Source: Alphaproteobacteria bacterium
GTDB taxonomy: Bacteria > Pseudomonadota > Alphaproteobacteria > Micropepsales > Micropepsaceae
Length of the DNA stretch: 64,000 bases
Direction of reading: 5' to 3'
Assembly: GCA_947475445.1 (NCBI GenBank)
Contig: CANJLC010000006.1
Location: 1-64,000 of the forward strand
Shown: one piece after another, positions 1-64,000 of the stretch
Numbering within the stretch: position 1 is the stretch's first letter
Layout of the letters: every line of letters starts with the position of its first letter
Made by a program: the position numbers and the translations under genes
Notes under the pieces: model-generated
Seen by the model: the letters and a program-made list of their open reading frames with translations, nothing else
Databases searched by the model: none
Told to the model about the DNA's origin: nothing

Positions 1-1
1 C

Positions 2-832
2 ACCGCCACGGTCTGCGCCCGCTTCGGATTGCCCTGCGTGATCTATATGGGCGAAGTGGATATCGAGCGGCAAAAGCCGAACGTGTTCCGCATGCGCCTG
101 CTGGGCGCGGAAGTGCGCAGCGTCACATCGGGCTCGAAGACGCTGAAAGACGCCATGAATGAAGCGATCCGTGACTGGGTCGCCAATGTCGAGGACACAT
201 TCTACATCATCGGCTCTGCCGCGGGCATGCATCCGTATCCCATGATGGTGCGCGATTTCCAGACCGTGATCGGCAACGAAACAAAGAGCCAGATGCGCGA
301 ACGCGAAGGCCGCCTGCCGGACCTGGTGGTGGCCTGTGTCGGCGGCGGCTCCAATGCCATCGGCATGTTCCATCCCTTTGTCGACGATCCTTCCGTGGAA
401 ATCCATGGCGTGGAGGCGGCGGGTGACGGCGTGAACACGCCGCGCCATGCCGCCACGCTGACCAAGGGCACGCCCGGGGTGCTGCATGGCTCGCGCTCCT
501 ATTTGTTGCAGGATGCTGACGGCCAGATCGCCGAAGCCCATTCCATTTCCGCCGGCCTGGATTATCCCGGCGTTGGTCCCGAACATAGCTGGCTGAAGGA
601 TAGCGGCCGGGTGAAGTATCACTCCGCCACCGACAAGGAGGCGCTGGATGCCTTCATGCTGCTTTGCAAGCTGGAAGGCATCATCCCGGCGCTGGAATCC
701 GCGCACGCGCTGGCGCATGTCGCCACGGTCGCGCCGCAGATGAAAAAGGACCAGCTGATCGCCGTCTGCCTGTCCGGGCGCGGCGACAAGGATGTCTTCT
801 CCGTCGCCGCGGCGCTGGGAGAGAAATTGTGA
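2..832 (+). CDS. trpB: Tryptophan synthase beta chain (5' partial)
   Basis: TrpB condenses indole with serine to make tryptophan, using PLP, in an alpha2beta2 complex with TrpA. The reading frame is open from base 2, so about the first 125 residues, including the PLP lysine, lie outside the window; 276 residues are visible. The GGGSNA phosphate-binding loop for PLP and the following IGMF are clear, as is the [13 protein letters not shown] segment typical of TrpB1. The stop codon overlaps the GTG start of trpA, the usual translational coupling of the two subunits. Confidence 0.97.
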
Positions 833-1659
833 GCCGCCTCAAGGCCCGCTTCGGTGAATTGAAGGCCGCGAACCGCAAGGCTTTCGTGCCCTTCATCAGC
901 GCGGGCGATCCGGATTTCGACACCTGCCTCGCCATCCTGGAAAAGCTGCCGGGGGCAGGGGCCGATGTGATCGAGATCGGCATGCCCTTTTCCGATCCCA
1001 TGGCGGACGGCCCGGCGGTGCAGGCCTCGTCGCTGCGGGCCCTGGAATCCGGCGCCAGCATGGTGCGCACCTTCGAGCTGCTGAAGCGCTTCCGCAAGAA
1101 TGACAACAAGACCCCCATCGTGCTGATGGGCTATTTCAATCCCATCCATGCCTATGGCACGGCGCGCTTCGCCAAGGATGCCGCCGCCGCCGGCGCTGAC
1201 GGGTTGATCGTGGTGGATCTGCCGCCCGAAGAAGATGACGTGCTGCGCGTCCCGGCGCAGGCGCAAGGCCTGGACATGATCCGCCTCGCCACGCCCACCT
1301 CCGACGATGCGCGCCTCACGAAAATTCTCGATGGCGCTTCCGGTTTTCTCTATTACGTCTCCATCACCGGCGTGACCGGCACCAAGGCGTTCGATTCCAC
1401 CGCCGTCGCTGCCGCCATCACCCGCATCCGCAAATCCACCACGCTGCCGCTGGCCGTGGGCTTTGGCGTCAGGACGCCCGAACAGGCCCGCGAAATCGCC
1501 GGCATCGCCGACGCCGTGGTGGTGGGCAGCGCCATTGTCAGCCGCATCGGCGAGCTGGCCAAGGGCCCCAAACCCGCGCTGGTGGCGGAAATCGTGGAAC
1601 TCTGCCGGATTTTGGCCGCTTCAACGCATGCCGCTTCCGATGATAAGGTGCGGGCATGA
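829..1659 (+). CDS. trpA: Tryptophan synthase alpha chain
   Basis: TrpA cleaves indole-3-glycerol phosphate and channels indole to TrpB. The 276-residue protein has the family's normal length and the signature [16 protein letters not shown], which carries the catalytic Glu and Asp. I chose GTG at 829 because it overlaps the trpB stop (GTGA) and starts at the expected N-terminus ([11 protein letters not shown]); a longer in-frame extension back to 664 would lie inside trpB. The stop overlaps the accD ATG (ATGA), so trpB-trpA-accD-folC look like one coupled unit. Confidence 0.97.
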
Positions 1660-2582
1660 ACTGGATCACCAACATCGTCCGCCCCCGCATCAAGAAATTG
1701 ATGGCCGGAAAGACCGGCGGCGATACGCCGGAAAATCTCTGGAAGAAATGCCCCTCCTGCGGCGAGATGATCTTCCACCGCGACCTGACCGCCGGCATGC
1801 AGGTCTGCCCCAAATGCGGCTATCATTTGCGCATCGGCCCGGCGGAACGCTTCGCCTACACTTTCGACGTGCACAGCTTCACCGAATTGCCCCCGGTCAG
1901 CGTCAAGGCGGACCCGCTCAATTTCCGCGCCGAAAAGAAATATGCCGACGAGATGAAGGCGGCCAAGGCCAAGACCGGCCGGCCCGAAGCCTTCACCGCG
2001 GCGCGCGGCACGCTGGATGGCCTGCCGGTGATCATCGCGGTGCAGCCGTTCGACTTCCTGGCCGGCTCGCTGGGCATGGCGGTGGGCGAGGGCTTTGTCC
2101 GCGCCGTGGAAGCGGCCGTGTCGGAACGGCGTCCCTTCATCCTGTTTGTCGCCAGCGGCGGCGCCCGCATGCAGGAAAGCGTGCTGTCGCTGATGCAGAT
2201 GCCGCGCACCGTCATCGCGGTGCAGATGCTGCGCGAAGCCGGGCTGCCCTATATCTTGGTGATCACCGATCCCACCTATGGCGGCGTCACCGCCTCCTAC
2301 GCCATGCTGGGTGATATCCAGCTGGCCGAGCCCGCGGCCCAGATCGGGTTCGCCGGCGCCCGCGTCATTGCCCAGACCATCCGCGAGAAATTGCCCGAAG
2401 GCTTCCAGCGCGCCGAATATCTGCTGGCCCATGGCATGCTGGACATGGTGGTGCCCCGTTCCGAAATGCGCGCCACCCTGTCGCGTTTGGTCCATTTGCT
2501 GATGAAAAAGCCCCGGCCCAAGACCCGCTCCGGCCCGCCGCCCGTCGTGAACGGCAACGGCAAAGCAGCCGCTGCGGAATGA
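1656..2582 (+). CDS. accD: Acetyl-CoA carboxylase carboxyltransferase subunit beta
   Basis: AccD forms, with AccA, the carboxyltransferase that moves the carboxyl group from biotin to acetyl-CoA in the first step of fatty acid synthesis. The N-terminal zinc ribbon is complete (Cys32, Cys35, Cys51, Cys54), followed by the crotonase-like carboxyltransferase domain with the SGGARMQES segment and GGVTASYA. The 308 residues match the family. The gene overlaps both trpA and folC by 4 nt; trpA-accD-folC is a common alphaproteobacterial order. Confidence 0.97.
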   Translation: MNWITNIVRPRIKKLMAGKTGGDTPENLWKKCPSCGEMIFHRDLTAGMQVCPKCGYHLRIGPAERFAYTFDVHSFTELPPVSVKADPLNFRAEKKYADEMKAAKAKTGRPEAFTAARGTLDGLPVIIAVQPFDFLAGSLGMAVGEGFVRAVEAAVSERRPFILFVASGGARMQESVLSLMQMPRTVIAVQMLREAGLPYILVITDPTYGGVTASYAMLGDIQLAEPAAQIGFAGARVIAQTIREKLPEGFQRAEYLLAHGMLDMVVPRSEMRATLSRLVHLLMKKPRPKTRSGPPPVVNGNGKAAAAE

Positions 2583-3886
2583 GCCGCAGTGATGTCCTTC
2601 TTGAAACCCTGCTTGGCCTGCATCCCAAGAAAATAGACCTGGCGCTGGACCGCATGTTGCGGTTGCTGGATGATCTGGGCAATCCGCAACTGAAACTGCC
2701 GCCGGTGATCCATGTCGCGGGCACCAATGGCAAGGGCAGTGCCTGCGCCTTTTCCCGCGCCATGCTGGAGGCGCAGGGCCTCAAGGTCCATGTCCACACT
2801 TCGCCCCACCTGGTGCGCTTCCATGAACGCATCCGCATCGCGGGCGAGCTGATCTCCGAAGAGGAATTGTGCGCCATCCTGGAGGAGGTGCAGCGCGTCA
2901 ACGGCGACAAGCCCATCACCTTTTTCGAAATCACCGGCGCCGCCATGTTCCTGGCCTTCTCGCGCCACCGCGCCGACGCCGTGGTGCTGGAAGTGGGGCT
3001 GGGCGGCAAGTATGACGCCACCAATGTGATCCCCAGCCCGGCCATGACCATCATCCAGCCGGTGGGCCTGGACCATCAGGAATTCCTCGGCAACGACCTT
3101 GCCGCCATCGCGGGGGAAAAAGCCGGCATCATCAAGCGCGGCGTGCCGGTGGTGATCGGACCGCAGGATGACATCGCCCGCGACGTCATCCTGCGCCAGG
3201 CCGACCGCCTCAGCGCCCCGGCTTTGGTGTTCGGGCAGGATTTCCACGCAAGGCAGGAACATGGCCGCATGGTCTATGAAGACGAGATGGGCCTGCTCGA
3301 TCTGCCGCTGCCCAAATTGATCGGGCGGCACCAGGTGGACAATGCCGGCGTCGCCATCGCTGGGCTGCGCCATGCCGTTAAAGGCTGGGGCGAGGACGCC
3401 GCCATTGAAAAAGGCCTGCGCACGGTGGAATGGCCGGCGCGGCTGCAACGCCTCAGCCACGGCCCGCTGGTGGCCGATGCCCCCGACGATGCCGAGATCT
3501 GGCTGGATGGCGGCCACAATCCGCACTGCGCCGCCGCCGTGTCGCGCGCCATCGCCGACCTGGAGGAAAAAGTCGACCGCCCGCTCTACCTGATCTGCGG
3601 CATGCTGAAGACCAAGGACGCCGTGGGCTTCCTGTCCGCCTTTCGCGGCCTTGCCCGTCATGTGGTGACGGTTTCCATTCCGGGCGAAGCCGCCAGCATG
3701 GGCGCCGGCGCTTTGTATGACGCCGCCCGCAGCGCCGGGCTGGACGCGGCCCCCGCCGAAGACCTTGAAGACGCCATGCTGCAATTGCACGCCTGGGCGC
3801 GGGCGCATGCGCGCGAAACCCCGCCACGCATTCTCATCTGCGGTTCGCTCTATCTGGCCGGGAAAATTTTGGCCGAGAACTCCTAG
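2579..3886 (+). CDS. folC: Folylpolyglutamate synthase / dihydrofolate synthase
   Basis: A Mur-ligase-family enzyme that adds glutamate to dihydropteroate and to folates. The P-loop HVAGTNGKGS lies near residue 45, the central domain contains FFEITGAAMFLAF and VLEVGLGGKYDATN, and the C-terminal domain has WLDGGHNPH. At 435 residues it is full length. It is last in the trpB-trpA-accD-folC unit; its TAG stop sits at the foot of a short hairpin (3885-3903). Confidence 0.96.
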   Translation: MSRSDVLLETLLGLHPKKIDLALDRMLRLLDDLGNPQLKLPPVIHVAGTNGKGSACAFSRAMLEAQGLKVHVHTSPHLVRFHERIRIAGELISEEELCAILEEVQRVNGDKPITFFEITGAAMFLAFSRHRADAVVLEVGLGGKYDATNVIPSPAMTIIQPVGLDHQEFLGNDLAAIAGEKAGIIKRGVPVVIGPQDDIARDVILRQADRLSAPALVFGQDFHARQEHGRMVYEDEMGLLDLPLPKLIGRHQVDNAGVAIAGLRHAVKGWGEDAAIEKGLRTVEWPARLQRLSHGPLVADAPDDAEIWLDGGHNPHCAAAVSRAIADLEEKVDRPLYLICGMLKTKDAVGFLSAFRGLARHVVTVSIPGEAASMGAGALYDAARSAGLDAAPAEDLEDAMLQLHAWARAHARETPPRILICGSLYLAGKILAENS

Positions 3887-3903
3887 CTGGAACTATTCCA
3901 GCT
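3885..3903. other. Hairpin at the folC 3' end
   Basis: An 8-bp perfect stem (agctggaa / ttccagct, loop cta) begins at the folC stop codon. An alternative pairing ctggaac (3887-3893) with gttccag (3911-3917) spans the whole folC-oxidoreductase gap. There is no T run, so this is not a standard intrinsic terminator; it may attenuate read-through or protect the 3' end. Confidence 0.35.
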
Positions 3904-3921
3904 TGGCCGGGTTCCAGTTTC

Positions 3922-5148
3922 ATGCCCGCCACCATCGCCCTCACGCCCAAGAAACTTTTGCGTACGGGCCGTTCGGTCTGGGCTGACGCGCCGCATCCCC
4001 AACTTTCGACGCACGCCCTGAAGAAATCCATCCGCTGCGACGTGGTGATCGTGGGCGCGGGCATTTCCGGCGGCTTCATGGCCCACGCCCTCAGCCGCCA
4101 TTATGACGATGTGGTGGTGCTGGATCGCCGCGCCCCCGCCATGGGCAGCACGCATGCCTCCACCGCCATGCTGCAATTCGAGATTGATACGCCGCTGACC
4201 CAATTGTCCGGCCAGATCGGGCATCCCAAAGCGGCGCGGGCCTGGAAGCGCTCCTTCCGCTCCACGCAGCAACTGATCGCCATGATCCGCGCCGAAAAAA
4301 TTCCCTGTTCGCTGGGCGAAAGGGCTGCGCTTTATCTGGCGGGCAATGAGATGGGCGGGCGCGGCCTGAAGGCGGAAGCAAGCTCGCGCAGCCGCGCCGG
4401 GCTGGAATGCGAATTCCTGGATGCCCGCACCTTGGCCGCCCGCTATGGCATCGCCCGCACCGGCGCGATCCTGTCCGGCGGCGCGGCGGTGGCCGATCCG
4501 GTGGCGCTGGCGCGCGGCCTGCTGCGCAAGGCGCGCGGGCAGGGCGCCCGCCTCTATGCCCCCTGCAACGTCACCGGCGTGATGGCGACGCGCCGGGGCG
4601 TGATGCTCAAGGCAGGCGACCATTTCATCGAAGCCAGGCACGCCGTCTTCTGCACCGGCTATGAGGTGATGAAAGGCATGCCGTCCAAAGGCCTGACCAT
4701 CACCTCCAGCTGGGCGGCGGCCACCGCGCCCCATGCCGATTACCCGCACTGGCTGGACCACACTTTGGTGTGGGAAGCGTCCACGCCGTACCTTTATATG
4801 CGCACGGGCGCGCAGAGGCAGCTGATCGTGGGCGGCGAGGATGCGCAACTGGACAGTCCCAGCTATCGCGCGGGAACGCTAACATTGAAGTCAAGAAAGC
4901 TGGCGGAAAAAACCCGCCGCCTTCTGCCGGGCTTGCAACCCAGATGGACGCATGTCTGGGCCGGGGCCTTCGGCGAAAGCGATGACGGGTTGCCGGTGAT
5001 CGACGCCGTACCCGGCATGCCGCATTGCTTCACGGTGATGGGTTTCGGCGGCAACGGCACGATCTATTCGATGATCGCGTCACAGCTGATGCCGGGCCTG
5101 CTCAAGGGCAGGCCAGCACGTGATGCAGAGCTTTTCCGTTTTCGGTAA
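3922..5148 (+). CDS. FAD-dependent oxidoreductase (DAO / DadA-like family)
   Basis: The N-terminal Rossmann motif VVIVGAGISGGFMAHAL (from about residue 36) and the downstream VVVLDRR acidic end of beta-2 mark FAD binding; the C-terminal FGESDDGLPVIDAVPGMPHCF and GFGGNG segments are those of the D-amino-acid oxidase/glycine oxidase fold. The 408 residues match the family. The substrate cannot be told; relatives oxidise amino acids or amine side chains. No signal peptide. It starts 35 nt after folC and converges with trxA, with a long palindrome between them. Confidence 0.85.
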   Translation: MPATIALTPKKLLRTGRSVWADAPHPQLSTHALKKSIRCDVVIVGAGISGGFMAHALSRHYDDVVVLDRRAPAMGSTHASTAMLQFEIDTPLTQLSGQIGHPKAARAWKRSFRSTQQLIAMIRAEKIPCSLGERAALYLAGNEMGGRGLKAEASSRSRAGLECEFLDARTLAARYGIARTGAILSGGAAVADPVALARGLLRKARGQGARLYAPCNVTGVMATRRGVMLKAGDHFIEARHAVFCTGYEVMKGMPSKGLTITSSWAAATAPHADYPHWLDHTLVWEASTPYLYMRTGAQRQLIVGGEDAQLDSPSYRAGTLTLKSRKLAEKTRRLLPGLQPRWTHVWAGAFGESDDGLPVIDAVPGMPHCFTVMGFGGNGTIYSMIASQLMPGLLKGRPARDAELFRFR

Positions 5149-5157
5149 ATCCCTAAC

Positions 5158-5188
5158 CGTCATGGCCCGCTTCATGCGGGCCATGACG
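5158..5188. repeat. Extragenic palindrome, family 1 (simple form)
   Basis: A perfect 13-bp inverted repeat, cgtcatggcccgc (5158-5170) and gcgggccatgacg (5176-5188), with loop ttcat, fills the 47-nt gap between the convergent oxidoreductase and trxA genes. The same arm sequence occurs in the larger element at 31544-31639, also between convergent genes. It could act as a two-way transcription stop or belong to a dispersed REP-like family. Confidence 0.8.
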
Positions 5189-5195
5189 ATGAACG

Positions 5196-5522
5196 CTAAA
5201 TCGACGCTTCGATCCACTCTTTGATCTTGGATTTCGGCAGCGCGCCAACCTTGGTAGCGGCAACCTGGCCCTGCGAAAAGATCATCATGGTGGGAATGCC
5301 GCGCACGCCATACTTGGTGGGCACATGCGGGTTCTCGTCGATATTGATCTTGGCGATGGTGACCTTGTCGCCCATTTCCGTGGACAGTTCGTCCAGCGCC
5401 GGAGCGATCATGCGGCAGGGGCCGCACCATTCCGCCCAGAAATCCACCAAAACCGGCTTTTTGGAATCCAGCACATCGGCCTGGAAGGAAGCGTCGGAAA
5501 CTTTGATGGGCATGGCGGGCAT
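5196..5522 (-). CDS. trxA: Thioredoxin
   Basis: Small cytoplasmic disulfide reductase. The redox motif WCGPC lies at residues 32-36, preceded by VLVDFWAE and followed by the cis-Pro loop [11 protein letters not shown]. It is 108 residues from the first ATG; an internal ATG three codons later (MPIKVSD) is equally plausible. It is the last gene of the minus-strand run tsaE-amgK-murU-addB-addA-trxA, separated from addA by 24 nt. Confidence 0.97.
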
Positions 5523-5546
5523 CCTGGATAAAGGGCTGCACTATAT

Positions 5547-8500
5547 CTAGGAACGGCCACCCTCAGGGTCAAGGCGGGCTGCCATTCCCGCGATCTGCCG
5601 GTCCAAAATAGCGTCGGAAAGCCTGAGCAGGCTGGGGCCATCGGTCCAAACCAGTCCACAGACGATTCGCCGCCCCGGGAAAATCCGCGCCGCCCCGGCG
5701 CGGTAGAGCGCCATCTGGGCCAGGTAAACCGGGTCCACATCCTCCTCCCGGGAGGGGGGCGGGCGGTTGGTCTTGTAGTCCAGGATCAGCACCTCGCCCT
5801 TCGTCACGGCCAGCCGGTCAATACGCCCCGTCACCAGGGCGTTGTCGCCGAATTCCGGCAGCTCCGCCTGGAACGCCACCTCCGCCTGCGAGCCGGGCGC
5901 GAAGACCGCCGCGAAATCAGGGTGGCTGATCACCGCCAGAACTTCCTCGGCAAGGCTTTCGTCAAAGCCGTTCGCTTTTGAATAACCGATGGCGGCATCG
6001 CGGCGCTTGTCCGGCGCAAGCTCCGGCAGCCGCGCCAGCATGGTGTGGGCGACGGTGCCGCGCCGGAAGCGCTTTGCGCCCTCCAGCGGCGACAGGGACG
6101 CGTCCTGCTGCGCCTCCGCCGCATCCGATGGGCGGATCAGGCGGGGACGGACCTGTTCCACAGGCGCGCTGCGTTTGAGCCATGGCGCAACCACGCCTTG
6201 CGGCTGCGCGTCTGCCGGGCGCGGCGCGCGGGTTTCCTCGTCCACCGTGCCGAAAGCGCGCACATCGTCTTCGCCCCGCTTGATGGTGCGGCCCAGCTTT
6301 TGCGCCGCTTCTTCCGCCAGCCGGTACCAGGAACCGTCGGCGATTCCGCGCTGGTTCTCGAAGCCGCAGACATACAGCCGGTCGCGGGCGCGGGTGAGGG
6401 CGACATACAAAAGACGGCGATGCTCGTTCAGCGTCTCCAGCAGTTCGGCTTCCTTGGCCGCCTTTACGGCAGGGGGCGCGATTTTCTCCGCCACGGGAAA
6501 CAGCACGCTGCCTTCGCCATACAGAAGATGGCCCTTGCGCGAGGGCGGATCGGGCAAGGTGGTGGTGTCGGGCAGGATCACGATATCGGCTTCAAGCCCC
6601 TTGGCGCCATGCACCGTCATCACCCGCACTTCATTGCGGCCGCGCTCCATGTCGCGCTTGATCTCGGTGCCGCCCTGCGCAAGCCAGTGAAGGAAAGTCT
6701 GCAGCGACGGCGTCTGGCCGCTCTCGTAATTCAGCGACAGCGACAGGAATTCCTCGATGGCGTCGCCGGATTCCGGTCCCAGCCGCGCCAGAAAGGCGCG
6801 CTTCTTGTCGCGCGCCGTCAGGGCGTGGCTGTAGAATTCAAAGGGCGGTGCGTAATCGGCCCGCTCCAGCATTTCCGAAAGGAAAATATAAGCGGGCTCG
6901 AAGGCCTTTTCCGCCGCATGCGCTTTCAGCGATTGCCAGAGGCCGTCGGCGCGCCCATGGCAAAGAGCGAAAAGTTCTTCTTCCGAAATTCCGCACAAGG
7001 GCGAGCGCAGCAGCGCCGCCAGGTTGAGCTCATCGTCCCGCTGCAGCACGAAGCGCCCCAGCGCCATCAAATCCATTACCGCCATCTGTTCGGTGAGGCG
7101 CACCCGGTCAGCGCCCGCCACCGCGATGCCGCGCAATTTGAGCTGGCGGATAATCTCGCTGCCGAACGGTTCGCGGCGCGGCAGCAAAATCATGATGTCT
7201 TTTGGCGCAATCGCCTGTTCATGGCCGGGCAAGGCGATGTGGCTGTTCAGCCAGTGACGGATGGTGTCGGCGATTTTCTCCGCCAGGCTGAGGACCGGGC
7301 TGCCGGGCTGCAGCACGTCCACGGGGCGGTAATGATCCACCTCCGCCGACGGCAACACCGGCAGCGCCGTCCAGAACTCCACCCCGCCCTTGTCGGTGGC
7401 GCGGTGGGCGTCATGCTCGATCACTTCGCCATGCGAATTCAGTCCGGCCCGCGCCGCTTCATTCTCGAACACGGTGTCGACGAATTTCAATATTTCCGCC
7501 GTGGAGCGGCGCGAGGTGGTGAGCGCCTGGTCCAGGAAAGGATGGCCGAACTGCGCCGCGCGCTCGGCCAGCGCGGTGCGGTTGATGTCGAACTGGGCCG
7601 GATCGGCGCCCTGGAAGGAAAAGATGGACTGCTTCTCATCGCCCACCGCGAACAAGGTACGGTTCTTGCCCACCGTGAAGAATTCCTCGGTCAGCAGATT
7701 GACGATTTCCCATTGCTCGGGGCTGGTGTCCTGCGCCTCGTCGATCAGCACATGCTCCAGGCCGCCATCCAGCTTGTAGAGCACCCAGGCCGCCGCATCG
7801 CTGCGTTTCAACAGGCCCAGCGTGCGCAGGATCAGGTCATCATAGTCCAGCAGCCCGCGCCGCATCTTGGCCGCGGCATATTCCCCGCGCACCGCGGCGA
7901 TCAGCGTCAGGGCCGCATGCGCCAATCCGGCGGCATAGGCGGCGCGACGACGGTCCTCGGCCTGGCAGAAACGCTGCTGCAGGTTGGTGAGATAATCTAG
8001 CAAATCCGGACGGGCCTTGCGCAGGTTTGTCGTCATCAGTCTGCTGCGCGGCTCGCCCTCGCGGGTGTGAAAATAGCTGCGGAGCGCATCAAAGCCTGCG
8101 GCAGAAAAATTCGATTGCAGAAAGACGGCCAGCGTTGCGGCATGCCCAGCATCGGTACTGGTGCCGCCCGCCAGCAATGCCTGCGCCTGTTTCAGGATTT
8201 CAATGTCATGCTTGAGCTCGGAACAAAAGCTGGCGGGAATGTCTTCGCCTTTCTGCGCGCCATGGCCGCGCCACACCGCGTCGGCAAAATCATCGCTCTC
8301 AAGACTGGCAAAAAAGCGGTCCAGCTTGCGCCGGTCATTGCTGAGGGCTGCGTTCAATATGCTGTTCAGCGTGGCTTCGCTGACCTCGCTGGCCAGGTGC
8401 GCCACTGCGCTGCCCAGCGCAGGATCGCCGCGTCCCGCCTTTTCCAGCATCACGGCGCGTGCTTGCGCAATCATGGCGCGGGCGGTCTGTTCGTCCATCA

Positions 8501-8909
8501 CCTCGAAGCCCGGCGCCACCCCGGCCTCGATGGGAAAGCGCGACAGCACGATCTGGCAAAAGGCGTGGATGGTAAGGACCTTCAGCCCGCCCGGCGTTTC
8601 CAGGGCTTGCGCAAACAAGCGCCGCGCTTTGGGAAGATTGTCCGCCACCGCGCCGATGCCGGTGATTTCCGCCATGAGTTTGTCGTCGGGCAGCATTGAC
8701 CATTCGCCCAGCTGGCGGAACAGGCGGTCCTGCATTTCCGCCGCCGCCGCCTTGGTGAAGGTCAGGCACAGGATGCGCTGCGGCTTTGCGCCCTGCAGCA
8801 ATAGCCGCGTGACGCGATTGGCCAGCGTATAGGTCTTGCCGGCGCCGGCATTGGCGGCAACCCAGGCGGATTTGTTGGGATTCGAAGCGGCCTGCGATGG
8901 CGAGCTCAT
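5547..8909 (-). CDS. addA: Double-strand break repair helicase-nuclease AddA
   Basis: AddA is the UvrD-like helicase/nuclease half of AddAB, the alphaproteobacterial counterpart of RecBCD, which resects double-strand ends for RecA loading. The 1120-residue product shows Walker A (ANAGAGKTYTL), helicase motif II (VLIDEAQDTSPEQW), motif III (GDEKQSIFSFQGAD), motif V (TVHGAKGLEADIV), motif VI (YVALTRARDRLY) and a C-terminal RecB-type nuclease with GRIDRL and ILDYKTNRPP. I placed the start at 8909 (MSSPSQ), where ATG overlaps the addB stop (ATGA), rather than an extension ten codons upstream. Confidence 0.96.
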   Translation of the reverse strand: MSSPSQAASNPNKSAWVAANAGAGKTYTLANRVTRLLLQGAKPQRILCLTFTKAAAAEMQDRLFRQLGEWSMLPDDKLMAEITGIGAVADNLPKARRLFAQALETPGGLKVLTIHAFCQIVLSRFPIEAGVAPGFEVMDEQTARAMIAQARAVMLEKAGRGDPALGSAVAHLASEVSEATLNSILNAALSNDRRKLDRFFASLESDDFADAVWRGHGAQKGEDIPASFCSELKHDIEILKQAQALLAGGTSTDAGHAATLAVFLQSNFSAAGFDALRSYFHTREGEPRSRLMTTNLRKARPDLLDYLTNLQQRFCQAEDRRRAAYAAGLAHAALTLIAAVRGEYAAAKMRRGLLDYDDLILRTLGLLKRSDAAAWVLYKLDGGLEHVLIDEAQDTSPEQWEIVNLLTEEFFTVGKNRTLFAVGDEKQSIFSFQGADPAQFDINRTALAERAAQFGHPFLDQALTTSRRSTAEILKFVDTVFENEAARAGLNSHGEVIEHDAHRATDKGGVEFWTALPVLPSAEVDHYRPVDVLQPGSPVLSLAEKIADTIRHWLNSHIALPGHEQAIAPKDIMILLPRREPFGSEIIRQLKLRGIAVAGADRVRLTEQMAVMDLMALGRFVLQRDDELNLAALLRSPLCGISEEELFALCHGRADGLWQSLKAHAAEKAFEPAYIFLSEMLERADYAPPFEFYSHALTARDKKRAFLARLGPESGDAIEEFLSLSLNYESGQTPSLQTFLHWLAQGGTEIKRDMERGRNEVRVMTVHGAKGLEADIVILPDTTTLPDPPSRKGHLLYGEGSVLFPVAEKIAPPAVKAAKEAELLETLNEHRRLLYVALTRARDRLYVCGFENQRGIADGSWYRLAEEAAQKLGRTIKRGEDDVRAFGTVDEETRAPRPADAQPQGVVAPWLKRSAPVEQVRPRLIRPSDAAEAQQDASLSPLEGAKRFRRGTVAHTMLARLPELAPDKRRDAAIGYSKANGFDESLAEEVLAVISHPDFAAVFAPGSQAEVAFQAELPEFGDNALVTGRIDRLAVTKGEVLILDYKTNRPPPSREEDVDPVYLAQMALYRAGAARIFPGRRIVCGLVWTDGPSLLRLSDAILDRQIAGMAARLDPEGGRS

Positions 8910-11845
8910 GACTCCTCGCTCCACCCCGAAGGCGCCCATTCGCGCACCCGCGCCAGATGGTCGTAATCGCCTTCGCCCTTGGCGCTGAAAGGGCGCACCC
9001 GCGAAAGGTAAGGCGTGTTCTTATCGGCAAAAAGCGCCAGCAGGAAATCCAGCCGCTCGACCGCCTTTTGCGCCAGCGACACCGGCTCCTTGACCTGCTG
9101 GTCGTCATTGCCGTCCGGCCCGCCCGACAGGCGGATATAGAGAAGTTCCTGCGCGATCAATTTGCCGAGGCCGGGAAAGCCGCCATCCGCCAGCATCGCC
9201 GCTTCCAGCGGCAATTGCGGCGTCAGCAGCTGCTCCATCTGCTTGGGCGAGGGCGGCCTGCCGGTCTTGTAGTCGAGGATGGCGGCGCCACCGGATTTCA
9301 ATATGTCGATGCGGTCGGCAATTCCGGTCAGTTCAAAGTCGCCGAATTTGCGGCTGCCCCGGATTTCCAGATGGGACTTGCTGACAAGGGCACGGCGTTC
9401 ACGTTCAAAATCCACGAACCACTCCGCCGCGCTTTGGAAACGCGGCCGCCAGATCGCCAGCGCGGCATGCGGCACGCCAAGTTCGGCAAAGACCAGGTCG
9501 GCGCGGGCCGTCAATTGCGCGACCGCGTCATCGGGCAGGGCCTCGGGAAAATCCTTCATGAAGATTTCCAGGGCGCGATGCAGGGCTGTGCCGCGTTCCA
9601 GCGGCCCCACCTCTTCTTCCAGTTCGTCCAACGGCTTCAGCCGCAATATGTGCTTTGCATAGATCGCGTAGGGATCGCGCAGCCAGGTTTCGATTTCGGT
9701 GACGGAGAGTCTTTTGGGCCGCGCGCTGACATCGGGCGTGGGGGCGGGGCGGGGCAGGGGCCTGGCGCGCGGGGTTTCCGACAGGGTGCGGGCCAGCGCG
9801 ATATAATCCGTAGACGGAGCAAGTCGCGCCTCCAGCTCCAGCCCGTGGGCAAGCTGGGTCAGGCGCTGCAGCCAGCGCGAGGCGATGGCGGGCGTGCCTT
9901 CCGACTTGCGGGCGCGGGTGAGCAGCACCTGCGGCCAGGCCGCCAGGGTGGCGAAGTCGTGCGCGGCCAGGCCGATGCGGCGCTCGGGCTGGTCCAGTCC
10001 CAGGGCCTTGCGCATGGGGCGAGAAAACCAGGGATCGGCGGGCGGGCTTTGCGGCCAGGTGCCTTCATTCAGGCCGCCCAATATGGTGAGGTCGAAACGC
10101 TGCAGCCTTGCTTCCAGCGGGCCCAATATGGCGATGGCGCGGCTGCGCACAAAGGCGGGGCGCACCGGCACCTTCATCGCCAATGTCCGCAGCAAGGCGG
10201 GATAGAAGCGCGGGTCGATGGGTGGCAGGTCTTGCGCGGCTTCGGCGAAATTTGCGAACAACTCTGCCGCTGCCGTGCCGTCGGGACCGCGCCACAAGGG
10301 ACAGTCCTTGCGCGCCTTGCAAGCCAGTTTTTCCGCCACCGCCAGATGCGCCTGGATCAAATCGGCCAGCGCCAATTGCTTTTGCGCGAATGCCTGTTCC
10401 AATGGCGACAGGATGGCCGAAATATTGTCCCACCAGGCCGCGAGCTGTTCCAGCGCCTCTGTGGGGTTGCGCTTTTCCGCACGCGCCGCGGCGATGGCTT
10501 TGGCCACGCCGTCCAGCCCCGGATCGGGGCGCAGCCCGCGCAAGGCATATTTGTCCAGCAGCCTTGCCTGCGCGCGAAAGGGCGCGGGCTCCTCGCCCAG
10601 CGTGGAAAAGGGATGCTTGAGCAGCGCCAGCAGTTTGACCGGGGCGAAACTGGCTTCCGCCGTTTCTGCCACCAGCGCCAGGAATGCGCCGGCGCTGGTA
10701 TGGGCCAGGGGCCGCCCGGCGGAATCGTCAATCGTGATGTCCCAGCGCGTCAGTTCAGCGGCGACGCGGCGGGCGAGATTTCGGTCCGGCGTCACCAGCG
10801 CGGCGGTACGGCCCGGGGTTTCCAGCGTGTGACGCAGCGCCAACGCGATCACCAGCGCTTCCTCGGCGGCATCATTGGCTTCGATCAATGATAGGCCTTC
10901 AAGCCCGCGCGCAATTTCATCGCTTCCATTTTCCGCCAATGCGCGCCAGGCGTCGGTGGTGGGGGCGGGGCGCAAGGTCTCGCGCAGCAGGGCTTCGCGC
11001 TGGCTGTTGCCATTGTCGCCGTCCCAGTCGGCAACGCCGGCGCGCGCAACCTCCAGCGCCGCCAGCAACTGCTTCATGCCGAACTGGGGATGGCCTTCAT
11101 CCATCTCCTGCCAGCTTGCTTCATCCAGGTTGCGGTCCAGTCCCGGCAGCACCACCGCGCCATTGGGCAAAGCAGCGATGGCGGCCAGCAGGCGCTGCGT
11201 GGCAGGGATCGAGCCGGTGGAGCCTGCCGCGATCACCATGCCTTCCGGTGGGCTGCGCGTGATCCGCTCCGTCAGCAGCGCCAGCGCCTGGTTCTGGCGG
11301 ACTTGCGGATTGACGGCGTTTTCCTCGGCCAGGATGGCGGGCCAATGATCGGCGATCAGGTCCAGGAAAAATGTCACCTCCTGCCAATGGGCGGCAAGCT
11401 GGGGCGGCGCCAATTCCTTCAGCTGGCCAAGGTCCACGCCATGGCGCTCCATTTCGTCCATCAGCCCGGCCAGGCTGTCGGCCAAATGCGAGGCCTGCGC
11501 GAATGTCAGCGTGCCGCTGCGGCTTTTTTCGTCCCAATGCTGGATAAGTTTTGCCAGCAGCAACTGGCGGCGGATGGGCGCGATGGCGGGCGCAAGCTCG
11601 ATGCCCTCGGCGCTGCTGTCGAAACCGTCTTCTTCCTCGCTGTCGCCCAGGGCGCGGAACTGCGGCAACAAGGCAGAGCCGCCCAGTTCCTTCGCAAAGG
11701 CTTCGCCAAAGCTGCGCGCGGCGCGGCGGGTGGGGAGAAATATGATACTGCGCGACAATTCTGCGGGCTTGATGCGTGCGATCAATCCCTTGGCAAGTGT
11801 TTGCGCGAAATCCGCCCCGGCGGCGATGGTGTAGAGGCCGCTCAC
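8906..11845 (-). CDS. addB: Double-strand break repair protein AddB
   Basis: The partner of AddA, a 979-residue protein with a degenerate helicase-like body and a C-terminal RecB-type nuclease motif (LTGIADRIDIL then ILDYKTGRPPSPKQ). It matches the alphaproteobacterial AddB form. The start is GTG at 11845 (VSGLYTIAAGADFAQ), which overlaps the murU stop by GTGA; a frame extension to 11968 would run inside murU. It ends in an ATGA overlap with addA, so the two subunits should be made in equal amounts. Confidence 0.94.
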   Translation of the reverse strand: MSGLYTIAAGADFAQTLAKGLIARIKPAELSRSIIFLPTRRAARSFGEAFAKELGGSALLPQFRALGDSEEEDGFDSSAEGIELAPAIAPIRRQLLLAKLIQHWDEKSRSGTLTFAQASHLADSLAGLMDEMERHGVDLGQLKELAPPQLAAHWQEVTFFLDLIADHWPAILAEENAVNPQVRQNQALALLTERITRSPPEGMVIAAGSTGSIPATQRLLAAIAALPNGAVVLPGLDRNLDEASWQEMDEGHPQFGMKQLLAALEVARAGVADWDGDNGNSQREALLRETLRPAPTTDAWRALAENGSDEIARGLEGLSLIEANDAAEEALVIALALRHTLETPGRTAALVTPDRNLARRVAAELTRWDITIDDSAGRPLAHTSAGAFLALVAETAEASFAPVKLLALLKHPFSTLGEEPAPFRAQARLLDKYALRGLRPDPGLDGVAKAIAAARAEKRNPTEALEQLAAWWDNISAILSPLEQAFAQKQLALADLIQAHLAVAEKLACKARKDCPLWRGPDGTAAAELFANFAEAAQDLPPIDPRFYPALLRTLAMKVPVRPAFVRSRAIAILGPLEARLQRFDLTILGGLNEGTWPQSPPADPWFSRPMRKALGLDQPERRIGLAAHDFATLAAWPQVLLTRARKSEGTPAIASRWLQRLTQLAHGLELEARLAPSTDYIALARTLSETPRARPLPRPAPTPDVSARPKRLSVTEIETWLRDPYAIYAKHILRLKPLDELEEEVGPLERGTALHRALEIFMKDFPEALPDDAVAQLTARADLVFAELGVPHAALAIWRPRFQSAAEWFVDFERERRALVSKSHLEIRGSRKFGDFELTGIADRIDILKSGGAAILDYKTGRPPSPKQMEQLLTPQLPLEAAMLADGGFPGLGKLIAQELLYIRLSGGPDGNDDQQVKEPVSLAQKAVERLDFLLALFADKNTPYLSRVRPFSAKGEGDYDHLARVREWAPSGWSEES

Positions 11846-12564
11846 GCCTTGGATAGCCGGGCAAGATAGGTTTCGGCCTCGTCGCGCGCCTGCGGCGTGC
11901 CGACATGGATCCACACCCCTTCCAGCCGGGTGCCGAACAGGCGTTTTTTGGCGATGGCGCGGTCCCACATGATGTTGGTGGAAAAGGCGCCCGGCGGTGA
12001 ATCCGCGAACAGGCGGGGATGGGCAATCTGCACGCCGGGATAGGCGAAAGGCGAGGAGGTCAGTTCGGGGACGCGGGAAACATGGCCGATGGTGTCGAGC
12101 CGAAAATCGCCGCGCCAGCCTTCATAGCCCATGGCCGTGGTCATGGAGGCCAGCAGCAGCAAGCCGTCCATCGCATCGGGCTGCCACAATCTCTGCATGG
12201 CGATGAGCGGTGCGTTGTAACCTTCCACCCAGATGGAATCCGAATTGAGGATGAAAAAGCTTTCGCCGCCGAACAGGGGCAGCGCCTTGGCGACGCCGCC
12301 GCCGGTGCCAAGGATTTCGTCCTCCATGGAGTAAAGGATCTCCATGTCCTTGCGGGCCGCCAGATGGTCTTTCACCATCTGGGCGCGGTAATGCAGGTTG
12401 ATCACCACCCTGGTGACGCCGGCCGCGGCCAGGCGGTCCAGCGCATGGTCGAGCAGGGTGCGGCCACGCACGGTGACAAGCGGTTTGGGGCGATCATCGG
12501 TCAAGGGGCGCATGCGGGTGCCGAAACCCGCGCCCATGATCATGGCAGATGTGACCTTGTTCAC
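11842..12564 (-). CDS. murU: Nucleotidyltransferase, MurU-type (MurNAc-1-phosphate uridylyltransferase)
   Basis: The N-terminus MIMGAGFGTRMRPLTDDRPKPL is the signature of sugar-1-phosphate nucleotidyltransferases, and the 240-residue length fits the MurU group. With AmgK it would turn recycled N-acetylmuramic acid into UDP-MurNAc, bypassing de novo synthesis (the route that gives fosfomycin tolerance in Pseudomonas and Caulobacter relatives). The assignment to MurU rather than a mannose-1-P guanylyltransferase rests on its coupling to the adjacent amgK-like kinase (ATGA overlap). Confidence 0.88.
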   Translation of the reverse strand: MNKVTSAMIMGAGFGTRMRPLTDDRPKPLVTVRGRTLLDHALDRLAAAGVTRVVINLHYRAQMVKDHLAARKDMEILYSMEDEILGTGGGVAKALPLFGGESFFILNSDSIWVEGYNAPLIAMQRLWQPDAMDGLLLLASMTTAMGYEGWRGDFRLDTIGHVSRVPELTSSPFAYPGVQIAHPRLFADSPPGAFSTNIMWDRAIAKKRLFGTRLEGVWIHVGTPQARDEAETYLARLSKA

Positions 12565-13634
12565 GCGGGCGCCTCCGGCAGGCGGCGATCCTTGGGAATT
12601 GCATGGTCGTACCAGGCCCGCAGATCGGCCAGCACGGGATGGGCGAGGTCGCGTTCCAGATGCGCCCAGACGCGCGGCAGAAGGGCGAGATAACGCGGCT
12701 TGCCGTCACGCCTGTAGAGGCGGGCGAAGATGCCCACGATCTTGGCGTTGCGCTGGGCCGCCATCACCGCCATTTCGGCGCGGAATTTTTCCTCGTCTAT
12801 CGGCGTGGCCAGCGAGGCGAGGTAATGCGCCGTGGCCATTTGCGCGATGGCCGGGGGAACATCGCGGCGGGCATCTTCCAGCAGCGAGACAAGGTCATAG
12901 GCGCGCGAGCCCGCCACCGCATCCTGGAAATCAATCAGGCCGACGCGGGCATGGCTGTGGCGATCCGGCATCCAGAGAAGATTCTGGGCATGGTAATCGC
13001 GGTGCACCAGCACATGGTCATGGCCGGCAATGCTGTCCAGCGCCTTGCGCCACAGGGCGCGGTGGCTTTCGCGTTCCGCATCGCTGGCGGGGCGGCCCAG
13101 CGCCAGCGGCAAGAACCACTCGGTCAGCAGATCTGTTTCCGCCAGCAGGGCGTCTTCGTCGTAAACATGCAGCGGCAGGCCCGACAGCGCGCCCGGCGCG
13201 GGCTGGGCATGGAGTTTCGCCAGCACTTCCACGGCAGCCTTGTACAATTCTTCTTCCGGCCCGCCACCCTCCAGCACATCGGCGAACAGGGCGTCGCCGA
13301 AATCCTCGATGATGAGATAACCCTGGTCCGGGTCGGCGGCGTAGATTTCCGGCGCGGCAAGGCCGCGGCTGCGCAAATAATCCGACACGGCGATGAAGCG
13401 GTTGCAGTCGGCGCCGGCCAGCCTGGCCACCTTGTTGTAGTCGAAGGCGCCGGCCGCGACGCTTTCCGCGCCCTGCGGCTGGTCCATCAGGAGCGCGCGC
13501 TTGCCGGCATTGTCCAGCCTGGCATAGCGCCGCGTGGAGGCGTCGCCCGGCAACGGCATTATGGTGGCGCTGCCCCAGCCGCTGCGGCGCAGGAATCCGG
13601 TGGCCGCCCGCTCGGGATTTTTCTGGCCGTTCAT
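12561..13634 (-). CDS. amgK: Aminoglycoside phosphotransferase-family sugar kinase, AmgK-like
   Basis: AmgK phosphorylates the anomeric position of MurNAc/GlcNAc in cell-wall recycling. The 357-residue protein has the APH fold: LPGDASTRRYARL glycine-rich region, LIIEDFGD hinge, the catalytic loop HRDYHAQNLLW (His211, Asp213) and the metal motif IDFQDA. I used ATG at 13634 because it overlaps the tsaE stop (ATGA); it gives MNGQKNPERA. The order tsaE-amgK-murU is conserved in alphaproteobacteria and supports the specific name. Confidence 0.9.
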   Translation of the reverse strand: MNGQKNPERAATGFLRRSGWGSATIMPLPGDASTRRYARLDNAGKRALLMDQPQGAESVAAGAFDYNKVARLAGADCNRFIAVSDYLRSRGLAAPEIYAADPDQGYLIIEDFGDALFADVLEGGGPEEELYKAAVEVLAKLHAQPAPGALSGLPLHVYDEDALLAETDLLTEWFLPLALGRPASDAERESHRALWRKALDSIAGHDHVLVHRDYHAQNLLWMPDRHSHARVGLIDFQDAVAGSRAYDLVSLLEDARRDVPPAIAQMATAHYLASLATPIDEEKFRAEMAVMAAQRNAKIVGIFARLYRRDGKPRYLALLPRVWAHLERDLAHPVLADLRAWYDHAIPKDRRLPEAPA

Positions 13635-14089
13635 GTCAGGGCCTGCCAGCGGGCGGGGCCCGACAATGTCGCGCGGCGGCCATAGTCCTGCAGGTTGAGT
13701 TCCACGGTGAGGCGGTCGGCAGGAAGCCGTCCCTCCGCCCGCTCGGGCCATTCGATCAGCGCCGCGCCTGTTTCAAGGGCTTCTTCCAGGCCCAGCTCGT
13801 CCATCTCGCGCGGGCTTTTCAAACGGTAGAGGTCAAAGTGGCTGATGCTGAGGCGGGGCGTGTCATAGCCCTGCACCAGCGTGAAGGTGGGGCTGGGCAC
13901 GGCTTCGTCAACGCCCAGGGCAGTGAGGATGGCGCGGGCCAGCGTGGTCTTGCCGGCGCCCAGATCGCCCTGCAGTGCCACCGTGTCGCCCACGCCCAGC
14001 TGGGCAGCAATGCGCGCGCCCAGGGCGCTGGTGGCGTCCAGGTCGGGCAGGGGAAAAACCGCTTTATAAAGGGTGGTGAGATCGCCCAT
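13631..14089 (-). CDS. tsaE: tRNA threonylcarbamoyladenosine biosynthesis ATPase TsaE
   Basis: TsaE is the small ATPase that drives turnover of the TsaBDE complex making t6A at position 37 of ANN-decoding tRNAs. Walker A is GDLGAGKTT (residues 41-49), followed by the family motif SPTFTLVQGY and the DLYRL and EWPERAE segments. The length of 152 is normal. It is the first gene of the minus-strand run to trxA and is divergent from the ferredoxin reductase, so its promoter must lie in 14090-14189. Confidence 0.96.
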   Translation of the reverse strand: MGDLTTLYKAVFPLPDLDATSALGARIAAQLGVGDTVALQGDLGAGKTTLARAILTALGVDEAVPSPTFTLVQGYDTPRLSISHFDLYRLKSPREMDELGLEEALETGAALIEWPERAEGRLPADRLTVELNLQDYGRRATLSGPARWQALT

Positions 14090-14189
14090 ATGGGTCTGTT
14101 CTAGCCCGGGGTTTGCCCCCTTGGAAGTCCTTGATTGTGCGGCTTTTCGGGCCGTGCTAAACGCCGCGCCGGAGCGACAGATTCACGAC

Positions 14190-15401
14190 ATGAGCGAGCG
14201 GCTTATCATTGTTGGCGCGGGCCAGGCGGCGGTCCAGGCGGTGCAAAGCCTGCGGGTGGACGGATTCGCCGGGCCCATCACCCTGATCGGCGACGAGGCT
14301 TATGGCCCCTACCAGCGGCCGCCCTTGTCCAAGGCCTATCTGCTGGGCAGTTTCGAACGCGAAAGGCTGTTCCTGAAGGCGGATGGCTTTTACCGCGAGT
14401 CGGGCTGCGAATTGCGCCTGAACACCAAGGTCACGGCGATTGACCGGCAGACCAAGACTGTCACGCTGGATGACGGCTCCAGCCTGCCTTACGACAAGTT
14501 GCTGCTGGCCACCGGCACGCGAGTGCGCAAGCTCACTTGCCCCGGCGCGCAGTTGCCCGGGGTGCATTACCTGCGCGACATCGCCGATGTGGACGGGCTG
14601 CAGCAGGAATTCCTTGCCGGCAAGCGCATCGCCATTGTCGGCGGCGGCTATATCGGGCTGGAAGTGGCGGCGGTGGCGGCCAAGCGCGGGCTGGATGTCA
14701 CCGTGTTCGAGGCGATGGAGCGGCTGATGGCGCGCGCGGTAAGCCGGCCGATGTCGGATTTTTTTGCCGCCGAGCACGCCAAGGCGGGCGTGACAATCAA
14801 GTTCAAGACTGGCGTCGAAGCCATTGAAGGCAAAGCACAAGTCGAAGGCGCGCGCGCGGGCGGGCACCTCTATCCCGCCGACATCGTGCTGGTGGGCATC
14901 GGCGTGGTGCCCAATGACGAATTGGCGAAAGCGGCGGGGCTTGAGACCAATGACGGCATCGTGGTGGACCGCCATGGCATGACCGCCGACTCCAGCATTT
15001 TCGCGGCGGGCGATTGCACGCGCCATGTCGGGCGCGAAGGCCTCTCCATCCGGCTTGAATCGGTGCAGAACGCCATCGACCAGGCCAAGCATTGCGCATT
15101 GGCCATGACCGGCAAGGCGAAAATCTACAGCGAAGTGCCCTGGTTCTGGTCGGACCAGTATGACCTGAAGCTGCAGATTGCCGGGCTGGCGCGGCCCACA
15201 GACACCACAATTGTGCGCGGCGACCCGGCGACGCGAAAATTCTCCGTGTTTCATTTGCGCGACGGCGTGGTCGCGGCCGTGGAAGCGGTCAATGCAGCGC
15301 CCGATTACATGATCGGCAAGAAGCTGGTGGCGGACGGCGTGCGGGTTGCGCCCGAGCGGCTGGCTGATACCGCCATCCCCATCAAGCAGATCGCGGGCTG
15401 A
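14190..15401 (+). CDS. FAD/NAD(P)H-dependent ferredoxin reductase
   Basis: A 403-residue reductase of the putidaredoxin/rhodocoxin reductase type: FAD-binding [16 protein letters not shown] at the start, [10 protein letters not shown], the NAD-binding motif [15 protein letters not shown] near residue 150, and the FAD-2 motif IFAAGDCT. It passes electrons from NAD(P)H to a [2Fe-2S] ferredoxin, which is encoded next (TGATG overlap). ATG at 14190 was chosen as the start of the FAD motif; the upstream extension has no support. The terminal acceptor (P450 or Rieske oxygenase) is not adjacent. Confidence 0.93.
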
Positions 15402-15721
15402 TGCCAAAAGTCATTTATGTCGGGGCTGACGGCACGGAACATCCGGTGGAAGTGCCGGTTGGCCATAGCGTAATGGAAGGGGCGGTGAAGAACCGCATCG
15501 AGGGCATTGACGCCGATTGCGGCGGGGCCTGCGCCTGCGCCACCTGCCATGTCTATGTCGATCCGGCCTGGCTGGCCAAGCTTCCGCCCAAGACCGACAT
15601 GGAAGACGCCATGCTGGATTTCGCGCTGGTGACAGCGCCCAATTCGCGCCTGTCCTGCCAGCTGCGCGTGACCCCGGAGCTGGACGGGTTGATTGTGCGC
15701 ATGCCGGTCAGCCAGCATTAA
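15401..15721 (+). CDS. [2Fe-2S] ferredoxin, adrenodoxin/putidaredoxin type
   Basis: The 106-residue protein has the cluster ligands Cys40, Cys46, Cys49 and Cys86 in the C-x5-C-x2-C-xn-C spacing of vertebrate-type ferredoxins, with an extra Cys at 44. The MEDAMLDFA and [15 protein letters not shown] segments are typical. It is coupled to the reductase gene and would carry electrons to a monooxygenase or to iron-sulfur cluster assembly. A dedicated redox pair is the natural reading; the client is unknown. Confidence 0.95.
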
Positions 15722-15854
15722 GTTTTTTGCATGCCTGGCTGCCGCCATGGCAGGCCGGAACAATATGAACGCAATTGCGTTGCCCCTCACAGCTGGTACG
15801 ATCCGCGCCTATTTCCTTCAGGCCATATTTTATCAATTCCCCACAGGAGTGATC

Positions 15855-16568
15855 ATGGGCAACGACATTGACCGTCGCAATCTTTTGGGCGCTGCCACGC
15901 TGGCCACAGCCGCTCTTGCGGCAGGCAGTGCCGCCGCGCAGGCGCAGACCCCGGCTCCGGCAGGCAAGGCTGCCACTTTCGCCATCAAGCCGCTGCCTTT
16001 CGATCCCAAATCCATCAAGGGCCTGTCGGAGAAAATCCTGGTCAGCCATCACGACAACAATTACGCCGGCGCCGTGAAGCGGCTGAACACGATCGTTGCG
16101 CAATTCGCCGCGCTGGATGTCGCCACCGCGCCGGTATTCACCATCAACGGACTGAAGCGCGAAGAGCTGATCGCGATGAATTCCATGATATTGCATGAAC
16201 TTTATTTCGCAGGCCTGGCCCCCGATGGTGGCGCGCCGGCAGGCGCCCTGGCCTCGGCGCTGGCACGCGATTTCGGCAGCGTGGAGCGTTGGCGGGCCGA
16301 GTTTGCGGCCATGGGCAAGGCAGAGGGCGGCGGATCGGGCTGGGTTCTCTTGAGCTGGTCGCCGCATGACCAGCGCCTCGTCAACAGCTGGGCGGCGGAC
16401 CACACCCACGGCGTGGCCGGCGGCCAGCCGGTCCTGGCGCTCGACATGTATGAGCATGCCTATCACATGGATTATGGCGCCGGCGCGGCGGGCTATGTCG
16501 ATGCCTATATGCAGGCGATCAACTGGAACAACGTGTCCATGCTGTTCGACAAGGCCGTCAAGGCCTGA
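15855..16568 (+). CDS. Exported Fe/Mn superoxide dismutase-like protein with atypical second sphere
   Basis: The 237-residue product begins with a twin-arginine-like signal (DRRNLLG, then an Ala-rich core ending AAAQA) and so is predicted to be exported folded. The mature part is an Fe/Mn-SOD fold: metal ligands align at His65, His114, Asp197 and His201 (DMYEHAYHMDY). By hand alignment to E. coli SodB, however, gateway Tyr34 is Ala73, His30 is Asn69, and Gln69 is Ser110. Activity is therefore uncertain. ATG at 15855 has a good caggag site upstream. It stands alone, 133 nt after the ferredoxin. Confidence 0.85.
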   Translation: MGNDIDRRNLLGAATLATAALAAGSAAAQAQTPAPAGKAATFAIKPLPFDPKSIKGLSEKILVSHHDNNYAGAVKRLNTIVAQFAALDVATAPVFTINGLKREELIAMNSMILHELYFAGLAPDGGAPAGALASALARDFGSVERWRAEFAAMGKAEGGGSGWVLLSWSPHDQRLVNSWAADHTHGVAGGQPVLALDMYEHAYHMDYGAGAAGYVDAYMQAINWNNVSMLFDKAVKA

Positions 16569-16860
16569 CCGTCTAAAGGGTGGCCGCTGCGGGCATTGGC
16601 CATGCGCAGGTCCTGTGGAAGCACCAGGCTGATCCGACCCGATGACAGGGTTGCGGCGAAAGTGACCCGGGAAGCGGAGCTGGAAGAGCCGGCGCATTGA
16701 TGGCCTTGGCTTTTCACCGGATGCGGCAGCGCAGCATCGCGGCATAAGGAAATCCATCAAGCCATAACCATCGCGCATTGGACATTGGGGGCGCGGAGCG
16801 ATTGGATTGCGCCCAAGCAAAAACAATCGCGCGCATGCGCGAGACCCAGGGAGATGCGTG
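16569..16860. other. Intergenic region, nothing recognised
   Basis: The 292 nt between the SOD-like gene and the next exported-protein gene hold no open frame with coding character and no clear terminator. A short self-complementary stretch gcgcgcatgcgcg occurs near 16829, and cagggag just before 16861 serves as the ribosome-binding site for the next gene. Confidence 0.5.
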
Positions 16861-18540
16861 ATGGACAGCAGGAACAAGGACGGCGTCGGCGAGACTTCGC
16901 GCAGGAGCCTGCTGGCCGCGGCGGCCGGTCTTCCCTTTGCAGGCATGTTCGGGTTGACGGGCCTGCCGGCCCGCGCCGCCACCGGCATGATCGCAGGCCA
17001 TGATCCCAAGCTGGTGCCGGCGCCTGCCGTGCTGGATGGCTGGCTGAAAACACTGCACACCTTCGGTCCCGTGCGCCACACCGGAACGGCCCCGGCGCGC
17101 GCCTTCGAGGAATGGCTGGCGAAGGAATTCGCCAGGCTGGGCTGCACCATCGAGCGCGACCAGTTCAAGCTGACCAGCTGGGAAGCCACGGTGGAGCAGG
17201 ACTGCGCCATCACGGTGCAGGAAGATGGCGGCGCGACGCGCAAGCTGGAAGTGCTGGCCTATTATCCCTACAGCGGCTCCACAAGGGGCAAGGCGCCAGC
17301 CAAGGGGCGCGTGCTGTATGCGGGCACCGGCGACGCCGCGGTCAAGGATTTCTTGGCCAAGACGCCCGCGGCGCAGCTGGCGGAATCCATCGTGGTGATC
17401 GACATGCCGATCAAGGATGACGGCGCCCAGCAGGGCACGAAAATCTACGACGAAAGCTTTCCCAGGCCGCTGCCGCCGCTGGTGGGCGAACCACACCCCG
17501 CCAACCGGATGATGAACGGCATGGTGGCGATGGCGTCGCTTGAGAAAAAGTGCAAGGGCCTGATCCTTTGCTACACCGACGTGAACCGCGACGCGGTGCG
17601 CTACAATTACCTGCCCTTTACCGACAAGCACCGCCAGATTCCCGCGCTGTGGACCGGCAAGCCCGAGTCCGATTACCTGCGGTCGGTTTCCGGCAAGGCG
17701 GTGGTCACGGTGCGGCTGGACGCCAAGCTGACGCCCAACGCCCGCGCCGACACCATCCTGGCCACCATGAAGGGCGAGACGGATGAGGTGGTGCTGATGA
17801 CCACCCAGACCGACGGCCCCAATGAATGCAACGAGAATGGCGCCATCGGCCTGCTGGCCTGCGCGACCTATTTGTCCAAGCTCAAGAACCGCAAGCGCAC
17901 TTTCGTGTTCAGCCTTCCCACCGGTCACTATGCCTTCGGGCCCGTGGCCGATCCGGTCACAGGGTCTGGCCGCCTGGCCGGGACATTCGCCGTGGTGGCA
18001 AAATGGCCAGACGTCATCAAGCGTTCGGTGGCGCAGATCTCGCTGGAGCAGATGGCGGCCAGCGAATGGGCGGCGGTGAATGGCAAGTGGCAGGCGACCG
18101 GACGCCCGGCGCAGCAGCACTGGCTGCCGACTCCGTCGGTGGCGGGACTGATCAACCGCATGTTCCTGGCGGCGGCAGCGGGAGAGAGCCCCAAATACAT
18201 CCGCGCCGACATCATCAAGGATGACAGCTTTGCCGGCGGCGAAGGCAGCGCCCTGCGCATGGACAAGATTCCGGAAAGGCTGCGCCAGATGTCCAAGGGC
18301 CTGCTGGGCGACGCCAAGCTGCCGGAGTCCGGTCCCAATATTCCGGGCATCGGGCTGATGGGCTGGCCGCATTATTTCTTCCGGGCCGATCCCAAGGGCG
18401 TGATCGACAAGCTGGACCCCAACATCCTGCATGCGCAGGTTTCGCTGGTGACGAAATTGCTGGTGCTGATGGGGCGGCTGACGCCGGCGCAGCTCAAGGG
18501 CAAGTCGCCGATCACGGACAAGGACCTGTTCGGGGCCTGA
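16861..18540 (+). CDS. Tat-exported protein related to M28 peptidases
   Basis: A 559-residue protein with a twin-arginine signal (TSRRSLLAAAAG, cleavage probably after ARAA near residue 40). The layout, with an N-terminal helical region, an inserted part resembling a protease-associated domain and the segment VVLMTTQTDGPNECNENGAIG, recalls M28 aminopeptidases. The zinc-binding His expected before Asp318 is Gln316, so the peptidase may be inactive or belong to a side family. Start ATG at 16861 directly follows a strong ribosome-binding site. No operon partner. Confidence 0.6.
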   Translation: MDSRNKDGVGETSRRSLLAAAAGLPFAGMFGLTGLPARAATGMIAGHDPKLVPAPAVLDGWLKTLHTFGPVRHTGTAPARAFEEWLAKEFARLGCTIERDQFKLTSWEATVEQDCAITVQEDGGATRKLEVLAYYPYSGSTRGKAPAKGRVLYAGTGDAAVKDFLAKTPAAQLAESIVVIDMPIKDDGAQQGTKIYDESFPRPLPPLVGEPHPANRMMNGMVAMASLEKKCKGLILCYTDVNRDAVRYNYLPFTDKHRQIPALWTGKPESDYLRSVSGKAVVTVRLDAKLTPNARADTILATMKGETDEVVLMTTQTDGPNECNENGAIGLLACATYLSKLKNRKRTFVFSLPTGHYAFGPVADPVTGSGRLAGTFAVVAKWPDVIKRSVAQISLEQMAASEWAAVNGKWQATGRPAQQHWLPTPSVAGLINRMFLAAAAGESPKYIRADIIKDDSFAGGEGSALRMDKIPERLRQMSKGLLGDAKLPESGPNIPGIGLMGWPHYFFRADPKGVIDKLDPNILHAQVSLVTKLLVLMGRLTPAQLKGKSPITDKDLFGA

Positions 18541-18740
18541 GAAACCGCCCGTTCCCGTTGCGGGGAGCGGCGGGCGCCTTCCTTGTGTTTTGCGCGATAA
18601 AGGCGCATAGCCTTGGCGCGACTGCTCCAGAAGAAGCGCCAGTCCTGACCCGCACCGTGCGCGCCTGGCCCCGACACTTCCCGACTTGATGTTTTCGCCT
18701 TCCGGGCATTTGCCTGGTTGAAACTTCGCAAGGAAACATC

Positions 18741-18944
18741 ATGACGACTGGTACCGTGAAATTCTTCAATACCTCCAAGGGTTTTGGCTTCATCTCGCCG
18801 GAAGGCGGCGCCAAGGACGTGTTCGTGCACGCCACCGCGCTGGAAGCCGCCGGCATGACCTCGCTCTCGGAAGGCCAGAAGGTCACTTTTGACATTCAGC
18901 CTGACGCCAAGGGCTCCAAGGCCGTGAACCTGCAGAACGCCTAA
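18741..18944 (+). CDS. cspA: Cold-shock domain protein
   Basis: A 67-residue single cold-shock domain with both RNA-binding motifs: KGFGFI (RNP1, residues 13-18) and VFVHA (RNP2, from 27). Such proteins melt RNA secondary structure and act as antiterminators. The 200-nt upstream gap would supply the long structured 5' leader often seen in csp genes. The ribosome-binding site aagga lies 8 nt upstream of ATG. The gene is followed by a clear intrinsic terminator. The exact paralogue name is not determinable. Confidence 0.95.
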   Translation: MTTGTVKFFNTSKGFGFISPEGGAKDVFVHATALEAAGMTSLSEGQKVTFDIQPDAKGSKAVNLQNA

Positions 18945-18958
18945 ATCGTGATTGAGGG

Positions 18959-18999
18959 CAGGCGGCGGGGACCAAGGTCTTCGCCGCCTGTTTCTTTTT
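18959..18999 (+). terminator. Intrinsic terminator after the cold-shock gene
   Basis: A 9-bp perfect stem, caggcggcg (18959-18967) with cgccgcctg (18982-18990), is followed by tttcttttt. It starts 14 nt after the csp stop codon and separates it from the next two small genes. Confidence 0.85.
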
Positions 19000-19018
19000 C
19001 ACCGCAAAGGATCCATCC

Positions 19019-19378
19019 ATGCTTCACAACCGGCGCGCACCGCACCCGACCATCGTGGAAGAACTTGTTGCCGCCTTGGCGCCCCACCCCAAGGGGCTGC
19101 GGCGCTGGACGGTCATGCGCGCCATCCGCGCCAACCGCGAGGCCGTGTCGCGCGAGATTCCGCTGAAGCTGGAAGCCGATGTCGAACGCGCCTTCCGCCA
19201 GTTCTGCCAGGGTGAGGGCACGCGCGCCGCGGGCACGGCATTGTTCTTCCGGCCTGCCGAAAAGGCCGGCGAAGTGTGGGCGCTGAGCCCGCCACCCGCC
19301 AATACCGACGAAACGCCGGTTACAGACGCCGCAGAGGCGGTTTTGACCGTCCCCGACGAAACTCCGCCACAGGAATAG
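19019..19378 (+). CDS. Hypothetical protein, 119 aa
   Basis: Not assigned to a family. The product begins MLHNRRAPHPTIVEELV and has a basic, helical first half (TVMRAIRANREAVSREIPLKLEADVERAFRQF is predicted helix) and an acidic, Pro/Thr-rich tail from about residue 90. No signal peptide or membrane segment. ATG is preceded by aaagga at good spacing and follows the csp terminator. The first half could be a small nucleic-acid-binding helical domain, which is only a guess. It is followed 4 nt later by a 50-residue gene. Confidence 0.7.
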   Translation: MLHNRRAPHPTIVEELVAALAPHPKGLRRWTVMRAIRANREAVSREIPLKLEADVERAFRQFCQGEGTRAAGTALFFRPAEKAGEVWALSPPPANTDETPVTDAAEAVLTVPDETPPQE

Positions 19379-19382
19379 AAGC

Positions 19383-19535
19383 ATGGCGCCCAGACCCCCG
19401 AATTATTCGCAGGACCGTTTGCAGCGCGAACGCGCCCAGGCCGCAAAGACGAAAGAAAAGGCGGAGCGCAAGGCCGAGGAAACTGCCCGGCGCAAGGCAG
19501 AGCAGGCCAAGCCGACAGAGGACAGCGCCAGCTAG
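19383..19535 (+). CDS. Very small, highly charged protein, 50 aa
   Basis: The frame ATG 19383 to TAG 19533-19535 encodes 50 residues beginning MAPRPPNYSQDRLQRERA and then running as a Lys/Glu/Arg/Ala-rich helix (AKTKEKAERKAEE). The gene starts 4 nt after the preceding stop with aggaat as ribosome-binding site. Short Lys/Arg/Glu-rich proteins with a similar start are, from memory, common in alphaproteobacteria but of unknown function. No membrane segment. Confidence 0.65.
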   Translation: MAPRPPNYSQDRLQRERAQAAKTKEKAERKAEETARRKAEQAKPTEDSAS

Positions 19536-19541
19536 TCCCTT

Positions 19542-20879
19542 TCAAAAGTAAGTCAGCAGCGCCACGGACAGATACTGCGTATTGCCGTAATGGTTGGCAT
19601 TGGGCGCGGTGTCCAGGAAGCGGCCCTTGGCGAGCCAGGCCGCATTGAGTTCCGCGCGCAATATCTGCGGCACCACCCACCAGCGCACGCGGCCTTCGAG
19701 TTGATGGCCGGCGAAATTGCCGGAACGCCCCGACGGATCAATCACGCCGGAGGTGGAGAAGGCATCGCGCCTGTTGGCCAGCCACATCGGGCGATAGACC
19801 AGGAAGGCGTCGATGCTGGGCGGCAGTTCGAATTCGAAACGCAGGGCGGGCGTGGCAATATTGGCGCGGCCGATCTGGGCGTAAATTCCGCCCGGGGCAA
19901 AATCCGAGCGGCGCATGCCGAACAGCGTGTCAAAGCGGGCATAGTCCGGACCCGAACCCCCACTGGCATAGTCATATTGCAGCGACAAACGCGGCTTGTT
20001 CTCGCCCGCAAACATGTAGCCGGCGCTGAGATGGGCGAACCAGGCCGCGACATCGAGATTCGCAGCGTTGGCGGCGGTTGAGGCCTTGATGGTACCGGTT
20101 TGCGCGATGACTTCGGCCTCATAGTCCCATGCGTTCGGCGCCGGATTGCTCAAGAGGTGGGCATCGAAATTCTGCAGGTTGCGATTGCGGGTGGGCCGCC
20201 CCGGCGTGTCTCCTTCGGCAAAGCCGTAATAGCCAAGCTCGCCGGTGGCCCCCAGGATGCCGGGCTTGGCGACGATGCCGCCCCAGAGCTGCTGGTCGAA
20301 GCCTTCATGGTCGAAGGCGATGGCGTTATCGAGAATGGCGGCGGCTTTGTCGGGCCGCCTTTGCTGGGGCAGGACATAGAAAAGCGTCAGGCCGGTGCCG
20401 TCGGCCCAGCGGGCATCGGTCTTGAGGCCGGTATAGCCGTTGGTGGAGTTGCGGTAATCATCCGCCGCGATCAGGCGGCGCGATCCGATATTGAGGGTAA
20501 AGCGCCCGGCCTGGAATGCCATGGTGGGGCCATCGCCGAAAGGCTTCAGGCCGTCGGCGACGAAATAGGCCTGCAGCAGTTCCAGCGCATTGACTTCCGC
20601 TGTGCCGATGGCGCTGCGGGGCTTGGTGCCGTAACCGCGGCTGTCATACAGCTCGGCGCCGATCTTCCAGCCCCCCTGGCGATATTCGCCCAGCAGCTGG
20701 CTGCGGAAACTGGTGATGGTGTCGGAAGCGCCGAAGCCTGCGCGCGACTGGCCTTCCAGCGTTTCGTAGCGGGCCCGGACAAAGCCGGAATAGGTAAAGC
20801 CGTCCTTGGCGGTTTGCGCATGGACGGCAGGGGCGATGCCCGCGCAAAGGCAGGCCGCGAGCACAAGGCGGTGAATCAC
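19542..20879 (-). CDS. Outer-membrane beta-barrel, alginate-export (AlgE-like) family
   Basis: A 445-residue protein with a Sec signal peptide (MIHRLVLAACLCAGIAPAVHAQ) and a C-terminal aromatic residue (LLTYF), as for porins. The barrel has alternating strands and the early FVRARYETLEGQ and late NHYGNTQYLSVALLTYF segments seen in alginate-export-domain proteins. Start is GTG at 20879, overlapping the divL stop (GTGA), so it is coupled to an envelope/cell-cycle regulator. Its cargo is unknown; the name does not imply alginate. Confidence 0.8.
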   Translation of the reverse strand: MIHRLVLAACLCAGIAPAVHAQTAKDGFTYSGFVRARYETLEGQSRAGFGASDTITSFRSQLLGEYRQGGWKIGAELYDSRGYGTKPRSAIGTAEVNALELLQAYFVADGLKPFGDGPTMAFQAGRFTLNIGSRRLIAADDYRNSTNGYTGLKTDARWADGTGLTLFYVLPQQRRPDKAAAILDNAIAFDHEGFDQQLWGGIVAKPGILGATGELGYYGFAEGDTPGRPTRNRNLQNFDAHLLSNPAPNAWDYEAEVIAQTGTIKASTAANAANLDVAAWFAHLSAGYMFAGENKPRLSLQYDYASGGSGPDYARFDTLFGMRRSDFAPGGIYAQIGRANIATPALRFEFELPPSIDAFLVYRPMWLANRRDAFSTSGVIDPSGRSGNFAGHQLEGRVRWWVVPQILRAELNAAWLAKGRFLDTAPNANHYGNTQYLSVALLTYF

Positions 20880-23314
20880 AGATACGCGACCTTCTGGCCG
20901 CCTTCCGTGCCTTCTTCGGGGCGCGGCGTGTCGGAGATGCGGCGGGGGATGTGGCAGCGCACCAGTGTGCCGCCGCCATTTGTCGAAGTGGGCGGGCTGC
21001 TTTCAATCTCGACCCAGCCGTCATGCAATTCCATGAAACGGTTGACCAGCGCCAGGCCCAGACCGGCGCCGGCGCGGGTGCCGCCGCTGGCGCGTGCGGA
21101 GAAGCGCTCGAACACATTGGCCTTCACGTCCTTGGGCAGGCCGGGGCCGTTGTCCTTGACCGATATCTGCACGTCTTCGCCGATGATGCGGCCCGAGAGT
21201 ATGATCTTGCCGCCGCGCGGCGTGAACTTGAAGGCGTTGGACAGCAGGTTGAACACGATCTGGCGCATGCGGCGCTGGTCGGCCAGGAAGATGCCTTCGC
21301 CGGGCTTGCAGTCCAGTTCCAGGGTGAGGTTGAGCTTGGACGCCCATTCACCGGCATGGGAGGCGACATCGGCCAGGAGGCCGTAAAGATCAATGCGCTC
21401 CAGCTCCAGCCGCATGGCGCCGGATTCCACCAGCGCCAAATCGAGAATGTCGTTGATCAGTTCCTTCAGCGTGCCCGCGCCGCTGACAATGGCGTCGACA
21501 TATTCCTTCTGGCGGGGGTTCATGTCGCCCGGCACGCCAGACGCCAGATGCTCGGAGAAGCCCAGGATGGTGTTGAGCGGGGTGCGCAGTTCGTAACTGA
21601 CATGCTTGATGAAGTCGGATTTGAGCTTGTCGGCGGCTTCCAGCGCGTCGCCGCGGTCGCGCAGGGCGCTTTCGATGCGGAAGCGGTCGCTGACATCGGC
21701 GAAGGTCACCAGCGTGGCGCCATCGGGCAGCGGCGAAAGGTTGAGCGCCAGGATGGTGCGGTCGCTGCGTTCGATCTCGCCCATGTCGCGGGCCGAGGCG
21801 GCGCCGGAGACGATCTGCTGGATCAGCCGGTCCCACATTTCGCCGTCGCCGAACTTGCGGGTGGCGTTCTGCGCGATGGTGCGGATATGGGGCTCGCCGT
21901 CCAACTCATCTTCGCGCATGTCCCAGATGCGGGCGAAAGCGGCATTGTGCAGCTTCATGCGGCCATCGGGGCCGAACACCGCCACGCCTTCCACCAGCGT
22001 GTCGAGGGTGGCGGACTGCACCTTGATCAGCGTGTTGTAGCTGGATTCCAGCGCCAGTTTTTCGGTGACGTCTTCATAGAGGAAGGACAGGCCGCCAAAG
22101 GGATGGGGCTGCGCCACCACCCGCATCGTCTGGCCGCCGGGAATGTGCCACAGCTCTTCATCGGCCGCGCCGCCCTGGTAGAGCGACAGGCGCGAACGTT
22201 TCCAGGCCTGGTAATCGCGCTGTTCCGGCAATTTGCGCATCTCGCGCAGGCGGTCGAGGATTTCACCGTCGGAGGGGTGGCGGTCCAGCCAGGCGTCCGG
22301 GAAGCCCCACAGCCGGGCGAAAGCCTTGTTGTAGAAGGTCAGCTTCTGGTCCTTGCCGAAGATGGCGACCGCCGTCTGGAGCTTGTCCAGCGTGTCGGCA
22401 TGGGCATCGACATGCTGCTGCAGGCGGGCTTCGGCGGCGGCGACATCGGTGACGTCGGTGGCGGTGCCGATGATGCCGGCATCGCCCAGCGGAATTTCGG
22501 TGAAGGTGATGGCGCGGCGCTGGCCCGCGATCACGGCGAAGCGCTTGGTCTCCAGCATCACATTCTGGGAACGGGCGCTGGCGGCAAGGTCGCGTTCGGT
22601 CTTGTCCAGCGCCGCCTGGTCGCGGCGCGCGGCATCGAGGTCGCTGCTGCCGGTTGCGGAAATATAGGCATGGTTGGCCCAGGTCAGCGCCAGCGCCTTG
22701 TCGCGCAGCCATACCGGGATGGGCAGCGCGTCGAGGATGGCGCGGAAATCGGTGGTGGCCATCGCCGCCAGCGGTTCTTCCAGCCACACGGCCGCCATGG
22801 AGCCGACGGCGCGGCCGCGGGCCACCAGCTTGCGGCCATGCGCGTCTGCCACCGGGATCTGGAACGTGAGGCCCTTGTCGGAGAGATCGTCGAGCGCCTG
22901 GGACAGCGCCAGCGCATCAGGCCCCTTGAGGCAGGAATCCAGCAGCGCATCGCCGCCGCCATAAGAGAAAGGGCCGCTTCCGTCGCGGCCCCACACCACC
23001 AGCGCTTCGCGTCCCGCGCCCAGAAGCGCGTCCCGTTCACCGACTGCGGCACGGGTGCGGGCGGCGCTGTTCTTGAGGGTGCGGCGCATGCGCTGGGAAC
23101 TGCGCTGTTCCGCCAGCGCCCAGAGCGAGGCGGCAACCGCCAGCGCCACGGCGCCCACCGAGAGGGCGGACAGCACCAGCAGGCGGCCATTGTCGAAGCT
23201 GGCCTGGGCAGCGGTGGTGGCGGCGAGGCAAGGCAGTGTGGAAGACGACAAGAGGGTGACGCCACCCCCCAGCCGGATCCACTTACCCACAGTCTTGGTC
23301 CTGTTGGGACCCAT
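20876..23314 (-). CDS. divL: DivL-type PAS-domain pseudo-histidine kinase
   Basis: The 812-residue protein has one N-terminal membrane segment (about residues 45-70), two or more PAS domains, a dimerisation domain and an HATPase domain (N box NLLSNAFKFTP, G1 DNGPGLP, G2 GAGLGLALVNRF). The H box reads HVSYELRTPL: the phospho-accepting His is Tyr574, the hallmark of DivL, which in Caulobacter binds DivK and controls CckA and so CtrA. It lies near ahcY as in related genomes. GTGA overlap with the porin gene downstream is unusual. Confidence 0.9.
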   Translation of the reverse strand: MGPNRTKTVGKWIRLGGGVTLLSSSTLPCLAATTAAQASFDNGRLLVLSALSVGAVALAVAASLWALAEQRSSQRMRRTLKNSAARTRAAVGERDALLGAGREALVVWGRDGSGPFSYGGGDALLDSCLKGPDALALSQALDDLSDKGLTFQIPVADAHGRKLVARGRAVGSMAAVWLEEPLAAMATTDFRAILDALPIPVWLRDKALALTWANHAYISATGSSDLDAARRDQAALDKTERDLAASARSQNVMLETKRFAVIAGQRRAITFTEIPLGDAGIIGTATDVTDVAAAEARLQQHVDAHADTLDKLQTAVAIFGKDQKLTFYNKAFARLWGFPDAWLDRHPSDGEILDRLREMRKLPEQRDYQAWKRSRLSLYQGGAADEELWHIPGGQTMRVVAQPHPFGGLSFLYEDVTEKLALESSYNTLIKVQSATLDTLVEGVAVFGPDGRMKLHNAAFARIWDMREDELDGEPHIRTIAQNATRKFGDGEMWDRLIQQIVSGAASARDMGEIERSDRTILALNLSPLPDGATLVTFADVSDRFRIESALRDRGDALEAADKLKSDFIKHVSYELRTPLNTILGFSEHLASGVPGDMNPRQKEYVDAIVSGAGTLKELINDILDLALVESGAMRLELERIDLYGLLADVASHAGEWASKLNLTLELDCKPGEGIFLADQRRMRQIVFNLLSNAFKFTPRGGKIILSGRIIGEDVQISVKDNGPGLPKDVKANVFERFSARASGGTRAGAGLGLALVNRFMELHDGWVEIESSPPTSTNGGGTLVRCHIPRRISDTPRPEEGTEGGQKVAYL

Positions 23315-23339
23315 CCCCGCCCGCCTGTTAACCGTGCCG

Positions 23340-23480
23340 CAAACCGCGAATCACTGTTGAATCAACAAGATAGCTTCGGAGACCGAGTCCGCATAGGGAT
23401 TGTGGTTAAGAAATTATGAAAATCTATGGGCGGCCCACACCCCTAAATCTGGGGTCTGTGGATAATTAACGATTCAAATC
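23340..23480 (-). promoter_or_regulatory. divL upstream region with GANTC sites and a CtrA-like motif
   Basis: Three GANTC sites (23348-23352, 23359-23363, 23471-23475), the target of the CcrM methylase, lie within 130 nt. A TTAA-N7-TGAA sequence at 23406-23420 matches the CtrA box TTAA-N7-TTAA except for one base. This is the AT-rich gap upstream of divL. Cell-cycle regulation is inferred from these motifs only. Confidence 0.4.
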
Positions 23481-23582
23481 AAGGCGTTAAGAATTCCGAA
23501 CACGGACAATGGGTTGCCGTAAGGGAGGCCCCGTTTACGGGGGCGCAGCCAGGGCGCTGGCCACGGCGGCCGCGAAAAGCGT

Positions 23583-23864
23583 CTAGGAGGGGAGCCAGTT
23601 TCTGGCATAGGCCCGCGGGGCGTAGCCCAGTTTTGTCATGCAGCCAGCGTAGACCGTGTTGTAGGTCCGGTTGCGTTCATAGCTGGTGCCGCTGATGCCG
23701 CGCAGGGTGTAGGAACCATTTTCATCCGCCAGGGTGGCGCAGGCCTGGTTGTCGGCCTCGAAGCGGGCAATGTCGGGACCGGTTTCGAAATAATCGCCAT
23801 TGTGCCGCACGATGCTGGAGCAGCCGGCAACAAGGATGAGGGGGAGAAGAAAAAGGGCGCGCAT
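23583..23864 (-). CDS. Small lipoprotein, 93 aa
   Basis: MRALFLLPLILVAGCSS carries a lipobox (LVAGC), so the mature protein starts at Cys15 and is lipid-anchored. The rest is a short domain with two more Cys (QACATLADENGS and YAGCMTKLGY) likely to form a disulfide. The YNTVYAGCMTKLGYAPR segment resembles small outer-membrane-associated lipoproteins that I cannot name. It lies downstream of ahcY on the same strand, separated by 70 nt with a hairpin. Confidence 0.8.
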   Translation of the reverse strand: MRALFLLPLILVAGCSSIVRHNGDYFETGPDIARFEADNQACATLADENGSYTLRGISGTSYERNRTYNTVYAGCMTKLGYAPRAYARNWLPS

Positions 23865-23905
23865 ACCGCTACGTAGCGCGCCCTGTTCTGTTTCGGCAAG
23901 TCTGG

Positions 23906-23925
23906 ATTCCCGCTTGCGCGGGAAT
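23906..23925. repeat. Dispersed-type palindrome between ahcY and the lipoprotein gene
   Basis: attcccgc (23906-23913) pairs with gcgggaat (23918-23925) around loop ttgc. With its flanks (tctgg before, gaca after) it resembles an extragenic repeat found in many proteobacterial genomes. It lies 9 nt past the ahcY stop and may end or stabilise the ahcY message. Confidence 0.6.
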
Positions 23926-23934
23926 GACAGGAAA

Positions 23935-25341
23935 TTAGTACCTGTAGGTATCCGGCTTGTACGGACCGGCCTTCGGAATGGTGATGTAGTCCGACTGCTT
24001 GGTGCTGAGTTCGGTCAGCTGCGCGCCGACCTTGGCCAGATGGAGGCGGGCGACCTTTTCGTCCAGCACCTTGGGAAGGACATAGACCTTCTTCTCGTAC
24101 TTGCCGGTGTTCTGCCACAGTTCGATCTGCGCCAGGGTCTGGTTGGTGAAGCTGGCGCTCATCACGAAGGAGGGGTGGCCCATCGCGTTGCCCAGATTCA
24201 CCAGGCGGCCTTCCGACAGCATGATGATGCGCTTGCCGTCGGGGAATTCGATTTCATCCACCTGCGGCTTGATGTTGTGCCACTTGAGATTCTTGGTGGC
24301 GGCGATCTGAATTTCCGAGTCAAAGTGGCCGATGTTGCAGACGATGGCGCGGTCCTTCATGGCCCGCATGTGATCCAGCGTGATGACATCGACATTGCCG
24401 GTGGCGGTGACGAAAATGTCGGCCTTGGGCGCGGCGGTTTCCATGGTGACGACTTCATAGCCTTCCATGGCGGCCTGCAGGGCGCAGATCGGGTCGATTT
24501 CCGAAACCATCACGCGGCAGCCGGCATTGCGCAGCGAGGCGGCGGAGCCCTTGCCCACATCGCCAAAGCCCGCGACCATGGCGACCTTGCCGGCCATCAT
24601 CACGTCGGTGCCGCGGCGGATGCCGTCCACCAGCGATTCCTTGCAGCCGTAGAGATTGTCGAACTTGGACTTGGTGACGCTGTCATTGACGTTGATGGCG
24701 GGGAACAGCAGCTTGCCTTCCTTCTCCATCAGGTACAGGCGATGCACGCCGGTGGTGGTTTCTTCCGACACGCCCTTGATGGAGGCGGCGATTTCCGCGA
24801 ACCAGCCCTTGGGCTTTTCCTTCAGCAGGCGCTTGATCAGGGCGTAGAAGACTTCTTCTTCCTCATTCTCCGGCTTTTCCAGGAAACCGACATCGCCCTT
24901 TTCGGCGCGCAGGCCGTGATGCACCAGCATGGTGGCGTCGCCGCCATCGTCCAGGATCATGTTGGGATAGCCGCCGCCATGCCATTCGAACAGCTTGGCG
25001 GTGTAGTCCCAGTAATCCTTGAGGCTCTCGCCCTTGACGGCGAAGACGGGGATGCCGGCGGCCGCAATGGCGGCGGCGGCATGGTCCTGGGTCGAATAGA
25101 TGTTGCACGACACCCAGCGGATATCGGCGCCCAGCGCCTTCAGGGTTTCGATCAGGACGGCAGTCTGGATGGTCATGTGCAGCGAGCCGGCGATGCGCGC
25201 GCCCTTCAGTGGCTGGCTCTTGCCATATTCGGCGCGGGTCGCCATCAGGCCGGGCATCTCGATCTCGGCGATGTTGAGTTCCTTGCGGCCCCAATCGGCG
25301 AGGGTGATGTCCTTGACGATATAGTCGTTGAAAGCGGCCAT
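23935..25341 (-). CDS. ahcY: Adenosylhomocysteinase
   Basis: Splits S-adenosylhomocysteine into adenosine and homocysteine, clearing the inhibitor made by every SAM-dependent methyltransferase. The 468-residue sequence has the NAD motif [26 protein letters not shown], and the C-terminal [12 protein letters not shown] tail that reaches the partner subunit's NAD site. Full length. The start codon lies at the foot of an inverted repeat whose loop holds the ribosome-binding site (see separate entries), hinting at translational control. Confidence 0.98.
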
Positions 25342-25372
25342 GCGCGCGATTCCTTGAATGATGCGCGCTGGC
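25337..25372 (-). promoter_or_regulatory. Hairpin enclosing the ahcY ribosome-binding site and start codon
   Basis: On the minus strand gcca-gcgcgc (25372-25363) can pair with gcgcgc-a-tggc (25347-25337), leaving one bulged A, the first base of the ATG. The 15-nt loop contains aagga. Ten base pairs, mostly GC, would hold the start codon. It does not match the SAH or SAM riboswitch consensus I know, so this is a structural observation only. Confidence 0.45.
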
Positions 25373-25414
25373 TATAGCAGCGGGCCCGGAAGGCGGCAAG
25401 AAGGATATAAAGAT

Positions 25415-25442
25415 ATTCGCATATGCTTATGGCATTGCGAAT
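25415..25442. promoter_or_regulatory. Inverted repeat upstream of ahcY
   Basis: attcgca-t-atgc (25415-25426) pairs with gcat-tgcgaat (25432-25442), 11 bp with one bulge around a 5-nt loop, in an AT-rich gap 74 nt upstream of the ahcY ATG and 23 nt past the stop of the preceding gene. It could be an operator for an ArsR-type SAH regulator, or a weak terminator of the upstream gene. Confidence 0.45.
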
Positions 25443-25464
25443 TTATGTCAGCAGACCCAAAGGG

Positions 25465-26376
25465 TTAGGGTCCCTCGACGGTATAGCCCTTGGCCCTAAG
25501 CAGGGCGGGGACGCCGTCGTTGCCCGCCAGATGCGCCGCGCCGACGGTGACAAAGTAACGGCCACCCTCTTTCAGCATGGCGTCGATCTGTTCGGCCCAG
25601 TTCCGGTTGCGGTCGGTCAGCAGCCGCTTGCGCGCGTCCGGATAGGGCGCGAAGTCGGAATCCATGATCTCGCCGATGGTTTTGACGTCGCCCTTGCTCC
25701 AGGCGGCGACCAGCGGCGTCAGCCGGAAAGTGCGGTCCTGCTGGAAGCGTTTCAGGCTGGCCTGGAATTCGCCCATCTTCATGTCGCCGTCCGGCGGCGC
25801 CAGCATGTTGAATTGCTCTTCCACGCTCTCCAGGTAGCGCACTTTCAGGCCACGCTCATTGGCCCAGCTCATCATCACATAATCGACGCCGGCGTCGGGA
25901 TAGAAGCTGCGGTTCATGCTGGCCGCGATGTTCAATTCCATCGAGGCCAGCCAGGGCTGCTTGCGATCCATCAGGGCAGGCTGCAGGTGGGCTGCGGCCA
26001 GGACGGTATCGTAATCGGCCTGGATTTCCGGCGGCAGCATGGCGCGCAGCGACTGGCCTTCGGGCAGGGCGCCGCGCGCGGCCATCAGCGTATCGAGCGT
26101 GGTGCGAGAGGTCCTGTCGGTGGGCGCCTCGAAGACAAAGATGTTGGTGCGGCCAAGGGCGTGCAGGATATCGGGCGTCACCCAGTGGAGCGTGGCGGGC
26201 AGCACATGGATGGAGCCGAACAAGGTCATCTGCGCCCTGCCGGTCTTGATGTGCCACAGGACGGGCCTGGCCTTCATGTCCTTGGTGATGACGGGGGTGT
26301 CCGTGACGTCCGCCAGGGCGGGTGCGCCCGGCAGGGCCAGCAAGGCAAGGAATGCCAGCAGCAATTTCCTGGACAT
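25465..26376 (-). CDS. TraB/GumN family protein, exported
   Basis: A 303-residue protein with a Sec signal (MSRKLLLAFLALLALPGAPALA). The family pattern is present: LWHIKTGRAQMTLFGSIHVLP near the start (the two GS/H motif regions) and FVTVGAAHLAGNDGVPALLRAKGY near the end. Members of this fold, related to Tiki metalloproteases, have largely unknown bacterial roles. I chose the ATG at 26376 because gggag lies 6 nt upstream; an ATG four codons earlier is possible. Confidence 0.85.
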   Translation of the reverse strand: MSRKLLLAFLALLALPGAPALADVTDTPVITKDMKARPVLWHIKTGRAQMTLFGSIHVLPATLHWVTPDILHALGRTNIFVFEAPTDRTSRTTLDTLMAARGALPEGQSLRAMLPPEIQADYDTVLAAAHLQPALMDRKQPWLASMELNIAASMNRSFYPDAGVDYVMMSWANERGLKVRYLESVEEQFNMLAPPDGDMKMGEFQASLKRFQQDRTFRLTPLVAAWSKGDVKTIGEIMDSDFAPYPDARKRLLTDRNRNWAEQIDAMLKEGGRYFVTVGAAHLAGNDGVPALLRAKGYTVEGP

Positions 26377-26499
26377 GAGTGCTCCCATTTTCCGTCACGC
26401 CCGTATTTTTACGGGTCGTGCCCCTCAGCGGATCATTTTGCGCCGGGAGAGGGCGGGCGGCAAGTATTTACGATGTTCATGCTGCACTGCCGCGCGAAG

Positions 26500-26775
26500 C
26501 TACTCTTCGCCAAACTTGGCCTCGATCAATGCCAGCATGGCCCGCAGGGCCAGGTGGGCGTCGGCGCCTTCCGCTTCCAGGCCCACTTCGCAGCCCTGGC
26601 TGGCGGCCAGCATCATCAGGCCCATGATGGAACGGGCATTCACCCGCTGGCCGTCCTTGATGAAAGTGATTTCCGAGTCAAAGCGCGCGGCGGCTTCCAC
26701 CACCTTGGCGCTGGCCCGCGCATGCAGGCCCCTTTTGTTGGTGATGCGGGCGGTGGCTTCCAGCTTGCCGAACAT
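26500..26775 (-). CDS. ptsH: HPr phosphocarrier protein (nitrogen-type PTS)
   Basis: Small phosphocarrier that takes phosphate from EI on His18 (RGLHARAS) and passes it to EIIA proteins. Ser49 in VNARSIMGLMML matches the HPr-kinase target site, which fits the hprK gene nearby. It is 91 residues. No sugar permease is encoded here, so the system should be regulatory rather than a sugar importer. It follows the EIIA gene by 14 nt on the same strand. Confidence 0.96.
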   Translation of the reverse strand: MFGKLEATARITNKRGLHARASAKVVEAAARFDSEITFIKDGQRVNARSIMGLMMLAASQGCEVGLEAEGADAHLALRAMLALIEAKFGEE

Positions 26776-26789
26776 CCCGCCCGCGCTCC

Positions 26790-27185
26790 CTATGCCAGGT
26801 CGGCGGAACCGGCGCGCATGTATTTGCGCCCCGCGTCGATGGCTTCTTTCACGGCCTGGTCCAGCGGCAGCTTGGCGCGGATATCAATCAGCTTGATCAG
26901 GCTGGGCAGGTTGATGCCGGCCAGCACTTCGATCTTGCCGCGCTCCAGCAAGGTGAGCGCCAGGTTGCAGGGCGTGCCGCCGAACATGTCGGTGGCGATC
27001 ACCACGCCATTGCCCATGTCCACCGATTGGGCCGCCGCCGCGATCTCGCGCTGGCGCCGCTCGATATCATCTTCGGGACCGATGCAGACGGCGCGCAGAT
27101 GCGTCTGGGGGCCGACCATATGTTCCATGGCGGAGATGAACTCCTGCGCCAGGCGGCCATGTGTTACGAGTACCAAACCGATCAT
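26790..27185 (-). CDS. PTS EIIA domain protein, mannose family (EIIA-Man-like)
   Basis: The 131-residue protein begins MIGLVLVTHGRLA, with the phospho-accepting His9, and has the DMFGGTPCNLALTLL motif of EIIA-Man. In alphaproteobacteria this stand-alone EIIA works with HPr and the PTS-Ntr pathway in regulation of carbon and stress functions. The start at 27185 gives the family N-terminus; in-frame upstream sequence belongs to hprK on the other frame. It sits between hprK and ptsH. Confidence 0.94.
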   Translation of the reverse strand: MIGLVLVTHGRLAQEFISAMEHMVGPQTHLRAVCIGPEDDIERRQREIAAAAQSVDMGNGVVIATDMFGGTPCNLALTLLERGKIEVLAGINLPSLIKLIDIRAKLPLDQAVKEAIDAGRKYMRAGSADLA

Positions 27186-27261
27186 CTGTGTTCCACTTGA
27201 AGGCGCGGAAATTAGGGGGGTTCGCGCTGGGGTGAAAGCCTTATGTGGGGATTGCCCCCCA

Positions 27262-27738
27262 CTATTCCAAGTTAAAAGTGTCGCGGAAGGCGCCCCGCGC
27301 AAAGGCGTCCAGCGCCGCCCGGATCCGCGCCGGAGCCGAGGGTTCTGCGCCATTGACCATGATCTGGGGCACCGGCTGCATGCCGGACAGGGCTTTTGGC
27401 GCGGCATAGAATTCCGGCTCCGGCAGCCTGGGTTGCCGCTTGCGCCCCAGCCGCACCGTCATGGCAATGGCAGCGCTCTGGATATGCGCAACGCGGATGA
27501 TGCCGATGCCGCGCAATTCCAGCAGGCCGGCAATGGTGCGCGGCGGGCGGGCATGCAGTTTGCCACCCCGCACGAACAGCTCGCAGCGGTCATCCGCCAG
27601 AAGCTGTGCCCCGCCGTCCAGCAGGCGCAGCGCCAGGTCGGATTTTCCCGCATGGCTGGGACCGAGCAGCAAGACGCCGCGGCCGCGAATCGCGACGCAG
27701 CTGGCATGGACGTTCACCCGGATGCTGGAGCCTGTCAT
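27262..27738 (-). CDS. hprK: HPr kinase/phosphorylase, short alphaproteobacterial form
   Basis: The 158-residue product contains only the catalytic domain, as is usual in alphaproteobacteria. The P-loop is GPSHAGKS (residues 26-33), followed by LLADDRCEL and IAGLLELRGIGI, the HprK signature. It phosphorylates a serine on HPr. ATG at 27738 lies 10 nt after the chvG stop, consistent with cotranscription chvI-chvG-hprK-EIIA-ptsH. Frame extensions upstream are chvG shadows. Confidence 0.93.
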   Translation of the reverse strand: MTGSSIRVNVHASCVAIRGRGVLLLGPSHAGKSDLALRLLDGGAQLLADDRCELFVRGGKLHARPPRTIAGLLELRGIGIIRVAHIQSAAIAMTVRLGRKRQPRLPEPEFYAAPKALSGMQPVPQIMVNGAEPSAPARIRAALDAFARGAFRDTFNLE

Positions 27739-27748
27739 TGCATGGACC

Positions 27749-29302
27749 TCATGGCAGGACCGGAAGCTCCACCACGAAGCGCGCGCCGCCGCCTTCCCTG
27801 TTCTCGGCCCAGATGCGGCCGCCGGCATTCTGGGTGATCTGGCGCGCGATGGAGAGGCCAAGGCCCGAATTGTTGCCGAAATGTGCCGCGGGCCGCTCGG
27901 TGTAGAAGCGCTCGAAAATCGATTCCAGGTTTTCCGCCGGAATGCCGGGGCCCTGGTCTTCCACCGTGACACGCGCCACCAGGTGATGTTTTCGCGCCGT
28001 CACGGTGATGACACCATGCTCGGGGCTGAAGGAGATGGCGTTGTCGATCAGGTTGCGGAAAACCTGGCCCAGCCTTTCGTCATTGCCCAGCACGCGGATG
28101 CCGGGCGGCAATTCATCCTTCAGCGTGACGGTCTGTGTCTTGGAGATTTCGGTGAAATCGTAAATTTCCACAATCACCTTGAGCAGGTGGGACAATTCGA
28201 TGGCGCCGCGCGCCTCGCGCGACAATTCGGCGTCCAGCCGCGAGGCGTCGGAAATATCGGTGATCAGCCGGTCGATGCGCTTCACGTCGGCGCGCACCAG
28301 CGCCATCAGCTTGTCGCGCGAGGCTTCATCGGGCGCGCGCACCAGAATTTCCATGGCGCTGGCCAGCGAGGTGAGGGGGTTTTTCAGTTCATGCGCCACG
28401 TCGGCGGCAAAGGTTTCAATGGCGCCGATGCGGTCATACATGGCCGCGGTCATTTCTTTCAGCGAATCCGCCAGGTCGCCGATCTCGTCGTTGCGGTCGG
28501 GCAGGCCGGGAATGGCGTCGCGCCCGCCAAGGCCCTGGCGCACCCGGTCGGCCGCCGCCGCCAGCTTGCGCACCGGCTCGGCAATGGTGCCCGCAAGATA
28601 CAGCGAAGACAGCAGCATCACGGCAAAGGCCACGAGACAGACTTCGATCAGCGTGAAACGTTCCTGGCGCAAGATGTCGTCAATGTCGCCGCCCTCGGTG
28701 GAGACGAACAGCACGCCATAGATGGCGCGGAAGCGCTGGATCGGCACCGCCACCGACAGCACCAGCTTGTTCTGGTCGTCCACCCGCTCGCCGCTGGCCG
28801 TCTGGCCGGTGAGGGCGACATTCACTTCCTCATAGATGCGTCCGTCATTACCGCCTTCGGAATAGGGCGCCAGCTTGACGAAGGGCCGCACGCCCATCAC
28901 GCCGTCATAGATGCGGTTGCTCCATTCCTTGAAGCGCGTCCAGCTGTCCAGCGCCGGCAAATCCGCCACCTGCACCATGTTGCGCGGCAGCAGCAGGCGG
29001 GTATCCACCACCAGCTTGCCGTCGGGCAGGTAGAGCCGCGCCCGCAGGCGCGAGGGCGCGATGAGCTGGCCCAGCAGCGGCTCGGCATTTTTCACATTCA
29101 GCTTGTGGGTGCTGGGTTCGGTGGCATATTCGGCCAGCGTGCCGGCCACGATGGCGGCCTGTTCCTGCACCCCGGTCAGCCGTTCCGCCACCAGGCCGCG
29201 GCCGGAGGATTGCACCGTGATCACGCCCACCGTCAGCACCAAGAGGGCAATGGTGTTGAAGGCGATGATGCGCCAGGTGAGCGTGGAGAAGTGCGGGAAG
29301 AT
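27749..29302 (-). CDS. chvG: Sensor histidine kinase ChvG, apparent ATC start
   Basis: Membrane kinase of the ChvG/ChvI (ExoS) envelope- and acid-sensing system. It has two membrane segments around a periplasmic domain, HAMP, the H box ADVAHELKNPL (His304) and an HATPase domain (DNAISFSPEHG, DQGPGIP, GLGLSIA). The first membrane segment (WRIIAFNTIALLVLTVG) begins upstream of the only standard start, TTG at 29242. No ATG/GTG/TTG precedes it before a stop; ATC at 29302 has aaggag 8 nt upstream. From ATC the protein is 517 residues. An assembly error turning ATG to ATC is possible. Confidence 0.85.
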   Translation of the reverse strand: MFPHFSTLTWRIIAFNTIALLVLTVGVITVQSSGRGLVAERLTGVQEQAAIVAGTLAEYATEPSTHKLNVKNAEPLLGQLIAPSRLRARLYLPDGKLVVDTRLLLPRNMVQVADLPALDSWTRFKEWSNRIYDGVMGVRPFVKLAPYSEGGNDGRIYEEVNVALTGQTASGERVDDQNKLVLSVAVPIQRFRAIYGVLFVSTEGGDIDDILRQERFTLIEVCLVAFAVMLLSSLYLAGTIAEPVRKLAAAADRVRQGLGGRDAIPGLPDRNDEIGDLADSLKEMTAAMYDRIGAIETFAADVAHELKNPLTSLASAMEILVRAPDEASRDKLMALVRADVKRIDRLITDISDASRLDAELSREARGAIELSHLLKVIVEIYDFTEISKTQTVTLKDELPPGIRVLGNDERLGQVFRNLIDNAISFSPEHGVITVTARKHHLVARVTVEDQGPGIPAENLESIFERFYTERPAAHFGNNSGLGLSIARQITQNAGGRIWAENREGGGARFVVELPVLP

Positions 29303-29307
29303 GGACG

Positions 29308-30009
29308 CTACTCCTTGTAGCGGTAGCCCACGCCATACAGCGTTTCGATGGCGTCGAAATCGTCGGCCACCACCTTGAATTTCTTGCGCAGCCGCTTGAT
29401 GTGGCTGTCGATGGTGCGGTCATCGACATAGACCTGGTCGTCATAGGCCGCGTCCATCAAACTGTCGCGGCTCTTGACGAAGCCCGGACGCTGCGCCAGC
29501 GCCTGGAGGATCAGGAATTCCGTTACGGTGAGGCGCACCGGCTTGCCGTCCCAGGTGCATTCATGGCGCAGCGGGTCGAGCGCCAGCTTGCCGCGCGTCA
29601 GTGCTTCCTTTTTCTGTTCGCCGGGCGCGAGCGATGCGCCCTTGCCCTCGGCGCGGCGCAAGACGGCGCGCACCCGTTCCAGCAGCAGGCGCTGGGAGAA
29701 GGGCTTGCGGATATAATCATCGGCCCCGGCATTGAGGCCCATCAGCTCGTCAATCTCCTCGTCCTTGGAGGTGAGGAAGATCACGGGCAGGTCGGCGTTG
29801 CTCTGGCGCAACCGGCGCAGGAGTTCGAGCCCGTCCATGCGCGGCATCTTGATGTCCAGCACCGCCAGATCGGGCGGGGTGGCGGTCAGCGCGGTCAAGG
29901 CGGCGGCGGGATCGGAAAAGCTTTTGACGCTATAGCCTTCCTGCTCCAGCAGCATCGTCACCGATGCGAGAATGTTCTTATCGTCGTCAACAAGGGCGAT
30001 TATGGCCAT
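29308..30009 (-). CDS. chvI: Response regulator ChvI (OmpR family)
   Basis: The 233-residue regulator has an N-terminal receiver with acidic pocket VDDDKN and phospho-acceptor Asp52 ([13 protein letters not shown]), switch Thr in FLTSKDE and Lys in YIRKPF, then an OmpR winged-helix domain ([25 protein letters not shown]). It is the partner of the kinase gene that begins 5 nt downstream. ATG at 30009 gives the canonical N-terminus [10 protein letters not shown]. Together they regulate envelope functions in this class. Confidence 0.96.
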
Positions 30010-30079
30010 TCTTTTCCTGTCCCGGGCGGCTTGGCGCCAGTATAAGGCCCTGCCCAGCAAAGCAAAGCCTTGGAAAAAC

Positions 30080-30865
30080 ATGACCCAGAATCAGGCCTAT
30101 GAGCCGGGACGCTTCAAGGGCACGGTGCCTTTCTATGAGCGTTACCGCCTGGCCTATCCCCAAAGGCTGGTTGACCGGGTGGCGGGGCTTGCGGGCCTGA
30201 CGCCCGGCGACGCCGTGCTGGATCTGGGAACCGGGCCCGGCTTCCTGGCGGTGCCCTTTGCCCGGGCGGGGATGGCGGTGACGGCCGCCGACCCCGAGCC
30301 GTCGATGCTGGAGGCGGCGGGTGAAGCCGCCAAGGCGGCGGGTGTGGATATCACGCTGTGGCAGGGCGGCTCCTATGAACTCACGCCGCAGATGGGACCG
30401 TTTCGCATGGTCACCATCGGGCGGGCCTTTCACTGGATGGACCGCGCCGCCACGCTGGACATGCTGGACAGGATCATCAGCAAAGGCGGGGCGGTGGCGC
30501 TGTTCCATGACGCCCATCCCGATGTGGTGGAGAACCGCTGGTTCAAGACGCTGCGCGCGGTGAGCGACCGCTACAAGGACGATGCGGTTCGCAAGGTGCA
30601 TGCCCACAAGCGCTATGAACCTTTCCTGTTCGAAAGCGCCTTCACGGTGGTGGAAGGCCTGAGCCTCACCACGCGAAGCCAGATCGGGTTGGACGATATC
30701 ATCGGGCGGGCCTATTCCATGTCCCCATTCACTGCGGATAGACTGGGCGGGCGCAGGGACGAATTCAAGTCGGAATTGCGCGCCGCGCTGCTTGCCCATG
30801 CGGTGGACGGAAAATTCATTGAGATCGCGGAGATGGTGGCAGTGGTGGCGCGGCGGCAGGAATGA
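30080..30865 (+). CDS. Class I SAM-dependent methyltransferase
   Basis: A 261-residue soluble methyltransferase with motif [19 protein letters not shown], acidic residue of beta-2 in [11 protein letters not shown], and an AFHWMDRA segment like that of UbiE/Methyltransf_11 proteins. The substrate is unknown. It is divergent from chvI with 70 nt between starts and overlaps the next gene by ATGA, so the two may act together. ATG at 30080 was taken because upstream in-frame sequence lies in the chvI leader. Confidence 0.85.
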
Positions 30866-31536
30866 CGGACGGAAAGAAATTCACCCAGACCAAGGCATTC
30901 GACCTGCTGATGGGCGTGCCGCTGATCATCTGGTTCGGCTATGTCGAAGGCGTTCGCCTGCGCCCGGCTTTGGCGGCGACCGCGCGCGCCGTGCTGGCGG
31001 AGCCGAACCTGCTGCACAACCTGCAATTCTTCGGCCTGTTCGCGGCGGTGGCGTTCAATTTCCTGGCGGTCTACCTGATCGTGATGCGCGACAGCCCAGT
31101 CAAGCGGCCCAGGGGCGTGCTGCCTTACCTTGCCGGTTTCGTCGGCACCTTTATCGGCGTGGGCATCCAGTTTCTAAAGCCGGTGACATTGCCGCTGGGC
31201 CTGCAGCTTGTTTCCTCGACGCTGAGCTGCCTGGGATTTGTGGCCTGCTGCATCGTGCTGGCCAAGCTGGGCAAGAGTTTTTCCATCGTGCCGGAGGCCC
31301 GCGCGCTGTTGACAGGCGGTCCCTACAGCCTGGCGCGGCATCCCCTCTATGTCATGGAGATCGTGGCGATTGTGGGCGTGTCGCTGCAATTCCAGCAGCC
31401 CTGGTCGACGCTGTTCTCGCTGGCGGTGATCGTGATGCTGGTGGTGCGCACGCATTTCGAGGAACAGATTCTGACTGAAGCGTTTCCGGAATACGTGGAA
31501 TACCGCAAGCGCGTGAAGCGGTTCGGGTTTGTCTAG
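30862..31536 (+). CDS. Membrane protein of the isoprenylcysteine carboxyl methyltransferase (ICMT-like) family
   Basis: A 224-residue protein with about five membrane segments and the C-terminal ICMT/PEMT signature GGPYSLARHPLYVMEI then EEQILTEAFPEYVEYRKRVKRF, which binds SAM. Bacterial members methylate lipids or small molecules; the substrate is not known. It is translationally coupled to the upstream class I methyltransferase. It converges with greA across a large palindrome. Confidence 0.82.
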   Translation: MTDGKKFTQTKAFDLLMGVPLIIWFGYVEGVRLRPALAATARAVLAEPNLLHNLQFFGLFAAVAFNFLAVYLIVMRDSPVKRPRGVLPYLAGFVGTFIGVGIQFLKPVTLPLGLQLVSSTLSCLGFVACCIVLAKLGKSFSIVPEARALLTGGPYSLARHPLYVMEIVAIVGVSLQFQQPWSTLFSLAVIVMLVVRTHFEEQILTEAFPEYVEYRKRVKRFGFV

Positions 31537-31543
31537 CCCCAAC

Positions 31544-31639
31544 CGTCATGGCCCGGCTTGTCCGGGCCATCCATACGGTCCGCGACAGAGGCCCTAATCC
31601 GACACCGTATGGATGGCCCGCATAAAGCGGGCCATGACG
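31544..31639. repeat. Extragenic palindrome, family 1 (double-hairpin form)
   Basis: The 96-nt element starts cgtcatggcccgg and ends gcgggccatgacg. Two hairpins (atggcccgg/ccgggccat and atggcccgc/gcgggccat) flank a core in which ccatacggt pairs with accgtatgg, so the whole element can also fold end to end. Its arms match the single hairpin at 5158-5188. Like that copy it lies between convergent genes (ICMT-like and greA). Confidence 0.8.
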
Positions 31640-31667
31640 ATCAGGGGTGAATGGCGAGTAGTGGCTC

Positions 31668-32141
31668 TTAGACGAACTCGACCTTGAGGATTTCGTACGA
31701 CCGCGCGCCGCCGGGGGCGGCGACTTCGACCGTGTCACCCTTGGACTTGCCGATCAGGGCGCGGGCGATGGGCGAGGAGAGCGAGATGCGGCCCTGCTTG
31801 GCGTCGGATTCCACGTCGCCCACGATCTGGTATTTGCGCTTTTCGTCGGTGTCTTCATCCACCAGCGTGACGGTGGCGCCGAACTTGATGCTGGTGCCGG
31901 ACAGCTTGGAAATATCAATCACTTCGGCGCGGCCGATCTGGTCTTCCAGTTCCATGACGCGGCCTTCGATGAAGCTCTGCTTCTCCTTGGCGGCGTGATA
32001 CTCGGCATTTTCCGACAGGTCGCCATGGGCGCGCGCTTCCGCGATCGCCTTGATGATCTCGTGGCGGTCCACATTCTTCAGCTGGTTCAATTCCACTTCG
32101 AGGTTCTTGTACCCGGAAGCGGTCATGGGAATTTTTTCCAT
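31668..32141 (-). CDS. greA: Transcription elongation factor GreA
   Basis: GreA stimulates RNA polymerase to cleave backtracked transcripts. The coiled-coil tip bears the acidic [15 protein letters not shown] motif, and the C-terminal FKBP-like domain ends [10 protein letters not shown]. The start at 32141 (MEKIPMT) gives 157 residues, the usual length; a TTG six codons upstream is less likely. It sits downstream of carB with a 250-nt gap holding a perfect palindrome, so it probably has its own promoter. Confidence 0.97.
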
Positions 32142-32159
32142 CGCCGTATCGTCCTGCAA

Positions 32160-32392
32160 AGGGCAAAAGACCTTCGTCCGGCAAAGAGGGGCCGGATTGC
32201 GGTCACGTGCCTTGGGTAACTGTTTGTTCCTGTTGGGCTTTTATAAAACGGCCCGAAACTCCAGCTTCAAGAGTAAGACTGCAGGGGTGCGACTTCAAGG
32301 GTTGAGGAGCGGTTCGCCAAAGGCGCTTGAAACGGTCCAGCGGACCGTTTCAAGCGCCGAAAGCCGCGAGCTTGGGCGAGCGGCCGGGCGAG
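32160..32392. other. carB-greA intergenic region
   Basis: About 230 nt without a gene. It holds the 37-nt perfect palindrome at 32322-32358 and, nearer greA, an AT-richer stretch (tttataaaac) that may be part of the greA promoter. No small open frame with coding character is seen. Confidence 0.5.
32322..32358. repeat. Extragenic palindrome, family 2 (17-bp stem)
   Basis: ggcgcttgaaacggtcc (32322-32338) is exactly complementary to ggaccgtttcaagcgcc (32342-32358), loop agc. It lies about 35 nt past the carB stop. The core gaaacggtcc/ggaccgtttc resembles the hairpin at 60721-60743 (gaaatggtc/gaccatttc). It has no T run on the carB strand, so a REP-like role is more likely than plain termination. 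Confidence 0.8.
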
Positions 32393-35767
<3,375 letters not shown>

Positions 35768-35896
35768 GTTTGTCCGGGCCTGTCGGCCCGGTGGTCGCGC
35801 GCAAAGGCCCCCGCGCGGTGAGGCGCTTCGGACCTGTCAGACTGTAGGTTAAGGGGACCGTCTAGAGGGTCCGGCAGCCCGCCGCAACCCCAATTT

Positions 35897-36931
35897 TCAG
35901 CTGCGCCAGCGCAGGGTCCGTTCTTGCACAGGATTGGTGAATTCCGTGCCGTTTTCGACCGATTCCGCCCAGGCTTTCTTGACCCGGTGGTACCAGATGG
36001 CGGGCATGTCGGAATCCTGGATCAGCATCAGATTCGGGGAGAATTTCAGGCCCTCGCGCTGCAGTTCCACGATCTTGCGGTCATCGGCCATGAAGGTGCG
36101 GCCCACGGCCCAGAAAAACGGATAGATGAAGTTCAGCCAGGCCGGCCAGTAGAGGATTCCCATCACGTCGGTATGGCTTTCGTCGCGCGGGGTGCAGACG
36201 GTCAGCGCCACGACCTTGAAGGTCCTGCCGAACAATCTGCCTTCCACGATCTCGAATCGGGTTGAGGGCAGCTCGAACGTGATTTCCGTGGTCGCTTCGC
36301 CCAGCAGGCCATAGGCCGGCTTGCTCGGCTTGTGCTTGGTCATCACGAAACCGGTTGGCAGCGGCGCGTAATGCTTGTCCTTCGGCCTGGGCGTGCGTTT
36401 CCACCACCAATGGTCATGGACATAGGCGGCATGCACCGGGTCCATCAATCCGATCACGGCATGGTCGATATCGCAGGGAAAATTTTGAACTTCCGTCCAT
36501 TTGGGCTTGTTGTAGGCCACGCCCACGGCGGGCGGGCGGGTTTTTGGCGGCGTGCCGGGCTTGTCGGCGACATAGACCCAAAGCAGCCCGTCCTGTTCGA
36601 TGACGGGATAATTCCGTACACGGATTTTCGTGGGGTCCATCTCCTGGCCGTCCACCAGAGAGGGGATGGCGCTGCACACCCCGTCCTTGCGGAAGCGCCA
36701 GCCATGATAGGGGCACTCGACCGTGTTCTCGGATGTAATTTTTCCCGCCGACAGCGGCACGCCGCGATGGGGGCAGATGTCGCGCATGGCAAACGCCGCG
36801 CCGTCCTGCATGCGGCCCAGCAGCACCGGCTCGCCCAGCAGCATTTCGCGGCGCATCTGTCCGGGCTTCAGCGTGTTGGAAAGGGCAGGCATGTACCAGA
36901 GGTCGCGCAAATAAAGCGCGTCACCGCTCAC
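35897..36931 (-). CDS. Rieske [2Fe-2S] oxygenase, alpha-subunit type
   Basis: The 344-residue enzyme has a Rieske centre (Cys53, His55, Cys73, His76 in CPHRG and CPYHGW) and a mononuclear-iron site pattern DPVHAAYVH (Asp164, His167, His172), so it should hydroxylate or demethylate a substrate with electrons from a ferredoxin. Substrate unknown. Start is GTG at 36931, overlapping the DUF4340 stop (GTGA): it is the last gene of a five-gene unit with an ABC exporter. A ferredoxin/reductase pair lies at 14.2-15.7 kb but is not linked. Confidence 0.88.
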   Translation of the reverse strand: MSGDALYLRDLWYMPALSNTLKPGQMRREMLLGEPVLLGRMQDGAAFAMRDICPHRGVPLSAGKITSENTVECPYHGWRFRKDGVCSAIPSLVDGQEMDPTKIRVRNYPVIEQDGLLWVYVADKPGTPPKTRPPAVGVAYNKPKWTEVQNFPCDIDHAVIGLMDPVHAAYVHDHWWWKRTPRPKDKHYAPLPTGFVMTKHKPSKPAYGLLGEATTEITFELPSTRFEIVEGRLFGRTFKVVALTVCTPRDESHTDVMGILYWPAWLNFIYPFFWAVGRTFMADDRKIVELQREGLKFSPNLMLIQDSDMPAIWYHRVKKAWAESVENGTEFTNPVQERTLRWRS

Positions 36932-38031
36932 GGCGTTATGCCCCGGGCGGCCAATCCCTGGAGGTCCTGGGCGGACATGCCTTCGAAGGGGCTGGCGGCG
37001 GGCGCGGCGGTCATCACACGCGCCAGGTCGCTGGTCAGGGCGCGGCCCTTGTCGGTGGGCAATTTAAACGCCCAGCCGGCGTTGCGGGTGTTGATGTCCT
37101 CGGCTTCCTTGACGGTTTGCGGGCTGGCGCCGGGCGCGGTGGACGCCGTGAGCTTTGCCCAGACATCTTCGCCCTGTTCGGTGAGATCGAATGTCACCAG
37201 CAGGCCTTCAAAGGTGCGGGCGATGACACGGCTGGACTTGCTGAAATCCACCGAGGCCGCGGGTTTGACATCCACGATGCTGAAATTGGTCACGGCATAG
37301 GGAATGACATTGACGAATTGCGAATTGGGCGTGCCGTTCCTGGGCGGATTGAGCAGGCTATAGACCTGGATGCCGGGGCTGGGGCGGCTCACCGTGAAGG
37401 CCGGCCCGCTGGCGGGCGTCACGGCGACTTCTTCCAGCCGCGCCGCGCCGATATCCAGCACCTGCGCCTTCAGCCAGGCCGTGATGTTGCCATGGGGCAC
37501 GAAGACCGCGCGGGCCAGCCAGGTCTGGTTCTCGCCGGGACGGCGCACGAACAGGCCGGAAGTGCCGCCGGGATCGCCCAGCGGCTGCATGTTGCCTGCG
37601 ATCAAATCGGCCAGCACGGCACCCTTGGCGTCTTTGACAATGATGGACACGCCGGGTCCCTTGGGAGGGGTTTCCAGTCCCAGATAACGCAGCCAGTCGG
37701 GGCGGGCGGTCTTGGGCCCCAGTGTTTCCAGCGTGGCAATCCCGATCAGCGTGTGGCGCACTTCGTCGAAATCGGCGGGATAATTGCCGCGATCCGGCAG
37801 CAGCCAGCCCTTGCCCTCGCTGAACACGACATCGAAGGCGCCTTCACTGCCCACGATATGGATGCTGGCGGCGTTCTTCACGTTGGCGGCGAAGCCCGGC
37901 AGGAATTCGGTGGGGGTGAATTGCGGCGTGCCCTGCCTGGCGCGCTGGTACAGCACCAGGCCCGACAGCGCCACGCTCACAAAAGCGGCCGCGCCCAGGA
38001 TCACAAGCGTCTTGCGGCGAAAATCCATCAT
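36928..38031 (-). CDS. DUF4340 domain protein
   Basis: A 367-residue protein anchored by an N-terminal membrane segment (LVILGAAAFVSVALSGLVLY) with a large periplasmic part made of repeated DUF4340 units (for example FDVVFSEGKGWLLPDRGNYPAD, and GWAFKLPTDKGRALTSDLAR near the end). DUF4340 genes often accompany GldG-like proteins, as here. The start overlaps the GldG-like stop (ATGA); a second ATG follows at once. The role, probably periplasmic support of the exporter, is inferred. Confidence 0.87.
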   Translation of the reverse strand: MMDFRRKTLVILGAAAFVSVALSGLVLYQRARQGTPQFTPTEFLPGFAANVKNAASIHIVGSEGAFDVVFSEGKGWLLPDRGNYPADFDEVRHTLIGIATLETLGPKTARPDWLRYLGLETPPKGPGVSIIVKDAKGAVLADLIAGNMQPLGDPGGTSGLFVRRPGENQTWLARAVFVPHGNITAWLKAQVLDIGAARLEEVAVTPASGPAFTVSRPSPGIQVYSLLNPPRNGTPNSQFVNVIPYAVTNFSIVDVKPAASVDFSKSSRVIARTFEGLLVTFDLTEQGEDVWAKLTASTAPGASPQTVKEAEDINTRNAGWAFKLPTDKGRALTSDLARVMTAAPAASPFEGMSAQDLQGLAARGITP

Positions 38032-39800
38032 GACGCCTCCACTTTGCGAAGGGGGGCATGTCTGGCGCGGCCGCGGCGCATGACGCCGAAGACAATGGCG
38101 AAGGCGGCGACGAGCAACGGCATCGCCAATATGTTAAGGAAGGCCAGGAAGGTGCCCAGCCGGTCGATATCGCCGCTGAGCTGGCGCTGGGTATCGCGCA
38201 GCTGGATGCGGGTGACGGCGATTTCACGCCGGGCGGCGTCGATCCTTGCCTGTTGCTCCGGCGACAGGGATGTGGCGTTGCCGCCGCGTCCGCCCTGCTG
38301 CAACTGGGCGATTTCCTGCTGGGCGGCCGTCAGCTTGGCTTCCAGCCCATCCAGGGTCTCGCGGAATTTGAGGTCGGCCTGCGCCTGCATGGCGCGCACG
38401 CGCGTGAAGGGACGGTCGGTGGGGCCGCGCGTGCGCAGCGAGCTCAGGTCATTCGAGCCGCTGAGATTTTCCACGGCGTTCAATATCAGATTGGCGTTGT
38501 CGGCAAACGCCTGGGGCGGGCTGCCGGGGCGCAGCCAGAAGCGGTCGTCGAACACGTCGCTGTCGGCCACCAGCACGACATTGAGGTTTGCGCCCGTGAT
38601 GCGCGCCGCAATGGTGAAAGGCTTGCCGGTGGGCTTGACCTGGCTCATCAGCTCGCCCGGATCGCGCATCGCCATCACAAGCCGGCCGGCGAACAGCGAG
38701 GCCTGGGTGGAGGAGGAGATCAGCGGCTCGAAATGCGTCCTGGCGCCGGCGGCGGGCGACAGCGATCCCACGCTGGCGAGATTGAGGCCCTGCAAATTTG
38801 CCGTGACGGGATCGCGCGGCGCGAAATTTTCCGCCGTCAGGTGAATCCAGAGCGGGAAGCTGACGCTGGCCTGGCGCGACTCCGGGCCGGCCTGGACGCG
38901 CTGGGCCAGGGCGCGGTCCAGCACCACCATCTGCGGCGTGTAGCTGACGCCCCAATCCTTCAGGAGCGGCGCAAGGTCGGAGAAAGGCGGCGTGCCCTGC
39001 GGCGCGCTCTGGCGGGCCAGTTCCGACAGCGGATCGAGGAAAATCACGGCCTTGCCGCCGCGCGCGGTGTAGCTGCGGATCTGCTGGATCTGCGCCTCGC
39101 TGACATTCTGCGGATGGGCGATCAGCAGCACATCCACCGGCGGAATGGTGAGGAAGTCCGGCGCCAGCATGGTGACGGCATAATCGCGCTGCAGCTGGGC
39201 GTAGGTGGCCAGCGGCTGGCCCTGCGCTTCCGGCGTGCCGGCCAGCGGCAGCGAAGACAGGATGGCAAGCTTGCGCTTCTCCGGATGCGACAGCTGGTAG
39301 ACCAGGGAGGTCAGGTCATATTCCAGATAGGGTTCGCGCTCGACGGCGAAATAGGGAATGACCTGCTTGCCGTCGATGCTGTTGCTGCCTTCCAGGCCGA
39401 AATAGACGGACTCGCCGGTGGGCGTGGCGGCGGCCCTGATGCCGGCGGCGTTCGCCATGTCTTCCTCGGGCGTGAAGGCCTCAGGGGCGACATCTTCCAG
39501 AACGATCTTGCCCCTGGACAGGCTGGCATAGGTGCCAAGCAGGTCGCGCACCCGCTTGGCATAGGCGGCGGTCACGGGATATTGCGCGGCATTCTTCTTG
39601 GAGAAATAGAAACGCAGCGTCACCGGCTCGGGCAGCTTGGCGATCACCGCGCGGGTGCCATCGGACAGGGTGTATTGCCCGCTCTGGGTGAGGTCGAGGC
39701 GGGTGTCGGTGAAGAAATTGTTGGCGAAGATGTTCACGCCGAAGAACAGCAGCGTGGCAAGGGCCAGGGCAGACCAGACATAGGTGCGGCGGGGCATCAT
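38028..39800 (-). CDS. GldG-like ABC transporter auxiliary protein
   Basis: The 590-residue protein has membrane segments at both ends (about residues 9-30 and 550-575) and a periplasmic body of the ABC_transp_aux/GldG type (FFTDTRLDLTQSGQYTLSDGT at the start, then an IFT52-like half). A coiled-coil region (AKLTAAQQEIAQLQQ, then ARREIAVTRIQLRDTQRQL) precedes the last segment. In Bacteroidetes GldA-GldF-GldG serve gliding; in proteobacteria the substrate is unknown. It begins 2 nt after the permease stop. Confidence 0.88.
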   Translation of the reverse strand: MMPRRTYVWSALALATLLFFGVNIFANNFFTDTRLDLTQSGQYTLSDGTRAVIAKLPEPVTLRFYFSKKNAAQYPVTAAYAKRVRDLLGTYASLSRGKIVLEDVAPEAFTPEEDMANAAGIRAAATPTGESVYFGLEGSNSIDGKQVIPYFAVEREPYLEYDLTSLVYQLSHPEKRKLAILSSLPLAGTPEAQGQPLATYAQLQRDYAVTMLAPDFLTIPPVDVLLIAHPQNVSEAQIQQIRSYTARGGKAVIFLDPLSELARQSAPQGTPPFSDLAPLLKDWGVSYTPQMVVLDRALAQRVQAGPESRQASVSFPLWIHLTAENFAPRDPVTANLQGLNLASVGSLSPAAGARTHFEPLISSSTQASLFAGRLVMAMRDPGELMSQVKPTGKPFTIAARITGANLNVVLVADSDVFDDRFWLRPGSPPQAFADNANLILNAVENLSGSNDLSSLRTRGPTDRPFTRVRAMQAQADLKFRETLDGLEAKLTAAQQEIAQLQQGGRGGNATSLSPEQQARIDAARREIAVTRIQLRDTQRQLSGDIDRLGTFLAFLNILAMPLLVAAFAIVFGVMRRGRARHAPLRKVEAS

Positions 39801-39802
39801 GG

Positions 39803-40528
39803 TCAGCCGCTCTTGCCCAGGTCGATGATCAATACATTGGCGAACAGGAACAACGAGATCAGCGAGAAGAAATAGACGAGGTCGCGCAGGTCAATCACGC
39901 CTGCCGCGATGGCGGTGAAATGCGCCAGGAAGCTGAAGGAGGAAATCGTTTCCACCAGCGGCAGCGGCGCCCAGCCCTGGAATATTTCCAGCACCAGCGG
40001 CGCGCCCGCCACGGTGAAAAGGAAGCACACCACCACGGCGATCACGAACGCGATCACCTGGTTGCTGGTGGCGGCCGAAATGCAGGCGCCAATGGCAAGA
40101 TAGGCGCCCGCCATCAGCGCGCTGCCGACATAGGAAGCCGCGATCACGCCATTGTCGGGAGAGCCCAGGTAATTGACGGTAATCCAGATGGGGAAGGTGA
40201 GGGCCAGCGCGAGGACGGCAAAGGCCCAGGCGGCGAGGAATTTTCCCAGCACGGTTTCCCACACCGGTATCGGCAAGGTGAGGATCAGTTCGATGCTGCC
40301 GCTGCGCTTTTCCTCCGCCCAGAGCCGCATCGCCAGCGCCGGCATCAGGAACAGGTAAAGCCAGGGATGGAAGGCGAAGAACTGCATCAGGTCGGCGGTG
40401 CCGGTGTCGAAGAAATGCCCGACATAGAATGTGAACACGCCCATCGCGAACAGGAAGATGATGAGGAAGACAAAGGCGATGGGGGTGGCGAAGTAGGAGG
40501 CGAATTCCCGCCGGAAAACTGCAATCAT
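39803..40528 (-). CDS. ABC-2 type permease (GldF-like)
   Basis: A 241-residue inner-membrane protein with six predicted membrane segments, starting MIAVFRREFASYFATPIAFVFL, which is typical of the GldF/ABC-2 class; EEKRSGSIELILTLPI is the conserved cytoplasmic loop contacting the ATPase. The ATG overlaps the ATPase stop (ATGA). It would form the export channel with the neighbouring ATPase. Confidence 0.92.
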   Translation of the reverse strand: MIAVFRREFASYFATPIAFVFLIIFLFAMGVFTFYVGHFFDTGTADLMQFFAFHPWLYLFLMPALAMRLWAEEKRSGSIELILTLPIPVWETVLGKFLAAWAFAVLALALTFPIWITVNYLGSPDNGVIAASYVGSALMAGAYLAIGACISAATSNQVIAFVIAVVVCFLFTVAGAPLVLEIFQGWAPLPLVETISSFSFLAHFTAIAAGVIDLRDLVYFFSLISLFLFANVLIIDLGKSG

Positions 40529-41250
40529 GCCGCGGCCTCCGCGCTGGTGAGCTGGCGGAAGACATCGTCCAGCTTGCCGCTGGCGGCGCGGGCGGCCAGG
40601 GCGGCCGGCGTGCCGTCGGCCACCAGCCGGCCTCGGTCGATGATCACGGCGCGGCTGCACACCGCTTCGACTTCCTCCAGCACATGGGTGGAGATGATGA
40701 TGGTCTTTTTCGCGGCGATGTCGCGGATCAGCGCGCGCACGGCATGTTTCTGGTTGGGATCAAGCCCGTCGGTGGGCTCGTCCAGGATCAGGACCTCGGG
40801 ATCATGCAGGATGGCCTGCGCCAGGCCCACGCGGCGGCGGAAACCCTTGGAGAGATTTTCGATGGGCCGGTCGATCACCGCTTCCAGCCCGGTGCGCGCC
40901 ACGGCCATGTCGCGCGCCAGGCCGGCGGCGGCGCCGTGAAGGCCGCGCACCCGGGCGATGAAGTTGAGAAATTCGCGTGGCGTCATTTCGCCATAGGCCG
41001 GCGCGCCTTCCGGCAGATAGCCGATGCGCATCTGGGCAGCCCTGGTGTCGCTGACAATGTCATGGCCGCAAATGCGCGCCGTGCCGCCATCGGGTGCAAG
41101 AAAACCGGTGACCATTTTCATGGTGGTGGTCTTGCCCGCGCCGTTGGGGCCCAGGAACCCCAGCACCTCGCCCTGTCCAACGGACAAGGACAGGCCCGCC
41201 ACGGCCGTGACGGCGCCAAAATGCTTGGTGAGGTTTTCGATTTCGAGCAT
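40525..41250 (-). CDS. ABC transporter ATP-binding protein (GldA-like)
   Basis: The 241-residue ATPase shows Walker A GPNGAGKTTT, Q-loop region GYLPEGAPAYGEMT, signature LSKGFRRRVGLAQ, Walker B VLILDEPTDGLD and the His switch STHVLEEVE. It is the first gene of the unit ATPase-permease-GldG-DUF4340-Rieske. ATG at 41250 gives the correct beginning MLEIENLTKHFG; the promoter must lie in the 79 nt shared with the divergent membrane-protein gene. Confidence 0.94.
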   Translation of the reverse strand: MLEIENLTKHFGAVTAVAGLSLSVGQGEVLGFLGPNGAGKTTTMKMVTGFLAPDGGTARICGHDIVSDTRAAQMRIGYLPEGAPAYGEMTPREFLNFIARVRGLHGAAAGLARDMAVARTGLEAVIDRPIENLSKGFRRRVGLAQAILHDPEVLILDEPTDGLDPNQKHAVRALIRDIAAKKTIIISTHVLEEVEAVCSRAVIIDRGRLVADGTPAALAARAASGKLDDVFRQLTSAEAAA

Positions 41251-41329
41251 AGTCCCGGGAGCGCCGAACGACGCTGGTTCGTTTAAAGAAAGCGGCGGGA
41301 ACCCGCAAGCTGGGCCCGGAGGACTAACC

Positions 41330-41710
41330 TTGATTGACGTGAAAATTTTGCGCCGCGCGATGCTGGTCGGCGTGATTTTCGAACTTTTGCTCGTGGCGCT
41401 GGGGCATGTCCGCCCCTGGTTCAAGCCGAATTTCGCCCTGTTTGGCTGCATGCTGATCGCCGGGACGGCGGGTCTGCTCTATGCCAAGGACCTTGCGCGC
41501 GGCTATGGCCTGGGCGGGCTGGGCGGGGCGGTGATCGGGGCGGTGTGCGGGCTTGCAGCGGTGGGATCTGCCACGCTGCTGGGCGACCGGCCCGACCTTT
41601 ATATTCCCTATGGCGTGATCGTCGCGACCCTGACGGGCGGCATCGGCGGGTTGTTCGGCCAGTTCGATGCGCAGTTTCGCACCTTCATGAAGGGGCTTAC
41701 GGGAAAGTAG
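41330..41710 (+). CDS. Small membrane protein, 126 aa, TTG start
   Basis: Not assigned to a family. Four hydrophobic segments are visible (from VGVIFELLLVALGHV, FALFGCMLIAGTAGLLY, GGAVIGAVCGLAAVGSATLL and YGVIVATLTGGIGGLFG). The start is TTG at 41330, which has a strong ggagga site 6 nt upstream and is the first codon past the leader; the next ATG would remove the first ten residues. It is divergent from the ABC exporter operon. Function unknown. Confidence 0.7.
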   Translation: MIDVKILRRAMLVGVIFELLLVALGHVRPWFKPNFALFGCMLIAGTAGLLYAKDLARGYGLGGLGGAVIGAVCGLAAVGSATLLGDRPDLYIPYGVIVATLTGGIGGLFGQFDAQFRTFMKGLTGK

Positions 41711-41840
41711 GCGCGAAAGTGGGGGAATTGCCGGTTGGCCACGCGGTCAACCCGGAAAGGGCTGGGGGGCTTGAAATTCCGGGTCGACTCAAAGGCGCGA
41801 CCAACCGACCAGGAGATGATCGTTTCCGAAAACGGCCCCG

Positions 41841-41863
41841 AAATGGTTCAATCGTGACCATTT
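41841..41863. repeat. Short inverted repeat aaatggt/accattt
   Basis: aaatggt (41841-41847) and accattt (41857-41863) flank tcaatcgtg, 19 nt before the O-methyltransferase start. It shares the gaaatggt core with the family 2 palindrome at 60721 but has a larger loop; it could equally be an operator. Confidence 0.35.
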
Positions 41864-41881
41864 AAAGGCAGAGGATGACAG

Positions 41882-42535
41882 ATGGGTCATATGGTTGAGC
41901 CCAGCGCGGACGTGCTGGAATATCTGGCGAAATTCGGTGCGCGCGAAAGTGCGGTGCAGCAAAATTGCCGCCGCGAAACCTCTGCCCGTTCTGACGCCAA
42001 TATGCAGATCGCCCCGGAACAGGGCGGTTTCCTGGGCTTGCTGGTGCGCATGCTTGGCGCCAGGCGAATTGTCGAAGTGGGCAGCTTCACCGGCTACAGC
42101 GCGCTCAGCATGGCTGCGGCCTTGCCGCAGGATGGCCAGTTGGTTGCACTGGATGTCAGCAAGGAATTCACCGACATCGCGCAGCGCTTCTGGAAAGAGG
42201 GCGGCGTGGCGGACAAGATCGAATTGCGGCTCGCGCCCGCGCAGGTCTCGCTGGATGCGATGATCGCGGGCGGCGAGGGGCCTTTCGACCTGGTGTTCAT
42301 TGACGCCGACAAGCCCGGCTATGACGGCTATTACGAAGCGGCGCTGAAACTTTTGCGGCAAGGCGGCGTGGTGGCGCTGGACAATATGCTGTGGTCGGGC
42401 CGCGTCGCCGACGCCCATCCCGAAGGCAGCGCCGCCCTGCTGGCGGCGCTGAATGCGAAGATACACGGCGACCAGCGCGTGGACATGGCGCTGGCTTCCA
42501 TTGGCGACGGACTGATGCTGGCAAGAAAGCGCTAG
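41882..42535 (+). CDS. O-methyltransferase, CCoAOMT/COMT family
   Basis: A 217-residue SAM-dependent catechol-type O-methyltransferase: RRIVEVGSFTGYSALSMA (motif I), then LVALDVSKE, the metal-binding FIDADKPGYDGYYEAAL and VVALDNMLWSGRVADAH. These Mg-dependent enzymes methylate vicinal hydroxyls; the substrate is unknown. The next gene (chrA) starts 1 nt after its stop, so they are likely cotranscribed. Confidence 0.9.
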   Translation: MGHMVEPSADVLEYLAKFGARESAVQQNCRRETSARSDANMQIAPEQGGFLGLLVRMLGARRIVEVGSFTGYSALSMAAALPQDGQLVALDVSKEFTDIAQRFWKEGGVADKIELRLAPAQVSLDAMIAGGEGPFDLVFIDADKPGYDGYYEAALKLLRQGGVVALDNMLWSGRVADAHPEGSAALLAALNAKIHGDQRVDMALASIGDGLMLARKR

Positions 42536-42536
42536 C

Positions 42537-43910
42537 GTGGGCCTTTCCCCGTCCCACGGCATTTCCCTGCGCGAAGCGTCCTGGACCTGGGCGCGGGTGG
42601 CGATGCTCAGTTTCGGCGGCCCGGCCGGCCAGATCGCACTGATGCATCGCATCCTGGTGGAGGAAAAGCGCTGGATCGGCGAAGCGCGATTCCTTCACGC
42701 CCTCAATTACTGCATGCTGCTTCCGGGACCCGAAGCGCACCAGCTGGCGGTTTATATCGGCTGGCTGCTGCACAAGACGCGCGGCGGCATCATCGCCGGA
42801 ACCCTGTTCATCCTGCCGGGCCTTGTGTCGCTGGGCGTGCTCAGCGCCGTTTATGCTGCCTTCGGCAATGTCGGCTGGGTGGAGGGCCTGTTCTTTGGCC
42901 TGAAGGCCGCCGTGCTGGCGCTGGTGCTGGAGGCCGTGATGCGGGTGGGCAAGCGCGCGCTGAAAACCCGCGCCGGCTTCGTTGTGGCGGGACTTGCCTT
43001 TGCGGCGCTGTTTTTGTTTGCCCTGCCTTTTCCCCTGGTGATAGCGGCGGCGGCGCTGGCGGGATTTTGCACCCAGGCGATGCGCTTGCCCTGGTTCCAG
43101 GGAGGCGGTCATGGCGGCGCATCTGCAGAAGTGGAAAACCTTGCCCGCATCGATGCCGCCTTTGCGCGCGAAATTCCCGCCCATGTCAGGCCCGACTTTT
43201 CCCGCTTTGCCCTGGTCCTCGCTGCCGGCCTGGTGATCTGGTTCGCGCCGCTGGTGATGGTGTTGGTGGCAAGGCTGGACACTTTCCTCGCCATCGCCGC
43301 TTTCAATGCCAAGATGTCGGTCGTGACCTTTGGCGGCGCCTATGCCGTCTTGTCCTACATGGCGCAGCAGGCGGTGGAGCATTTTCACTGGCTGAAGCCC
43401 GACGAGATGCTGGTGGGGCTGGGCTTTGCGGAAACCACGCCGGGGCCGTTGATCAGCGTGGTGCAGTTTACCGGCTTCTTGGCCGCGTTCCGCGATCCGG
43501 GAGCCCTCAATCCCTTCCTTGCCGGAACGCTGGGCGGCGTGCTGGCGATGTGGATGACCTTTGTGCCGTCCTTCCTGTGGATATTCCTGGGCGGGCCTTA
43601 CGTGGAATCGCTGCGGGCCAACAAGCGCCTGGGCGCGGCGCTCACCGCCATCACCGCCGCCGTGGTGGGCGTGATCGCGAATTTGGCGCTGTGGTTCGCG
43701 TTGCACACGTTTTTTCATGAGATCAGCGTGCAGCATTTTGGGCCTGTCACGCTGGCGATCCCGAACTGGCGAAGCCTTGACCTGCCGGCGCTGGTGCTGG
43801 GCCTGCTGGCGATGCTGGCGATCTTCCGTTTGCGCCTGGGAATGTTTGTTACCCTCGCGGGCGCTTCGCTGTTGGGCGCGGCCTATTTCATTTTGGCCGG
43901 CCACATTTAA
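42537..43910 (+). CDS. chrA: Chromate transporter ChrA, long two-domain form
   Basis: The 457-residue protein has about 12 membrane segments in two homologous halves, each with a CHR motif: FGGPAGQIALMH, LLPGPEAHQLAVYIGW in the first half and FGGAYAVLSYMAQQA, ETTPGPLISVVQFTGF in the second. ChrA expels chromate or moves related anions. Start is GTG at 42537, immediately after the methyltransferase gene. Confidence 0.93.
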   Translation: MGLSPSHGISLREASWTWARVAMLSFGGPAGQIALMHRILVEEKRWIGEARFLHALNYCMLLPGPEAHQLAVYIGWLLHKTRGGIIAGTLFILPGLVSLGVLSAVYAAFGNVGWVEGLFFGLKAAVLALVLEAVMRVGKRALKTRAGFVVAGLAFAALFLFALPFPLVIAAAALAGFCTQAMRLPWFQGGGHGGASAEVENLARIDAAFAREIPAHVRPDFSRFALVLAAGLVIWFAPLVMVLVARLDTFLAIAAFNAKMSVVTFGGAYAVLSYMAQQAVEHFHWLKPDEMLVGLGFAETTPGPLISVVQFTGFLAAFRDPGALNPFLAGTLGGVLAMWMTFVPSFLWIFLGGPYVESLRANKRLGAALTAITAAVVGVIANLALWFALHTFFHEISVQHFGPVTLAIPNWRSLDLPALVLGLLAMLAIFRLRLGMFVTLAGASLLGAAYFILAGHI

Positions 43911-43968
43911 GCGGGTGGCACGGCAAGGGGCTTGCGCGATACCGATTCCGCGCCCATCATTGAATCAC

Positions 43969-44352
43969 ATGGTGGAAGAACCCATAGCGTTTCACCGCGC
44001 CGCTCTTTTCCTTGAAGAGGGCGCGCGGAGCCTGAACGAAAAGCCGGTCCCGCTGACCCGCTTCGACCGGACCGAACTCAACCGCATCCTCACCATTTAT
44101 GGCCGCATGGTCGCCGCCGGGGAATGGCGCGACTATGCCATCGATTTTTCGCAGGAGGCGGCGGTGTTCTCCATTTTCCGCCGTACCAGCGAAATGGCGC
44201 TGTTCAAGGTGGAAAAGCGTCCGCGCCTGCGCCTGAAACAGGGCCAGTATGCCGTGATCGCGGCAGGTGGGCTGGTGCTCAAGCGCGGTCCCGAACTGGC
44301 CCAGGTGCTGAGGGTGTTCGACAAGAAACTGCTCAAGGCCCTGGGCGGCTGA
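43969..44352 (+). CDS. DUF2794 protein
   Basis: A 127-residue soluble protein with the segments FDRTELNRILTIYGRMVAAGEWRDYAIDF and FSIFRRTSEMALFKVEKRPRLR typical of DUF2794, a family that appears restricted to alphaproteobacteria. Its function is unknown. ATG at 43969 was chosen; upstream in-frame sequence overlaps chrA in another frame. It converges with the Bax-inhibitor gene across a terminator. Confidence 0.85.
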   Translation: MVEEPIAFHRAALFLEEGARSLNEKPVPLTRFDRTELNRILTIYGRMVAAGEWRDYAIDFSQEAAVFSIFRRTSEMALFKVEKRPRLRLKQGQYAVIAAGGLVLKRGPELAQVLRVFDKKLLKALGG

Positions 44353-44485
44353 GGGAGGTTCCGCGCGCCCGCGCACTGTGGCGGCACTATGCCGTGTTGC
44401 GCTGAACCTGGCAGCCAGCATCGCGTTCGCTTGGTGGAAGCAGCAAGCCATTTATGCGCGGAGCTTTTTCGCTTTCGCGCGTGCA

Positions 44486-44519
44486 AGCAAAAAAGGCCCG
44501 GTGTTTCCACCGGGCCTTT
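44486..44519 (-). terminator. Intrinsic terminator of the Bax-inhibitor-1 gene
   Basis: A perfect 12-bp stem, aaaggcccggtg (44492-44503) with caccgggccttt (44508-44519), loop tttc. Read on the minus strand it is followed by a run of six or more T, 18 nt past the gene's stop. It may also help end the converging DUF2794 transcript. Confidence 0.9.
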
Positions 44520-44536
44520 CATGAAAGTCGCTCGCC

Positions 44537-45283
44537 TTAGCGGCGGTCGCCCATGAACCGCAGCAGGAACAGGAACAGGTTGATGAAGTCGAGATAGAGG
44601 CGCAGCGCGCCCATGATCGCCTTCTTGCCCACGGCTTCACTGTCGTCGCCGGCGAAATACAGGTTCTTGATGTTCTGGCTGTCATAGGCGGTAAGGCCCG
44701 TGAAGATCAGCACACCGATCACAGAGACCACGAATTGCAGCTGGCTGGACTGGAAGAACATGTTGGCCAGCGACGCCAGGATCAGGCCGATCAGGCCCAT
44801 GAACAGGAAGGAACCGAGCCCGGTCAGGTCGCGCTTGGTGGTGTAGCCATACAGGCTCATGGCGCCGAAGGTGGCGGCCGTGACGAAGAAGGTCAGCGCG
44901 ATGCTGGTGCCGGTATAGATGATCAGCACGGTGGTGAGCGATACGCCCATCAGCGCCGCATAGGCCCAGAAGGTCATCTGCGCCGTGGCGAAGCTCATCT
45001 TCTGGATACGGAACGACAGGAACAGCACCATGGCGATGGGCGCCACGATGGCGACCCAGCCCAGGATGTTCGGCTGGATGGCGATGCCGCCCGCCGTCTG
45101 CACCTGGGTGAAGAACATGCCGAGCAGCGGCGTGTTGGCGGTGAGATACGCCACCACCCCGGTCAGGCCCAAGCCGACCAGCATGTAATTGTAGACGCGC
45201 AGCATATAGGTGCGCAGACCGGCATCCAGATCGGCCGCCGGAACGGCGGGGCCACGGGCAAGCCAGGGATTCGGATTGGACAT
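44537..45283 (-). CDS. Bax inhibitor-1/YccA family membrane protein
   Basis: The 248-residue protein has seven membrane segments and the UPF0005 signature near the end (TGLTAYDSQNIKNLY with the paired acidic residues of the pH-sensing di-aspartyl site, then ALRLYLDFINLFLFLLRFMG). Members are calcium-leak channels or modulators of FtsH. ATG at 45283 is preceded by ggagt at good spacing. It has its own terminator. Confidence 0.93.
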   Translation of the reverse strand: MSNPNPWLARGPAVPAADLDAGLRTYMLRVYNYMLVGLGLTGVVAYLTANTPLLGMFFTQVQTAGGIAIQPNILGWVAIVAPIAMVLFLSFRIQKMSFATAQMTFWAYAALMGVSLTTVLIIYTGTSIALTFFVTAATFGAMSLYGYTTKRDLTGLGSFLFMGLIGLILASLANMFFQSSQLQFVVSVIGVLIFTGLTAYDSQNIKNLYFAGDDSEAVGKKAIMGALRLYLDFINLFLFLLRFMGDRR

Positions 45284-45357
45284 TTGGGTACTCCTTTGCG
45301 CCAACAATATATCGTGATTTGCGCCCGGCGTATCAAGGGCTTGCAAAATGGCGGAAA

Positions 45358-47895
45358 TCAGGCGTTCCGCAGCCGCGCCGCCGGGCGCGCCCGCAACGCC
45401 GCCAGGGCGCCCAACAGGCCGAAAAACAGGGTTGCGCCGCCGCCGCCTGCCACCGTCATTAACGCCGCAAAGGCGTCAAACTTGAAGTTGATGTTCAGGA
45501 TCTGCTCGGCGGCGATGGCAGCGGCCAGGCTTCCCGCCCCCAGCGCGATGATGCCGGTGGTCACACCCAAAAGCCCATATTCGGCGATATAGACCAGCGC
45601 GATCTGCAGCCGCGTGGCGCCCACCACCTTCAGCACCGTGGCGTCATACAATCTTGTCCGCGCGCCCGCGGCGATGGTTCCCGCCAGCACCAGAAGGCCC
45701 GCCAGGATGGTGACCAGGCTGGCGGCGCCGATGCCTTGCGCCAGCTGCTGCACCAGGCCGGTCACCTGCGCGATGGCGTCCTTCACCCGCACCGTCGAGA
45801 TGTTGGGATATTTGTCGGTGACGGCGGTGTACATGCGGTTTTCATCGGCCCCGTCCACCCGCACCGTGGCAAGGAAGGAATGGGGCGCCTTGTCGATCAC
45901 GCCCGGCGACAGCACCAGCACGAAATTCTGCCCGCCCGCCGTGAAGTCCACCTTGCGCAGGCTGGCGATGCGGCCCTCGATTTCGCGGCCCAGGACATTG
46001 AGCTTGAGGCTGTTGCCGATCTTCAGGCCTGCGCCGTCGGCCACTTCCTGGTCGAGCGAGATGAGGGTGGGGCCGGAATAATTTTCCGGCCACCATTCAC
46101 CCCTGGTGATCACGGTGCCGGGCGGCGGGGTGGTGGAATAGGTGATGCCGCGATCGCCATTCACCGCCCATTTGACGTTGCCCGCGATCTTGGCGTCCGC
46201 CGCCTTGACCCCGTTCAGCTCGGTAATCCGTCCACGGATCATTGGGGTGCGCTGGTAATCGGCGGCGCTGGCAAAGCTCTTGATGGTGCGGTCGAAATCC
46301 GCCACCTGGGCAGGCTGGATGTCGACAAAGAAAAAGCTGGGGGCGCGGGCAGGCAGCGCGTCCTGCACTTCGCCGGTGATGGAACGATCCAGCAGGATGA
46401 CGGTGGCCAGCAATGTCAGGCCCAGCCCCAGCGCCGTGATGACGCCGGCGGTGGCGGCGCCGGGCCTGGTCAAATCGCCCAGCGCCAGCCGCAGCAAGGG
46501 CGAGCGCGGACGCGGCAGCTTGTGCAAACCGCGTGTTACTCCTGCCGCCAGCAGGCGCAGCAGCAGCAGAACCGCGGCCGCGCCGCCCAAAAATTCCGCA
46601 GCAAACAGGGGCGAGGGCGCCAGCAGAAGCATCAGCGCCGCGATCACGAAAGCGGCAAGCCCGGCGGCGATCAGGTAGATGGCGGGTGATCGCGTGGCGG
46701 TGGGCGCCACAGTCTCGCGCAGCAGGCTGGCGGGCGGGATCGCCTGGGCCCGGCCCAGCGGCGGCACGGAAAAAAGAATGGCCGAGAGCAGGCCAAAGCC
46801 AGCCGCCAGCAGCAGCGGCGCGGGATAGATGCCCAGCTGCGGCGGCATGGGCAAACTGTCCTTGTAGAAATAGGCCACGGCGAATGGCGCCACCGCGCCG
46901 ATCAGCGCCCCGATCACGACGGCGGCAAGTGCAATCGCCATCACCTGCAGGAAAAAGACGAGAAAGACGGTCTGGCCGTCCGCGCCCAATGTCTTGAGGA
47001 TGGCGATGTCGAAACGCTTGCGGTCGAGAAAGGCGCTCACCGCCTCGCTGGCGCCGACCCCGCCCACACCCAGCGCCGTCAACCCGACCAGCGTGAGGAA
47101 CATGGCAACCTGTTCGACAAAGCGGCGGATGCCCGGCGCGGCATCGGTGCGGTCTCGGATCTGCCAGCCGGAATCGGGGAAGGCGCGTGCCGCATCCGCC
47201 TTGAAGCCTTCAATGGTCGTCGCGCCCTTGAAGGCGATGCGGTAATTGTAATTGATCAGGGAGTCCGCCCGCATCAATCCGGTGCCGGCCAGCGCCTTGT
47301 CCGACACCAGCACGTGCGGGCCCAGCGAAAAGCCGCTGGCAATGCGGTCAGGCTCGCTGGCGATCAGGCCCATGACGCGCATGGTGGCGTCGCCGATGCG
47401 GATCAAATCGCCGCGCGTCACATGCAGCCGGTCCAGCATGGTCTGTTCCACCGCCACGCCGCACACGCCGTCATCCTCGCAGGCCAGCACATCGGTGCGT
47501 TTCTGCTCCGGCGTGAAGCTGGGCTGGCCGAACAAAGGCCAGGCGCTGTCCACCGCCTTCAATTCCACCAGCTGGCGCTGCGCCTGTTTGCCCTCGCGCA
47601 GGGCATAGGCCATGGCGCGCATCGAAACGCTGTTGGAGACGCGGCCATGGGATTGGAAAAAGTCCATTTCCTTTTGGCTGGCCGGGCGATGCACCAGCTG
47701 CACCGAGACGTCGCCGCCCAGGAAAGTCTGGCCCTGGTCGCGCAAACCCGAGAGGAAGGATTCGCTCAGGGATTCCACGCTGGCGATGGAGGCCGTGCCC
47801 AGGAGCAGGCAGAGGAAGAAAATGCGAAAGCCCTTGATGCCGCCGCGGAGTTCGCGGCGCGCGAAAAGCCAGGCGCGGCGGACCTGCTTAAGCAA
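45358..47895 (-). CDS. ABC transporter permease, YbbP-like (FtsX/MacB fold)
   Basis: An 845-residue permease with ten predicted membrane segments: one near the N-terminus (FRIFFLCLLLGTASIASV), two FtsX domains, and a large periplasmic part between. KRFDIAILKTLGADGQTVF is the cytoplasmic coupling region. With the ATPase next to it it forms the YbbAP complex, thought to extract hydrophobic compounds from the membrane. TTG at 47895 overlaps the ATPase stop; it has no better start codon. Confidence 0.9.
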   Translation of the reverse strand: MLKQVRRAWLFARRELRGGIKGFRIFFLCLLLGTASIASVESLSESFLSGLRDQGQTFLGGDVSVQLVHRPASQKEMDFFQSHGRVSNSVSMRAMAYALREGKQAQRQLVELKAVDSAWPLFGQPSFTPEQKRTDVLACEDDGVCGVAVEQTMLDRLHVTRGDLIRIGDATMRVMGLIASEPDRIASGFSLGPHVLVSDKALAGTGLMRADSLINYNYRIAFKGATTIEGFKADAARAFPDSGWQIRDRTDAAPGIRRFVEQVAMFLTLVGLTALGVGGVGASEAVSAFLDRKRFDIAILKTLGADGQTVFLVFFLQVMAIALAAVVIGALIGAVAPFAVAYFYKDSLPMPPQLGIYPAPLLLAAGFGLLSAILFSVPPLGRAQAIPPASLLRETVAPTATRSPAIYLIAAGLAAFVIAALMLLLAPSPLFAAEFLGGAAAVLLLLRLLAAGVTRGLHKLPRPRSPLLRLALGDLTRPGAATAGVITALGLGLTLLATVILLDRSITGEVQDALPARAPSFFFVDIQPAQVADFDRTIKSFASAADYQRTPMIRGRITELNGVKAADAKIAGNVKWAVNGDRGITYSTTPPPGTVITRGEWWPENYSGPTLISLDQEVADGAGLKIGNSLKLNVLGREIEGRIASLRKVDFTAGGQNFVLVLSPGVIDKAPHSFLATVRVDGADENRMYTAVTDKYPNISTVRVKDAIAQVTGLVQQLAQGIGAASLVTILAGLLVLAGTIAAGARTRLYDATVLKVVGATRLQIALVYIAEYGLLGVTTGIIALGAGSLAAAIAAEQILNINFKFDAFAALMTVAGGGGATLFFGLLGALAALRARPAARLRNA

Positions 47896-48577
47896 GATTG
47901 TCCGACACAATTCTGCCGCTCCCGATCCGCACGATGCGCTGGCACCGCTTGGCCAGGCTTTCCTCATGCGTCACCAGGAACAGGGTTGCGCCGCGTTCGC
48001 CGTTCAGGCCGAACAGCAGGTCGGCGATAGCCGCGCCATTGGCGCTGTCCAGGTTGCCGGTGGGTTCATCGGCGAACAGCACTTCGGGGCGCGGCGCCAT
48101 GGCGCGGGCCAGCGCCACGCGCTGCTGCTCGCCGCCGGACAATTGGCCGGGATAATGCGTGGCGCGATCCGCCAACCCCACGGCCTTCAATTCCGCCGCC
48201 GCCCGGTCCCAGGCATCGTCCATGCCGGACAATTCCAGCGGCACGGCGACATTTTCCAGCGCCGTCATGGTGGGGATCAGGTGGAAAGACTGAAAGACGA
48301 TGCCGATCCGGCCGCGGCGGAAACGCGCCGCCGCATCTTCGCCCATGTTGGTAATGTCGGTGCCCGCCACCATGATGCGCCCGCTGGTGGGCCGTTCCAG
48401 GCCGGACGCCACCATCAAAAGCGAGGATTTGCCCGAGCCGGACGGACCGGTCAGCGCGATGGTCTGCCCTGCCGGCACGGTGAGGCTGACATCATTGAGG
48501 ATGTCCACCGGCCCGGCGCTGCTGGCCAGCCTGAGATGGACTTCTGATAGAGTAATGGCGGGCTGAAGATTCTGCAT
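47888..48577 (-). CDS. ABC transporter ATP-binding protein, YbbA-like
   Basis: A 229-residue MacB/LolD-type ATPase: Walker A TGPSGSGKSS, Q-loop IGIVFQSFHLIPTMTALENV, signature LSGGEQQRVALARA, Walker B VLFADEPTGNLD and His switch LVTHEES. It overlaps the permease start by 8 nt. It is divergent from the TesA-like esterase, as in the tesA-ybbAP arrangement of E. coli. Confidence 0.95.
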   Translation of the reverse strand: MQNLQPAITLSEVHLRLASSAGPVDILNDVSLTVPAGQTIALTGPSGSGKSSLLMVASGLERPTSGRIMVAGTDITNMGEDAAARFRRGRIGIVFQSFHLIPTMTALENVAVPLELSGMDDAWDRAAAELKAVGLADRATHYPGQLSGGEQQRVALARAMAPRPEVLFADEPTGNLDSANGAAIADLLFGLNGERGATLFLVTHEESLAKRCQRIVRIGSGRIVSDNLA

Positions 48578-48615
48578 CGGCTTTTGTTTAGCTCAAGAAA
48601 CCAGAACTGGCGATC

Positions 48616-49239
48616 ATGAGGCAGTGTTTCAAGCTTTTGCTGGCCCTTTTGCTGATGGGGGCGGCCCCCGTGACGGCAAAGCCGGTACGTATCCTTGCGC
48701 TGGGCACCAGCCTGACACAAGGCTATGGCCTGCCGCCGGGGACCGAATTCACCGTCCAGCTCCAGGCAGCCCTGAAGGCCGGGGGTGTGGATGCGGTGGT
48801 GGAAAATGCGGGGGTGTCGGGCGATACCTCGGCGGGCGGGCTGTCGCGGCTGGACTGGTCGCTGGCCAGCCATCCGGATGCCGCCATCATCGAGCTGGGC
48901 AGCAACGACATGCTGCGCGGCACGCCGCCGGCCGAAACGGAAAAAAATCTGCGCGCCATCCTGACAAGGCTGCAAAAGGAGCATGTCGCGGTGCTTCTGA
49001 CGGGAATGCGCGCCCAGCGCAACCTGGGGCCGGATTATGTCAGGCAGTTCGATGCCATCTATCCGAAGCTGGCGAAGGATTATAAAGTCACTTTCTATCC
49101 CTTCATGCTGGATGGCGTGGCGCTCAATCCCAAACTCAACCAGGCCGACGGCATGCATCCCAACCCGGCCGGGGTGAAGGTTCTTGTCGCGCGCATCCTG
49201 CCCTTCGTGAAAAAGACATTGGCGGGAGTGAAACCGTAA
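48616..49239 (+). CDS. tesA: GDSL-family arylesterase/lysophospholipase, TesA-like
   Basis: A 207-residue exported esterase with signal peptide (FKLLLALLLMGAAPVTA). SGNH blocks are present: ALGTSLTQGYGL (Ser), ENAGVSGDTSAGG (Gly), IIELGSNDMLRG (Asn) and DGMHPNPAG (Asp/His). It acts in the periplasm on acyl esters or lysolipids. Divergent from ybbAP. The stop overlaps the murJ start (TAATG). Confidence 0.93.
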   Translation: MRQCFKLLLALLLMGAAPVTAKPVRILALGTSLTQGYGLPPGTEFTVQLQAALKAGGVDAVVENAGVSGDTSAGGLSRLDWSLASHPDAAIIELGSNDMLRGTPPAETEKNLRAILTRLQKEHVAVLLTGMRAQRNLGPDYVRQFDAIYPKLAKDYKVTFYPFMLDGVALNPKLNQADGMHPNPAGVKVLVARILPFVKKTLAGVKP

Positions 49240-50759
49240 TGTGGCGGCGGCTGCTTTCGGTGGGCGGCTTCACGCTGGCCTCGCGCGTCACCGGCTTTGT
49301 CCGCGACACGCTGCTGGCCTGGACGCTGGGCAGCGGCATCCAGTCGGACGCTTTCTTTGTCGCGTTCCTGTTTCCCAATTATTTCCGCGCCATTTTCGGG
49401 GAGGGCACCATCAACCCCGCTTTCCTGCCGCGCTATGCCGCCCTGCATGCCAGGGGCGAGCATCAGGCCGCGGCGCGATTTGCCGATGCGGTGTTCGCCT
49501 GGCAGATGGCGGCGCAGATCGTGCTGCTGGTGCTGGCGATGATTTTCATGCCGGGCATCATCCATCTGCTGGCGCCGGGCTTTGCCGCCGATCCGGCGCA
49601 GTTCGACCTGACCGTGTCGCTGGCCCGGGTGACATTTCCGTACCTGATTTTGACTTTGGTGGCGGTGCAGCTTTCCGCCATGTTGAACGCGGTGGAAAAA
49701 TTCTGGGCCGCGGCGGCCTGGTCGAACCTGCTCAACCTTTCCATGATCGCCACGCTGGTGGCGTGGCGCTGGTTTCCCGACGCGGCCTATGCGGCAGCCT
49801 GGGGCGTGCTGCTGGGCGGCGTGGCGCAGCTGGTCTTCATCCTGCGGGCGGGCGCGCGCGAAGGCCTGTGGCTGAAACTCTCCTGGCCGCGCTGGACGCC
49901 GCAGATAAAGGAATTCTTCATCGCATTCGGCGCGGTGACTTTCGGCGCCGCCAGCGTGGTGATCGCGCCTTTCATCGACACCATCCTGGCCAGCTATCTC
50001 GCCAGCGGCAGCCGTACCGCGCTCTATTATGCCGACCGCATCAACCAGTTGCCGCTGGGCGTGCTGGGCATTGCCCTGGGCACGGTGCTGCTGCCGCAAA
50101 TGTCCACATTGCTGGCCAAGGGTGATCATGCCGGATCGCATGCGGCGCAGAACAAGGCGGCGGCGGCCAGCCTGTTACTGACCTTGCCTTTCGCCGCCGT
50201 GTTCATCGTCATTCCCGGCACCATCATGCGCGCCGTGTTTGCGCATGGCGCCTTCGATGTCGAGGCCGCGACCTTGGCGGCCACGGCGCTGGCGGCCTAT
50301 GGCTTTGGCCTTCCCGCCATGGCGCTGGTGCGCATCGTCGCTTCCACCTTTTACGCCCGGCACGACACCGCCACCCCGGCCTGGGCCACGGTGATCGCCA
50401 TTGTTTCCAACATCGTGCTGAAAATGATTTTTGTCTGGGGCTTTGGCTGGGGCCTGGCGGGTATCGCGCTGGGCACGGCGCTGGGAGCCTGGATCAATGT
50501 CGGCATCCTCACCTGGATGGGGCGCAGCCGCGCCCTGCTGGCGATTGAACGCGCCTTTGTTGGCGCGCTGCCGCCGGTGCTGGCGGCGGCCATCGCGGCT
50601 GGCGGCGGCGCCTGGGCCGGGGCAACGCTGGCCGCGCCGCTGATGGTGGGGCCAATGTCCGATGTCGCGGCGCTGCTGGGCGCGATGGTTGTCAGCATCG
50701 CCGCCTATGGCGCGGTGGTGGTGATGTTTCGCGGGAAGCTGCCGCTTCTGTCCCGATGA
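49239..50759 (+). CDS. murJ: Lipid II flippase MurJ
   Basis: MurJ flips lipid II across the inner membrane for peptidoglycan synthesis. The 506-residue protein has 14 predicted membrane segments of the MOP superfamily and the MviN hallmarks: SRVTGFVRDTLLAW, FRAIFGEGTINPAFLP and YYADRINQLPLGVLGIALGT. It overlaps tesA and thpR, an arrangement that suggests one envelope/RNA unit, though no functional link to thpR is known. Confidence 0.97.
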   Translation: MWRRLLSVGGFTLASRVTGFVRDTLLAWTLGSGIQSDAFFVAFLFPNYFRAIFGEGTINPAFLPRYAALHARGEHQAAARFADAVFAWQMAAQIVLLVLAMIFMPGIIHLLAPGFAADPAQFDLTVSLARVTFPYLILTLVAVQLSAMLNAVEKFWAAAAWSNLLNLSMIATLVAWRWFPDAAYAAAWGVLLGGVAQLVFILRAGAREGLWLKLSWPRWTPQIKEFFIAFGAVTFGAASVVIAPFIDTILASYLASGSRTALYYADRINQLPLGVLGIALGTVLLPQMSTLLAKGDHAGSHAAQNKAAAASLLLTLPFAAVFIVIPGTIMRAVFAHGAFDVEAATLAATALAAYGFGLPAMALVRIVASTFYARHDTATPAWATVIAIVSNIVLKMIFVWGFGWGLAGIALGTALGAWINVGILTWMGRSRALLAIERAFVGALPPVLAAAIAAGGGAWAGATLAAPLMVGPMSDVAALLGAMVVSIAAYGAVVVMFRGKLPLLSR

Positions 50760-51310
50760 GGCTGTTCGCCGCCCTGGCGCTGCCCGACGCGGTGGCGCAA
50801 AGCCTGTTGCTGATCCAGGGCGGCGTGCCGGGGGCGCGCTGGCAGACGCGCGAGCAACTCCATTTGACCTTGCGTTTCATCGGCGAGGTGGATGGCGCAA
50901 CCGCTGCGGCGCTGGACGACGCGCTGGCGGGCATCCGGGCGCCGGCATTCGAAATGCAGCTGCATGCGGTGGGACAGTTCGGCAACAAGCAGCCGCACAG
51001 CCTGTGGGCGGCGGCGCGCCCCAACCAAGCGCTGGATCATCTGCAGCGCAAGGTGGACGCCGCCATACGCCGGGTGGGCCAACCCCAGGACCAGCACAAA
51101 TTCCTGCCCCATGTGACGCTGGCGCGGCTGCGCCATCCCGACACGGAAAAAGTTACGGACTGGCTCAGCTATCATGCGCTTTATACCAGCGCCGAATTCA
51201 CCGTCGGCGCGTTTCATCTGTATTCCAGCCGCCTGACCAGCGATGGCAGCGTCTATGCCATAGAGCAGGATTACCCCTTGGAGGGCTATTATGAAGAAGC
51301 TGACGATTGA
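50756..51310 (+). CDS. thpR: RNA 2',3'-cyclic phosphodiesterase
   Basis: A 184-residue member of the LigT/2H family with both catalytic HxTx motifs, HLTL (His36) and HVTL (His119). It opens 2',3'-cyclic phosphates on RNA ends. ATGA overlap with murJ upstream; its 3' end overlaps the phhB start by 20 nt. Confidence 0.94.
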
Positions 51311-51599
51311 AGAACTCAAATCCGCCCTGAAGCGGCTGCCGGACTGGCATCTGGCCAAGGACCGCGAGGCCATCGCGCGCAAATTCCAGTTCGTGGATTT
51401 TGACGCCGCCTTCGCCTTCATGACGCGCTGCGCCCTGCTGGCGGCCAAGATGGATCACCATCCCGAATGGTTTAACGTCTACAATAAGGTGGATGTGACC
51501 CTGTCCACGCATGATGCGGGAGGCGTGACGCAGAAAGATATCGATCTCGCTACCGCCATGGATGGATATGCGGCGATGATGGGAAATCGTTCCGCGTGA
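51291..51599 (+). CDS. phhB: Pterin-4a-carbinolamine dehydratase
   Basis: The 102-residue protein carries the active-site motif [15 protein letters not shown] with the catalytic His pair, which dehydrates 4a-hydroxytetrahydropterin in phenylalanine hydroxylase recycling. No phenylalanine hydroxylase gene lies nearby. Its ATG is inside the last codons of thpR, and its stop abuts the acs stop on the other strand. Confidence 0.94.
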
Positions 51600-53534
<1,935 letters not shown>

Positions 53535-53605
53535 GGCAGCTCTCTTAAGATTGGGGTGGGAATGGTGCTATGGTCGGGGCGGCATAATCAAGAGTTCCGC
53601 CCGTC

Positions 53606-54352
53606 ATGCAGCTGCAGCTTTCCACCTGGCCCGAGGTCGAAGCCTATCTGGCCAAATCGAAGGCAATATTGATCCCCATCGGCTCAACCGAGCAGCACGG
53701 ACCCAACGGTCTGTTGGGTACGGACGCCCTGTGCCCGGAGATTATTTCGCGCCGGGCAGGGGATGAGGCCGGAATATTGGTCGGTCCCACCTTCAATGTC
53801 GGACAGGCGCAGCATCACATGGGCTTTGCCGGGACCATCACCCTGCGGCCCTCCACCATCATCGCGGCGATGATGGACTGGGCCCAGAGCCTGACCCATC
53901 ACGGTTTCGAGCGCATCTACTGGCTGAACGGCCATGGCGGCAACATCGCCACCATCACGGCGGCTTTTTCCGAGATGTATCACGGCGTCAGTTTTGCCGG
54001 GGCGGGGGACAACAAGCCGCCGCTGCGCAATCATTTGCGCAACTGGTGGGAATTGGCGGGCGTGATGGATTTGTGCCGGTCGCTTTTTCCCGTGGGCGAG
54101 GGCAGCCATGCCACGCCCTCGGAAGTGTCGGTGACCTGGGCCGGCTATCCGCAAGTGGCAAGCAGCGTGGCGATGAGCCCCAAGATCGCGCCCACCGGCC
54201 CCATCCTGGATGCCGCGGATTATCGACGCCGCTTTCCCGATGGCCGCATCGGCTCCGATCCGTCCCAGGCCAGCGTGGAAGCTGGGGAAAAGATCGTGGC
54301 GGCAGCCGTGAAGGGCGTTATCGCCGAGTTCCAGAGCTTTGCGGCCAGTTGA
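53606..54352 (+). CDS. Creatininase-family amidohydrolase
   Basis: The 248-residue protein has the family's metal-binding motifs: PIGSTEQHGPNGLLGTDA (Glu, His, Asp) and WLNGHGGN, plus GEGSHATPSEVS. Members include creatinine amidohydrolase and the MftE/ArfB groups. No mycofactocin or riboflavin genes lie nearby, so the substrate is open. It precedes the TPP riboswitch and thiC by only 12 nt and seems to have its own promoter. Confidence 0.88.
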   Translation: MQLQLSTWPEVEAYLAKSKAILIPIGSTEQHGPNGLLGTDALCPEIISRRAGDEAGILVGPTFNVGQAQHHMGFAGTITLRPSTIIAAMMDWAQSLTHHGFERIYWLNGHGGNIATITAAFSEMYHGVSFAGAGDNKPPLRNHLRNWWELAGVMDLCRSLFPVGEGSHATPSEVSVTWAGYPQVASSVAMSPKIAPTGPILDAADYRRRFPDGRIGSDPSQASVEAGEKIVAAAVKGVIAEFQSFAAS

Positions 54353-54364
54353 GAATTGATTGCG

Positions 54365-56575
<2,211 letters not shown>

Positions 56576-56676
56576 GACCTGTTGAAATCGGCTCGCAATG
56601 TGCGTCTTCGCACGGTTCCCGTGGAACCAATTGCCGGGTTCCCGGTTCTATGCTCGGAAGAACATGGAGAGTTTTT

Positions 56677-56937
56677 ATGAACAAGATAGCTATTGGACTG
56701 ATTGGTGCTTCGGCCCTCATTTTGGCGGGTTGCGGTTCAACTCCCGGTGAACGCGGCCTTTCCGGTGCGGCAGTTGGTGCTGCCGGCGGTGCGGTTATCG
56801 GCGCGATGGCCGGTAATCCGGGCATGGGCGCTGCGGCCGGCGCCGTTGCCGGTGGCGTGGTGGGTGCTGCCACCAGCCCCTGCGACGTCAACCTGGATGG
56901 CGGCCGTGGTTGCCGCGACCAGCGCAACGGCCGCTAA
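56677..56937 (+). CDS. Glycine-zipper lipoprotein, 86 aa
   Basis: MNKIAIGLIGASALILAGCGS has a lipobox (LAGC), and residues 30-70 are Gly/Ala-rich with repeated GAAxGAVxGAM units, the pattern of glycine-zipper outer-membrane proteins. ATG at 56677 follows a fair ggagag site. Such small proteins sit in the envelope and often respond to stress. It is followed by a strong terminator. Confidence 0.85.
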   Translation: MNKIAIGLIGASALILAGCGSTPGERGLSGAAVGAAGGAVIGAMAGNPGMGAAAGAVAGGVVGAATSPCDVNLDGGRGCRDQRNGR

Positions 56938-56961
56938 CAGCGGCTCGGTGCTTGAAACAGG

Positions 56962-56997
56962 AACGGCGGGTGCAGCGATGCACCCGCCGTTTTTTAT
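56962..56997 (+). terminator. Intrinsic terminator after the glycine-zipper gene
   Basis: Stem aacggcgggtgca (56962-56974) with tgcacccgccgtt (56979-56991), loop gcga, followed by ttttatt. It also faces the end of the converging minus-strand barrel gene. Confidence 0.9.
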
Positions 56998-57006
56998 TGG
57001 CATTAC

Positions 57007-57795
57007 TTATTGAAAGAGCCGGTGGGGTCCCGTCAGGTCGCTGATGAACATCAGCTTGACGGCCAGGTCGGTGGCCCCCTTCGACAGGCCAAAGCCCACA
57101 CCCGTTTCCACCGAGATGGGAAGGCCACTGTAATCGACCACCGCCCAGAGGCTGTGGGATTGCTGGTCTTGCGGCAGGAAGCCGCGCAGCTGGCCGAAAT
57201 CGGAATAGGTTTCCGCCGCGATGGTCCAGGTCGGATTGATCGCATAATCGAGCCGCGCCGCCGGCACGAACTCAAGGCCGCCAATGCCGCCCTTGTAGGT
57301 GTTGTCGATGATGGGATTGAGGGTGAAGCTGACGCCATTGTCCCAGCGATAGCCGATGATGGGACGGATCTCGCCGGTATTGACCTGGGTGTCCCAGCTT
57401 TTCTCGTTCCAGCTGAATTCGAAATTCACGCCGTAATAGAAATGCTTTTCCTCGTTATGCGGCTGCACGAACAGGGCGCGCAGCTTGAAGCCGTTGAAGC
57501 TCCAGCCAAGGTTCGAGGAGTTGGAGTAAAGCGGCAGGTACAGCCCAGCCTCGAACCAGTCATTCACGCCCAGCGCCCATTCGATCACGCTGCTGTAGGA
57601 TCCGTCATCCAGCACGGCGCCGGGATAGTCCGGGGTCTTGAAGCCGTTGACGGAATAGGAATTGTGCCAGGTCAGCCCGATCTCGCCGGGCGCCACGACC
57701 TCGCCCGTATAAACCTGGATTTCATCGGTGACGGCAAAGGCGGCGCTGCCGGACGCCAGCAACAGCGCCGCGGCTAGAGCGAGTTTCATTCGCAT
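57007..57795 (-). CDS. Putative outer-membrane beta-barrel protein
   Basis: A 262-residue protein with signal peptide (MKLALAAALLLASGSAAFA) and a body of alternating hydrophobic/polar strands rich in Tyr and Trp (GLTWHNSYSV, YYGVNFEFSW, IIGYRWDNGVSF). The family is not recognised. The ATG at 57795 has gggga at good spacing; an ATG two codons later is possible. It is divergent from cytochrome b561, and a Fur-like sequence lies between them. Confidence 0.7.
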   Translation of the reverse strand: MRMKLALAAALLLASGSAAFAVTDEIQVYTGEVVAPGEIGLTWHNSYSVNGFKTPDYPGAVLDDGSYSSVIEWALGVNDWFEAGLYLPLYSNSSNLGWSFNGFKLRALFVQPHNEEKHFYYGVNFEFSWNEKSWDTQVNTGEIRPIIGYRWDNGVSFTLNPIIDNTYKGGIGGLEFVPAARLDYAINPTWTIAAETYSDFGQLRGFLPQDQQSHSLWAVVDYSGLPISVETGVGFGLSKGATDLAVKLMFISDLTGPHRLFQ

Positions 57796-57861
57796 CGTGA
57801 GGTTCCCCAGTTTTGCTATGTGTAGCGCGGCTTGCCGCCAACTACACGCCCCAAGATTGCG

Positions 57862-57880
57862 GATGATAACGATTCGCATT
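57862..57880. promoter_or_regulatory. Weak Fur-box-like sequence
   Basis: The 19 nt gatgataacgattcgcatt in the divergent barrel/cytochrome b561 gap match the classic Fur box at about 10 of 19 positions in either orientation. The surrounding stretch is AT-rich. This is a weak call. Confidence 0.25.
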
Positions 57881-57994
57881 TGATCTGGCGCAACAGGCGA
57901 TCATTACAAATAGTTATGTTTCACGGGACCGGCGACTCCAGTTCATTGTGCCGGCTAGAGTCGGGCTTCACGCCCCAATATTGCGGAGAAACTC

Positions 57995-58543
57995 ATGGCA
58001 CTCACCAAGGCGCCCGGATACGGCATGACTGCCAAAGTGCTGCATTGGGGGATATTTGCCCTGCTCGCGATCCAGTACGCGATCGGCTCCTTCATGCCCC
58101 ATATCGGGCGGCGCACCCTGGATGAAGGCCTGGTCGCCTGGCATTTCGTGGTGGGCGGCATCATCCTGTTTGTCATCGTCATCCGCCTGGTCTGGCGCCT
58201 GCTTCATCCCGTCCCGTACTTGCCGACCATGGCGCCATGGGAGCGCGTGGCTTCCGGCATCACCCATTGGAGCCTGTATGGCCTGGTCATCGCCATGACG
58301 CTGCTGGGTTGGGCGGCGACCAACGCCCGTGGATGGGAAGTGCCCCTGTTTGGCCTGGTCAATCTTCCGCATATCGCCCCCAACGGCTCCGAATGGGGCC
58401 ACGAGGCCGGGGACATCCATAATTTTCTTGTCTATGTCCTGCTGGCCTTCGTTGCGCTGCATGTCGCCGGCGCGCTCTATCACTATTTCGTGAAGCGGGA
58501 CGGGGTTGTGGCGCGCATGCTGTTCGCGCCCCCGCCGGATTGA
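57995..58543 (+). CDS. cybB: Cytochrome b561 family protein
   Basis: A 182-residue membrane protein with four helices and paired heme His residues (KVLHWGIFALL, AWHFVVGG, DIHNFLVYVLLAFVALHVAGALYHYF). Bacterial CybB moves electrons between quinol and superoxide or other acceptors. ATG at 57995 follows gcggag. Its neighbours do not fix its role. Confidence 0.9.
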   Translation: MALTKAPGYGMTAKVLHWGIFALLAIQYAIGSFMPHIGRRTLDEGLVAWHFVVGGIILFVIVIRLVWRLLHPVPYLPTMAPWERVASGITHWSLYGLVIAMTLLGWAATNARGWEVPLFGLVNLPHIAPNGSEWGHEAGDIHNFLVYVLLAFVALHVAGALYHYFVKRDGVVARMLFAPPPD

Positions 58544-58547
58544 TCCT

Positions 58548-58805
58548 TCACCGGGTCCTGCCGCTGATGGCGTGATAGGTGTACAGCACCAGCACAGCCC
58601 CGATCACCGCCACGAACATCGACACGAAGAAATTCGCGTCGCCATACTCAAATCCGGTGAGATGGCGGAAAATGAATCCGCCCACCAGCGCGCCTGCCAG
58701 GCCCAGCGCGGTGTTGACCATGCAGCCTTCGCCACGCCGGGTGACGATCTTGCTGGCAAGCCAGCCGGTCAGCGCCCCGAAAATGATCCAGCCCAGAATA
58801 TCCAT
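58548..58805 (-). CDS. GlsB/YeaQ/YmgE family membrane protein
   Basis: An 85-residue protein with three membrane segments and the family pattern GWIIFGALTGWLASKI, then GCMVNTALGLAGALVGGFIF. These small stress-linked proteins are of unknown function. It is only 10 nt downstream of the transporter gene on the same strand and converges with cybB. Confidence 0.9.
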   Translation of the reverse strand: MDILGWIIFGALTGWLASKIVTRRGEGCMVNTALGLAGALVGGFIFRHLTGFEYGDANFFVSMFVAVIGAVLVLYTYHAISGRTR

Positions 58806-58815
58806 CGTTTCTATC

Positions 58816-60126
58816 CTATGTGAGCATCACAATGATCATGGTGATGGCTGCCGCCGCCATCACGGCGGTGGACAGCCAGCCCAGCCCGCCCAGCACAAAT
58901 CCGACGCGGAAATTGCCCATCTTCTTCTTGTGCCCGGCCACGATCATCATCGCCGCCATCATGGGGACGGCGATGACCCCGTTCAGCACCGCGCTCCAGT
59001 ACAGCGCCTTGATGGGGTCAATCGGCGAGTAGTCAATGCCCACGCCCAGCAGCACAGATGCCCCGATCACGGCGTAAAAGCCGCGCGCTTTCCAGGGCAT
59101 GTGGTCGAGCCCGGATTTCCAGCCGCGCGATTCCGCTATGGCATAGCCGGCCGATCCCGCCAGCACCGGCACCGCCAGCAGGCCGGTGCCGATGATGCCC
59201 AGGCTGAACAGGGCGAAGGCGAAATGGCCCGCCACCGGCTCCAGCGCCTTGGCGGCCTGGGCGGCGGTATCAATCTGGGTGACGCCCGTCTGGTGCAGCG
59301 TCGCGCCGGTTGCGATCATGATGGCCAGGGCGATCAGGTTGGACGCCAGCATGCCGCTGATCGTGTCGATGCGGATGCGGGAAATGGCGGCGGGCGCTTC
59401 GTTGGGCCGCTGCGTCAGGGGATGCAGTTCCGCCTTCTGGTCCACTTCCTCCACTTCCTGGGCGCTCTGCCAGAAAAACAGATAGGGGCTGATGGTGGTG
59501 CCGAAGATCGCCACGATGGTGGTGGCGGCGCCATCGGTGAGGTTGGGATGCAGCCCGATCAGGCCGGCCCCGATGGCGGGCCAGTCCAGCTTCAGCATGA
59601 ACAGCAGCGCGACATAGGCGAACAGGCTGAAGGTCAGCACCGTCAGCAGCCGGGCATATTTGCGGTAGGGGATGAAGAATTGCAGCCCCAGCGACAGCAG
59701 CGCGAAGCCGATGGTGAATGCATGGCTGCTGAGACCCGAGACAAGATTGGCCGCTTCGCCCATTGCGGCCAGGTCCGCCCCGATATTGATGGTGTTGGCG
59801 AAGAACAGCAGGCCCACCAGAACGCTCACCAGCCAGCCTGGAAAAATCTCGCCCATATTCTTGGCCAGCCCGCTGCCGGTGACGCGCCCGATCAACGCAC
59901 TGACCATCTGGATCGCCACCATCAGCGGAAAAGTAAGCAGCAGCGTCCATAAAAGATGGAAACCGAATTGCGCGCCTGCCTGGCTGTAGGTGGCGATGCC
60001 GCTGGGATCGTCATCCGCCGCGCCGGTGATCAATCCGGGCCCAAGCTGGTTGAGGAAGCCGGAATTCTTCAGCCGCTCTGGAAAAGGCCTCAGCGTCGAG
60101 GGCGGGGGAGCGGGAGTTTGTGTCAT
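58816..60126 (-). CDS. NRAMP-related metal ion transporter with altered metal-site motifs
   Basis: The 436-residue protein has about 11 membrane segments of the NRAMP/LeuT fold. The helix-1 motif expected as DPGN reads Asp40-Pro-Ser-Gly (GAADDDPSGIATYS), and the helix-6 motif expected as MPH reads Ser213-Pro214-Tyr215 (TTISPYLFF). The soft Met ligand is thus absent, as in the NRAMP-related Mg2+ transporters. Ion specificity is inferred only. ATG at 60126 gives MTQTPAPPP; a longer frame is unsupported. Confidence 0.85.
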   Translation of the reverse strand: MTQTPAPPPSTLRPFPERLKNSGFLNQLGPGLITGAADDDPSGIATYSQAGAQFGFHLLWTLLLTFPLMVAIQMVSALIGRVTGSGLAKNMGEIFPGWLVSVLVGLLFFANTINIGADLAAMGEAANLVSGLSSHAFTIGFALLSLGLQFFIPYRKYARLLTVLTFSLFAYVALLFMLKLDWPAIGAGLIGLHPNLTDGAATTIVAIFGTTISPYLFFWQSAQEVEEVDQKAELHPLTQRPNEAPAAISRIRIDTISGMLASNLIALAIMIATGATLHQTGVTQIDTAAQAAKALEPVAGHFAFALFSLGIIGTGLLAVPVLAGSAGYAIAESRGWKSGLDHMPWKARGFYAVIGASVLLGVGIDYSPIDPIKALYWSAVLNGVIAVPMMAAMMIVAGHKKKMGNFRVGFVLGGLGWLSTAVMAAAAITMIIVMLT

Positions 60127-60267
60127 CCCTGCCTTTATCGGTGCAAAAGGGGCGGATATCCAGTATTCTCCTGCGTGTACGGAACCGCATAAATCGGATT
60201 TCAGGATCCGAACGCCCGGCAGGCGCGTATAACAGTCATGGGAAGGGCACCCGCTATGGAGGTTCAC

Positions 60268-60666
60268 ATGAGATATTTTGTTCCCGCCGCTGCTGCCGCC
60301 CTCTTGATGGCGGGCGCCGCGCTGACCGCTTCGCCGGCCGCCGCGCAACCGCGCCAGCAAATGTGCTTGCAGCAGAACATGGTCAATGGCTGGAAAGTCA
60401 TCAACGACCAGACCCTGATCGTCACGGACCGCGTCAATCGCCAGTATCAGGTCAACCTGATGCGCGGCTGCCGCGACCTGAAATGGCCCATGCGGCTGGG
60501 CTTCCAGTCCGGTACCGGCTTTGGCATTGGCTGCATCCAGCGCCATGACTTTGTCTATGTCCCGCCGGGCGGCGGGCAGATTGCGCAGCGCTGCCTGATC
60601 GAAAGCGTGCAGCCCCTGGGCAAGCCCACGCCCACCGATTACAATTCGGGCTATCGCCGCCGCTAG
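60268..60666 (+). CDS. Exported DUF6491-like protein, 132 aa
   Basis: Signal peptide (MRYFVPAAAAALLMAGAALTASPAAAQ) then a domain with four Cys (MCLQQN, RGCRDL, GIGCIQ, QRCLIE) and VINDQTLIVTDRVNRQYQVNL, the DUF6491 pattern. The function of this family is unknown. ATG at 60268 has tggagg 5 nt upstream, better than in-frame ATGs at 60238 and 60256. Confidence 0.8.
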   Translation: MRYFVPAAAAALLMAGAALTASPAAAQPRQQMCLQQNMVNGWKVINDQTLIVTDRVNRQYQVNLMRGCRDLKWPMRLGFQSGTGFGIGCIQRHDFVYVPPGGGQIAQRCLIESVQPLGKPTPTDYNSGYRRR

Positions 60667-60720
60667 GGGCGTTCCGTCCCTGACAAAACCCGTCCGCCCC
60701 CAGGCGGGCGGTGCGCCGCT

Positions 60721-60757
60721 CGAAATGGTCCCAGACCATTTCGCCCGACTTCGTCGG
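60721..60757. repeat. Extragenic palindrome, family 2 (double hairpin)
   Basis: cgaaatggtc (60721-60730) pairs with gaccatttcg (60734-60743), and a second hairpin ccgac/gtcgg follows (60745-60757). The core is close to the 32322-32358 palindrome. It lies between the DUF6491-like gene and the TrmH-type gene. Confidence 0.7.
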
Positions 60758-60805
60758 TCGCGGCTCACTGTGCTAGATAAACCCGACTCGAAAACGGAGC
60801 AGGGC

Positions 60806-61339
60806 GTGAGGGGCTATTTCGGCGTCGGGGTGGACGGCATCTCCAAGCCGATGAATCTCGGCAACCTTGTGCGCATCGCCAACGCCTTCGAGGCCAGTTT
60901 CTTTTTCTCCATCGCGCCGCGCCTGAAATTGTCGGATGTGGCCCAGAGCGACACCAGCCGGGCGCAGGGCGCCATGCCGTTCTTCTCCTATGACGAGGCG
61001 GGCGAACTGCGCCTGCCTGTGGGCTGCCGCCTGGTGGGGGTGGAGATCACCGATGATGCGGTGGAGCTGCCGCGCTTCCGCCATCCCCAGCGCGCCGCCT
61101 ATGTCTTCGGGGCGGAGCGTTACTCCCTGTCGCCCAAGATGCTGAAGGCCTGCGAGTTCGTGGTGAAAATCCCCACCCGCTTTTCCATCAATGTCGGCAT
61201 GGCGGGGGCGATCGTGCTGTATGACCGGCTGATCCAGATGGGCGGCTATCCGGCGCGCCCGCTCAAGCCCGGCGGGGCCGCCCCATTGCCGCCCCTTCAC
61301 AAATGGGGTGCGCCCCTGGCCAGACCAAGGGCCGAGTGA
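60806..61339 (+). CDS. SpoU/TrmH-family RNA 2'-O-methyltransferase
   Basis: A 177-residue knotted methyltransferase with all three SpoU motifs: NLGNLVRIANAFEA (motif 1), YVFGAERYSLSPKML (motif 2) and FSINVGMAGAIVLYDRL (motif 3). It methylates a ribose in tRNA or rRNA; the position is unknown. GTG at 60806 was chosen because it follows ggag at good spacing and avoids the palindrome that an ATG at 60725 would include. Confidence 0.88.
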   Translation: MRGYFGVGVDGISKPMNLGNLVRIANAFEASFFFSIAPRLKLSDVAQSDTSRAQGAMPFFSYDEAGELRLPVGCRLVGVEITDDAVELPRFRHPQRAAYVFGAERYSLSPKMLKACEFVVKIPTRFSINVGMAGAIVLYDRLIQMGGYPARPLKPGGAAPLPPLHKWGAPLARPRAE

Positions 61340-61398
61340 GCAAAAAATTCCAAATAACAAAGTGGCGCGGCCCTGCCGCCCATGTTAGTTGAGCCGCC

Positions 61399-62148
61399 AT
61401 GACTCCCGCCCTTTCCATCTCCCATTTGCGCAAGGTCTATCGCCGCGGCACCGTCGCGGTTGAGGACATTTCCCTCTCCATCCCGGAAGGCGAGTTTTTC
61501 GGTTTCCTGGGCCCCAATGGCGCGGGCAAATCCACCACCATCCATTGCGTCACCGGCATCGCGGAACCCACCTCCGGCAAGATCGAAATTTTCGGCATTG
61601 ATGCGGTGAAGGATTACCGCGAGGCGCGCCGGCTGATCGGGCTGTGCCCGCAGGAATTCAACGTGGACATCTTCGCCACGCCGCGCCAGATCGTGGACTG
61701 GATGGGCGGCTATTTCGGCATGCGCGCCGCCCTGCGCAAGGAGCGCACCGACATGCTGCTGGAGCGGTTCGACCTCATCCCGCACCAGAAAAAATCCTTC
61801 CGCGAATTGTCGGGTGGCCTCAAGCGCCGCGTCGTGCTGGCTCGCGCCCTGATCCATGACCCCAAGCTCATCATCCTGGACGAACCCACCGCCGGCGTGG
61901 ATGTCGAACTGCGCCGGGTGCTGTGGAAGTACCTGCAGGAAATCAACGCTGATGGCCGCACCATTCTGCTGACCTCGCACTATTTGGAAGAGGTTGAGCG
62001 GCTGTGCCGCCAGGTCGCCATCGTGAACAAGGGCCGCGTGGTGCGCGAAGGCACCAAGGACGAAATGGCCGGCGGCCCCGGCGGGCTGGAGAATGCCTAC
62101 CTGGTCGCCACGGGCGCCGAGCCCGACCATGTCCCGGGGGCGGCGTGA
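61399..62148 (+). CDS. ABC transporter ATP-binding protein, YadG-like
   Basis: The 249-residue ATPase has Walker A GPNGAGKSTT, Q-loop GLCPQEFNVD, signature LSGGLKRRVVLARA, Walker B LIILDEPTAGVD and His switch LTSHYLEEVE. It overlaps the permease start (TGATG). YadGH-type exporters have no fixed substrate. Confidence 0.94.
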   Translation: MTPALSISHLRKVYRRGTVAVEDISLSIPEGEFFGFLGPNGAGKSTTIHCVTGIAEPTSGKIEIFGIDAVKDYREARRLIGLCPQEFNVDIFATPRQIVDWMGGYFGMRAALRKERTDMLLERFDLIPHQKKSFRELSGGLKRRVVLARALIHDPKLIILDEPTAGVDVELRRVLWKYLQEINADGRTILLTSHYLEEVERLCRQVAIVNKGRVVREGTKDEMAGGPGGLENAYLVATGAEPDHVPGAA

Positions 62149-62915
62149 TGGGTATCAACTGGATCGGTCTTTACACCATCATCCGGCGCGAGGTTTCGCG
62201 CATGTGGCGCGTGCCGGTGCAGGCCTTTGTCGCGCCCTGGATATCGGCGCTGCTGTTCATCTTCATTTTCGGTTCCGTGGTGGGCGGGCGCATTGCCACC
62301 ATCGGCGGCCATCGCTACCTGGAATTCGTGCTGCCGGGCATCTTGATGATGAACATCGTCAACGCCGCCTTCCTGCAATCCTCCTCCGCCATCTATTTCT
62401 CGCGCTTTGTGCGCTTCGTGGAAGAAATCCTGGTCGCGCCCTTGTCCTATGCGGAAATGATCGCCGGCAGCCTGTCGGTGGTGGTGCTGCGCGCCAGCGT
62501 CACCGGCGTCGGTATCCTCCTGATGGGCATCGCTTTTGGCGCCAGCTCCATCGAATCCTGGCCGCTGTTCATTTTCTGGATTGTCAGCGTTTCCACCGTG
62601 TTCGGGCTTTTGGGCATCATCGTGGGCCTGTGGTCCAAGAATTTCGAACAGCTGAACATGCCAGTGGTGTTCTTCCTCACCCCGCTCTCCATGGTGGGCG
62701 GCGTCTTCAACACGGTGGCGATGCTGCCGGAGTGGCTGCGCTGGATCGCCTGGGCCAATCCCTTCTTCTATTTCATCAACGGCGTGCGCGGCGCCATGAT
62801 CGGCGTGGACGAAACCCCGCCCGGCCTGGGCGAGGGCCTGACGCTGCTGCTGCTGGTGGTGCTGGGCGGAACCGTGTGGCGCATGTATTCCAAGGGCTAT
62901 GGCCTCAGGGAGTGA
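62148..62915 (+). CDS. ABC-2 type permease, YadH-like
   Basis: A 255-residue permease with six membrane segments and the ABC-2 signature around GLLGIIVGLWSKNFEQLNMPVVFFLTPLSMVGG. It forms an exporter with the ATPase it overlaps. Its start ATG at 62148 shares bases with the ATPase stop. Confidence 0.93.
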   Translation: MGINWIGLYTIIRREVSRMWRVPVQAFVAPWISALLFIFIFGSVVGGRIATIGGHRYLEFVLPGILMMNIVNAAFLQSSSAIYFSRFVRFVEEILVAPLSYAEMIAGSLSVVVLRASVTGVGILLMGIAFGASSIESWPLFIFWIVSVSTVFGLLGIIVGLWSKNFEQLNMPVVFFLTPLSMVGGVFNTVAMLPEWLRWIAWANPFFYFINGVRGAMIGVDETPPGLGEGLTLLLLVVLGGTVWRMYSKGYGLRE

Positions 62916-63039
62916 AAGCACGCACGGCGCGTTGTTAAGGTTTGAGGTCTTCGCCGCGAACCGTTATCCTTCTGCTTCGACACCACAGAAACGCCCGATT
63001 TGCTTGCAAAAACGGTGCGGCCTGCAGCTTGGAGATTTC

Positions 63040-63558
63040 ATGATTCGCACTCTTGTCCTGGGTTCCCTGATTGCCCTTTGCGCAGCGTCTCCCGCATTGG
63101 CGGATTCGGCCACCCTGCTGGGCGTCTTCAAGAACTGGACCGCCTACCAGACCGGCAGCGGAAGTTCCCTGACCTGCTATGCCATGTCCCAGCCGCGCGC
63201 CATGCAGCCCAGGGGAGCCAAGCGCGGCCCCATCTACCTGATGGTGTCCGACTGGCCGTCGCGCCGGATCAAATCCGAGCCGCAGATCGTGCCGGGTTAT
63301 GGCTACAAGCCGGGCGGCGTGGTCACGCTGGGCATTGGCGGAGACCGTTTCAATTTCTTCTCCCGCAATGAAGGCACGGTCGGTTCCGCCTGGCTGCAGA
63401 ATTTGAACGACACCAAGGCGCTGATGGATGCCATGAGTTCGGGCGTGTCGGCGGTTGCCATCGGCACCTCGCAGCGCGGCACCCGCACCGTGGACACCTA
63501 TTCCCTGGCCGGCTTCATTGACGCCACCGCCAAGATCCATTCCGCCTGCAACATGTGA
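63040..63558 (+). CDS. Invasion-associated locus B (IalB) family protein
   Basis: A 172-residue exported protein: signal peptide ([21 protein letters not shown]) then the IalB-like body ([48 protein letters not shown]). Two Cys (near residues 46 and 170) could pair. IalB proteins are common in alphaproteobacteria and of unclear function outside Bartonella. ATG at 63040 has ggag 5 nt upstream; it overlaps rlmN by TGATG. Confidence 0.88.
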
Positions 63559-64000
63559 TGGCGGATAAGGTATCCCTGATCGGCCTGGACAGGTCCGCAC
63601 TCGGCGCGGCGCTTGTGACCGCGGGATTCCCGGAAAAAGCCGTCAAGATGCGCGTGGGCCAGTTGTGGAACTGGATTTACGTGCATGGCGCGCGCGATTT
63701 CGGCCAGATGAGCAATTTGGCCAAGGGTTTCCGCGACACGATGGAGGCGCATTTCACGCTGGCGCGGCCCGAAATCGTCACCGAACAGATTTCCAATGAC
63801 GGCACCCGCAAATGGCTGCTGCGCACCGGCCCCGGCATCGAGTTTGAAACCGTCTATATCCCGGAAAAGGATCGCGGCACGCTGTGCGTTTCCAGCCAGG
63901 TCGGCTGCACGCTGACCTGCCGCTTCTGCCATACCGGCACCCAGAAGCTGGTGCGCAACCTGACCCCGGCGGAAATATTGGGGCAGGTGCTGATCGCCAA
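63558..64000 (+). CDS. rlmN: 23S rRNA/tRNA adenine-C2 methyltransferase RlmN (3' partial)
   Basis: The first 147 residues are visible. The N-terminal domain ([29 protein letters not shown]) leads to [20 protein letters not shown] and the radical SAM cluster motif CTLTCRFC (C-x3-C-x2-C), then [20 protein letters not shown]. RlmN methylates A2503 of 23S rRNA and A37 of some tRNAs. The gene runs off the right edge. Confidence 0.96.

Follow-up and report, generated by a model that had tools for sequence, protein, structure and literature searches.

In the 64-kb window analyzed here, a stretch of 64,000 nucleotides from an alphaproteobacterium of the family Micropepsaceae, a chvG-type sensor histidine kinase gene lies directly behind a chvI-type response regulator gene, and the locus raises the question of which codon starts the kinase. 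Open from 29419, the chvG frame has TTG 29242 as its earliest ATG, GTG or TTG, at codon 21 when numbered from ATC 29302. An initial annotation of this DNA had found no standard start ahead of that TTG and had pointed to the ATC, placing an AAGGAG motif 8 nt before it and the whole site at the chvI stop. Each of these observations was confirmed on the minus strand (Table 1). The codons after the ATC are TTC CCG CAC TTC, encoding Phe-Pro-His-Phe, and the predicted product has 517 aa from the ATC and 497 aa from TTG 29242. In the window genome chvG sits in a different frame from chvI. Upstream of the ATC, the chvG frame is open into chvI in this genome alone among the eight genomes with a non-standard start described below; the open stretch contains an ATT at 29380, before which no Shine-Dalgarno (SD) sequence was seen by eye. 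Because no standard start gives the conserved N-terminus and because ATC, CTG or ATT recurs at this site in eight genomes, we read chvG as very probably translated from the near-cognate ATC 29302 as a 517-residue kinase. TTG 29242 is then probably an ordinary Leu codon.

Table 1. Positions of the features of the chvI-chvG locus, numbered within the window.
Feature	Coordinates	Strand	Remarks
chvI-type response regulator	29308..30009	-	ATG 30009 picked by eye, end TAG; mechanical ORF reaches 30081
Shine-Dalgarno AAGGAG, final two sense codons (Lys-Glu) of chvI	29311..29316	-	from the sequence
chvI stop TAG	29308..29310	-	5 nt ahead of the proposed chvG start
ATC, proposed chvG start codon	29300..29302	-	CTG or ATT at the equivalent place in relatives (n=7)
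chvG-type sensor histidine kinase	27749..29302	-	517 aa + stop; TM1, sensor domain, HAMP, HisKA, HATPase_c
TTG, earliest in-frame standard start, within TM1	29240..29242	-	not conserved as a start in relatives

The identity of the two proteins was examined using Pfam. On the 517-aa reading, Sensor_TM1, Stimulus_sens_1, HAMP, HisKA and HATPase_c were matched in that order, all above curated cut-offs. The Sensor_TM1 match covered residues 4-58, in agreement with the earlier statement that an ATC start yields 517 residues with a normal N-terminus. The first membrane helix was placed by eye at approximately residues 12-30. The expectation that a TTG start would truncate the N-terminus held for the 20 residues that are dropped, but the loss of the first membrane segment proved to be partial, amounting to about half of the helix. 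The adjacent ORF ending at 29308 contained Response_reg and Trans_reg_C domains (matched on the longer ORF) and encodes an OmpR-class response regulator. The best NCBIfam match of the kinase was the ChvG equivalog NF058527 with 473.6 bits, which is below the cut-off of 740, and the gene is therefore labeled chvG-type; judging by its name, NF058527 is suggested to be a Caulobacter-specific model. Across 18 aligned proteins, 8 of residues 3-12 were invariant, and so was the H-box stretch FAADVAHELKNPLTSL. Directly downstream of chvG, the window encodes a short HprK C-terminal-type protein of 158 aa (27262-27738, minus strand), whose Pfam match covers about half of the model, and beyond it, at 26500-27407 on the same strand, ORFs resembling phosphotransferase-system proteins were noticed by eye.

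Start codons were compared by searching the family for chvG: 82 of 96 genomes matched at an E value of 1e-40 or better. The window's genus had a match in 63 of 69 genomes and the start region was inspected in all 63, one of which (G066) is cut by the contig end; duplicate loci of the same genes (n=12) were skipped. Other genera of the family gave 19 matches, of which four start regions were inspected, and six genomes from other families were added. Outside the genus, a standard codon was present in frame upstream in all ten start regions (four from other genera and six from other families). Within the genus, 37 of the 63 genomes have one or more standard starts no later than codon 5, mostly with a longer N-terminus, and 25 form a subclade in which chvG starts right after chvI. 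Seventeen members of this subclade have a standard start (ATG in 7, GTG in 8 and TTG in 2), with an additional GTG two codons before it in G009. The other eight have a non-standard codon: ATC in the window genome (G000), CTG in G014, G065, G067 and G092, and ATT in G006, G008 and G094. The comparison of this codon in sister genomes, which the initial annotation had recommended, thus found the same site without a standard start in seven relatives, four with CTG and three with ATT.

In all seven CTG/ATT genomes chvG shares the frame of chvI, and the chvI stop (TAG in six, TAA in one) is in frame with the kinase and three codons ahead of the proposed start, which makes any earlier start impossible there. 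The gap between stop and start is 6 nt in these genomes and 5 nt in the window genome. The codons ahead of the Phe codon that follows the proposed start read GCG GCG CTG, GCG GCC CTG, CTC CCG ATT, CCC CCG ATT or AGA GCG ATT, and among those triplets the third codon alone is one base off ATG. Further inside the gene, the earliest ATG, GTG or TTG is found at codon 18, 18, 18, 20, 21, 21, 22 or 27 in the eight genomes; since its position varies, there is no conserved internal start.

AAGGAG was located 8 or 9 nt before the ATC, CTG or ATT in all eight genomes with a non-standard start, with a duplex energy of -7.8 kcal/mol against an assumed 16S tail sequence. The motif was also present in both TTG genomes and in none of the 15 ATG or GTG genomes of the subclade. 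The chvI stop and the chvG start share bases in 11 of those 15, reading TAGTG or TAATG. The GTG relatives L004, L006, L007, L008, L041 and L049 combine the TAGTG overlap with the lack of AAGGAG, and TAATG occurs in five ATG relatives; spaced and overlapping chvI/chvG junctions therefore both occur inside one genus. The start close to the upstream stop is an arrangement found in translationally coupled gene pairs. Local RNA folding around the start, inspected by eye in 14 genomes, displayed no difference between the groups. The combination of a strong SD sequence with a weak start looks like the compensation described for GUG and UUG in PMC5622118, with the qualification that relatedness is a confounder of the association between AAGGAG and a weak start codon. 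According to the same paper, the difference in SD-region conservation by start codon is not significant in alphaproteobacteria (PMC5622118).

A maximum-likelihood tree was constructed from 31 proteins, comprising 27 with start states and four outgroups, with G066 left out. The eight genomes with non-standard starts were split over three places, well-supported branches requiring three changes, and CTG and ATT each formed one clade, of four and three genomes, respectively. In all eight, the start is followed by a Phe codon, at the alignment position where canonical relatives have their standard start; the outgroups G068 and G069 likewise have Phe there. Four changes at this codon are needed with either Phe or a standard start as the ancestral state (counted by hand, with some branches weak), so that three separate losses and one old odd start with repairs fit equally well.

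Selection on chvG was estimated by the Nei-Gojobori dN/dS of 12 pairs, eight including a genome with a non-standard start and four canonical. The former ranged from 0.03 to 0.27, compared with 0.09-0.12 in the four canonical pairs, a difference from which nothing was drawn since most pairs with a non-standard genome are more diverged. Pairs of two non-standard genomes gave 0.03 (G067/G092), 0.16 (G014/G065 and G014/G067), 0.23 (G006/G008), 0.24 (G000/G014) and 0.27 (G006/G094). Judged from these ratios, chvG is under purifying selection and is not decaying; a pseudogene was rejected on the range of 0.03-0.27 over all 12 pairs.

The other genes of the window served as background. Of 48 conserved frames of the window, set against a single contig from G009 and another from G014, 25, chvG included, were conserved more than three codons above their first standard start. 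The other 24 flagged frames comprised 17 genes with ATG at the conserved N-terminus, one frame cut by the window edge and six taken, on visual inspection, as antisense or non-coding. They were handled in a batch of 14 (12 ATG genes and two frames judged antisense) and a batch of 10 (five ATG genes, the window-edge frame and four judged non-coding). Three further frames without any standard codon contain stops in at least one sister. Thus, chvG was the sole gene left without a standard start among the conserved frames of the 64-kb window, a statement about the window and not the whole genome. A general habit of odd starts was rejected, as no other case was found among the window's conserved frames, with 6 of the 24 set aside by eye.

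The infC gene, which classically begins at a non-canonical codon and is named as such in PMC5472188, was sought in 28 genomes and found in 27, G096 being without a match. Its conserved N-terminus carries ATA behind AGGAG in all 27 (L166-L192; the copy of the window genome is L176, G000:C13:10354-10563). No ATG, GTG or TTG lies upstream in frame in 21 of them, and in four of these 21 (G014, G066, G067 and G092) a stop is located two codons ahead of the ATA. A standard codon lies further upstream in the remaining six, so that ATA is the presumed start in those genomes. Since infC carries ATA at its conserved N-terminus, the ribosomes of the genus are expected to tolerate a non-canonical start. 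No column of the IF3 protein separated the eight non-standard genomes from 18 others (G066 left out, G096 without a match), indicating that no IF3 change accompanies the trait, and a relaxed IF3 in the non-standard-start genomes was rejected for this reason. The outgroups G068 (L193) and G069 (L194) contain, besides infC, another, weak match to IF3_N that falls short of the cut-off.

Other explanations of the locus were weighed against a near-cognate start. The ATC is known from a single assembly and is one base away from ATG, which leaves room in this one genome for a sequencing or assembly error that conceals an ordinary ATG start; as an account of the locus we consider this improbable, because seven more genomes are without ATG, GTG or TTG there and have CTG or ATT, in clades of four and three. 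The initial annotation had left a choice between non-canonical initiation and a wrong base, and the seven further genomes of the genus, each with the chvI stop in frame upstream, favor the former. Their other codons rule out sequencing error as the general cause, and the non-standard chvG start looks like a recurrent feature, not explained by sequencing mistakes in general. It is very unlikely that translation begins at TTG 29242 or another internal standard codon and yields a kinase whose first membrane segment is truncated. The TTG is indeed the first standard codon in frame, but the corresponding codon shifts among positions 18, 20, 21, 22 and 27 across the eight genomes, and the invariant residues within 3-12 and the Sensor_TM1 match both lie partly or wholly ahead of it. 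The internal TTG was rejected as a start, its position not being conserved.

A fusion of ChvI and ChvG through stop readthrough or frameshifting is conceivable in the CTG and ATT clades, in which the two genes share a frame and readthrough would join them. The frames differ in the window genome, where a different trick would be needed, the relatives with standard starts need no fusion, and among the seven, six end chvI with TAG and one with TAA. With the frame relation the same in seven genomes and different in the window genome, the fusion was rejected, and we regard it as extremely unlikely. Initiation could also occur one codon later, at the TTC or TTT that aligns with the canonical ATG, GTG or TTG start. 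The Phe codon does hold the place of the canonical start codon in the alignment, and GTC of Streptomyces sigR, with two mismatches, can start according to PMC5472188. TTC and TTT are, however, both two positions off ATG, TTC is an ordinary Phe codon at this place in two outgroups (G068 and G069), and all eight genomes have a better near-cognate codon immediately ahead, which leaves this reading only a slim chance.

For initiation at the near-cognate codon itself, the arrangement of the junction suggests the following mechanism. A ribosome finishing chvI at the TAG would be held by the AAGGAG in the final two chvI codons, and re-initiation 5-6 nt past the chvI stop would put the initiator tRNA on whichever near-cognate codon stands there. 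Initiation from all 64 codons has reportedly been measured in E. coli, in work attributed to Hecht et al. 2017. Re-initiation in E. coli is described in PMC2268962 as depending on features of the initiator tRNA and as being inhibited when IF3 is in excess, an effect that an SD sequence lessens. As a weaker step, the weak codon would keep the kinase below the response regulator, the initial annotation having already suggested low kinase levels, and would make chvG sensitive to IF3; by analogy with known systems, these IF3 and dosage steps are possible, at somewhat less than an even chance. A broader and rather doubtful proposal is that the start is set by its position, past the stop and 8-9 nt from the SD sequence, and that the codon drifts among near-cognates, each of which would set a kinase-to-regulator ratio tunable by IF3; an ancestral non-canonical start may then have been repaired several times.

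Taken at the sequence level, chvG is most likely a further case of a known class, genes with non-canonical start codons, like sigR, infC and rcsD-Hpt. The closest comparison is sigR of Streptomyces, which, according to PMC5472188, uses GTC as its start codon downstream of AGGAGGTG, is repressed by IF3, and loses the proper ratio to its partner when the GTC is replaced by a standard codon. Both are signaling regulators in an operon with a partner, with a start outside ATG, GTG and TTG, a strong SD sequence and conservation in the genus (PMC5472188). They differ in that sigR comes first in its gene pair, with GTC constant across Streptomyces and IF3 control demonstrated (PMC5472188), whereas chvG is the second gene, encodes a membrane kinase and has a start codon that varies by lineage. 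Like chvG, infC has a non-canonical codon behind AGGAG, which is ATA in these genomes; unlike infC, with ATA in 27 of 27, chvG varies among ATC, ATT, CTG, TTG, GTG and ATG. The rcsD-Hpt of Yersinia pestis is likewise a phosphorelay protein with an AUU start and a ribosome-binding site, but, as PMC10191623 describes it, it is a small product from inside a frameshifted gene and does not represent the principal start of a sensor kinase. In domain order and in the neighboring response regulator, the locus resembles ordinary ChvG/ChvI (ExoS/ChvI, BvrS/BvrR) operons, from which it differs because those have standard starts: among 80 loci from named genomes, 78 have an in-frame standard start level with the aligned start or upstream of it, and two have GTG one codon inside. 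Of these 80 loci, 73 are at most 48% identical to the kinase and three align only from beyond residue 12.

Unusual starts in stress and sugar-use genes are reported to be the subject of PMC13068326 and PMC11445065. The literature matches listed, in a search with most subscription journals outside its scope, contained no description of a chvG, exoS or other sensor kinase gene that starts at a non-canonical codon. In PMC5622118, switches to CUG and AUU number 2 and 1 among 61,358 ancestral AUG starts, and 1 and 1 among 5,080 GUG starts, with one switch to CUG among 2,468 UUG starts; by these counts, either kind of switch is very rare.

Tools restricted to ATG, GTG and TTG would remove half of the first membrane helix of the kinase, and would misplace the infC start as well. 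The occurrence of ATC, ATT, CTG, TTG, GTG and ATG at one operon position within a genus constitutes a natural series. It lets one ask how much weight codon identity has at a constant stop, SD sequence and spacing, and also whether the sensor-to-regulator ratio is set by weak starts. By analogy, translation of chvG would yield little kinase in comparison with the chvI product.
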